A DNA stretch of 40,818 nucleotides from positions 1-40,818 of the forward strand of contig CACIKD010000004.1 of the NCBI GenBank assembly GCA_902587145.1. Reading direction: 5' to 3'. This stretch comes from an uncultured Pelagibacteraceae bacterium (GTDB lineage Bacteria; Pseudomonadota; Alphaproteobacteria; Pelagibacterales; Pelagibacteraceae). The notes beneath the pieces were generated by a model that worked only from the letters and a program-made list of their open reading frames with translations, was not told the DNA's origin and ran no database searches. Below are positions 1 through 40,818 of the stretch, in pieces (position 1 is the first letter of the stretch; each line of letters opens with the position of its first letter). The position numbers and the translations under genes were made by a program.

Positions 1-15
1 AGAATAGTATTTAGA

Positions 16-23
16 CCCCATAT
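16..23 (+). promoter_or_regulatory. Candidate heat-shock sigma-32 (RpoH) -10 element of dnaK
   Basis: The word CCCCATAT lies 23 bases before the dnaK start. It matches the -10 box recognised by RpoH in proteobacteria (CCCCATnT). The matching -35 box (CTTGAA-like) would fall off the left edge of the window, so only half of the promoter can be seen. DnaK is a classic RpoH target, which supports the reading. A start site near base 30 would give a short leader. Confidence 0.55.
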
Positions 24-46
24 AGAAAACATAAACAAAGGTAATT

Positions 47-1972
47 ATGAGTAGAGTTATAGGAATAGATTTAGGAACAACCAATTCTTGTGTAGCTATA
101 ATGGATGGTACACAAGCTAAGGTATTAGAAAATGCTGAAGGTGCAAGAACTACTCCTTCAGTAGTAGCTTTTTTGGAAAAAGAGGAGCAATTAGTTGGTC
201 AACCTGCAAAAAGACAGGCTGTAACAAATCCTGAGGATACTATATTTGCAGTTAAAAGACTAATTGGTAGAAAATTTGATGGACCATCAGTTCAAAAAGA
301 TATTTCAAAAGTTCCTTATAAAATAATTAAATCTGATAACGGTGATGCTTGGGTAGAAGGTAAAGGTAAAAAATATTCACCCGCACAGATTTCAGCATTT
401 GTTCTTCAGAAAATGAAAGAAACAGCAGAAAAATATTTAGGTCAAGCGGTGACAAAGGCAGTCATTACTGTACCTGCTTATTTCAATGACTCTCAAAGAC
501 AAGCAACGAAAGATGCAGGTAAAATTGCCGGTTTAGAAGTTTTAAGAATTATCAATGAGCCAACTGCAGCTTCATTGGCTTATGGCTTAGATAAAAAAGG
601 TGGAAAAAAAATAGCAGTTTATGATTTAGGTGGAGGTACATTTGATGTTTCAATTTTAGAAATTGGGGACGGAGTATTTGAAGTAAAATCTACTAATGGT
701 GATACGTTTCTAGGCGGTGAAGATTTTGACGATACTATAGTTGAATATTTAATTAATGAATTTAAAAAAGATAATGGAATTGATCTAAAATCAGACAAAT
801 TAGCATTACAAAGATTAAAAGAGGCTGCGGAAAAAGCAAAAATCGAATTGTCCTCAGCAACACAAACTGAGATAAATTTACCATTCATCACAGCTGATAA
901 ATCTGGTCCGAAACATTTAAATTTAAAGTTTACAAGAGCTAAATTAGAAGCCTTAGTTCAAAGTTTAATTGAAAGAACATTAAGTCCTTGTAAAACAGCT
1001 TTGAAAGACTCTGGCTTTTCGGCAGCAGAAATTAATGAAGTCGTTTTAGTTGGTGGAATGACGAGAATGCCAAAGATTATCGAGACAGTGAAAAACTTTT
1101 TTGGTAAAGAACCTAATAAGAGTGTAAATCCAGACGAAGTTGTTGCAATGGGTGCTGCAATTCAGGCTGGTGTACTTCAAGGTGATGTAAAAGATGTGTT
1201 GCTTTTAGATGTTACACCGTTATCGCTAGGAATTGAAACTTTAGGTGGCGTTTCTACGAAACTTATAGATAAAAACACTACTATTCCAACAAAAAAAAGC
1301 CAAGTATTTTCGACGGCTGAAGATAATCAGCCTGCTGTTTCAATTAGAGTTTTGCAAGGCGAAAGGGAAATGGCTGCCGACAACAAACTTTTAGGAAATT
1401 TTGAATTAGTTGGTATACCTCCAGCTGCAAGAGGAACACCCCAAATTGAAGTAACTTTTGACATTGATGCTAATGGAATAGTAAGCGTCTCTGCAAAAGA
1501 TAAAGGAACCGGAAAAGAGCAAAAAATACAAATTCAAGCATCAGGAGGTTTATCTGAAGATGAAATTAATAAAATGGTTAAAGACGCAGAAGCGAATAAA
1601 GAGGCTGATAAGAAAAAAAGAGATGGTGTTGATGCAAGAAACCAGGCTGATAGTATAGTTTTTTCAACTGAAAAGAGCTTAAAAGAACATGGTGATAAAG
1701 TTTCAGCTGAAGAGAAAAAAGCTATTGAAGCGGGTGTTGCTGATCTTAAAGAATCTTTGAAAGGGACGAACACAGAAGATATAAAGAAAAAAACTCAAAA
1801 TCTTATACAGGTTTCAATGAAACTCGGTGAAGCTATTTATAAGAGCCAACAAAAAAATCAGCCTAAAGATGATAAAAATGACAAAGGTCCTAATAACAAA
1901 GGTAACGACAAGGAAAATGTTGTTGACGCTGACTTTGAAGACGTAAAAGAAGATAAAGAAAAAAGCGCCTAA
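47..1972 (+). CDS. dnaK: Molecular chaperone DnaK (Hsp70)
   Basis: This is the ATP-dependent Hsp70 chaperone that folds and rescues cytoplasmic proteins together with DnaJ and GrpE. At 641 aa it has the usual full length. The N-terminal nucleotide-binding domain (about 1-380) opens with [13 protein letters not shown] and holds the phosphate motif [11 protein letters not shown] and [10 protein letters not shown]. The conserved linker [19 protein letters not shown] (about 384-402) leads to the substrate-binding domain and helical lid. The last 50 residues are a Lys/Asp/Asn-rich disordered tail. It starts at ATG after an AAAGGTAA ribosome-binding site. dnaJ follows 23 bases later, the standard dnaKJ operon, with an RpoH-like -10 box upstream. 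Confidence 0.98.
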
Positions 1973-1995
1973 GATAAAAAAAGGAGCAATTTCTT

Positions 1996-3123
1996 GTGGC
2001 AAAAAGAGATTATTATGAAATCTTAGGTGTATCTAAATCCTCTTCTAAGGATGAAATTAAAAAGGCCTATCGGAAATTAGCACTAAAATACCATCCAGAT
2101 AAAAATAAAGGAGATAAAGCCTCTGAAGACAAATTTAAAGAGGCAAGTGAAGCCTATCATGTGTTATCTGACGATAAAAGAAAAACTAACTACGATCAGT
2201 TCGGTCATGCAGCTTTTGAAGGGGGAAGCAGTCAAGGATTTGGTAATTTTGACTTCGGATCTTCATTCTCAGATATTTTTGAGGATTTTTTTGGTGATGA
2301 TGTATTCGGTGGTGGTAGAAGATCTGGAAGAAGATCGTCTAATAGAGGTAATGATTTAAGATACGATGTGTCGATAAGCATGGAAGAAGCCTATTCAGGT
2401 TTAAATAAAAAGGTAAATTATACAACATATAAAAGATGCTCAAGATGTACAGGACAAGGGTCTGAACCTGGCTCAAAACCTGTGACATGTAAATATTGTA
2501 ATGGAAGAGGTAAAGTAAGATCAAATCAAGGATTTTTTACAATTCAACAAACTTGCCCCGAGTGCAGCGGGTATGGAGAAACTATAAGTAATCCTTGTAA
2601 ACAGTGTGCTGGCAACGGTAAAATTCAAAGTAAAGAAAGTGTTTCAGTCAAAATCCCTAAAGGTGTTGATGATGGGACTAGAATAAGGGTCTCTGGCAAA
2701 GGAGAGGCTGGAAGTAAAGGGGGATCCACAGGGGATTTATATTTATTTGTATCGGTTAATAATCATAGTATTTTTCAAAGATCAGATGAACATTTATATT
2801 TCGAACTACCGATAACTTTCGCTGATGCAGCACTAGGGACTTCAGTGGAAGTACCTTCTATAGATGGTGGTAGGGCAAAAATTAAGATTCCTGCTGGAAC
2901 ACAACATGGAAAACAATTAAGACTTAAGGGCAAAGGTATGCCATTTCTTAGAGGTAATGGTTTTGGTGATTTGTACATTAAAATTATAACAGAGGTTCCT
3001 TCAAGTTTAAATTCAAAACAAAAAGAGCTATTAGAAGAGTTTAGAAAAATAGAGTCAGAAAAGTCAAGTCCAATTATTAAAAGCTTTTTTGAAAAAGCAA
3101 AAAAATTTTGGAAAAACTCATAA
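1996..3123 (+). CDS. dnaJ: Co-chaperone DnaJ (Hsp40, type I)
   Basis: DnaJ delivers substrates to DnaK and stimulates its ATPase. The 375 aa protein has every type I part. The J domain (about 1-68) has the HPD motif in KYHPDKN. A Gly/Phe-rich stretch with many [10 protein letters not shown] units follows. The zinc-binding domain has four CxxCxGxG-type repeats ([32 protein letters not shown]). Two C-terminal substrate-binding barrels end the protein. The start is a GTG, chosen because [12 protein letters not shown] begins there and an AAGGAG ribosome-binding site lies about 10 bases upstream. It is probably co-transcribed with dnaK. Confidence 0.98.
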
Positions 3124-3129
3124 AGATTT

Positions 3130-3297
3130 ATGTTCATGCATGAAATTATGTCTGCTATCTTTCTTTTAGCAGTGTTGTTTTTAGTTCTTCCTTCATTTTT
3201 AAATACCAACAGAAAACGAAAACAATTAACTCAAAATCTCTTTATTTGGACTATAATTGTGCTATTTATTGTTGTAATTATAAATCTATTTATGTAA
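3130..3297 (+). CDS. Small two-helix membrane protein, unknown function
   Basis: A 55-codon frame fills the gap between dnaJ and dapB. It begins MFMHEIMSAIFLLAVLF. It predicts two hydrophobic segments (about 8-24 and 37-54) separated by a short positively charged loop (NRKRKQ), so it is probably a two-helix inner-membrane hairpin. Its TAA stop overlaps the dapB ATG (TAATG), an arrangement common between real co-translated genes here and the main reason to believe it is coding. I recognise no family. Its position after dnaKJ need not mean a chaperone role. A chance frame is possible but unlikely given the fit between neighbours. Confidence 0.6.
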   Translation: MFMHEIMSAIFLLAVLFLVLPSFLNTNRKRKQLTQNLFIWTIIVLFIVVIINLFM

Positions 3298-4073
3298 TGA
3301 AAAAAATCAATTTAGCTATAACTGGATGTTTAGGAAGAATGGGACAGCATCTTATAAAATCTTCCAAAAATAAAAAAGATTTTAAAATAGTTGCTCTGAC
3401 AGAAAGTAAAATAATCAAAAAGAAAATTGCTGGTCTAAATCTTGAATTAAACAATGTTAATGCATTTAAAAAAGCAAATGTAATTGTGGACTTCACAGTT
3501 CCCAAATGTACTTTGCAAGTTTTAAAAATTGCTTTAAAACTCAAAAAAAGAGTGGTTATTGGAACTACTGGTTTTTCAAAAAAAGAGGAAAATTTGATAA
3601 AAAAATTTTCAAGGAAAATACCAATCCTGAAAGCTGGAAATATGAGTTTGGGTGTAAATCTTTTGATGTATTTAACGGAAATTGCTTCTAAATCTTTAAG
3701 TAATAATTTTCTTGCTAAAGTATACGAGGTTCATCATAAATACAAAAAAGACCATCCCTCTGGAACAGCTTTGATGTTAGGAAAAGGTATAGCTGATGGA
3801 AAAAATAAAAACCTTTACAATTTAATGGGAAAAAAATATTTAAATAAAAAAACGTTTCCTTATGGTAAAAGAATAAATTTTAACTCAATTCGTAAAGGTA
3901 ATGTTATTGGAGAACATGAAGTGAGATTTTCAAGTGGAAAAGAAACTGTAATTTTAAATCACGAGTCTTTTGATAGAGCTTTATATTCCGAGGGCGCGTT
4001 GTCTGCGTGCAAGTGGTTAATGAAAAAAAAAGCTGGTCTATATTCGATGAGAGATCTATTAAACTTTAAGTGA
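3297..4073 (+). CDS. dapB: 4-hydroxy-tetrahydrodipicolinate reductase
   Basis: DapB reduces hydroxy-tetrahydrodipicolinate with NAD(P)H in the diaminopimelate/lysine pathway, which feeds peptidoglycan. The Rossmann motif ITGCLGRMGQHL begins at residue 7. The catalytic segment is EVHHKYKKDHPSGTAL, with the paired His and the Lys of the family. EHEVRFSSGKE and the C-terminal ALSACKWL helix are typical. I place the start at the ATG overlapping the previous TAA (258 aa), not at an in-frame ATG 51 bases upstream. The extra 17 residues there lie inside the small membrane gene and precede the normal N-terminus. The stop overlaps the nth GTG start. Confidence 0.95.
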   Translation: MKKINLAITGCLGRMGQHLIKSSKNKKDFKIVALTESKIIKKKIAGLNLELNNVNAFKKANVIVDFTVPKCTLQVLKIALKLKKRVVIGTTGFSKKEENLIKKFSRKIPILKAGNMSLGVNLLMYLTEIASKSLSNNFLAKVYEVHHKYKKDHPSGTALMLGKGIADGKNKNLYNLMGKKYLNKKTFPYGKRINFNSIRKGNVIGEHEVRFSSGKETVILNHESFDRALYSEGALSACKWLMKKKAGLYSMRDLLNFK

Positions 4074-4723
4074 ATAAAAAGAAGAAATCTAAAATTATTC
4101 AAAGAATATTAAATAATACCTACCCCAAGGTTCCTATTCCGCTAAATTACAAAAACACTTTTACTTTGCTTGTTTCTGTTTTGCTTTCAGCACAATGCAC
4201 TGATGTAAATGTTAACAATGTAACCAAGAATATTTATCCAATATATAACCATCCAAAACATTTTGTAAAGCTAGGGAGAAAAAAAATAGAAAAATTAATC
4301 AAAAAAATTGGAATTTTTCGGATTAAAGCTAAAAGCATTTATTATCTATCAAAAACTTTGGTTGAAAAATATAAGAGTAAAGTGCCAAATACTTACGAGG
4401 AGTTAGAGCAGTTGCCTGGGGTTGGGCATAAAACAGCTAGCGTTGTAATGTCCCAAGGTTTTGGCTACCCAGCGTTCCCTATAGACACTCATATTCATCG
4501 CTTAGCTCAAAGATGGGGATTAACTAATGGGAAAAACGTTTTACAGACTGAAAAAGATTTAAAATTGATATTTCCTAAAAAAAACTGGAATAAACTTCAT
4601 CTTCAAATCATCTGGTACGGTAGGGAGTATTGCAAAGCAAGAGATTGCTTTGGTTTAACTTGCAAAATTTGTAAAAGCTGTTACCCAAATAGAAAAAAAA
4701 AAATTATCACAAAAAAAGCTTAA
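4070..4723 (+). CDS. nth: Endonuclease III (base-excision DNA glycosylase/AP lyase)
   Basis: Nth removes oxidised pyrimidines and nicks the abasic site. It is 217 aa, close to the E. coli length. The helix-hairpin-helix motif is LPGVGHKTASVV (about 115-126), with the catalytic Lys at 121. The catalytic Asp is D139 in FPIDTHIHR. The C-terminal iron-sulfur region has five cysteines, at 188, 193, 198, 201 and 204. This differs from the C-x6-C-x2-C-x5-C spacing of E. coli Nth, where ligand two would fall on Gly195. The GTG start overlaps the dapB stop (GTGA), suggesting translational coupling. Confidence 0.93.
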   Translation: MNKKKKSKIIQRILNNTYPKVPIPLNYKNTFTLLVSVLLSAQCTDVNVNNVTKNIYPIYNHPKHFVKLGRKKIEKLIKKIGIFRIKAKSIYYLSKTLVEKYKSKVPNTYEELEQLPGVGHKTASVVMSQGFGYPAFPIDTHIHRLAQRWGLTNGKNVLQTEKDLKLIFPKKNWNKLHLQIIWYGREYCKARDCFGLTCKICKSCYPNRKKKIITKKA

Positions 4724-4724
4724 T

Positions 4725-5651
4725 ATGAAAATTCTTGGCATAGGAAACGCAATTATAGATGTTATCTGCAAAATAGATGACGACTTTTTGAGTAAGAACG
4801 GACTTACCAAAAGCACAATGAAACTAGTAGATGAAAATGAGTTTAAGAAACTTCTTAAAAGTTTAAAAATTGAAAAGACAATTTCTGGGGGCTCAGTAGC
4901 TAATTCTATTGTTGGTCTAGCTCAATTAGGTAATGAAGTTGGTTTCATCGGTAAAGTAAATGATGATAATTTAGGAAGAAAATATTTAGAAGGACTTCAG
5001 AAAGAAAAAGTTAAGTTTCACTACAAAATAAAATCTGAAGAAATACCTACAGGTACTTGTTTAATTTTAATAACTCCAGATTCTGAAAGAACTATGTGCA
5101 CTTTTTTAGGAACTGCAGGAAAAATAAGTGAAAAAGATATTAATGAAGAAATAGTAAAAAAAAGTGAAATTACTTTTCTTGAAGGATATTTATGGGACAA
5201 AGGTGATCCTCAAAAAGCTTTTAATAAAGCAATAAATTGTTCCAAACAATCTGCTTTATCTCTTTCTGATTTATTTTGTGTTGAAAGACATAAAGATTAC
5301 TTTTTAGATTTAGTTCAAAATAAACTAAATATAACCTTTGCAAATGAACAAGAAATCATGGCTTTAATAGGTACAAAAAATTTTAAAGATGTAGTTGAAT
5401 TTGCAAAAAAAATTAAAAAATTGATTGTGATAACTCGAGGAGAGATTGGCGCAGTAGCGATACATAACGATAATTTAGTTAGATGTGACGCAAAAAATAA
5501 TTTGGAAATTAAAGATTTGACTGGTGCAGGAGATTTATTTGCTGCTGGTTTTCTACATGGTTATATAAATAACTTATCTTTAAAAGAAAGTTTAGAAAAG
5601 GGAACTGAACTTTCCTCAAAAATTATTCAACAAGTCGGTGCAAGATTATAA
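4725..5651 (+). CDS. PfkB-family sugar/nucleoside kinase (adenosine-kinase-like)
   Basis: This is a ribokinase-superfamily kinase, 308 aa, full length. The N-terminal glycine motif is ISGGSVANSIVGLAQLG (about 54-70). The PfkB signature DLTGAGDLFAAGFLHGY (about 264-280) contains the catalytic Asp in the anion hole GAGD. Overall layout (MKILGIGNAIIDVICKID start, GFIGKVNDDNLG, PTGTCLILI) resembles the bacterial adenosine kinase/PfkB group often labelled adenosine kinase. The substrate cannot be fixed by sequence alone, and ribose or fructose derivatives remain possible. It begins one base after nth. It ends four bases from a convergent tiny gene on the other strand. Confidence 0.88.
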   Translation: MKILGIGNAIIDVICKIDDDFLSKNGLTKSTMKLVDENEFKKLLKSLKIEKTISGGSVANSIVGLAQLGNEVGFIGKVNDDNLGRKYLEGLQKEKVKFHYKIKSEEIPTGTCLILITPDSERTMCTFLGTAGKISEKDINEEIVKKSEITFLEGYLWDKGDPQKAFNKAINCSKQSALSLSDLFCVERHKDYFLDLVQNKLNITFANEQEIMALIGTKNFKDVVEFAKKIKKLIVITRGEIGAVAIHNDNLVRCDAKNNLEIKDLTGAGDLFAAGFLHGYINNLSLKESLEKGTELSSKIIQQVGARL

Positions 5652-5655
5652 TTTA

Positions 5656-5784
5656 TTAATTTAATTCTGAATACTTCTTATTTCTTTTTCTTTTATAACT
5701 TCCCCTGCCCTTTTTAGGTTTAACAACTCTAATTCTGTATTTTGGGGTCATTAAATCTTTGGCAAATTTATTTCTTTTTTTCAA
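5656..5784 (-). CDS. ArfA-like alternative ribosome-rescue peptide (42 aa)
   Basis: This very short, highly basic frame carries TPKYRIRVVKPKKGRGSYKR, close to the ArfA core as I recall it from E. coli ([21 protein letters not shown]). ArfA recruits release factor RF2 to ribosomes stalled on mRNAs without a stop codon. The start is a TTG that overlaps the TGA of the upstream regulator (TTGA), with AAAAAGGA about 8 bases before it. The protein is nearly all core: it lacks the hydrophobic tail of the E. coli precursor, and I see no hairpin before the stop like the one controlling E. coli arfA. Family assignment rests on this motif only. Confidence 0.68.
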   Translation of the reverse strand: MKKRNKFAKDLMTPKYRIRVVKPKKGRGSYKRKRNKKYSELN

Positions 5785-6410
5785 ATCGTATATCCTTTTT
5801 TTGAACTCTTAATGAATTTTTCATCTTTAAAAATATCTTTAATTTTTTTTCTTAATCTATAAATATGTGTTTCTACAGTATGAGTATCCGCGTCAGCAGA
5901 ATATTTCCATATGGTAGAGAGAATTTCCTTTTTTTTTATAAATGATTTATTTTTAAGTAATTCTATAAGTTCTATTTCCTTTTCTGTTAATTCTAAATTA
6001 ACAGTACCTTTAATCAATTGCCTTAAATTTTTATCCAATTTATAATTATCAATTTCTAAAGATGAGTTTTTTTTGAACTTTCTTTTCACGATATTATTTG
6101 CAACAATTTTATTAATTTGATCAAAGGATACTGGTAAATTTAATTTTTCAATATTTTCCACACCTTTAACTTTTTTTGAGTTATGAAGAACAATCTTATT
6201 TAGACTTTGATTATTAATTAAATCTTTAAATTTATTATCTTTAAGCGCATCTTCATGGATTATCATCCCCTGAATATTTTCTAAAGATATATCATCTTTT
6301 AAATTATCTATTATTTTTAAATTGAAACTCAGATATTCTTGAATTTCAATTAAAGAATTATTAAATTCTTTATTTCCAAATGCTAAGATGGTATTTTTTT
6401 TATCTGTCAT
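5781..6410 (-). CDS. Atypical OmpR/PhoB-type winged-helix regulator
   Basis: A 209 aa protein with a C-terminal winged-helix DNA-binding domain (about 130-209). The region around ELTEKEIELIELLKN, the recognition-helix stretch THTVETHIYRLRKKI and the terminal wing KFIKSSKKGYTI are typical of the OmpR/PhoB class. The N-terminal 110 residues have the length and hydrophobic pattern of a receiver domain. However, the strand GMIIHEDAL lacks the usual acceptor setting, and the conserved Lys-Pro near LNLPVSF is missing. It therefore probably works without phosphorylation. No sensor kinase lies nearby. Its ATG overlaps that of the divergent L,D-transpeptidase gene, so it is a candidate regulator of that gene. 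Confidence 0.85.
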   Translation of the reverse strand: MTDKKNTILAFGNKEFNNSLIEIQEYLSFNLKIIDNLKDDISLENIQGMIIHEDALKDNKFKDLINNQSLNKIVLHNSKKVKGVENIEKLNLPVSFDQINKIVANNIVKRKFKKNSSLEIDNYKLDKNLRQLIKGTVNLELTEKEIELIELLKNKSFIKKKEILSTIWKYSADADTHTVETHIYRLRKKIKDIFKDEKFIKSSKKGYTI

Positions 6411-6900
6411 GGATGTAATATTAAAAAAAAAATTTATCTATTTTAAAGATTATAAAGCAAAATGTGCTATTGGTAAAAGAGGAATTACAAGTAAAAAAAA
6501 GGAGGGGGATAAATGTACGCCTAGAGGTAGATTTAAATTTAAATATATTTTTTATAGAAAAGAGAGAATTAAAAAAATCCATTCCAAACTCAAGGTTTTC
6601 CCAATCCAAAAAAATTTTGGTTGGTGTGATGATATAAGATCAAAATTTTATAATAAATTTGTTAAGTTTCCTTTCGAGGATAGTGCTGAAAAACTGCACA
6701 TAAAAGATAATATGTACGACATAATTGTAGTAATTAATTATAATCTAAATCCTATTAAGAAAAAAAAGGGTAGCGCAATCTTTTTACATGTTGCGAAAAG
6801 AAATTACACTCCCACATTAGGCTGTATAGCGCTATCAAAAAAAGACTTGCAATATTTGCTATCAATTATTAATAAAAATACTTTTTTAAAAATAATCTAA
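6409..6900 (+). CDS. L,D-transpeptidase (YkuD-like) family protein
   Basis: A 163 aa protein with the YkuD catalytic signature near its C-terminus: His in IFLHVAKRNYTPT, then the nucleophile in TLGCIALSKKDL. The early segment YKAKCAIGKRGITSKKKEGD and TPRGRFKF matches the family's substrate-cleft start. These enzymes form 3-3 peptidoglycan cross-links or attach proteins to the wall. No signal peptide is visible with this start. I chose the ATG at 6409 over an in-frame start 21 bases upstream that would extend into the divergent regulator. Its stop overlaps that of the convergent yggS. Exact reaction and cellular location are uncertain. Confidence 0.8.
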   Translation: MDVILKKKFIYFKDYKAKCAIGKRGITSKKKEGDKCTPRGRFKFKYIFYRKERIKKIHSKLKVFPIQKNFGWCDDIRSKFYNKFVKFPFEDSAEKLHIKDNMYDIIVVINYNLNPIKKKKGSAIFLHVAKRNYTPTLGCIALSKKDLQYLLSIINKNTFLKII

Positions 6901-7544
6901 TTTCTAGACCCAAAGATGGCACTACCAATTCTTACATGAGATGCTCCATATTTTATTGCTTGCAAGTAATCATTGGACATTCCAATACTAAGGTGCTCGA
7001 AGTTAAATTGTTTATTTAACTCAGATATTTTTTTAAAATGTTTTTCCGGATTTTTGTCATTCGGCGGTATGGCCATAAGTCCAAGAACTGAAAGACTAAG
7101 TTCTTTAGAACAATAATCATAAAAATTTTTTAAATCATTTATTTCTAAACCACCCTTTTGTTCTTCAGACCCTAGATTTATTTGGATAAAATAACCTAAA
7201 CTTTTTTCTTTTTCCTTTTGTCGTTTGCTTAATTCTTTAGCTAATTTTTCATTATCTAAAGAATGTATATAGTCAAATATTTCTACTGCCTTTTTTGCTT
7301 TGTTAGATTGCAATCTTCCTATCATATGTAAGTTTAAAGTGTTCGTTGTTTTTTTTAACGCAGTCCATTTTTTTTCAGCTTCCTGAACTTTATTTTCTCC
7401 AAAATCTTTATGACCATATTGTACTAAAGGCATAATATGTTCTAAAGAAAAAGTTTTACTTACAGCTATAACTTTAGTGTCTCTATGTAGTAAATTATTT
7501 TTTATTTCTTGTTTTATTTTCTCAAAATTGGTTATTATGTTCAT
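6897..7544 (-). CDS. PLP homeostasis protein, YggS/PLPBP family
   Basis: A single-domain alanine-racemase-like barrel that binds pyridoxal 5'-phosphate and buffers its level without known catalysis. At 215 aa it matches the family. The PLP lysine is K30 in VIAVSKTFSLEHI. Other family motifs are FGENKVQEAEKKW, HMIGRLQSNKAKKA, GLMAIPP, LSIGMSNDYLQAIKYGA and the final VRIGSAIFGSR. Its ATG directly abuts the ATG of the divergent ThiE-like gene (CATATG), so its promoter must lie inside that neighbour. Its TAG stop overlaps the TAA of the transpeptidase gene. Confidence 0.93.
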   Translation of the reverse strand: MNIITNFEKIKQEIKNNLLHRDTKVIAVSKTFSLEHIMPLVQYGHKDFGENKVQEAEKKWTALKKTTNTLNLHMIGRLQSNKAKKAVEIFDYIHSLDNEKLAKELSKRQKEKEKSLGYFIQINLGSEEQKGGLEINDLKNFYDYCSKELSLSVLGLMAIPPNDKNPEKHFKKISELNKQFNFEHLSIGMSNDYLQAIKYGASHVRIGSAIFGSRN

Positions 7545-8120
7545 ATGCTGATACTGAAAAAAAAATACTACTTATTCATAGAAAATACTAGAGAATTTAA
7601 TTTAGATTTAATTAAAATTAAGAATAAATTTAATATTATTTATAGAAATCAGACAACTAAAGAAAAAATTCAAGATTTGAGAGTTTATAGAAAAAATTGT
7701 AAAAAATATGGAGTAAATTTTTTTGTAGCTAATGATATAAAATTGTTAATTAAAATAAATGCTGATGGATTATACATATCTGCCCACAACAAAAATTTAC
7801 ATACAAATATCTATTCGAAAAAGGGATATAAAATTATTGGTTCTGCTCATAATCAGAGAGAGCTTGATTTAAAAATAAAACAGGGTTGTAATTTAATAAT
7901 ATTCGCTAGACTCTTTGAAACCAGTAGTCCTTTAAAAAAAGGGCATCTAGGAGTTCAAAAATTTAATATTTTATCACTTCGATCTAAAAAAGAATTAGTT
8001 CCTTTGGGAGGCATAAATGAAAAAAATTTATCTAAATTAAATACTATTTTAGCCCAATCTTTTGCTTGTTTATCAGCCATAAAAAAAAAGCCGGCTAAAT
8101 TTATTAACCGGCTTTTTTAA
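7545..8120 (+). CDS. ThiE/TenI-like thiamine phosphate synthase family protein
   Basis: The 191 aa protein has the TIM-barrel layout of ThiE/TenI. The segment ADGLYISAHNKNL is followed by IIGSAHNQRELDLKIKQGCN, where the family has its strand/helix repeat. LIIFARLFETSSPLKKG sits at the pyrophosphate region, and the phosphate-binding loop is LVPLGGINEKNL. ThiE joins the thiazole and pyrimidine halves of thiamine. TenI relatives do not, and the motifs here are eroded, so the activity is uncertain. I use the ATG at 7545, next to the divergent yggS ATG, not an upstream start that would overlap it. The last codons form half of a terminator hairpin. Confidence 0.6.
   Translation: MLILKKKYYLFIENTREFNLDLIKIKNKFNIIYRNQTTKEKIQDLRVYRKNCKKYGVNFFVANDIKLLIKINADGLYISAHNKNLHTNIYSKKGYKIIGSAHNQRELDLKIKQGCNLIIFARLFETSSPLKKGHLGVQKFNILSLRSKKELVPLGGINEKNLSKLNTILAQSFACLSAIKKKPAKFINRLF
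8084..8118. terminator. Bidirectional intrinsic terminator between thiE-like gene and porin
   Basis: Perfect 11-base arms AAAAAAGCCGG and CCGGCTTTTTT flank a 13-base loop. The A-run on one side and T-run on the other let it end transcription from both strands: the thiE-like gene on plus and the strongly expressed porin on minus. The hairpin lies inside the final codons of the thiE-like gene. It is the clearest intrinsic terminator I saw in the window. Confidence 0.88.
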
Positions 8121-8140
8121 ATTTTTTCTAATTAAAGAAA

Positions 8141-9220
8141 TTAGAACGCTAATGACATAGCAAAGATGTGCTCGTTAGTGTCGTCACCTGAAGTGTACGA
8201 GTCATTTGTACCTTCTGATGATGATACTGAGAACGTAGCGCCACCTACAGTGTAAGCAACGTCAATCGTTTGGATTTCCATTGTTACGTCTGATCTAGTG
8301 ATAGCATCTGTTGCTGTTGCTTTACTCTTCTGGTTCTTTGTAGACTCTTCTTGAGTTAAAGATACAGATAAGTTTTCATTAACTGCGAAACCTAAGCTGT
8401 AACCTACGTTTTCATAGAAGTCTACCACAACTGCTGCAGAATTACCTACTCCTGCTGCTTGTTCTGGAGTGAAACGAGTTTCACCGTAACCAATTGAGAA
8501 TGAACCCATAGAGTAGTTAGCTGATAATGAACCACCTTCTCTACTTTGTCTATTATCTGATGCACCCATGTCGCTAAAATCATAGTATGATGCTGCGATA
8601 GTTAAACCATCAACTGGCGTCATAGTAGTAGCGTATTGTGTCATTTCACCGTTAACATCACCATTTACAGAGTGAACTGAATCATTCGCGCTTCCACCTG
8701 CACCACCTGGTGTTATAGCAGCTTTAAAAGTCATACCTAATGGTAGTAAGTCTGCTGGAGCGTGGAATTGAATGTTGTTAAACGAGTTTACGTTTCTACC
8801 GTACTGCATAGTTGTACCTGATGCTGCACCGTGACCATAACCGTTATCAGAACCTATTCCGTAAGCTGAGTTATCGAATGCGTATTTTGTTGATAGAGGA
8901 CACTCAGATATACAAATCTTGAAAGTACCGTAATCAGTACCTAATGCGATGTTCGCATCATCTTGTACTGTAGCACCGTCAATGTCTTGTGCATATGACC
9001 ATGTCATACCGTTATCAAGTTCACCTGAAGCTGATAAAGTAAACTCGTTTGATATACCAAGTCCTTTACCAATTGCATGTGTACCTGTAGTTCCAGTATT
9101 ACTTAAAATAGTGTAAGTTGCCTTAGCACTACCAGTAACTGCGAACTCACCAGCAAAAGCTGATGTAGCTATAGCTACTGACGTAAAAACTGAGAACAAT
9201 AGTTTTGTTAATTTATTCAT
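8141..9220 (-). CDS. Outer-membrane porin
   Basis: A 359 aa outer-membrane beta-barrel. The signal peptide is residues 1-23, with cleavage after SAFA before GEFAVTGSAKATY. The mature part is Gly/Ser/Thr-rich with alternating hydrophobic strands, and the chain ends in a Phe (HIFAMSLAF), the usual barrel-assembly signal. A cysteine pair (KICISECPLS) may form a loop disulfide. Codon use is visibly richer in GC-ending codons than in neighbouring genes, and a strong AAAGGAG site lies 5 bases before the ATG. Both suggest very high expression, as expected of the main porin in this type of marine bacterium. Substrate specificity cannot be read. Confidence 0.88.
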   Translation of the reverse strand: MNKLTKLLFSVFTSVAIATSAFAGEFAVTGSAKATYTILSNTGTTGTHAIGKGLGISNEFTLSASGELDNGMTWSYAQDIDGATVQDDANIALGTDYGTFKICISECPLSTKYAFDNSAYGIGSDNGYGHGAASGTTMQYGRNVNSFNNIQFHAPADLLPLGMTFKAAITPGGAGGSANDSVHSVNGDVNGEMTQYATTMTPVDGLTIAASYYDFSDMGASDNRQSREGGSLSANYSMGSFSIGYGETRFTPEQAAGVGNSAAVVVDFYENVGYSLGFAVNENLSVSLTQEESTKNQKSKATATDAITRSDVTMEIQTIDVAYTVGGATFSVSSSEGTNDSYTSGDDTNEHIFAMSLAF

Positions 9221-9225
9221 TGTTT

Positions 9226-9232
9226 CTCCTTT
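9226..9232 (-). promoter_or_regulatory. Strong ribosome-binding site of the porin gene
   Basis: On the minus strand the sequence reads AAAGGAG, then five bases, then ATG. This is one of the closest Shine-Dalgarno matches in a window where many genes have none. It fits a highly translated mRNA and fixes the porin start. Confidence 0.8.
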
Positions 9233-9241
9233 TGTTAAAAC

Positions 9242-9257
9242 GTTAATTATAATTAAC
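9242..9257. promoter_or_regulatory. Perfect 16-base palindrome upstream of porin
   Basis: GTTAATTATAATTAAC is a perfect inverted repeat with no spacer, 22 bases before the porin start. With no loop it would make a poor RNA hairpin, so it is more likely a protein-binding DNA site or part of the porin promoter/leader. AT-rich DNA makes short palindromes common, which limits confidence. Confidence 0.4.
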
Positions 9258-9327
9258 AGGCTTTTATCTTATTAAAATTAAGGAATTAGTACCGAAAGTT
9301 ATTAAATATATACATTTTTTCCAATAC

Positions 9328-9345
9328 TGTTGTATAATTACAACA
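9328..9345. promoter_or_regulatory. Inverted repeat with embedded TATAAT between porin and lipoprotein genes
   Basis: TGTTGTA-TAAT-TACAACA has seven-base arms around a four-base centre. It holds a TATAAT (9333-9338) that could be the -10 box for the plus-strand lipoprotein-leuS operon starting at 9423. The same site sits about 110 bases upstream of the porin start. A dyad over a -10 box in a divergent region is a plausible operator. No good -35 box accompanies it. Confidence 0.4.
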
Positions 9346-9422
9346 TGCTAAAAACCCCTATTTTCCTTATTTTTGTTGGATTTTAACTAAACAATGCTAT
9401 TTAATATAAAAATAGTCGTAAA

Positions 9423-9944
9423 ATGAGAAATTTTTTCAAAATTATTGTGTATTTTTTTCTTTTTTCTCTGCTCGTTTCGTGTGGAAAAGGTTTTTTTAAA
9501 AAAGTAGATACAAGAAAAATTCCTATATCAGGACCAGAAAGAGCTCAGAAAAATGTTAAAGAGGGGAGAGGTGTTGGGCTCGGTAAAATGATTAGAGGAG
9601 GAGCAGGTTCTACTACTTATGAATTTAGTACATCAAATCCGATGTGGAGAGCAACTTTAGATATTTTAGATTTTTTACCCCTGTCAACTGTTGACTATTC
9701 TGGCGGTATAATTATTTCTGATTGGTACACAGATGAAACTAATAAAAATCAAGCTTTAAAAATAACTGTTAGATTTATGTCGAATGTAATTCAATCAAAT
9801 AGTCTTAAAATTACAGTGCACAGAAAAAAATGTTCTGTTAATCAATCTTGTAACATAGAACTTTTTAAATCAAGAATACAAGAAGAACTAATTGCATCAA
9901 TTTTAAAAGAAGCTGCAATTTTGGAAAAGCAAGTAAAAAAATAA
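9423..9944 (+). CDS. DUF3576-type outer-membrane lipoprotein
   Basis: The 173 aa protein has a lipoprotein signal peptide with the lipobox LLVSC; Cys20 would be lipidated. The mature part contains the conserved block STSNPMWRATLDILDFLPLSTVDYSGG and IISDWYT, which I associate with the DUF3576 family of alphaproteobacterial lipoproteins found just before leuS. Function is unknown; a periplasmic or envelope-assembly role is inferred from location. It leads the operon with leuS (11-base gap), lptE and holA, and the divergent porin promoter region lies upstream. Confidence 0.82.
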   Translation: MRNFFKIIVYFFLFSLLVSCGKGFFKKVDTRKIPISGPERAQKNVKEGRGVGLGKMIRGGAGSTTYEFSTSNPMWRATLDILDFLPLSTVDYSGGIIISDWYTDETNKNQALKITVRFMSNVIQSNSLKITVHRKKCSVNQSCNIELFKSRIQEELIASILKEAAILEKQVKK

Positions 9945-9955
9945 AATTTTGATTT

Positions 9956-12481
9956 ATGGAAAGACTAAATTTTCAAGAGATTGAAAAAAAGTGGCAATCT
10001 ATTTTTGATAAAGAAAAACTTTACAATAATAAAAGTTCGAAAAAATTCTATTGTTTAGAAATGTTTCCTTACCCGTCCGGAAAAATTCATATGGGACACG
10101 TAAGAAATTACACCATAGGAGATGTTATAGCTCGATTTAAATTCATGAATGGATTCAATGTTTTGCACCCAATGGGGTGGGATGCTTTTGGTTTGCCAGC
10201 AGAAAATGCTGCAAAAGAAAATAATTTACACCCGAAAAAATGGACAGAGAAAAATATATTAGAAATGAAAAGACAACTTAAGCTTATGGGTTTGTCAATA
10301 GACTGGGACTTAGAAGTTTCTACATGTGATGAAAGTTATTATAAACACCAACAAGAAATATTCATCGATTTTTACAAAAAAGGATTAGTTAAAAGAAAAG
10401 AAAATTATGTAAATTGGGATCCAGTCGAACAAACAGTTTTAGCAAACGAGCAGGTTGTTAATGGAAAAGGCTGGAGATCAGGTGCTATAGTAGAAAGAAA
10501 AAAACTATCTCAATGGTTTTTTGATATTACGAAATTCTCTAATGACTTACTTAAAGGATTAAATGAATTGGATAATTGGCCTGAAAAGGTAAAAACTATG
10601 CAAAAAAATTGGATTGGTAAGTCCGTAGGCTGTGAAATTAAATTTGAGATTTTAGACACAAACAAAAAAATTAATGTTTTTACTACCCGACCAGACACAA
10701 TTTTTGGAGCTTCATTTTTAGCTGTTTCAGTAGATCATCCTATATGTGAGAAATTTTTAAAAGATGAAAAATATATCAAATTTAAAAATGAATGTTTAAA
10801 AGTAGGAACAACCGAAGAAGCTTTAGCAAATGCTGAAAAAATCGGATTTAATACAAAGCTATTTGCTTCCCACCCTTTTATTAAAGGAAAAAATATTCCA
10901 ATTTTTGTTGCAAATTTTATTCTTATGGACTACGGGACTGGAGCAATATTTGGTTGTCCTGCTCACGACCAAAGAGACTTAGATTTTGCAAAAAAATACG
11001 GTCTTCAAATTACAGAAGTTGTTTCGGATAATCCGACTAAACCTAAAAACTTTAATAATTTATCAGAAGCATTCACTGATGATGGAACGTTAATTAACTC
11101 CGATTTTTTAAATGGACTAACGGTTGAACAAGCAAAAGCCAAAATAATAGAAAAGATTGAAAAATTAAAAATAGGTGAAAAACAAATAAGTTTTAGACTT
11201 AAAGATTGGGGAATTTCCAGACAGAGATATTGGGGATGCCCTATACCTATGATTCATTTAGATGATGGATCCATTGTACCAGTTGATAAAAGTGAATTAC
11301 CAGTCAAACTCCCTGAAGATATTGATTTAAATAAACCTGGTAATCCCCTTGAGAATCACAAAAGTTGGAAAAATACTATTCACAAAAAAACAGGTAAACC
11401 TGCAACAAGAGAAACTGATACTCTTGATACATTTGTAGACTCTTCTTGGTATTTTTTAAGATTCTGTTCTCCTAAAAAAGATTCGGAACCATTTGATGTA
11501 AATAAGATTAATTATTGGATGCCGGTAGATCAATATATAGGTGGGATAGAACACGCGATTTTACATCTGCTTTATTCAAGATTTTTTATGCGTGCGCTTA
11601 AAAAAAATAATAATAAGATCAGAGATAATGAGCCTTTTAAAGGTTTATTTACGCAAGGAATGGTATGTCACCAAACCTACAAAGATCAAAAAGGGAAATG
11701 GTTGAACCCAACTGAAGTTGAAAAAGGTTCTAAGGGAATTTTTCAAAAGGTATCAGATAAATCAAAAGTAATAGTTGGCCCGTCAGAATCTATGTCAAAA
11801 TCCAAAAAAAATGTTATTGATCCTGAAAGTATGATAAAATCATATGGAGCAGACTCCGTTAGATGGTTTATACTGTCTGACAGTCCTCCAGAAAAAGATA
11901 TTCAATGGTCTAATCAAGGCGTTAATGCTGCTTATAAATTTCTTCAAAAGATTTATAACCTTTGTTGTGAAGTAAAAAAAAGACCAGAAAAAAAGATTAA
12001 TTTAGACAAAGATTTTGATTTAAAGATGAATTCTTATGTTAACAAGATTACAAATTCGATAAATAATTTTAATTTAAATGTAGTTGTAGCAAATGTTTAC
12101 GAAATATTTAATTTATTTCAAATACACTTAACCAAAGAAGTTTCAAATAAATGCCTAAAAGAGAATTTAATTAAATTAATGAAGATACTAGTACCATTCA
12201 CCCCACATATAGCTTATGAATGTCTTGAAATGCTGGAAGCTAAAGAAACAAAAACTTGGCCAAAAATTGATAGTAAATTAATTCAACAGGAAAAAATCAA
12301 AATGGCAATTCAAATAAATGGCAAAACTAGAGATATCATCGAGATAGAAAAAGGTATAGCGCAAACATCTGTTGAAGAACTTTGTAAAAAAAACACAAAG
12401 ATAAAAAACAAACTTTTAAGTCAACCCATTAACAAAGTAATTTTTGTAAAAGATAGAATTATAAACTTTATTATAAAATAA
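9956..12481 (+). CDS. leuS: Leucyl-tRNA synthetase
   Basis: LeuS charges tRNA-Leu with leucine. The 841 aa class I synthetase has the HIGH motif as HMGH in [14 protein letters not shown] (about residue 46) and the KMSKS motif as [12 protein letters not shown] (about 612). Between them is the CP1 editing domain, including the [11 protein letters not shown] threonine-rich site. [12 protein letters not shown]-like (here [13 protein letters not shown]) and [10 protein letters not shown] are also typical. An anticodon-binding helical bundle and a short C-terminal domain end the protein. Its TAA overlaps the lptE ATG by one base. Confidence 0.97.
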
Positions 12482-12951
12482 TGAATAAAATTAAATCTAT
12501 AACTTTATTTTCAATAGTACTAATAATTATAACATCTTGTAGTTATCAAAATATGAATTCTAAAAATCAAAAAAGATTCAACGTACAAGAGTTTAATATC
12601 ACTGGTGACGCTAGAGCCTCATTCATCATTCAAAAGAGAATTCAACGTTTCTCAAATGAAAATAGTGAAAATAGAATTAAGCTTTCTATTGAATTAAACA
12701 AAGATAAGTCAATACATGAAAAAAATATTCAAAATAAAGTAACTAAATATAGTCTTAGTTTATCAGCAAATGTTAGAATTGTTGAGCTTGATTCAGCTAA
12801 GGAAATTAAAAGAAATTTTACTGTAAAAAGAATATATGATGTAGAAGATAATTATTCTGATACGGTTAATAATTTGAAAAAAGCAAATAATACATTGATA
12901 GATGTTATTGCAGACGAAATATTAGATCAACTAAGAATTTATTTTAGTTAA
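12481..12951 (+). CDS. lptE: LPS-assembly lipoprotein LptE-like
   Basis: A 156 aa lipoprotein with signal peptide and lipobox IIITSC (Cys20). The remainder is a small alpha/beta fold with little sequence signature. The assignment rests mainly on its place between leuS and holA, where Alphaproteobacteria keep lptE, and on size and lipobox. LptE plugs the LptD barrel that inserts lipopolysaccharide into the outer membrane. The start overlaps the leuS stop (TAATG). The gene ends two bases before holA. An unrelated small lipoprotein cannot be excluded. Confidence 0.72.
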   Translation: MNKIKSITLFSIVLIIITSCSYQNMNSKNQKRFNVQEFNITGDARASFIIQKRIQRFSNENSENRIKLSIELNKDKSIHEKNIQNKVTKYSLSLSANVRIVELDSAKEIKRNFTVKRIYDVEDNYSDTVNNLKKANNTLIDVIADEILDQLRIYFS

Positions 12952-12953
12952 AA

Positions 12954-13961
12954 ATGATACTGAAAAGTTTTGAAATAGAAAATAACATTCAAAAAATTGA
13001 CAAATTTAAATTAATACTCATTTACGGCGAGAATATTGGATTGAAAGAGACCTTAAAAAAAAAAATTGAAAAGTTTAATAAAAACACTGAAATCATAAAT
13101 TTGTATCAAGAAGATATAACCAAAAATAAACAAATTGTAATAAATGAAGTTAATAACGTCTCTTTGTTTTCAGCAGAAAAATTAATAATAATAAATCAAA
13201 CAAGTGAGAGTATGCTTAGTGAAATTAATAACTTATTAGATTTGGATGAAAAACAAAAAGTAAGAATTGTTTTAATAGCAGAATTATTAGATAAAAAATC
13301 AAAGTTAAGAGCAACATTTGAGAAGAAAAATAATTTGGCGGTTATACCCTGTTACAATGATAACGATATTACTTTAAGAAAATTAATTCAAAATGAGCTG
13401 GGTGAGTTTAAAAATTTAAACTCAAATAGTGTTAATATGATACTTAATTATTCAAACTTAAATAGAAAAAACATACTTAACAATATAGAAAAAATAAAAT
13501 CATTTTATGAAAATAAAATAATATCAGATGATAATTTGGAGACTTTATTGAATTCAGACAGGAATGAATTATTCGAAAATATTAGAGATGCAGCACTTAG
13601 CGGTGATAAAATTAAACTAAATGAACTATTAAATAATTTTCCATTTACAAACGAGGATGCTTTTCTTTATATAAACAAATTAAATTATAAATTGATTAAA
13701 CTTTTAGATATACTTAAAGAAAATAATAAACATGGTGATTTAAATACAACTTTATCTAAAATAAGACCACCAATTTTCTGGAAAGATAAACCAATATATT
13801 TAAAACTGCTTAAAAAATGGCATATATCAAGCGTTCTAGATGCATTAACATATTTAGGTAAAATAGAAGAAAAATTAAAAAAAAATAGCACATTGAATGG
13901 GGTCACAGTCGTAAAAAATGCTATTACAAATATTTGTACTAATTCTTGGACTTATTTTTAA
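12954..13961 (+). CDS. holA: DNA polymerase III delta subunit
   Basis: HolA is the clamp-loader subunit that opens the beta clamp. The protein is 335 aa, the normal length. It is an AAA+-like fold without a Walker A nucleotide site, as expected for delta. The N-terminal LILIYGENIGLKETLKKKIEK and the later LFSAEKLIIINQ, KVRIVLIAELLDKKSKLRATFEK and ALTYLGKIEEKLKKNS segments follow the HolA pattern. It follows lptE as in other Alphaproteobacteria. Its last 23 bases overlap the convergent end of parB. Confidence 0.87.
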   Translation: MILKSFEIENNIQKIDKFKLILIYGENIGLKETLKKKIEKFNKNTEIINLYQEDITKNKQIVINEVNNVSLFSAEKLIIINQTSESMLSEINNLLDLDEKQKVRIVLIAELLDKKSKLRATFEKKNNLAVIPCYNDNDITLRKLIQNELGEFKNLNSNSVNMILNYSNLNRKNILNNIEKIKSFYENKIISDDNLETLLNSDRNELFENIRDAALSGDKIKLNELLNNFPFTNEDAFLYINKLNYKLIKLLDILKENNKHGDLNTTLSKIRPPIFWKDKPIYLKLLKKWHISSVLDALTYLGKIEEKLKKNSTLNGVTVVKNAITNICTNSWTYF

Positions 13962-14796
13962 GTAATGAAGTAACAAGTTCTAACTGATCCATATTTTTAT
14001 ATTCAATTGTTAGTTTACCTGAATTATTTTTTTTATTTATGATAGTTACTTTTAATCCTATCGATCTTTCAATATCCCTTTGAGCGTCGAAAACATTAGG
14101 GTCAACAGTAAAAGATTTGGTATTCTTTTTTTTTATATTTTCTATAGATCTAGCAGATAATTTCTTTGCAACAATTTCTTCTGCAATAGATGAAGCGTTG
14201 GGCATTCCAATAAGTGGCCTCGCTTGTCCAGCTGTCAGCTCTCCCTGTTCTAACATTGCTATAATATCTTTCGGTAAATTTAATAGTCTAAGAGTATTAC
14301 TAATATGACTTCGACTTTTTGACATCATATTAGCTATTTTATCTTGATCATATCCAAACTCTTCGTTCAATCGTTTATATCCTTTGGCTTCTTCTACAAT
14401 ATTTAAATCTTCTCTTTGAATATTTTCAACAATGGCAACTTCTAAAGTCTCACTATCATTTAAATCCAAAATAGTTATAGGAACTTCATGCAAGCCAGCT
14501 TTTTGAGCTGCTAACCATCGTCTTTCACCGGCAACAATTTCATATGGCTCAGATGAAGATTTATTTTTACGAACTGCAATTGGTTGAATGATCCCATTTT
14601 TTTTTATAGAATTAGAAAGTTCTGTCAATTTACTTTCATCAAATACCGTCCTTGGTTGGTACTTGTTTCTAGATAGCTCACCTATAAGGGCTTTTTGAAC
14701 ACTCCCTTCAATTTTATCAGTATTTGCAGGGTTTTTTTGATCACCAAAGAGTGCTGATAATCCCTTTCCTAAGCCTTTATTTTTCTTAGCATTCAT
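13939..14796 (-). CDS. parB: Chromosome-partitioning protein ParB
   Basis: ParB binds parS sites near the origin and spreads as a CTP-dependent clamp that ParA moves to the new cell half. It is 285 aa. The N-terminal KGLGKGLSALFGD is the ParA-stimulating tail typical of chromosomal ParB. The CTP-binding region holds RNKYQPRTVFDE and EIVAGERRWLAAQKAG. A helix-turn-helix lies around YDQDKIANMMSKSRSHISNTLRLLNLP (in the 120s to 160s). The C-terminus is the dimerisation domain. The start overlaps the parA stop by four bases. Two candidate parS sites lie within 1.2 kb. Confidence 0.96.
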   Translation of the reverse strand: MNAKKNKGLGKGLSALFGDQKNPANTDKIEGSVQKALIGELSRNKYQPRTVFDESKLTELSNSIKKNGIIQPIAVRKNKSSSEPYEIVAGERRWLAAQKAGLHEVPITILDLNDSETLEVAIVENIQREDLNIVEEAKGYKRLNEEFGYDQDKIANMMSKSRSHISNTLRLLNLPKDIIAMLEQGELTAGQARPLIGMPNASSIAEEIVAKKLSARSIENIKKKNTKSFTVDPNVFDAQRDIERSIGLKVTIINKKNNSGKLTIEYKNMDQLELVTSLLKNKSKN

Positions 14797-15587
14797 GCTG
14801 CGCTTCCTATTTTATTTGTTTGACTTTTAAACTCTTCCGCTAATTTAAAATATGCTTTACTTCCACTGCAGGACTTATCGTACGTTACACATGGTTGACC
14901 ATGAGAAGGTGCTTCGGATAGTCTTACATTTCTTGGAATAACAGATTGGTACACTTTTTCTTTAAAGTAATTTCTTGCTTCTTTATCAACTTGAGAAGAT
15001 AATTTATTTCTTTTATCAAACATTGTAAGTAAAATTCCTCTTACACTTAAAGATGGATTCAAATTGATTTTTATTCTATCTATTGTTTTAACCAATTGGG
15101 TTATTCCCTCTAAAGCAAAAAATTCTGTTTGGAGTGGAACTAATATTTCATTTGCCGAAACTAATGCCATTATCGTTAATAAACTTAATGACGGTGGGCA
15201 ATCTATAAAAATATTATCATACACATTTATTATTTCAGTGTTGTTATTTAAAATCTCTTTAAGTATAAAGGCTCTATTTTCATCATTAGCAGTTTCGACT
15301 TCCAAGCCTGAAAGGTTTACATTTGAGCCAACGATATCTAAGTTTCTGATATCAGTTTTTTGTAAACCATCCTTTAAATTTATTTTTTTTATTAAAAGAT
15401 TATAAATATTTTTATCGTCATCGTTATTCGATTTTCCAAGACCTGTAGTAGCATTGCCTTGAGGATCTAAATCGATTACAAGATTATTTTGACCCAAAAT
15501 GGACAGTGAAGCAGCTAAATTGATTACTGTAGTGGTTTTTCCCACTCCACCCTTTTGATTTATAACAGCTATGATGTTCGGTTTCAC
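14793..15587 (-). CDS. parA: Chromosome-partitioning ATPase ParA (Soj)
   Basis: A 264 aa ATPase that pulls ParB-parS complexes along the nucleoid. The deviant Walker A is KGGVGKTTT (residues 12-20), followed by INLAASL. The Walker B region is IFIDCPPSLSLLTIMAL. VPLQTEFFALEGITQL, RGILLTMFDKRNKLS and IPRNVRLSEAPSHGQP are chromosomal ParA hallmarks. The start is GTG, because MKPNIIAVINQKGG begins there. It sits five bases after rsmG and overlaps parB, so the three are probably one transcript. Confidence 0.97.
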   Translation of the reverse strand: MKPNIIAVINQKGGVGKTTTVINLAASLSILGQNNLVIDLDPQGNATTGLGKSNNDDDKNIYNLLIKKINLKDGLQKTDIRNLDIVGSNVNLSGLEVETANDENRAFILKEILNNNTEIINVYDNIFIDCPPSLSLLTIMALVSANEILVPLQTEFFALEGITQLVKTIDRIKINLNPSLSVRGILLTMFDKRNKLSSQVDKEARNYFKEKVYQSVIPRNVRLSEAPSHGQPCVTYDKSCSGSKAYFKLAEEFKSQTNKIGSAA

Positions 15588-15592
15588 AAAAT

Positions 15593-16213
15593 TTATTTCG
15601 TATTAAGAATAATTATTTTAGAATCATTATTCGTGATACTATTTTCTAATCTATACTTAAAATTGTTCATCATGGAAGTATTATTTATTTCTTGCTGTGC
15701 ATTTTTTCCCTTCATAATGATAATTTTATGTTTTTTTATACAGTTTTCACGTGAAATATTCAATATATAGGATAATTTTCGGAAAGCTCTACAAACTATG
15801 TAATTAGAATCAATTTTTACAGAATTTATGTCATTACATATAATTTTGCAGTTCAAACCTAAAATGTTTGAAATATCAGTCAAAAATGATGATTTTACTG
15901 GTGATTTTTCATATAGTTTCACGTGAAAATTGAAATTTTGAAAATATATAGCTAAAACAATGCCAGGAAAACCGCCGCCGGTACCTAAATCAGCTATTCC
16001 TGAACAGCTCCTAACGTCTATAAATTTAATTAATTGTGCACTATCTAAAATATGCCTAACCCATATTTGTTTTTCGGTATTTTTCGATATTAAATTGTGT
16101 TTTTTATTATAAATAAGGAGTTTTTTTGCAAAATTATCTAATTTTTTTATCTTTAGATCATCAAAATTTAAATCTTTAATGAGAATTCTTTTAACGTTGA
16201 ACTCTGTTATCAA
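15593..16213 (-). CDS. rsmG: 16S rRNA (guanine-527 N7) methyltransferase RsmG
   Basis: RsmG (formerly GidB) methylates G527 of 16S rRNA using S-adenosylmethionine. The 206 aa protein carries the SAM-binding loop [19 protein letters not shown] (about 71-89) after the rRNA-binding segment [30 protein letters not shown] and [14 protein letters not shown] mark the later strands. Its start overlaps the mnmG stop (ATGA). The gene body carries two near-perfect parS words in different codon phases, so part of its sequence seems selected as DNA. Confidence 0.95.
15743..15758. promoter_or_regulatory. Candidate parS site 1
   Basis: The 12-base palindrome TTTCACGTGAAA (15745-15756) lies inside rsmG. The 16-base site matches the well-known parS consensus TGTTTCACGTGAAACA at 13 of 16 positions, with mismatches only at the ends. 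On the minus strand it is read as Ile-Ser-Arg-Glu codons. It is about 160 bases upstream of the parA start. Confidence 0.82.
15915..15930. promoter_or_regulatory. Candidate parS site 2
   Basis: A second exact TTTCACGTGAAA (15917-15928) lies 172 bases from the first, also inside rsmG and also 13/16 to the parS consensus. Here it is read as Phe-His-Val-Lys, a different codon phase from site 1, so protein constraint does not explain both. Confidence 0.82.
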
Positions 16214-18078
16214 GCTGAAGCCCTTTTTTTCCTAGTTTTGATATAACCTAGCAAAATAATAGCTGCGGCTGGAGTTACTCCATCGATTCTTAAAGCTTGT
16301 CCCAATGTTTTAGGTCTAACTATCTTTAACTTTGATTTGATCTCGTTAGAGAGACCGCTAAAAATATCGTAGTCGATCTTGTCTGGTATTTTTATACCTT
16401 CATCTTTTTTGAAGGCTGCTATATCATGAGACTGTCTTTTAAGGTAACCGGAGTAATGAGCATCAATTTCAACTTGATCATCCAAATCATCTCCAAACGA
16501 TGGTATAGTAGGCCATATCTGCCTTATTTTTGCCATATTTATATTCCGCTGCGCCATCAACTCAATGCCAGATCTTTTCACACCATCTTGAGCAATTTTA
16601 ATTTGATGTTTACTTGCTTCATTAGGTGATATTAAATTTGATTGAAGGTAATCTAAAATCTGAGTTAATTTTTTTTGTTTATCTAAAAATATTTTTGTTC
16701 TGGTTTTTCCCACACAATTAATTTTAATACCTGATGGAGTTAACCTTTGATCTGCGTTGTCGGCTCTTAAAGATAATCTATATTCAGCTCTAGACGTAAA
16801 CATGCGATATGGCTCTGACACACCTTTAGTAATTAAATCATCTATCATCACTCCGATATAAGACTCGGATCTATCTAAAATAAATTCCTCTTTTTTTAAG
16901 ATTTTTAGAGCAGCATTAATACCAGCAATTAGTCCCTGAGCGGCAGCCTCTTCATACCCAGTAGTTCCGTTAATTTGCCCTGCAAGGAATAAAGATTTAA
17001 TTTTTTTTGTCTCTAAGGTTGGATTTAGCTCCCTCGGGTCTACATAATCATATTCTATAGCGTACCCAGCTCTTTTCATTTTAACGGTCTCTAAACCCTT
17101 GATTTTACTTAATATTTTGAGCTGTATCTCCTCAGGAAGAGATGTTGAAATTCCATTTGGGTAAACAGTATTGTCCTTTAATCCCTCAGGTTCTAAAAAG
17201 ATTTGATGTTTTTGTTTTTCTTTAAATTTTACAATTTTATCTTCAATGGAAGGACAATATCTTGGTCCAACACCTTTAATATTACCAGAGTACATCGCGC
17301 TCCTATTAATATTATCATTAATAATTTTGTGAACCTCATCATTAGTGTGGGTCATGCCACAAGAAATCTGTTTATTTTCTAATTTAGTTGTTAAGAAAGA
17401 AAAGAAATAAGGATCCGCATCAGCTGGCTGCATTTCTAAATCATCATAATTTATTGTGGACCCATCCAATCTAGGAGGTGTACCAGTTTTCAGTCTTCCT
17501 ATTTTCATATTAAATTTAGCTAGTTGTTCACTTAAACCGGTAGATGGTTTTTCGTCATATCTACCCGCAGGTATTTGTGTTTCACCAATATGTATTAATC
17601 CGTTTAAAAAAGTTCCAGTCGTTAAGATAAGCTCCTTACACATTATCTCCTTACCACTTTTACATAAACAACCTATAACTTGATTGTCATTAAACAAAAA
17701 TTTAGTGACAGGGTCAGCTATCACAGTTAAATTTTTATAATTTAGTAGAATTTTTTGCATGTGCTTCTTATAAAGAGCTCTATCTGATTGAGTTCGCGGT
17801 CCTCTAACTGCTGGACCTCTGCTTCTATTCAATAATCGGAACTGAATACCTGATTTATCGGAGACAATGCCCATCACACCATCAAATGCATCTATTTCAC
17901 GAACCAAATGGCCTTTACCTAGTCCGCCTATAGCTGGATTACACGACATCTCACCAATATTCTCAATTTTATGCGTAAAAAGTGCAGTATTAACGCCCAT
18001 TCTAGCGGAAGCTGCAGCAGCTTCACATCCAGCATGTCCACCACCTATAACTACTACATCAAAGCTTTCTTTAGTCAT
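16210..18078 (-). CDS. mnmG: tRNA uridine-34 carboxymethylaminomethyl-modifying enzyme MnmG
   Basis: MnmG (GidA) works with MnmE to install the cmnm5 group on wobble uridine 34 of several tRNAs. The 622 aa flavoprotein has the FAD dinucleotide loop [21 protein letters not shown] (first 20 or so residues near 9). It also has the signature [35 protein letters not shown], and the late [18 protein letters not shown]. The C-terminal helical domain ends [21 protein letters not shown]. The gene lies between mnmE (42-base gap) and rsmG (4-base overlap), an ancient arrangement near bacterial origins. Confidence 0.98.
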
Positions 18079-18120
18079 GAGGTGAATGTAACGGTCTAAA
18101 TTAATAATACAAGAGCTATT

Positions 18121-19449
18121 TTATTTGCCTATACAGAAGTCCTTAAATATAGATCCAAGTATTTCTTCTACGTCTACCTTGCCAACTATACTACCAAGAT
18201 GTCGTGTAGCCATTCTTAAATCTTCAGCAGCTAATTCTAAATCTTTGTTTTGATCTTTCTTTAGAAACTTATCTATCTCTTTAAGACACTCATTTAGCTT
18301 TACTCTATGTCTCTCTCTTGAAATTAAAGCACTGTTATTTGATGAAAATTTTTTATTAAGTTTCTGTTTGATTAAATTTATTAACTTATCAATATTTTTA
18401 TTATCTTTTACAGATGCTAGTACGGCATCTACATCAAATTTATGATTTTCTTTAGCTTGAACATCAGATTTATTTAGTAAAACTATTGAGTCTTTATTAA
18501 TAATAGACCTTATTTTATCACTAATTTTTTTGTTTGAATTATCGATTACTACAATATTTAAATCGGCTTCTTTAAATTTACTTAACGCTAATGTTATTCC
18601 CTTTTTTTCAACATCATTTTTTGCTTCTCTGATCCCAGCTGTATCTGCAAGAATAACTGGATAACCATCTAAATTTAGATATGTCTCAATGACATCTCTA
18701 GTTGTTCCAGCTTGATCGGAGACTATTGCTGCATCTCTTTTTGATAATAAATTTAATAAAGATGATTTTCCAACATTGGTTTCGCCAACGATTGAAACTC
18801 GGAATCCGTCTCTGATTTTTTCACCTACTTTATTATCATTAATAATTTTACTTATATCACTGTGAATCGATTTAATTGATTTATGGGCTTCTTTAAGGAC
18901 ATTTTCAGGAAGGTCATCCTCAGCAAAATCAATTTTAGCCTCAATAAAAGAAAGTGACTTTATCAATTTTGATCTTAAATCATCGTAATATTTGGAAGCA
19001 TGGCCATTAACTAAATTTACTGCTTGTTTTCTTTGTAGTTCAGTTTCAGAGTGTATTAGATCCCCAATACTCTCAGCTTTTAATAGGTCAATTTTATTAT
19101 TTTGAAAAGCTAGTTTAGTGAATTCTCCAGGTTCAGCCATTCTACAGTTTTTTTGGCTAGATAATACTTTAAGAAAATAACTAATGATTGCGTTACTTCC
19201 ATGAACATGAAATTCTGCTAAATCGTCACCAGTAAAACTATTTGGCTTTGGAAACCATAAGATTAAAGCTTCAGGATCAATAATAGTGCCATTGCTTGGA
19301 TCAAAAAATTTACAGAGGTTTATCTCATTTTCTTTAATCTTTTTTTCTTTAGAAATCAGTTTGCATATACTTAAAGTATCAGGTCCCGACATTCTAATAA
19401 TAGCTATACCACATGGACCTCTACCAGAAGACAAAGCAAAAATATTCAT
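18121..19449 (-). CDS. mnmE: tRNA modification GTPase MnmE
   Basis: MnmE is the GTPase partner of MnmG in wobble-uridine modification. The 442 aa protein has an N-terminal formyl-tetrahydrofolate-binding domain (IFALSSGRGPCGIAIIRMSG). A helical domain is split by the G domain, with G1 GETNVGKSSLLNLL (about 218-231), G2 AGTTRDVIE, G3 DTAGIREA and G4 NKSD. The C-terminal CIGK motif (439-442) carries the catalytic Cys. The ATG overlaps the UbiH-like stop (TAATG), so they are probably co-transcribed. Confidence 0.97.
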   Translation of the reverse strand: MNIFALSSGRGPCGIAIIRMSGPDTLSICKLISKEKKIKENEINLCKFFDPSNGTIIDPEALILWFPKPNSFTGDDLAEFHVHGSNAIISYFLKVLSSQKNCRMAEPGEFTKLAFQNNKIDLLKAESIGDLIHSETELQRKQAVNLVNGHASKYYDDLRSKLIKSLSFIEAKIDFAEDDLPENVLKEAHKSIKSIHSDISKIINDNKVGEKIRDGFRVSIVGETNVGKSSLLNLLSKRDAAIVSDQAGTTRDVIETYLNLDGYPVILADTAGIREAKNDVEKKGITLALSKFKEADLNIVVIDNSNKKISDKIRSIINKDSIVLLNKSDVQAKENHKFDVDAVLASVKDNKNIDKLINLIKQKLNKKFSSNNSALISRERHRVKLNECLKEIDKFLKKDQNKDLELAAEDLRMATRHLGSIVGKVDVEEILGSIFKDFCIGK

Positions 19450-20579
19450 TAGCTTAAACCTAGGTTTGCAACTCTTTTAGTAATTTTTTTTAATAATGTT
19501 GATTTGGAAAAATTATTTAAAATGTTTTCTTTTATTGGATCTAAATATTTATTACTTTTAAAAAAATTTCTAGTTGTGTCAATCCCTAGACCCATTAATA
19601 AGTTTTCTGGTTTCCTGCTATCTGATAAATCTTTTGGAATATTCGAATCTTTTATAGTTAACCCCAATCTAATATTGTTAGAAATTAGTTCATTCAATTT
19701 TTCAATATCTCTTAAAATCAGATTGAACCCTTGTCCTGCTAAAGGGTGAACTACATGCAGTCCATCTCCTAAAATTATTGCATTCTTTTTATAATAGTTT
19801 CTTTTAAGTGATAATTTTAAAGGATAACTTTGAATATTCCCTAAAGATATTTTATTTGTTTTTAATAAATTTGATAGTTTGGTTTTTAAATAGTTTGTAA
19901 TATTTTTTTTGTTTTTTAAAAAATATATATCTTCAATACTCCATACTACAGAAAATTTATTTTTATTATAGGGTAATATTGCAAGAGGTCCTTCTTTCAA
20001 AAAGAACTGTTGAGCTCCAATATTTTTAATCTGATGATTAACAGAACAAGTTATGGAGTGTTCTTTGTAATTTTTTTGGATTTTCCTGTTGCCACTTATC
20101 TTTTGATAGATTGGAGAGTTTGCTCCCAAACATAAAACTAATAAATCATATGATTTTGAAGAAAAATTAGTAAAGATTTTATTTTCCGCTAGATCGATTG
20201 ATTTTATTGTTTTTTTTTGAATTTTAATTTTGGTTTTTTTCAATAATTTAGATAAATGATCTTTGGTCAATCTGTTTTCAAAAAAATACATTAAATTTTT
20301 ATTTTCATCAAAATTTAGAAAATTTTTAGTTTGATTATTCTTCTCAAAAAAAAGATTAATTTTTTTTACAGGATAAAATAATTTTAAATTGATATTTTTT
20401 ATTGTAGATTTTAAAAATTCCATATTTTTCTCAGATATTGCTGTAACTCTTAAATCTTTGTTTTTAGGAGTATTATTTTCAAGTATTAAATCTATATCCA
20501 ATCCTCTTTCACTTAAAACAAGAGCAGATATCAGGCCAGTTAAACCACCACCTACAATGCATATTTTATGTTTTTTCAT
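19449..20579 (-). CDS. FAD-dependent ubiquinone-biosynthesis hydroxylase (UbiH/UbiF/Coq6 family)
   Basis: A 376 aa class A flavin monooxygenase. The N-terminal dinucleotide loop is ICIVGGGLTGLISALVLSERG. The second FAD motif is ILGDGLHVVHPLAGQGFNL (about 268-286), typical of the UbiH/UbiF/UbiM group that hydroxylates the ubiquinone ring. The middle (residues 60-200) is very Lys/Asn-rich and diverged, so which ring carbon it hydroxylates cannot be read. It begins the minus-strand operon into mnmE and is divergent from ftsK across 33 bases. Confidence 0.87.
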   Translation of the reverse strand: MKKHKICIVGGGLTGLISALVLSERGLDIDLILENNTPKNKDLRVTAISEKNMEFLKSTIKNINLKLFYPVKKINLFFEKNNQTKNFLNFDENKNLMYFFENRLTKDHLSKLLKKTKIKIQKKTIKSIDLAENKIFTNFSSKSYDLLVLCLGANSPIYQKISGNRKIQKNYKEHSITCSVNHQIKNIGAQQFFLKEGPLAILPYNKNKFSVVWSIEDIYFLKNKKNITNYLKTKLSNLLKTNKISLGNIQSYPLKLSLKRNYYKKNAIILGDGLHVVHPLAGQGFNLILRDIEKLNELISNNIRLGLTIKDSNIPKDLSDSRKPENLLMGLGIDTTRNFFKSNKYLDPIKENILNNFSKSTLLKKITKRVANLGLS

Positions 20580-20612
20580 AATAATGATAAAAAGTAAGTA
20601 TTACGATTCGAT

Positions 20613-22691
20613 ATGAATACAAACTTTTTAAATAGTTTAACAAATTTTTTAAAAAAGCGAACCTTTGAGTTTGTTGGATTAGTCCTAATTTCATTAGGAA
20701 TAGCTTTGACAATTTCATTCGCGACTTATTCTCCATCAGATCCTTCATTAATATATGGTGAATCTAACTCAAATATAAAAAATTTCTTTGGGATATATGG
20801 AAGTAAGGTTTCAGATTTTTTGTTACAAAGTTTTGGTTTAATCTCGTTTTTAATACTAGCTACTTTAATTTCGTGGGGTTTGAAATTAATCATTGAAAAA
20901 GAGTTAAAAAATATTATTTACAAATTATTTTTTTTAACTTTGTATCTAATTTTTGGATGTACATTTTTACATATAACATTTAATAATTCTTTTTGGCTAC
21001 TTGATAACGGTAATTCAGGTTTCATAGGAGAATTAATATATAATTTTATATACGAATACACTCCATTAATAGAAAATCAGTACACGAGTTTTGCTTTGAT
21101 TGCTTTAACAATACTTTTTTTTATTCTAAGCTCTGATATCAATTTTAAAAAAATTGTTTCAAGGCTATTTTCATTTTCCTCTAATAAAAGAAATGAAGTT
21201 GTCGAAAATGAAAGCAATGAAGTAATGGCAGAAAACATAGTGCACGACGAACAAAAAGAAACTCAGCAAAGTTTTTTCTTTGCTAAAGATCAGACGAGGA
21301 CTTTAGAAAAATCAAAAAAATTCCAACTACCATCAATTGATTTGTTAGAGAAAAATAATTCAAAATTATCTCCTCAAGAAATGAGTAAAAATAGACCTGA
21401 TGGAAAATTTATGGAAGGAATTTTACAAGACTTTGGAATTAATGGACAAATACAAAAAATTAATAATGGACCAGTTGTAAGTTTATACGAGTTTGAGCCT
21501 GCTGCAGGTGTTAAAGTTTCAAAAATAGTAAACTTATCAGATGACCTAGCAAGAAACACGAGCTCGACTTCCGCAAGAGTTGCAGTAATCCCCGGTAAAA
21601 ATACTGTGGGAATAGAAATACCTAATGAAAAAAGAGAAGGTGTGTTTTTAAGGGAAATTATATCTAATGAGCGTTTTAAAAGTCGTGATTTAAAATTACC
21701 AATAGCATTAGGGAAAAGTATTTCGGGAGTTCCTATAATAGGTGATTTAACTTCAATGCCTCATTTATTAATTGCAGGTACAACAGGGTCTGGAAAATCT
21801 GTTTGTGTTAATACAATAATAACATCTTTACTATACAAATTAAGTCCTGAGCTTTGTAAATTAATTTTAATTGATCCAAAAATGCTAGAACTTTCTGCTT
21901 ATGAAGGAATACCTCATTTATTATCTCCTGTTATTACTGATGCAAAAAAAGCTACTTCTGCTCTTGGATGGACGGTTAAAGAAATGAATAACAGGTATAA
22001 GCTTATGTCAAAGGTCGGAGTGAGAAATATTGATGGGTATAATGAAAAACACAAATTGAAAATGCCTTACATTGTTGTTGTGGTTGATGAAATGTCTGAT
22101 CTTATGCTGGTAGCTGGAAAAGAAATTGAAAATTACATACAAAAGTTATCTCAAATGGCACGAGCAGCTGGGATCCACATTATAATGGCAACTCAAAGAC
22201 CGAGTGTGGATGTGATCACTGGGACTATTAAAGCAAATTTTCCAACACGAGTTTCTTTTCAAGTAAGTTCAAAGATAGATAGTAGAACCATTCTTGGAGA
22301 ACAAGGTGCAGAACAACTATTGGGAAAGGGGGATATGCTTTTTATGTCATCTGCAAATAGAATCATAAGAATTCATGGTCCTTATGTTTCTGAAAAAGAA
22401 ATAGAGAAAATAAGTAGTGTTTTACGTGCTCAAGGAGAACCAGATTATATCGAGGATATTACTTCTGTTTCTAACTCATCAGAAGATGAAGGTATTATTT
22501 CATCTGTGGAGAGTGATGAGCTCTATAATGAAGCAATTAATATCGTTAAGTCTGAAGGTAAGGCATCAACTAGTTTTTTACAAAGAAAATTGCAAATAGG
22601 ATACAACCGAGCAGCAAGAATTATTGATATGATGGAAGAAAAAGGTGTTGTGAGCAAAGCAAATCATGTTGGTAAACGAGAGGTATTATAA
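20613..22691 (+). CDS. ftsK: DNA translocase FtsK
   Basis: FtsK pumps DNA at the division septum and activates XerCD at dif. The 692 aa protein is a compact version. Four hydrophobic helices (about 17-170) anchor it in the membrane. A short charged linker (190-260) replaces the long one of E. coli. The motor holds Walker A GTTGSGKSVCVNTI (about 389-402), Walker B YIVVVVDEMSDLMLVAG and IIMATQRPSVDVITGTIKAN. The C-terminal winged-helix gamma domain (about 630-692, STSFLQRKLQIGYNRAARIID) reads KOPS sequences. lolA follows after two bases. Confidence 0.96.
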   Translation: MNTNFLNSLTNFLKKRTFEFVGLVLISLGIALTISFATYSPSDPSLIYGESNSNIKNFFGIYGSKVSDFLLQSFGLISFLILATLISWGLKLIIEKELKNIIYKLFFLTLYLIFGCTFLHITFNNSFWLLDNGNSGFIGELIYNFIYEYTPLIENQYTSFALIALTILFFILSSDINFKKIVSRLFSFSSNKRNEVVENESNEVMAENIVHDEQKETQQSFFFAKDQTRTLEKSKKFQLPSIDLLEKNNSKLSPQEMSKNRPDGKFMEGILQDFGINGQIQKINNGPVVSLYEFEPAAGVKVSKIVNLSDDLARNTSSTSARVAVIPGKNTVGIEIPNEKREGVFLREIISNERFKSRDLKLPIALGKSISGVPIIGDLTSMPHLLIAGTTGSGKSVCVNTIITSLLYKLSPELCKLILIDPKMLELSAYEGIPHLLSPVITDAKKATSALGWTVKEMNNRYKLMSKVGVRNIDGYNEKHKLKMPYIVVVVDEMSDLMLVAGKEIENYIQKLSQMARAAGIHIIMATQRPSVDVITGTIKANFPTRVSFQVSSKIDSRTILGEQGAEQLLGKGDMLFMSSANRIIRIHGPYVSEKEIEKISSVLRAQGEPDYIEDITSVSNSSEDEGIISSVESDELYNEAINIVKSEGKASTSFLQRKLQIGYNRAARIIDMMEEKGVVSKANHVGKREVL

Positions 22692-22693
22692 GG

Positions 22694-23251
22694 TTGAAAA
22701 CGATAAGAGTTTTTATTTTTTGTTGTATATTTTTAATTTTAACACACTCTAGTGTAAACGAAAAATCTAAAATTATAGATAAACTAAACAATATAGATAA
22801 TATTCAATTTGAATTTACTCAAACAACAAATAAGAATAAAGAAGAAGGTAAATGTATTCTTGTTTTTCCTGGCAAGTTAAAATGTAATTACAAAGATAAA
22901 AATAAAAAGGAACTTATTGTAAATAAAAAAATGATGGCAATTACACAAAAAAGGTACGGAAAAACACTTTTTTATCCGTTATCAAAATCCACTTTTATAA
23001 ATATTCTTAGTAAAAATGAATTGATAAAAATAATAAATGAAAGTAGTACAATTATAGATAATTATATAAATATTGTTTTTATCGATAAAAATAATATCAA
23101 AACATTAATCAAATTTGATAAAAAAAAATTTTTATTAGCAGGATGGACCTCATCTGATCAGTATAATAATCAAATAGTATTTGAAATTGAGATTACTTCG
23201 GTCAATCAAATGATTAATAATAATGTTTTTACATTACCAAGCAAGAGTTAG
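22694..23251 (+). CDS. lolA: Outer-membrane lipoprotein carrier LolA-like
   Basis: The 185 aa protein starts with a signal peptide (hydrophobic FIFCCIFLILTHSS) and the LolA-type opening IIDKLNNIDNIQFEFTQTT. A half-barrel strand pattern follows (GKCILVFPGKLKCNY, KKELIVNKKMMAITQKRYG, FEIEITSV). LolA shuttles lipoproteins across the periplasm to LolB. It sits right after ftsK, as in many proteobacteria, which supports the weak sequence match. The start is TTG two bases after the ftsK stop with AAGG just before it. The stop overlaps that of the convergent acetyltransferase. Confidence 0.83.
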   Translation: MKTIRVFIFCCIFLILTHSSVNEKSKIIDKLNNIDNIQFEFTQTTNKNKEEGKCILVFPGKLKCNYKDKNKKELIVNKKMMAITQKRYGKTLFYPLSKSTFINILSKNELIKIINESSTIIDNYINIVFIDKNNIKTLIKFDKKKFLLAGWTSSDQYNNQIVFEIEITSVNQMINNNVFTLPSKS

Positions 23252-23757
23252 GCAACGAAGTCAATTTGCTCTTTTTTAAATATTTTAAAACCTCGAGACA
23301 AATAATTGGCTAAAGCAAACTTATGATCCAGTGAACAAGTATGAACCCAAACTTTTTCAGCTTTATTGTCAAAAGATTTTTTAAGAACGTGATTTAACAA
23401 CAAAGATCCATAGCCTTTAGACCTGTATTCGCTCAATACACCCATATTTATTAGTTCAAATTCTTTATTTTCGTGTTTTTCAATTTCATAATAGCCCATC
23501 AAATTATTTTCATTATCTTTAAGAATCCAGGTCTCTAAAAGTGGATTAGAAGAATACTTAAGCCATTGTTTGTCTGTCCATACGAGTCTATCTCTCCAAA
23601 AATGATCTTTTCCAATTTGCTTGTAGAAAAATTTATTGATCTCATAATTTTTTTTATTGTTTAGGATAATTTTTAATAGATTTTTGTCTTTAGCTCCTAA
23701 AATTTTAGTATTTTTTACAAACTCATAATCTAAAAAATATCTTTGAACTTTTTTCAT
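23248..23757 (-). CDS. GNAT-family N-acetyltransferase
   Basis: A 169 aa protein with a GNAT fold. The acetyl-CoA loop is SEYRSKGYGSLLLNHVLKK, after the strand ELINMGVL, and the end has VWVHTCSLDHKFALANYLSRGFKIF. Substrate unknown; family members acetylate small amines or protein N-termini. I start it at the ATG one base after the HIT stop. A longer in-frame reading (40 more codons) would run back through the HIT gene in another frame and adds no recognisable domain. It is the last gene of the his-HIT string, so expression is probably linked to it. Confidence 0.82.
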   Translation of the reverse strand: MKKVQRYFLDYEFVKNTKILGAKDKNLLKIILNNKKNYEINKFFYKQIGKDHFWRDRLVWTDKQWLKYSSNPLLETWILKDNENNLMGYYEIEKHENKEFELINMGVLSEYRSKGYGSLLLNHVLKKSFDNKAEKVWVHTCSLDHKFALANYLSRGFKIFKKEQIDFVA

Positions 23758-23758
23758 A

Positions 23759-24115
23759 TTAAGCAACCATCTTTCCAATTTTTTCTCCCGCAAATATATG
23801 AAAATGTAAGTGAGGAACTTCTTGACCTCCATCAGAACCAATATTTGAAAGTACTCTATAACCTTTGTTTTCAACACCTAATAAGCTTGAAACATGACTT
23901 ACAGCTCTGTGAAATTCGATAATTTCCTTGTCGCTTGCCTTTTTATTGAAGTCATCTAGATCAATATATTCCCCTTTAGGAATGACAAGTGCATGAATTT
24001 TTTTTTGAGGATTTATGTCATGAAAAGATAAAACATACTTATTTTCAAAGATTTTTTTACAAGGTATTTCTCCCCTTAAAATTTTTGCAAAAATATTATT
24101 TTTGTCGTAATGCAT
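23759..24115 (-). CDS. HIT-family nucleotide hydrolase (HinT-like)
   Basis: The 118 aa histidine-triad protein has the HxHxH motif in PHLHFHIFAGEK near the C-terminus. The N-terminal DKNNIFAKILRGEIPCKKIFE is characteristic of HinT. These enzymes hydrolyse purine nucleoside phosphoramidates such as AMP-lysine. The ATG overlaps the hisE stop by one base, giving a hisB-A-F-E-HIT-GNAT string; a HIT gene after hisE is common in Alphaproteobacteria. Confidence 0.92.
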   Translation of the reverse strand: MHYDKNNIFAKILRGEIPCKKIFENKYVLSFHDINPQKKIHALVIPKGEYIDLDDFNKKASDKEIIEFHRAVSHVSSLLGVENKGYRVLSNIGSDGGQEVPHLHFHIFAGEKIGKMVA

Positions 24116-24387
24116 TATTTTTTTCTCTTTTCTAGCTCTTTCATGACATCTTCAATTTTAATATTATTAGCTTCTAAGTACACTAAAAGATGATATATCA
24201 CATCAGCACTTTCGTGAATTTTATTTGTATTTTTTTCCACAGCCTCAAATAACTCAGCAAATTCTTCTTTCACTTTTGAAACAGATAAATTTTTATCATT
24301 TAATAGTTTATTCGTATAAGATTTATCAGGAGATGAAGTTTTTCGATCTCTGATTGTTTTTATTAAATCTTCCAAATTTTTAAGCAT
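24115..24387 (-). CDS. hisE: Phosphoribosyl-ATP pyrophosphatase
   Basis: HisE performs the second step of histidine synthesis, splitting pyrophosphate from phosphoribosyl-ATP. The 90 aa all-helical protein belongs to the MazG-like superfamily. The acidic metal-binding residues are in KEEFAELFEAVEKN and ESADVIYHLLVYLEA. The N-terminal LEDLIKTIRDRK and SYTNKLL are typical of HisE. It is a separate gene, not fused to hisI, and no hisI is present in the window. It lies one base downstream of hisF. Confidence 0.94.
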   Translation of the reverse strand: MLKNLEDLIKTIRDRKTSSPDKSYTNKLLNDKNLSVSKVKEEFAELFEAVEKNTNKIHESADVIYHLLVYLEANNIKIEDVMKELEKRKK

Positions 24388-24388
24388 A

Positions 24389-25147
24389 TTATAACCTTAC
24401 TTGAATATTCTTTGATTTTAAATAATCCTTTACTTCTCTTATAGTTAGCTCTCCAAAATGGAAAATGGAAGCCGCCAATAATGCGCTGGCTCCCCCTTTT
24501 TTTACTCCGTCGTATAGATGGTCTAAATTTCCAACACCTCCTGAGGCTATGACTGGTATTGATAAAGAAGATGTTATTTCTTTGAGTAAACTTAGATCAT
24601 ACCCTGACTTAGTGCCATCTTTATCCATTGAGGTTAATAAAATCTCACCAGCTCCATTGGACTGGGCTTTTTTTGCATACTCAATAGCATCTATACCCGT
24701 TTTGTTTCTTCCTCCATGAGTAAATACTTCCCATTTTTCCTCTGATACTTTTTTTGCGTCTACCGCAACAACTATGCATTGTGCACCAAACTTTTTTGAT
24801 GCCTCTTTAATAAAGTTCATATTTTTTACAGCCGCAGTATTAATTGATACCTTATCTGCACCAGATAAAAGTAAATTGTTAATATCTTCTAAATTACTCA
24901 CTCCCCCTCCAACAGTAATTGGGATAAAACAGTTTCGTGTAGTTTTTTTTACAACTTCAAGCATTGCTTTTCTTTTTTCATGAGAAGCTGTTATATCTAA
25001 GAAACATATTTCATCAGCTCCACCCTCATAATAAAGCTTGGCCTGTTCTACTGGATCTCCTGCATCAGTAAGATCAACAAAATTTACTCCTTTTACAACC
25101 CTACCGTTGTCTACGTCCAAACAGGGTATGATTCTTATATTAGACAT
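24389..25147 (-). CDS. hisF: Imidazole glycerol phosphate synthase, cyclase subunit
   Basis: HisF takes ammonia and PRFAR to make imidazole glycerol phosphate and AICAR. The 252 aa TIM barrel opens with [19 protein letters not shown], with the first catalytic Asp in CLD. The second is in [21 protein letters not shown] and [15 protein letters not shown] are the phosphate loops. The enzyme normally works with the glutaminase HisH, but no hisH lies in this cluster or window. The ATG overlaps the hisA stop. The AICAR it releases could feed PurH, encoded at the right edge. Confidence 0.97.
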
Positions 25148-25857
25148 TAAATTTTTCCTAACACTGATAGATCAATTTTATTCTCATAGATTGCTTTGCC
25201 AATTATTATTCCTTCAATTTTTTTATCTTTGATTAATTTATTAACATCATCTATTGAACTGATACCTCCGGAAATTACAAAAGGAATATTAAATCTTTCA
25301 GCCAGTTTGTAGGTATCCTCAAAATTAGGTCCTTCGCTTGTGCCATCTTTATTAATATCTGTATAAATTACTCTAGCAATACCATAATTTTTAACTTTTT
25401 CTAAATAATCAACTACGTCTAGATCTGTTTGTTCTGTCCATCCAGATATAGCAATTTTATTTGATCTTACGTCTAAAGCTAAAGCTATAGAATTCGTGTA
25501 TCTTTCACAGATTCTTTTTAAAAAATTATCATTTTTAATTGCAGCCGTGCCTAGGATAATTTTATCTGCACCTATATCAACCAATTTTTTAATGCTTTCC
25601 TCGTTTCTAATTCCTCCTCCAACTTGAACTTTTAATTTAAACTTTTTTATTATATTTTTAATGATGTTTAAATTTTTTAGTTCACCTGCTAACGCGCCAT
25701 CTAAATCAACAATATGCAAAAACTTTAACCCGTTCTTGTAAAATATTTCTGCTTGGTGAATTGGATCTTCATTATAAACCTTTTCGCTTGAAAATTTCCC
25801 TTTAGTTAATCTTACACATTTTTGATTTCTAAGATCAATGGCTGGAAATATGTTCAT
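25147..25857 (-). CDS. hisA: ProFAR isomerase (phosphoribosylformimino-AICAR-phosphate isomerase)
   Basis: HisA isomerises ProFAR to PRFAR, the step before HisF. It is a 236 aa TIM barrel of the same family as HisF. The catalytic Asp is in [14 protein letters not shown] (residue 8) and the second in [25 protein letters not shown] and [14 protein letters not shown] are the paired phosphate-binding loops. It follows hisB after 17 bases, where many relatives have hisH instead. Confidence 0.96.
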
Positions 25858-25874
25858 ATTTGGGTGAGCTTATC

Positions 25875-26465
25875 TTATAATGTGCCCTTTGTAGAAGGAA
25901 TAGAGGATTTTATTCTTTTATCAATCGTAAAAGCTTCCTTTAGAGACCTTGCTAATCCTTTAAAGCATGACTCAATTTTATGATGACTATTATCGCCGTA
26001 AAGATTTTCTACGTGAAGTGTAATTCCGGCAGACTGTGCAAAGGCTTGAAACCACTCTTTAAAAAGTTCTGTATCCATTTCTCCAAGTTTCTCTACTTTA
26101 AGATCAACTTTCCAAATTAAATACGGCCTATTTGATACATCCAATGAAACTCTACTTAAAGTTTCATCCATTGGTATCATGGCTGAGGCATATCTTTTTA
26201 TACCCTTTAAATTGCCTGCGGCTTTTTTTATTGCTTCACCTATAGCTATACCACTATCTTCTGTTGTGTGGTGTAGATCTATGTGTGTATCTCCTTTAGC
26301 TTTTATATTTAAATCTATCAAAGAATGTTTTGATAATTGTTCAAGCATGTGGTCTAAAAAACCTATCCCGGTTTTTATATTGTATTTACCTTTGCCGTCG
26401 ATGTTGGCTTCTACTGAGATACTTGTTTCTTTAGTTTTTCGTAATATTTTTGCTTTTCTTTTCAT
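25875..26465 (-). CDS. hisB: Imidazoleglycerol-phosphate dehydratase
   Basis: HisB dehydrates imidazole glycerol phosphate to imidazole acetol phosphate. The 196 aa monofunctional form has the two manganese-binding repeats: [14 protein letters not shown] with [16 protein letters not shown], and later [20 protein letters not shown]. It lacks the phosphatase domain of the E. coli fusion. As first gene of the minus-strand his cluster, its promoter should lie in the 102-base divergent gap with hslV. Confidence 0.97.
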
Positions 26466-26532
26466 ATAATAGCCGATTTACCCTATGATATATATATAAT
26501 TGGGCTCTTTATCAATAAACACAAAATGTCTA

Positions 26533-26560
26533 TTGAAGAAATAAAATTAATCTCCACATA
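26533..26560 (+). promoter_or_regulatory. Candidate RpoH promoter of hslVU
   Basis: TTGAAG (26533-26538), a 15-base spacer, then CCACATA (26554-26560) resembles the RpoH pattern CTTGAA...CCCCATnT. hslVU is a usual heat-shock operon, as is dnaKJ at the left edge. The box ends only seven bases before the hslV ATG, so the mRNA would be leaderless or nearly so. Consistent with that, no ribosome-binding site precedes the ATG. Confidence 0.42.
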
Positions 26561-26567
26561 GAATAGC

Positions 26568-27107
26568 ATGAATACAGCTGAAAAATGGCATGGAACCACA
26601 ATTGTTCTTTTAAGGAAGAACAATGAAACTATTGTAGTAGGAGATGGTCAAGTCAGCCTTGGAAATACGGTACTTAAAAGCAAGGCGAAAAAAGTCAGAA
26701 AGATTGAGAAACGAAATGTGATCGCAGGTTTCGCTGGGTCTACAGCTGATGCGCTTACGCTCTTCGAAAGATTAGAAGCTAAGCTTGAAAAACATGCAGG
26801 AAATCTTTCTAGGGCGGCAGTAGAATTGGCAAAGGATTGGAGAAGCGACAAATACTTAAGAAGACTAGAAGCGTTAATGGCGGTCGCTGATAAAGAAAAA
26901 AGTTTTATAATCTCAGGTACTGGGGATGTTTTAGAACCAGAGGATGGAATTATTGGAATAGGTTCTGGAGGTAATTATGCTTTAGCAGCTGCAAAAGTAT
27001 TAATGGAGACAGATATGAATGCAGAAGAAATAGCAAAGAAGGCTATTAAAGTTGCTTCAGAAATTTGCGTTTTTACGAACAACAATATTACAATGGAAAA
27101 ATTATAA
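26568..27107 (+). CDS. hslV: ATP-dependent protease peptidase subunit HslV
   Basis: HslV is the proteasome-like peptidase of the HslUV complex. It is 179 aa. A short nine-residue prosegment (MNTAEKWHG) precedes the catalytic Thr in [10 protein letters not shown], which is exposed by processing, as in other Alphaproteobacteria. [24 protein letters not shown] and [22 protein letters not shown] are family signatures. hslU follows after one base. A candidate RpoH promoter lies immediately upstream. Confidence 0.97.
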
Positions 27108-27108
27108 T

Positions 27109-28485
27109 ATGTCTGGATCAAAAAAAGTTACAAACTTAAATCTTGTAAAAGACAAAGGGGCAGAGCAAAGTAAAGTCAGCGCTTTGTCTCCTCGCGAAAT
27201 AGTTTCTGAATTGGATAGGTATGTAATAGGTCAAAAAGAGGCTAAAAAGGCAGTTGCGGTTGCTTTACGAAACAGGTGGAGAAGGCAAGCTTTATCAGAT
27301 GAAATGAAGGATGAAGTTTTACCTAAAAACATACTAATGATAGGACCAACTGGAGTCGGGAAGACTGAAATTTCAAGAAGATTATCAAAATTAGCGGAAG
27401 CTCCATTCATTAAAGTAGAGGCCACTAGATTTACTGAGGTAGGATACGTTGGCAGAGATGTAGAACAAATTATCAGAGATCTGGTAGAAATTGCGATTGC
27501 AATGGAGCGAGAGAAGAGAAGAAAAGAGGTAAATGCAAAAGCTCAATTGCTAGCAGAAGATAAAGTTTTGGATGCACTAGTTGGAAATAAAGCTTCTGTT
27601 GCAACAAGAGAAAGCTTTAGGAAAAGACTAAGAAATGGTGACCTAGACAATAATCAAATTGAAATCGAGGTAATGGATACATCCTCATCTATGCCTAGTT
27701 TTGAAATTCCAGGAATGCCAGGCGCAAACGTTGGGATGGTAAATATCGGAGACATTTTAGGTAAATCAATGGGTAATAAAAAAGGTAAGAAAAAGAAGAT
27801 GACTGTAAAAGAGTCTCATGAAATTTTAATAGCTCAAGAGTCAGATAAAATGATTGAGGAAGATAAGATTGTAAAAGAAGCAAAAAAATCAACTGAGGAC
27901 AATGGTATTGTATTTTTAGACGAGATCGATAAAGTATCTGCTAGAGGAGACAGAGTAGGTGGGGACGTATCTAGAGAAGGAGTTCAAAGAGATCTTCTTC
28001 CACTTATAGAGGGAACAACTGTAAATACTAAGTACGGTCCAATAAAAACGGATCACATTCTTTTCATTGCTTCAGGTGCTTTTCAACTTGCCAAACCTTC
28101 AGATTTACTTCCAGAATTACAAGGAAGACTTCCTATCCGAGTTGAACTAAGTGCATTGAATGAAAAAGATTTCATCAGAATTCTGAAAGAACCAGATAAT
28201 AGCTTGATCAAACAATATAAAGCTTTATTAAAAACAGAAAATGTAGATTTAGAATTTAAGGATGATGGTATTGAGATGCTTGCTAAAATTTCTACAGAAG
28301 TAAATTCCTCAATAGAAAATATAGGAGCAAGAAGATTGCATACAATTATTGAAAAAGTTTTAGATGATATTAGTTTTAATGCAACTGATAAGGCTGGAGA
28401 AAAAATAGTCGTTGATAAAGAGTTTGTTCAGAAAAACTTAGGTAACTTAGTAAAAGATACAGATCTTTCGAAATTTATATTATAA
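27109..28485 (+). CDS. hslU: ATP-dependent protease ATPase subunit HslU
   Basis: HslU is the AAA+ unfoldase that feeds substrates to HslV. The N-terminal [22 protein letters not shown] is diagnostic. Walker A is GPTGVGKTE (about 79-87), Walker [12 protein letters not shown] (about 266-276), and sensor 2 is [15 protein letters not shown]. The I-domain (about 130-255) includes a Gly/Met-rich patch and a Lys run. I start it at [10 protein letters not shown] (458 aa), one base after hslV, not 57 bases earlier inside hslV. The C-terminal DLSKFIL tail would dock into HslV. Its end overlaps the convergent smr gene by six bases. Confidence 0.97.
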
Positions 28486-28893
28486 TTTTTTCAATTTGAT
28501 AAGTAATGCTCCCTCTCCTCCTTCTTTGTATGGGGGATTAACCATAGATAAAATCAGTTTTGAAATTTCTGGATCTGAATTAATAAAATCGGGGACACTA
28601 AATCTTAATTTACTTAAATCTGAGGATTTATAGACATCTTCTTGATTGGAATGCAGTCCTTTTCCAGTAATCAAAAGTATTTCTTTGTAATTTTTTTCAC
28701 TACAAGACTTTACAATTTCTTTTACTCTTTTATTGGCTTCATCTAAACCCAATCCATGCAAATCAAATCTAAATCTTTTGCCTACGCTATCGGTATGGAG
28801 TGTTTGATCTTTGTCAGGAACGCGAGATGTATCTTTTAAAAAGTTGCTCCAATCTTCTTTGTCTTTTTGTGTAAGAGAATCTTTTTTTTTCAC
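28480..28893 (-). CDS. Smr-domain protein
   Basis: A 137 aa protein whose C-terminal two-thirds is a Smr domain: [28 protein letters not shown] and the closing [12 protein letters not shown]. Smr domains bind or cut branched DNA or RNA, and standalone bacterial forms have been linked to nuclease activity. The N-terminal 40 residues are charged and probably flexible. The gene overlaps the Tim44-like gene upstream by four bases, the same order as in other Alphaproteobacteria, where a lytic transglycosylase gene often lies between; that gene is absent here. Confidence 0.9.
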
Positions 28894-29498
28894 TTAGATA
28901 AGATTTCAGCTAAATACCAATTAGGACTGTTACTTGTTTCTTTCTTAGAAAATTTCCAGTGATCGGTAACAGTTTTTATTCTATCTGGGTTTCCTTCTAA
29001 AACATTATTGCTTTTGTCCTTTTTAACCGAAATTATATCAGATACAAATTTAACTGTAGCAAAGATATTATCTTGAACCTTTTCAAATTTTTCAAGATTA
29101 GACTCTTTCATGCCTATAAATGTTAATTCAGACTTAATACCTTTATCTTCTCTATCAGAAATAGCTTGGTTAAAATTTGTAGCCATTCTTGGTGTTAGAA
29201 GACCTTTTAAACTCTTTTTATCGCCTTTAGCGAAAGCTGTAATTATAGTTTCGTAAGCTACTTCAGCACCTTTAATAAATTTTTCTTTTTCTTCACCTTC
29301 TAACTCATTAGAGTTTTTCTTTTTGAACTTTACTTCTTGCAAATTTTTAAATTCTTCAAATTTTTTTTCTGAAAATCTAGGATAAATTTTATCCTCATGT
29401 CCAGTTTTTCTACCCAAGATACTTCTTAATCTTAAGATGATAAAACCAGCTATCATGGCCAGTAAAATAATATCTATATATCCAAAATTACTACTCAT
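28890..29498 (-). CDS. Tim44/TimA-like membrane-anchored protein
   Basis: The 202 aa protein starts with one transmembrane helix (YIDIILLAMIAGFIILRL) and a charged linker. A Tim44-like domain follows (about 75-202), seen in EVAYETIITAFAKGDKKSLKGLLTPRMATNF and the terminal DHWKFSKKE...PNWYLAEI. Relatives of mitochondrial Tim44 in Alphaproteobacteria are inner-membrane adaptor proteins of unclear function, usually encoded beside secB and fxsA as here. It is divergent from fxsA over 44 bases. Confidence 0.88.
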   Translation of the reverse strand: MSSNFGYIDIILLAMIAGFIILRLRSILGRKTGHEDKIYPRFSEKKFEEFKNLQEVKFKKKNSNELEGEEKEKFIKGAEVAYETIITAFAKGDKKSLKGLLTPRMATNFNQAISDREDKGIKSELTFIGMKESNLEKFEKVQDNIFATVKFVSDIISVKKDKSNNVLEGNPDRIKTVTDHWKFSKKETSNSPNWYLAEILSK

Positions 29499-29542
29499 TA
29501 TTTGCTAAATATACATTATTAATATATTTTTGTATCAGACAA

Positions 29543-29956
29543 ATGAACACAATACTAATATCAATTATAGCCATACCGATAATAGAAATATTGCTATTTA
29601 TTAAAATCGGAGAGAATATTGGGGCGATAAATACGATTTTACTAATATTTTTAACTGCCGTAGTTGGAATTTATTTTGCTAGAATTCAAGGTGTTAGGAC
29701 TATTAAATCTGGGTTTGTAAACATTTATCAGAATAAATTGCCAGTCTATGAAATATTGTCTGGTGCATCAATTGCAATTGCTGCTGTGTTTCTGATTATC
29801 CCAGGATTTTTCACTGATGCTATAGGTTTTTTATTATTAATTCCAATGACAAGAAAACTCTTACTTTCACCAATACTAAGAAAAAGTGAGACTCAAAAAA
29901 AGGATGATCGAACAATTGAAGCAGAAATAATTGACGAAAAAAAAGATGAGTTATAA
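29543..29956 (+). CDS. FxsA-family membrane protein
   Basis: The 137 aa integral membrane protein has the FxsA pattern: a hydrophobic start (ISIIAIPIIEILLFIKIGENIGAINTILLIFLTAVVGI, two helices) with the conserved E in PIIEI. Then come ARIQGVRTI, a third/fourth hydrophobic stretch with LIIPGFFTDAIGFLLLIP, and a charged tail. FxsA was named for effects on phage exclusion in E. coli; its real role is unknown. It overlaps secB by 11 bases. Confidence 0.87.
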   Translation: MNTILISIIAIPIIEILLFIKIGENIGAINTILLIFLTAVVGIYFARIQGVRTIKSGFVNIYQNKLPVYEILSGASIAIAAVFLIIPGFFTDAIGFLLLIPMTRKLLLSPILRKSETQKKDDRTIEAEIIDEKKDEL

Positions 29957-30362
29957 AATAATTGCAAAATATATTAAAAATCTAAACTTTGATATTTCAA
30001 AACCTGATAAATTTTTTTCACTTACCAAAGATATATCGCTTTATAAATTTAAAATAGACATTAAAAGTAATAGATATAAAAATAATATTATAGAAATTCA
30101 AACGACTTTAGCTTTAGAACCAAAAGACAAAAACTTAGATAAAATTAATGCCCTAGTCACCTATTCAACCTTAGTAGAATTGGATAAAAACTTTACAGAC
30201 AAAAAAAAATTAGAAGAAATTATTCTGATTCAAATACCAAATGAAATATATCCAGAGCTTAGGAAAGTTTTCATTTTTATTTTTGAGAATTCAGGATTCA
30301 GAGAAATTAAAATTGATCAAAGTGTCGATTTTAAAAAACTGTATTTATCAAGACAAAACTAA
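29946..30362 (+). CDS. secB: SecB-like protein-export chaperone
   Basis: SecB holds precursors unfolded and hands them to SecA. The 138 aa protein follows the SecB layout: an N-terminal AKYIKNLNFDISKPDKFF strand, IDIKSNRYKNNIIEIQTTLALEP, VTYSTLVEL and a helical end. The sequence is strongly diverged. It is net basic (about 25 Lys/Arg to 19 Asp/Glu by hand count) where E. coli SecB is strongly acidic. Family and name rest on this layout and on the fxsA-secB-dnaQ neighbourhood. I prefer ATG 29946 over a TTG 15 bases earlier. The stop overlaps that of convergent dnaQ. Confidence 0.75.
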   Translation: MSYKIIAKYIKNLNFDISKPDKFFSLTKDISLYKFKIDIKSNRYKNNIIEIQTTLALEPKDKNLDKINALVTYSTLVELDKNFTDKKKLEEIILIQIPNEIYPELRKVFIFIFENSGFREIKIDQSVDFKKLYLSRQN

Positions 30363-31021
30363 AAATAATTTTTTTTAAGCTCAGATTTTAAAAAAATATT
30401 ATGATTTTTCAATTCTTCTTCTGAAGGTTTAACAATTTTTTTTGAATAATTCAATATTTTGCCATGACTACTTTTACTCTCTACTTTTGAATTAAATGAC
30501 AGTTTAGGTTCTTTTACATCTAAAAGGTTAATGTAAACTTCACGCAATAACTCACAATCTAAGACTGCATTATGTTTAACTCTTCTAGACAAATCTATGT
30601 TGAATCTTTTACAAAGCGCATCTAATGAATTTGACATTCCAGGATATTTACTTCTTGCTAGTTCAAGGGTATCTACAATTTTATTTTTATTGATAACATC
30701 TTTTTTATGTAATTTGAGCTCATGATTGATAAAGGGTATGTCAAATGATGCGTTGTGTATGATTAAGTCATTTCCGTTAATAAAATCTATAAGTTCATCT
30801 GCTATTTCTTTGAACTTAGGTTTATCTTTTAAGAAATTCGTGGAAAAACCATGAATTTTAAACGCTTCTTCTGGTACGTTACGCTCTGGATTTATTATTT
30901 TATGAAATACTCTTTTAGTTGGTATAAGTTCATTAGTTTCGATGCAGGCTATTTCAACTATTCTATGACTATCTTTAAAAGATAATCCAGTTGTCTCGAT
31001 ATCTAAAAATATTTCAGACAT
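30359..31021 (-). CDS. dnaQ: DNA polymerase III epsilon subunit (proofreading exonuclease)
   Basis: DnaQ is the 3'-5' proofreading subunit of the replicative polymerase. The 220 aa protein has the DEDDh exonuclease motifs: ExoI FLDIETTGLS, ExoII HNASFDIPFINHEL, and ExoIII with the catalytic His and Asp in HNAVLDCELL. The C-terminal tail (from about 175) should bind the polymerase alpha subunit. I start at ATG 31021 giving MSEIFLDIETTG, rather than a TTG two codons upstream. It overlaps the coaE stop by eight bases. Confidence 0.95.
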   Translation of the reverse strand: MSEIFLDIETTGLSFKDSHRIVEIACIETNELIPTKRVFHKIINPERNVPEEAFKIHGFSTNFLKDKPKFKEIADELIDFINGNDLIIHNASFDIPFINHELKLHKKDVINKNKIVDTLELARSKYPGMSNSLDALCKRFNIDLSRRVKHNAVLDCELLREVYINLLDVKEPKLSFNSKVESKSSHGKILNYSKKIVKPSEEELKNHNIFLKSELKKNYF

Positions 31022-31571
31022 GATCAATTATATCATGCACCTTTTTTTTTAATATATTTTTAGATTTGTTATTAACAATTAAAAAATCACAATGTTTGAC
31101 TTTTTTTTGAGCAGGTAGTTGATTTTTGTCAAGAAGATGGAACATTTCTTTTTTGCCGCCGCTTTTTAAATATCGTTCGAGTCTTTTTTTTTTTGGTGCA
31201 ACCACCAATATTATAAAATCAAAAAATTTCATAAGCTTGCTTTCAATTAACAGTGGGATTTCGAAAAAAATAATCTTATTTTTTTTATTTTTTCTATGAA
31301 ACTCCCTCATTTTTTTTCTCACAAATGGATGAATTATAGACCCTAATTCTTTCAAAGAAATTTCTTTTTTTAATAATTTTAATTTGATTTCATCTTTAAT
31401 ATTACTTTTTTTTACATTTAATTTTTTTTTTATTTTTTTTTTGAATTTGTTATCCGAATACAAATTACCTACTATTTTATCTGCACTAAAAAGTATGTTT
31501 TTGTTTTTTGATAAAATTTTAGCTACCGAGGTTTTTCCTGACGACAAAGAGCCTGTGATACCGATTTTCAT
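31014..31571 (-). CDS. coaE: Dephospho-CoA kinase
   Basis: CoaE adds the 3'-phosphate in the last step of coenzyme A synthesis. The 185 aa P-loop kinase begins MKIGITGSLSSGKTSVAKIL (Walker A GSLSSGKTS, residues 7-15). It has the dephospho-CoA segment ADKIVGNLY, the lid stretch around IIHPFVRKKMREF, FEIPLLIES and VVAPKKKRLERYL. The ATG overlaps the aroE stop (TAATG). The protein is extremely Lys-rich. Confidence 0.95.
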   Translation of the reverse strand: MKIGITGSLSSGKTSVAKILSKNKNILFSADKIVGNLYSDNKFKKKIKKKLNVKKSNIKDEIKLKLLKKEISLKELGSIIHPFVRKKMREFHRKNKKNKIIFFEIPLLIESKLMKFFDFIILVVAPKKKRLERYLKSGGKKEMFHLLDKNQLPAQKKVKHCDFLIVNNKSKNILKKKVHDIIDHV

Positions 31572-32398
31572 TAATTTAATTTGGACTCCAATAGTTCTAA
31601 CAGCTCATCGTCAACTTCTGGATTAATCTTATTCCATAAATAAAAAGCCTTTTGCCCTTGATAGATAAACATATTTAATCCATTAAACGTTTTAATTTTA
31701 TTAGATTTGAAATATTTAATCATTTTGGTCTCGGCCGGATTGTAAATTGTATCAATATAAACAAGTGTTTTTTTAAAATTGCTAAAATCATTTGTAAATT
31801 TATCATTAGAATTTAAGCCTAAACTAGTTGCATTAATAACAATATCAAATTTATTAATGTCTTTTGAACAGTCATTCCATTTTACAACGTTTAAGTTTTT
31901 AAATTTTTTTTTAAGAAATAAGGATTTTTCAAAAGTTCTGTTACTCAAGGAAATATCACTTATATTTGATTTTAGTAAAGCTAGTATAATCGAAGGTGCG
32001 ACACCTCCTGCCCCTAAAATTAAGACTTTCTTTTTATTTGCTTGATTGGGTATCGATTTTAAATATGCCGCCTGAAATCCAAATACATCAGTATTTTCTC
32101 CTATTAAATTATTATTATCATCCAGCATAACAGTATTGACTGAGTGAGTTTCATTAGCATCGTTTATAGTTTTGGTTAAAAAAGGTATTATAAAATTTTT
32201 ATAAGGCAAGGTTACATTTATTCCTTTGATTTCTTTGTTTTTAATTTTATTAATCACATTTTGAATTTCACTCTTATCGATTTCTAGCAATTCATATTCT
32301 GCGTTAATTTTATACTTTTTAAACCAATAATTGTGCATAATTGGCGAAAGAGAATGGGATATAGGATTGCCTATTATGGCAAATTTTGTTTTTTTCAT
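31571..32398 (-). CDS. aroE: Shikimate dehydrogenase
   Basis: AroE reduces 3-dehydroshikimate to shikimate with NADPH in aromatic amino acid synthesis. The 275 aa protein has the shikimate-binding NPISHSLSPIMHNYWFK, the catalytic Lys in VTLPYKNFI and the Asp in GENTDVFGFQ. The NADPH loop is LILGAGGVAPSIILAL, and YQGQKAFYLW lies near the end. It sits in the ppsR-maf-aroE-coaE-dnaQ operon, overlapping its neighbours by four bases and one base. Confidence 0.95.
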   Translation of the reverse strand: MKKTKFAIIGNPISHSLSPIMHNYWFKKYKINAEYELLEIDKSEIQNVINKIKNKEIKGINVTLPYKNFIIPFLTKTINDANETHSVNTVMLDDNNNLIGENTDVFGFQAAYLKSIPNQANKKKVLILGAGGVAPSIILALLKSNISDISLSNRTFEKSLFLKKKFKNLNVVKWNDCSKDINKFDIVINATSLGLNSNDKFTNDFSNFKKTLVYIDTIYNPAETKMIKYFKSNKIKTFNGLNMFIYQGQKAFYLWNKINPEVDDELLELLESKLN

Positions 32399-32979
32399 GT
32401 TTTATAATTATCTACGTACTCCTTAATTTGTTTTATTGGAAGTCCCATTATAGAATCTTTGTCACCTTTTATATACTCAAATAAATTTAATCCCCCTGCT
32501 TCAATTTGATAAACTCCATAAGCTAATAGTATTTCAGTTTTTATTCCGCTAAGATATTTTTTCAACTCAGTATCAGATAGATTTTTCATTTTTAACTCCG
32601 ATTTATCAGTATGATTCCAAATCATTGCTCCATTTTTAGAGATACATACTGAGCTTATTAAATAATGTTTGTTGCCATTAAGTAACTTTAAAATACTATA
32701 TGCTTCTTCCCTTGAATTGGGCTTGTTTATTAATTTTTGATTAAGAGATATAACGCTGTCTGCACCTAGAACTAAATAGTCTGGATATTTATTGCTAATT
32801 TTGACAGATTTTAATTCTGCTAGGTTTTTTGAAATAATTTCTGGATCTGCTCCTTTGTTTAGTAAAGCCTCTTTGACTTGATCTTCATCTACATTAGAAG
32901 GGGAAACAATGGAATCAACTCCATGCTTATCTAATATATTTTTCCTTACACCGCTTTTAGATGCTAAAACAATTTTCAT
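32395..32979 (-). CDS. Maf-family nucleotide pyrophosphatase
   Basis: Maf proteins hydrolyse non-canonical or modified nucleoside triphosphates such as dTTP, UTP or m7GTP, depending on subgroup. The 194 aa protein has IVLASKSGVRKNIL, SNVDEDQVKEAL, YLVLGADSVISLNQ, KPNSREEAYSIL and the end motif AGGLNLFEYIKGDKDSIMGLPI. The subgroup and substrate cannot be settled by eye. It overlaps both ppsR and aroE by four bases (ATGA). Confidence 0.93.
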   Translation of the reverse strand: MKIVLASKSGVRKNILDKHGVDSIVSPSNVDEDQVKEALLNKGADPEIISKNLAELKSVKISNKYPDYLVLGADSVISLNQKLINKPNSREEAYSILKLLNGNKHYLISSVCISKNGAMIWNHTDKSELKMKNLSDTELKKYLSGIKTEILLAYGVYQIEAGGLNLFEYIKGDKDSIMGLPIKQIKEYVDNYKT

Positions 32980-33797
32980 TTATTTTTTTTAATTTCAATT
33001 ATTTTGATAATTGATGCCGCTGTTTCTTCAACAGATTTTCTTGTTACGTCAATGGTTGGCCAGCTATATTTTTTAAATAAATTTTTGGAATCTTCTACCT
33101 CTTTTTTTATAGAATTTATGTCTGTATAGTTAGTAGATCTACTTTCTTGCATTAAAGCAACTCTATTACGTCTTATGTCAGAAAGCCTCCCTGGATCGGC
33201 AAACAGGCCAATTACACAAGACTTGAAGTTCTTATTTTTTAAATCAACAGGAATATCTTGATTTGGAACAAGTGGTATATTTGTTGTTTTGTAACCTCTA
33301 TTTGCTAAATAAATTGAAGTCGGCGTTTTGCTAGTTCTGCTTACACCCAACAAAACTACATCGGAATTGGACAAATCTTCTGTTCTTTTGCCGTCATCAT
33401 GGGACATTGTGAATTGTATAGCCTCAATTCTTTTATAGTAATCATCATCTAAAACATGTTGAGCGCTAGGTTTGTGTATTGCTTTTTGATTTAACAACTT
33501 TGAAAAAGCTAAAATTAAATTACCAAGTACGCCGAAACATGGAATGTTTGTCTGTTCGCTTTTTTTTGCTAGATATTTCGCGAGTTTAGTTTCAACAATT
33601 GTGTAGAGTATAATAGGATTTTCTCCTGTCACTAATTCTTTAATTATTTTATCAACTTGCTGTTCGGTCCTTACAAAGAAAAATTCTTTTTTATCGTATT
33701 TAAAGTTTTTAAATTGTGATTGTAGGGATAAGAATATTCTATCTAGGGTTTCGCCTGTGGAGTCCGAAATAAGATATACATTGTATTTTTCGTTCAT
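32976..33797 (-). CDS. Pyruvate phosphate dikinase / PEP synthase regulatory protein (DUF299)
   Basis: PpsR-type proteins are both kinase and phosphorylase: they switch pyruvate phosphate dikinase or PEP synthase off with ADP and on with phosphate. The 273 aa protein has NVYLISDSTGETLDRI, the P-loop-like LLGVSRTSKTPTSIYLANRGYKTTNIPLVP, ADPGRLSDIRRNR and WPTIDVTRKSVEETAASII. Its target dikinase is not in the window. It heads the minus operon beside the candidate origin. I believe it is the family called RP001 in the origin cluster of Rickettsia and Caulobacter. Confidence 0.93.
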   Translation of the reverse strand: MNEKYNVYLISDSTGETLDRIFLSLQSQFKNFKYDKKEFFFVRTEQQVDKIIKELVTGENPIILYTIVETKLAKYLAKKSEQTNIPCFGVLGNLILAFSKLLNQKAIHKPSAQHVLDDDYYKRIEAIQFTMSHDDGKRTEDLSNSDVVLLGVSRTSKTPTSIYLANRGYKTTNIPLVPNQDIPVDLKNKNFKSCVIGLFADPGRLSDIRRNRVALMQESRSTNYTDINSIKKEVEDSKNLFKKYSWPTIDVTRKSVEETAASIIKIIEIKKNK

Positions 33798-33901
33798 AAT
33801 CTTGTTAATAAAAATCGTATAACTTCGTTTTATATTTTAAAACCTCTTTTAAAAAAAAATTACTCACATTAATTAACAAATTAAGTACATTTTATTCATT
33901 G

Positions 33902-34001
33902 TGAACTATTTTATACCCTTTAACTATAAACTGTGAGTATAATACTATCAATAATTCATATAAGAGCAAATTTAGTCGTGTTCATGGGTATAAAATGTTC
34001 A
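33902..34001. repeat. Long imperfect inverted repeat inside the candidate origin
   Basis: The left arm TGAACTATTTTATACCC (33902-33918) and right arm GGGTATAAAATGTTCA (33986-34001) are reverse complements except for one extra T in the left arm. Ten consecutive bases next to the 67-base centre match perfectly. The centre contains a DnaA-box-like word and a TATAAT. The spacing suggests paired protein-binding sites or a cruciform rather than a terminator. Confidence 0.7.
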
Positions 34002-34006
34002 AAACT

Positions 34007-34015
34007 TGGTATAAT
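34007..34015 (+). promoter_or_regulatory. Candidate extended -10 promoter of hemE operon
   Basis: TGGTATAAT is an exact extended -10 box (TGn-TATAAT) 66 bases before the hemE start, on its strand. No good -35 box is visible, which extended -10 promoters often lack. It lies just after the right arm of the inverted repeat, so a protein bound there could affect hemE transcription. Confidence 0.42.
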
Positions 34016-34080
34016 TAAATATAGTCGATACTAACATGACCTATTACAATAACTTGTCTTATTAATATATTATTTAATTT

Positions 34081-35091
34081 ATGAGTAGATTGTTGAATTG
34101 TTTAATTAATAAAGATTTTTCTTGTGTGCCAGTTTGGTTTATGAGACAAGCAGGAAGATATTTGCCAGAATTTAGAGAGCTAAGATCTAAAAATCCAGAT
34201 TTTTTAAAATTATGTTTAAACAGTAATTTAGCTTCCAAAATAACACTTCAACCGCTTAAAAGATTTAATCTTGACGCAGCAATTATTTTTTCTGACATTT
34301 TAGTAGTACCTTATGCGCTTGGACAATCGATAGAATTTAGAGAAAAAAGAGGACCCTGGAGTCCTAATTTTAATATAAATAAATTTTTGAATGTGGAAGA
34401 AAAAGATTTTTTATCTACTCTTAAACCAACATATGAGGCAATAAAAAAAACAAAGAGCATAATTCAAAAAGATAAATCATTAATAGCTTTTATAGGGGCA
34501 CCATGGACATTAATTATATATTTATATAACCTTAAAGAAGGTAGAAACATTAAAGATCAAATAACTATTGATAACAAAAAAGAGATAAAATTAGTTATTG
34601 ATAAACTTGAGGAGTTTTTGAAGATTCACATAATGCATCAAATAGAAGCCGGAGCTGACACTATTCAAATTTTTGACTCCTGGGCAGGCATGATTAAAGA
34701 TGAAGACCTTAATGAATACTGCTATCAGCCAAATAGAAATTTAGTTAACTTTTGTAAAGAAAACAATGTCCCAACGATATGTTTCCCCAAAGGGTTAAAA
34801 CAAAATTACAAGGAATTCGTTAAGAAAGTTGGACCAAATGCAATTAGCATTGATTACGAGATAGACCCGTTGTGGGCTAAAAAAAATTTAAATAATATCT
34901 GTATTCAAGGAGGCATGAAACCCGAATTGCTTTTTGAAAGTGAAAAAAAAATTATGGAAGAAACAGATAAATACTTAGAAATTTTCAAAAATAACCCATA
35001 TATATTTAATCTAGGTCACGGTATTCTTCCAAACACTAACCCAGAAGTTATCAAAAAAATTGTAAATAAGGTAAGATTAATTAAAAGATGA
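34081..35091 (+). CDS. hemE: Uroporphyrinogen decarboxylase
   Basis: HemE removes four carboxyl groups from uroporphyrinogen III to give coproporphyrinogen III in haem synthesis. The 336 aa barrel has the N-terminal signature VPVWFMRQAGRYLPEFRELR and the catalytic Asp in AAIIFSDILVVPYALG. GAPWTLIIYLY, DTIQIFDSWAGM, ISIDYEIDP and FNLGHGILPNTNPE are further markers. hemH overlaps its stop by four bases. No clear ribosome-binding site precedes the ATG. Confidence 0.97.
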   Translation: MSRLLNCLINKDFSCVPVWFMRQAGRYLPEFRELRSKNPDFLKLCLNSNLASKITLQPLKRFNLDAAIIFSDILVVPYALGQSIEFREKRGPWSPNFNINKFLNVEEKDFLSTLKPTYEAIKKTKSIIQKDKSLIAFIGAPWTLIIYLYNLKEGRNIKDQITIDNKKEIKLVIDKLEEFLKIHIMHQIEAGADTIQIFDSWAGMIKDEDLNEYCYQPNRNLVNFCKENNVPTICFPKGLKQNYKEFVKKVGPNAISIDYEIDPLWAKKNLNNICIQGGMKPELLFESEKKIMEETDKYLEIFKNNPYIFNLGHGILPNTNPEVIKKIVNKVRLIKR

Positions 35092-36080
35092 ACCATGATC
35101 ACCCTAAAATAAATTTTGGTAAAACGGGCGTACTATTAGTAAATTTGGGCACTCCAGACTCAACTAAATGGCTAGACATAAGAAAATATTTAAAAGAATT
35201 CTTATCAGACAGGAGGGTTATAGAGGTAAACCCATTCATTTGGCAGATAATTCTTAACCTGTTTATATTGAATTTACGGCCATCAAAAACTGCTAAGGCA
35301 TATAAAGAAATATGGATGACAAAAGAAAACATGTCTCCTTTGAGATACTACACAATTATGCAAACCAAAAAGCTTTTAGATAGAATAAGCAGTAAAAATA
35401 TAATTGTTGATTATGCTATGCGTTATGGGAATCCCAGCATCAAAACCAAAGTTAAAAAACTGCAGGAAGCTGGTTGTGAAAGACTTATCGTCTTGCCGCT
35501 CTATCCTCAATACGCTGCAGCCACAACCGCTACTGTATGTGATGAAGTCTACAGAGTTTTAATGAACATGAGATGGCAGCCTAGCTTACAAATTATACCC
35601 CATTATGAGTCAGACCCTCTTTACATAAAAGCGCTTGCAAATAGTTTAAAAAATAAAATTTTAGATTTATCTTGGAAACCCGATTTAATTTTAGCGTCCT
35701 ATCATGGAATCCCCCAAAAATATTTCGACAAAGGAGATCCTTATCACTGTTATTGTCAAAAAACATCAAGATTACTCTCAGAAGAATTTAAAACTGTAGA
35801 AATCAAAACAACTTTTCAATCTAGATTTGGTCCTGAGGCTTGGTTACAACCTTATACGGACAAAACTTTAGAAACTTTACCAAATCAGGGAATTAAAAAT
35901 GTACTTGTAATTTGTCCCGGGTTTTCTTCTGATTGTGTTGAAACTCTTGAGGAGATTTCTATCCAAGGAAAAGAGATTTTTCTAAAATCAGGTGGAAAAA
36001 ATTTTGACGTTGTGCCTTGTTTGAATGATAATAATGATCACATTGATTTACTTGAAAAATTAACAAAAAGAGTTCTATAA
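35088..36080 (+). CDS. hemH: Ferrochelatase
   Basis: HemH inserts iron into protoporphyrin IX, the last haem step. The 330 aa protein has GVLLVNLGTPDSTKWLDIRKYL, VLPLYPQYAAATTATVCDEV and the metal/porphyrin site LASYHGIPQKYFDKGDPYHCYCQKT with the catalytic His. TFQSRFGPEAWLQPYTDKTLE and PGFSSDCVETLEEI supply the acidic residues. There is no C-terminal chlorophyll-binding or Fe-S extension. It overlaps hemE, and hemJ starts on the next base after its stop. Confidence 0.97.
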   Translation: MNHDHPKINFGKTGVLLVNLGTPDSTKWLDIRKYLKEFLSDRRVIEVNPFIWQIILNLFILNLRPSKTAKAYKEIWMTKENMSPLRYYTIMQTKKLLDRISSKNIIVDYAMRYGNPSIKTKVKKLQEAGCERLIVLPLYPQYAAATTATVCDEVYRVLMNMRWQPSLQIIPHYESDPLYIKALANSLKNKILDLSWKPDLILASYHGIPQKYFDKGDPYHCYCQKTSRLLSEEFKTVEIKTTFQSRFGPEAWLQPYTDKTLETLPNQGIKNVLVICPGFSSDCVETLEEISIQGKEIFLKSGGKNFDVVPCLNDNNDHIDLLEKLTKRVL

Positions 36081-36515
36081 ATGAATGCGTATTTAGCTTT
36101 TAAAGCATTACACTTAATAGCGGTCATATCTTGGATGGCGGGCCTTCTTTATCTGCCCAGAATTTTTGTTTATCACGCCGAGACAAAAGAGAATGTAGGT
36201 CAATCCGAAACATTTAAACTAATGGAGAAAAGGCTTTATTTTTACATAATGAATCCAGCAATGATATTATCGTGGATATTTGGCATTCTTTTAATTCATT
36301 CACAAGGTATTATCAGCCTTGATTTTTTATGGATGAGAATTAAGCTGGGATTAGTTATAATTTTGACTGCCTACCATTTTTATTTACTTGCTGTATTAAA
36401 AGATTTCCAAGCAAATAATAATACAAAAAGCTCTAAGTTTTTTAGAATAATTAATGAAGTTCCTACAATATTGCTTATTATCATCATTTTTGTTGTAATT
36501 TTTAAACCATTATAA
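36081..36515 (+). CDS. hemJ: Protoporphyrinogen oxidase HemJ
   Basis: HemJ oxidises protoporphyrinogen IX to protoporphyrin IX, the step between HemE's pathway branch and HemH. The 144 aa membrane protein has four hydrophobic helices. The conserved His is in AFKALHLIAVISWMAGLLYLPRIFVYHAE. A Lys-containing loop follows in MRIKLGLVIILTAYHFYL. It is the RP883 family of the Rickettsia/Caulobacter origin cluster. Its start directly abuts the hemH stop, so hemE-hemH-hemJ are probably co-translated. Confidence 0.92.
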   Translation: MNAYLAFKALHLIAVISWMAGLLYLPRIFVYHAETKENVGQSETFKLMEKRLYFYIMNPAMILSWIFGILLIHSQGIISLDFLWMRIKLGLVIILTAYHFYLLAVLKDFQANNNTKSSKFFRIINEVPTILLIIIIFVVIFKPL

Positions 36516-36578
36516 TACTTGAAATTTTATTAAAAAGACCTATATTTAAAGTACTTACCTCATAAATTAACCAATCAA

Positions 36579-37850
36579 ATGAACTTACAAGAACTCAAAA
36601 AACAAAGCCCAGCTGATTTAATTGCTCAAGCGGAAAAACTTGGCATAGAAAATCCGAGTACGCTTAGAAAACAAGAGATATTGTTTGCAATTCTTAAAAA
36701 ACTAGCTGAAAAGAATGAACAGATAAGTGCGTCAGGTGTTCTTGAGGTATTACAAGACGGTTTTGGTTTTTTAAGAGCAATAGAATCGAATTATCTTCCT
36801 GGTCCAGATGATATATATGTAAGCCCAAGCCAGATAAGAAGGTTTGGTTTAAGAACTGGAGACACTGTCGAAGGAGAAGTGAGAGCTCCTAAAGATGCAG
36901 AAAGATATTTTGCCTTACTTAAAGTAAATAAAATCAATTTTGACGAACCTGATAAAGGTAGAAACAAAATAGCATTTGATAACTTAACACCCTTATACCC
37001 AAACAAAAGAATTAAGTTAGAAGTTGAGAGCACCAAAATAGAAAAAAAACCTGACAATACTGCAAGACTAATTGATTTGGTCAGTCCAATTGGTAAGGGA
37101 CAAAGGTCACTCATCGTATCTCCTCCTAGAGCAGGTAAAACTATAATACTTCAAAATATTGCCCAATCTATAACGGCTAATCACCCAGAAATTTACTTAA
37201 TGGTTTTGCTAATAGATGAAAGACCAGAAGAGGTCACTGACATGCAAAGATCTGTTAAAGGTGAGGTAGTCTCATCTACTTTTGATGAACCAGCATCAAG
37301 GCACGTAGCAGTAGCTGAAATGGTTATCGAAAAAGCCAAAAGGCTGGTAGAACACAAGAAGGATGTTGTTATTTTATTAGACTCGATCACAAGATTAGGT
37401 AGAGCGTATAATGCTGTTGTGCCGAGCTCAGGAAAAGTTTTAACAGGTGGTGTTGATGCAAATGCCCTGCAGAGACCCAAAAGATTTTTTGGTGCAGCAA
37501 GGAATGTAGAACAAGGTGGGTCCCTTACAATTATTTCTACAGCTCTTATAGACACAGGAAGTAGAATGGATGAAGTAATTTTTGAAGAGTTTAAAGGAAC
37601 TGGAAATTCAGAATTAATATTGGATAGAAAAGTAGCAGATAAAAGAATTTATCCAGCATTAGACGTAACTAGATCTGGCACAAGAAGAGAAGAACTATTA
37701 TTTGCTAAGGACGATCTTTCAAAAATGAATGTTTTAAGAAGAATAATCAGTCCTATGGGAACTATGGACGGAATAGAATTTTTAATATCAAAAATTAAAG
37801 ACACTAAAAATAATTCAGATTTTTTTAATTCTATGAATAAATCAAATTAA
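36579..37850 (+). CDS. rho: Transcription termination factor Rho
   Basis: Rho is the ring-shaped RNA helicase that ends transcription at C-rich untranslated RNA. The 423 aa protein has the N-terminal helical and cold-shock RNA-binding domain ([34 protein letters not shown]). Walker A is [15 protein letters not shown] (about 179-193). [13 protein letters not shown], the Q-loop [22 protein letters not shown] and the R-loop [21 protein letters not shown] complete it. It follows hemJ after a 63-base gap with no hairpin seen. In relatives it often joins mnmE; here it lies 17 kb from it. Confidence 0.98.
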
Positions 37851-37871
37851 AGTTAGTAGTATTCATTTATC

Positions 37872-38501
37872 CTATTGTATCGTCTCGTTATCCGAAGATT
37901 TTTCGTAAGAATAAAACTCAATAATATTTAATAGAGTATTTTTTTTATCATTCAGACTTACTGTCTCAAGCAGCTTTTGCTTTTCTTCATTTGAAATAGG
38001 AGCAATCATAGATAGTGTATTTATTTGTTGGGCTACATCTAGTTTTTCAAATTCTTTCCAATTAATCATAAGACCATTTTTCTCAAAAAACTTTTTAATT
38101 TTTTCCATAAAATTTAAATTATCGGAAACAAGAATTAATTTTTCAGAATCGAGCACATCTTTACTAAATTTTTTGTAGTCGACCTCGAATTCTCTATATT
38201 TTTTTTGATTAGTTACTTCTTTCATAATTTCGAATCTAGTTATACCCGTTAAGTTTATAAGAACTCTACCATCAGAGGTTTCTTGATAGTCGCTTATCTT
38301 CCCAAGACAACCAACTTTGTAAACAAGGCTATTTTCTTTTTTTGATTGAACCATGCCCATCAGTTTATCACTTCTAAAACAATCGTTAACTAAATCTAAA
38401 TACCTATCCTCAAAAATATTTAAAGGTAAATTCGTTTTAGGAAAGTAGATAACCCCGCTTAAAGGAAACACAGGTATTTGCTTTGGAAATTTTTTATCCA
38501 T
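37872..38501 (-). CDS. Lon substrate-binding-domain protein (no protease domain)
   Basis: The 209 aa protein matches the N-terminal domain of Lon: IPVFPLSGVIYFPKTNLPLNIFEDRYL, MGMVQSKK, VGCLGKISDYQETSDGRVLINLTGITRFEI, then a helical end. It has no AAA+ or peptidase domain, so it is a standalone Lon-N protein, common in Alphaproteobacteria. Function unknown; substrate binding or a role in protein turnover is inferred only. It converges with rho, with a 21-base gap. Confidence 0.9.
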   Translation of the reverse strand: MDKKFPKQIPVFPLSGVIYFPKTNLPLNIFEDRYLDLVNDCFRSDKLMGMVQSKKENSLVYKVGCLGKISDYQETSDGRVLINLTGITRFEIMKEVTNQKKYREFEVDYKKFSKDVLDSEKLILVSDNLNFMEKIKKFFEKNGLMINWKEFEKLDVAQQINTLSMIAPISNEEKQKLLETVSLNDKKNTLLNIIEFYSYEKSSDNETIQ

Positions 38502-38612
38502 TTACATAATTATATGTTTAAAAAATTAGAACTGTCAATTTGTAAAAATACGCTGAAAATTTACCGACACATATAGGAAACAGTTGTCCTCAAATTTCAT
38601 ATAAATAGTTAC

Positions 38613-38641
38613 TTGCTTAATTTTGAAAAAACTAATACTTT
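38613..38641 (+). promoter_or_regulatory. Candidate promoter of tRNA-Gly
   Basis: TTGCTT (38613-38618), a 17-base spacer and TACTTT (38636-38641) resemble a sigma-70 promoter. They lie so that transcription would start about ten bases before the tRNA. Spacing is ideal, but both boxes are weak, and AT-rich DNA gives many such matches. Confidence 0.35.
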
Positions 38642-38658
38642 TATCAACAATAGAACAA

Positions 38659-38733
38659 GCGGGCATAGCTCAGTGGTAGAGCGTCTCGTTGCCAACGAGA
38701 AGGTCGAGGGTTCAAGTCCCTTTGCCCGCTCCA
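38659..38733 (+). tRNA. tRNA-Gly (anticodon GCC)
   Basis: A full cloverleaf can be folded. The acceptor arms GCGGGCA and TGCCCGC pair perfectly. The D arm GCTC/GAGC has AGTGGTA in the loop. Anticodon stem TCTCG/CGAGA encloses loop TTGCCAA with anticodon GCC. The T arm GAGGG/CCCTT has loop TTCAAGT. The discriminator is T and the terminal CCA is encoded. The length is 75 bases. It stands alone between the Lon-domain gene and a cupredoxin gene. Confidence 0.97.
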
Positions 38734-38771
38734 AATAGTAGCGACTAAATTTCCATTTTTTTTTTCTAATT

Positions 38772-39290
38772 ATGAGATATTATTTTAATATGTTTAAATT
38801 AATTACTGGTCTTATAATTTTTTTTCCATCTATTTGTTTTGCTTCATCAATGAAGATGATTGGTGAAAAAGGTAATATCAAAGATGTGACAAAAGTTATT
38901 AATGTTAAAATGTTTGATAACTATTACGAACCAAATGAAATCACTGTTAAAAAAGGTGAAACAGTAAAATTTATAGTTACAAATATGGGTGAACTTGTAC
39001 ACGAATTAAATATAGCTACCAAAGAAATGCATATAAAGCATCAACCAGAAATGGCAAAAATGGTTGAGCATGAAATACTCTTGGCTGACAGAATAGATAA
39101 AAATAAAATGAAAGAGATGGCAAAAATGGATCACTCTATGGCACATAAACACGCTAATAGTGTTTTGCTTGAACCAAGTAATACTGGAGAGATAATTTGG
39201 AAGTTCAGTACTTCAGCTAAATTGGAAATTGCATGTAATGTACCTGGTCATTATGAAGCTGGAATGATAGCTAATATAATCAAAGATTAA
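38772..39290 (+). CDS. Periplasmic cupredoxin-domain protein
   Basis: The 172 aa protein has a signal peptide (about 1-24, LITGLIIFFPSICFA) and a cupredoxin fold. The type 1 copper ligands can be read as His77 (LVHELN), Cys155, His160 and Met165 (CNVPGHYEAGM). Between them lies a His/Met-rich insert (about 82-127, with EMHIKHQPEM and MDHSMAHKH), suggesting extra copper binding. Role: electron carrier or copper handling; not certain which. The start could instead be the Met at codon 7, which still leaves a signal peptide. phhB-like gene follows after two bases. Confidence 0.87.
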   Translation: MRYYFNMFKLITGLIIFFPSICFASSMKMIGEKGNIKDVTKVINVKMFDNYYEPNEITVKKGETVKFIVTNMGELVHELNIATKEMHIKHQPEMAKMVEHEILLADRIDKNKMKEMAKMDHSMAHKHANSVLLEPSNTGEIIWKFSTSAKLEIACNVPGHYEAGMIANIIKD

Positions 39291-39292
39291 TA

Positions 39293-39628
39293 ATGGACGA
39301 TTTAGCCAACAAAAAATGTGTACCATGTGAAGGTGGAATACCCGCCTTTGATATAAAAGAAATACATAAATATTTAAAAAAAGTAGACGGATGGGATGTT
39401 CTTGAAGATAAAGAAAAAAATTTTTATATTGAAAAAAATTTTAAATTTAGCAATTACGTAGAAAGTGAAAAATTTGTTATCAGTGTCGGTAAAATTGCTG
39501 AAACAGAAGGACATCACCCAGATATTATTTTTGGTTGGGGATACGCTAAAATTAAAATTTCCACTCACGCCATTAAAGGCTTGGCTGAGAGCGACTTTGT
39601 GTTGGCTGCTAAAATTGATAGAATCTAG
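39293..39628 (+). CDS. Pterin-4-alpha-carbinolamine dehydratase
   Basis: The 111 aa protein belongs to the PhhB/DCoH family, which dehydrates 4a-hydroxytetrahydrobiopterin. The active-site histidines lie in TEGHHPDIIFGWGYAKI (His74, His75) and STHAIKGLAESDF (His92). No phenylalanine hydroxylase gene is in the window, so the natural role may be pterin recycling in another setting. It begins two bases after the cupredoxin gene and its stop directly abuts that of convergent purH. Confidence 0.93.
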   Translation: MDDLANKKCVPCEGGIPAFDIKEIHKYLKKVDGWDVLEDKEKNFYIEKNFKFSNYVESEKFVISVGKIAETEGHHPDIIFGWGYAKIKISTHAIKGLAESDFVLAAKIDRI

Positions 39629-40818
39629 TTAATGATTAAAATGTCTTATCCCTGTAAAGATCATTTTGATCTTAGCTTTGTTAGCAGCTTCAATTACTTC
39701 TTTATCTCTTATTGATCCTCCTGGCTGAACAATAGTTTTAACACCAGCATTTATTAACGTTTTAATTCCATCAGCAAAAGGAAAAAAAGCGTCCGATGCA
39801 GCTATCGAATTAATAAGATTTTTAGGTTGGAACTTTCTGGCTTTTTGAACAGCTATTTTGCAACTGTCTAATCTATTTTGTTGGCCTGCGCCAATTCCTA
39901 TAGTTGAATTATCTTTTACAACTACAATTGCATTTGATTTTACAAATTTACATATCCTAAAAGCAAATTCTATTTCTTTAAGCTCTTTTCCAGATGGTTT
40001 ATTTTTGGTTACAAATTTTAATTTTTTTTTATTAAAAACCAAATCATCTTTCTCCTGTATCAGAAATGAACTATCAAAAAATTTACTCATTGTTTTAGAT
40101 TCATAATTAAATTTTGAAATATCAATAACTCTCATATTTTTTTTCTTTTTTAATATTTTTAAAGCTTCTTTTTCAAAACCTTTTGCTAAAATAACTTCAA
40201 AAAATGTTTTATTAATTTCCAATGCAATCTTATTATTTATTTTATAATTACAAGCTACTATTCCCCCAAAAGCACTTATTGGATCACTAGCTTGGGCATT
40301 TAAGAAAGATTGAAAAGCAGACTTATTTGAAGATACTCCACAAGGATTAGCATGTTTAATTATTACGGTTGATGGTCTCTTTAAATTTGAAAAAAGAATA
40401 TCCAAGCTAGCAAATATATCATTATAATTATTGTAGCTTAAATCCTTACCACTTAATTGTTTTAAGTTAATATCATTACTTTTTAAGCTATTGATATATA
40501 TTGAACTTTTCTGATGAGGATTTTCTCCGTATCTTAATTGATTAATTTTCTTCCCAAAAAAAGTTTTTCTTTCAGGAAAATCTAAGCCAATATCTCTATT
40601 AAACCATTCTGATACAATTGCGTCATAGTAAGCAGTCAACCCATAAGCTTTGCTTGCCATTTTCTCCCTAAAGTTTAAAGTTGTCCTACCTTTAAACTTC
40701 TTCATTTCTTTTATCAATTCAAAATAATCTTCTTTATCAGTTATTATCGTTACACTTTTGAAATTCTTAGCAGCTGCTCTAACCATACTTGGACCACCAA
40801 TATCGATATTTTCAATAA
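39629..40818 (-). CDS. purH: Bifunctional AICAR transformylase/IMP cyclohydrolase, 5' end beyond window
   Basis: PurH catalyses the last two steps of IMP synthesis. The visible 396 codons run from IENIDIGGPSMVRAAAKN (late IMP cyclohydrolase domain) through the AICAR transformylase domain. The catalytic pair is in VIIKHANPCGVSS. SDPISAFGGIVACN, GIGAGQQNRLDS, AASDAFFPFADGI and VQPGGSIRDKEVIEAA follow, ending TGIRHFNH. The frame stays open to the window edge, so the apparent ATG at 40786 is internal and about 130 N-terminal residues are missing. It uses the AICAR also released by HisF. Confidence 0.97.
   Translation of the reverse strand, partial: IENIDIGGPSMVRAAAKNFKSVTIITDKEDYFELIKEMKKFKGRTTLNFREKMASKAYGLTAYYDAIVSEWFNRDIGLDFPERKTFFGKKINQLRYGENPHQKSSIYINSLKSNDINLKQLSGKDLSYNNYNDIFASLDILFSNLKRPSTVIIKHANPCGVSSNKSAFQSFLNAQASDPISAFGGIVACNYKINNKIALEINKTFFEVILAKGFEKEALKILKKKKNMRVIDISKFNYESKTMSKFFDSSFLIQEKDDLVFNKKKLKFVTKNKPSGKELKEIEFAFRICKFVKSNAIVVVKDNSTIGIGAGQQNRLDSCKIAVQKARKFQPKNLINSIAASDAFFPFADGIKTLINAGVKTIVQPGGSIRDKEVIEAANKAKIKMIFTGIRHFNH

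Follow-up and report, generated by a model that had tools for sequence, protein, structure and literature searches.

The ppsR–hemE intergenic gap as a predicted chromosomal replication origin in SAR11 bacteria

The window analyzed here, 40,818 nucleotides in length, is a single contig from a 685-kb draft genome (61% complete) of an uncultured Pelagibacteraceae bacterium; strand skew was therefore read in relatives only. The one named relative found, also an uncultured Pelagibacteraceae bacterium, shares 71% identity in HemE, and on this basis the organism is treated as SAR11. Within the window, two divergent genes flank an intergenic gap:

32976..33797, minus strand: ppsR (COG1806/DUF299, Kinase-PPPase; Pfam PF03618, E 2.6e-89), the counterpart of RP001/CC0001
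33798..34080, no strand assigned: candidate oriC, the ppsR-hemE intergenic gap (283 bp, 20.8% GC)
34081..35091, plus strand: hemE, uroporphyrinogen decarboxylase (Pfam PF01208, E 3.4e-91)

Downstream of hemE come an ORF that reads as hemH, a UPF0093 protein of the hemJ type (found by Pfam scan) and an ORF that reads as rho. The divergent order ppsR, gap, hemE-hemH-hemJ on which an initial annotation had based its prediction of an origin is thus borne out, with hemH assigned by reading of its sequence. So is its description of the gap as the largest non-coding stretch and as AT-rich. Among the ORFs used, no intergenic gap is longer, the runner-up (38502-38771, 270 bp) containing a tRNA, and GC content falls from 29.9% in the window to 20.8% in the gap (AT, 70.1% versus 79.2%). 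The gap must additionally hold the promoters of ppsR and hemE, and TGGTATAAT at 34007-34015 looks by eye like an extended –10 word, probably part of the hemE promoter. A perfect 11-bp inverted repeat, ATTTTATACCC/GGGTATAAAAT, occupies 33908-33918 and 33986-33996, its arms 67 bp apart; by eye, the left arm is intact only in L002 and L006 of the gap alignment. A leader peptide reading of the sequence beginning ATGACCTATTAC was ruled out, as its ATG is not conserved across the genus.

The gap contains a series of words resembling DnaA boxes, listed here with their state in an alignment of 29 gaps from the genus:

33803..33811, minus strand: box-like word TTATTAACA, one mismatch to TTATNCACA, adjoining ppsR; TGTT in 29/29 gaps, the complete TGTTAATAA in 16
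33860..33868, plus strand: box-like word TTACTCACA, tandem word 1 and the first word of the initial annotation; AACA in 20/29, CACA in 9/29
33870..33878, plus strand: tandem word 2, TAATTAACA; AACA in 28/29
33881..33889, plus strand: tandem word 3, TTAAGTACA; ACA in 26/29
33900..33908, minus strand: box-like word TAGTTCACA, the second word of the initial annotation, inverted relative to the tandem array; TGTTA in 15, TGTTG in 9 and TGTGA in 4 of 29
33932..33942, minus strand: box-like word TGTGAGTATAA, the third word of the initial annotation; TGTTA, TGTGA or TGTGG in only 11/29, of which 7 are the window's subclade
33985..33993, minus strand: box-like word TTATACCCA, one mismatch to TTATNCACA; conserved mainly within the window's own subclade
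34030..34048, plus strand: the most conserved element, ACTAACATGACCTATTACA, a possible unwinding element; box-like ACTAACA, a short GC run and CTA/TTA triplets

The three tandem words all end in ACA and are spaced by 10-11 bp. The words singled out in the initial annotation are present (TTACTCACA at 33860, TGTGAACTA at 33900, TGTGAGTAT at 33932) but individually weak, with two, three and three mismatches, respectively, to TTATCCACA. Because 19 words with up to three mismatches to TTATCCACA occur in the gap, these three alone mean little; no exact TTATCCACA is found anywhere in the window. Across the 29 gaps, the first two fall on constant places, whereas the third is kept in only 11; TTATACTCA, at 33934, lies one mismatch from TTATNCACA. 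The alternative word TTATNNACA yields a single occurrence in the window's gap, with no cluster and no excess over shuffles. For TTATNCACA with at most one mismatch, the gap holds four words, compared to 0.8 in dinucleotide shuffles, and none of 100 shuffles reaches four. No other 284-bp stretch of the window is as rich in TTATNCACA-like words. In the window's subclade (L002-L007 and L009), the first box reads CTCACA in 7/7, and TGTGA stands at the two inverted boxes in 4/7 and 5/7.

We then considered how far the locus is conserved. Among 30 fetched loci (L002-L031), ppsR is divergent to hemE in 29, the one left out (L011) having no ppsR found within its 4-kb locus; L032 was left out of the counts since its gap is identical to that of L005. 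By coordinates, ppsR and hemE are also adjacent in 27 of 29 further Pelagibacteraceae. The intergenic location typical of hemE/COG1806 origins is thus found in 29/30 loci and 27/29 genomes. Gap length varies little, 269-286 bp in the 29 genus loci and 267-286 bp in the six gaps from other genera that have both flanks. The initial annotation had proposed aligning the gap across relatives as a check, and the alignment agrees with the origin reading. Identity to the six closest relatives is 80-85% (66-68% for shuffled sequences), rising to 83-93% over the hemE-proximal 96 bp. In these relatives, hemE and ppsR show 33-43% identity at fourfold sites, a value that comes from a codon alignment and stands on a different scale from the gapped-alignment figure for the gap. 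With four more distant members of the genus, whole-gap identity (68-69%) hardly exceeds that of shuffles (66-68%) in the same gapped alignment; conservation at this distance therefore sits in the words and the hemE-side element rather than in the full gap. In that element, ACTAACATGACCTATTACA, 30-50 bp before hemE, ACA and CTA are invariant and the adjacent A and C are at least 90% conserved over 29 sequences.

A sequence model, R1, was searched in 45 chosen genomes. All 13 of the 29 genus members with an intact hemE start gave a match next to hemE (E ≤ 1.3e-7), and 11 of the 13 were not in the model; the remaining 16 (12 without hemE, four with the hemE start cut) gave no match below 0.004. 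Outside the genus, the signal is weak. The best match of the genome falls at the expected position in G152, G153 and G174, and a match that is not the best does so in G154 and G155; among the matches listed, none is in place in G151, G150, G156-G158, G160, G175 or G176 (a local match in G176 has E 0.087), and the sister-family genomes G091 and G092 have no match. The pattern AACANGACCTANTA was rejected as too short for a genome-wide marker: it matched 21 times in 18 of 91 genomes, 13 times just upstream of hemE and eight times elsewhere, and its reversed control matched 23 times. In G153 (C1:358209-359200), the hemE reading is split in two by a frame break and contains one stop, owing to either a frameshift or a sequencing error.

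Clustering of box-like words at the gap extends beyond the window. The 29 genus gaps contain 103 such words in 8,021 bp (12.8/kb), compared to 108 in 106,804 bp of flank (1.0/kb), taken as the remainder of the same 4-kb loci. In a set of 37 gaps (the 29 of the genus plus eight from other genera), TTATNCACA exceeds shuffles at P ≤ 0.05 in 28 and TTATNNACA in 17; for these counts the G150 gap includes ∼20 bases of hemE, and G152 is represented by the entire 353-bp stretch between ppsR and rho. We also ranked clusters of degenerate words over sampled DNA, 40 to 600 kb per genome. With TTATNCACA at up to one mismatch, no other place equals or outranks the gap in the window, G174, G175 and G150, and with TTATNNACA the same holds for G176 and G152; for TTATNCACA, the gap of G176 ties with four other places, one of them ∼3 kb past dnaA, and that of G152 with two. 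Four TTATNNACA words lie in the gap in G176 and G175, where whole-genome expectations at each genome's own rate are 0.018 and 0.014. The corresponding expectations for the TTATNNACA counts of G152 and G150 are 0.5 and 0.6, and the counts of G153, G157 and G160 are unremarkable. Hence, on degenerate words and sampled DNA, boxes cluster as in a hemE/COG1806 origin, except in G160, G157 and G153, where other places score equal to or higher than the gap.

Could the many TTAACA words of an origin at this gap serve an OmpR/CtrA-type regulator instead of DnaA? The spaced motif TTAA-N7-TTAA occurs 26 times in the 37 gaps, with at least one copy in 20 of them, compared to 8.8 times in shuffles. The window also encodes a candidate protein:

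5781-6410, minus strand: OmpR-type winged-helix regulator (PF00486; no receiver domain match in Pfam)

A search of 11 relatives placed the best homologue of this regulator 17-28 kb from the gap in every one. On the other hand, the motif is absent from the window's gap and from that of G176, its spacing is what TTAACA words placed every 11 bp would produce, and the 37 gaps, being related, do not amount to 37 independent tests. Moreover, Pelagibacter has no ctrA ortholog according to a published survey (PMC2877005), and the regulator has 28 NCBIfam matches, and no CtrA model appears among the 25 that were listed, from a library that may lack one. We regard this assignment of the words as unlikely.

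Genes and sites of chromosome segregation, together with mnmG/mnmE, are found on the ppsR side of the window:

13939..14796, minus strand: parB (Pfam PF02195/PF17762/PF23552)
14793..15587, minus strand: parA, the ORF adjoining parB, assigned from a reading of its sequence
15743..15758, no strand assigned: parS-like palindrome with a perfect TTTCACGTGAAA core, beside parA
15915..15930, no strand assigned: second parS-like palindrome with a perfect TTTCACGTGAAA core, from a palindrome search of the window
16210-19449, strand not given: mnmG/mnmE, named by reading their sequence

The statement that parABS and mnmEG lie nearby therefore stands, with parB/parA and mnmG/mnmE 14-20 kb from the gap and parS-like sites at ∼18 kb. 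Allowing three mismatches, the window has three parS matches (0.24 expected), two of which carry the perfect 12-bp core and lie 18 kb from the gap. Ten genomes were searched; in eight, all of other genera, parS with at most one mismatch occurs 7-20 kb from the gap and nowhere else; with at most two mismatches, there is none in the window's own draft genome or in G078 (96% complete, same genus). HU/IHF family genes are present in 10/10 genomes.

The initial annotation further suggested that a minimum of GC skew should mark the gap rather than dnaA. We calculated skew per gene at fourfold sites, corrected for coding strand, giving a resolution of ∼20 kb. The largest data set was from G176, a complete relative of 1,308,759 bp that we take to be HTCC1062 (30 stretches, 600 kb used). 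Over ±500 kb, its best AT-skew switch coincides with the gap (0 kb; bootstrap 0 to +20 kb), with a log-likelihood gain of 86 at the gap versus 55 at dnaA, 64 kb away. Within ±150 kb, the best position is +22 kb, at 61.9 versus 61.2 at the gap. A free fit of two AT switches on a 20-kb grid puts them at +5.6 kb and +466 kb, dividing the chromosome into unequal arms, one of 35%. An origin/terminus pair fitted by skew to HTCC1062 likewise has unequal arms, one below 40%, in a paper that cautions that skew may be misleading for genomes of this kind and whose section on the fit prints no origin position (PMC2099444). The AT switch is at –2 kb from the gap in G174, –6 kb in G153 and +8 kb in G160, with gains at the gap versus dnaA of 38 versus 10.5, 12 versus 1 and 11.5 versus 7.7, respectively. 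GC skew is weak throughout: the best switch in G176 is at –52 kb (bootstrap –60 to +10 kb), and other genomes show nothing clear. Neither AT nor GC skew gives a usable switch in G157, G175, G150, G152 or G091; in the last of these, raw GC skew has a broad valley that takes in the gap, and the strand-corrected fit has no switch. Thus, a strand-composition switch near the gap is seen in relatives, by AT skew, in four of nine genomes, and the skew prediction holds for AT skew in these four but not for the weak GC skew or the other five. These data support the region over dnaA, but skew by itself does not resolve to the gap.

In many bacteria oriC lies at dnaA, and replication could conceivably begin elsewhere in this region, for example beside that gene. 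GRiD places dnaA fragments at the origin (PMC7852909), and SAR11 alignments have been started at DnaA (PMC12421898). The ∼20-kb resolution of the skew leaves room for such a site, AT skew is best at +20 kb (62 versus 50 at the gap) when five genomes from a single genus are pooled, and G176 has a stretch with four TTATNCACA-like words ∼3 kb past dnaA. Yet dnaA fits the skew worse than the gap in each of the four genomes with a switch, and in nine genomes the count of box-like words within 3 kb of the dnaA C-terminus never exceeds 1-3 per 284 bp. We consider a start outside the gap highly improbable. The distance from dnaA to the gap is 61-74 kb in 13 genomes (measured to ppsR, or to hemE in G091), with dnaA on the hemE side in some genomes and on the ppsR side in others, as would be expected of inversions about an origin.

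Loci that lack one flanking gene are informative. In G152, the order is ppsR, gap, rho; hemE is not there, and a remote homologue of 28% identity is located at 718 kb. The gap (L076 1329-1681) carries ATAAACATGACCTAATAACA, which is similar to ACTAACATGACCTATTACA and is the best R1 match in that genome (E 0.0018). The hem genes expected to separate rho from ppsR are missing from this place. G151, of the same genus, likewise has hemE not beside ppsR and a distant, 28%-identical homologue elsewhere; in both genomes this suggests that the ancestral gene was replaced. Three members of the sister family, G091-G093, have no PF03618 match, and the order in G091 is hemE, a 275-bp gap, then maf-aroE-coaE-dnaQ (L043 1673-1947; names other than hemE by eye), so that the locus looks as if ppsR alone were missing at an origin. 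Within the 400 kb read in G091, the highest-ranking TTATNCACA cluster starts in this gap, which itself holds three TTATNCACA words and no TTATNNACA. These cases suggest that the hemE/COG1806 origin address is kept in the streamlined lineage even with one flanking gene missing.

They also bear on the idea that the gap is only a divergent promoter or leader region of ppsR and hemE, its box-like words being promoter or regulator sites. The need to accommodate two promoters, the –10-like word TGGTATAAT and the hemE-proximal position of the most conserved part all fit this idea. Because rho, the next gene in G152, could use the same promoter, the similar element there argues against a hemE-specific leader and not against every promoter role. 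But with the gap surviving in G091 without ppsR, and with the skew switch and parS proximity left unexplained, a promoter-only function seems very unlikely.

The gap has the features of a known class of alphaproteobacterial origins. Cori of Caulobacter crescentus lies between hemE (CC_3763) and COG1806 (CC_0001), the same two flanks as in the window, and both regions are AT-rich relative to their genome and contain several words of the DnaA-box type. Caulobacter parS is ∼8 kb from the origin (PMC5815017), comparable to 7-20 kb from the gap in the eight SAR11 relatives. Cori is 404 bp long, with CtrA and IHF sites (PMC1914354), whereas the window's gap is 283 bp, its boxes are more degenerate, and it contains no TTAA-N7-TTAA and no GANTC. 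The lack of CtrA sites is not decisive, as the predicted origin of one Wolbachia strain has none either (PMC1914354). A CcrM homologue has been reported in SAR11 (PMC3973325); GANTC is present in 4 of the 37 gaps. Rickettsia origins share with the SAR11 locus the flanking pair (hemE RP_885 and COG1806 RP_001), an AT-rich intergenic region and a reduced genome; they measure 383-396 bp (PMC1914354), compared to 267-286 bp for SAR11 gaps where both flanks are complete.

A further comparison is with the basal unwinding system of the Bacillus subtilis type, which comprises a DnaA box, a GC-rich spacer and 3'-GAT-5' trios (PMC8287927). ACTAACA-TGAC-CTATTA in the gap can be read in similar terms, as a word resembling a box, then a spacer of 4 bp, then CTA/TTA triplets, the order that such a system would have, but the triplet run in the window is short. 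Using our own scoring (box with up to two mismatches, spacer of 0-16, at least three NAN trios; 60 shuffles per gap), a DnaA-trio search rose above shuffles (P ≤ 0.05) in 3 of 37 gaps; DNA this AT-rich satisfies the rule by chance. In the open literature, as far as its text was available, we found no position for a SAR11 origin; subscription papers and DoriC were outside our scope, and DoriC probably holds a prediction.

Collectively, the place of the gap, its conservation in close relatives, the clustering of boxes, the AT-skew switch in four genomes, the proximity of parS and the survival of the gap when a flanking gene is lost all agree. On this basis we predict, with a probability of about 0.9, that the ppsR-hemE gap is the chromosomal replication origin, positionally homologous to Caulobacter Cori and the Rickettsia origin. 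It belongs to the known hemE/COG1806 type; what is new is its compactness, together with degenerate boxes that shift between lineages despite a canonical-looking DnaA. The suggestion that replication starts from under 300 bases with poor boxes is compatible with the kept gap length, and adjoining coding DNA could take part. In the window's own genome, domain IV of DnaA carries RRSR..ARPRQ..NRDHTTVIHA, and nine relatives match it with small changes; we take these to be the canonical box-reading residues. Canonical recognition is therefore expected, and most of the boxes should be weak sites.

Working from these features, one can picture how such an origin might operate. DnaA would fill the mostly weak boxes cooperatively, engaging the tandem ACA trio with its 10-11 bp spacing, the opposed inverted words and the hemE-side element. 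It would then open the very AT-rich DNA beside the boxes, probably at the hemE-proximal end near ACTAACATGACCTATTACA, a site suggested by the sequence. Forks would depart both ways from the gap, and parS with ParAB, 7-20 kb away, would segregate the new origins. More tentatively, SAR11 origins may use a worn, shifting box code, read by a DnaA that looks canonical. In most of the genus the boxes are of the TTAACA type at 10-11 bp, and in the window's subclade they look as if they shift together. As no CtrA is reported, timing might be set by many weak sites, perhaps together with the OmpR-type regulator encoded near the origin. We hold this to be a possibility, although a doubtful one.

If the prediction is right, the SAR11 chromosome starts replication at the same gene address as those of Caulobacter and Rickettsia, but with worn DnaA-binding words. 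In the 13 relatives measured, tools that equate dnaA with the origin would err by 61-74 kb. With the candidate region narrowed to a gap of <300 bp, SAR11 initiation becomes directly testable, with respect to its boxes, its unwinding and its control without a reported CtrA. For these very abundant cells with tiny genomes, the gap offers a firm target for measuring replication.
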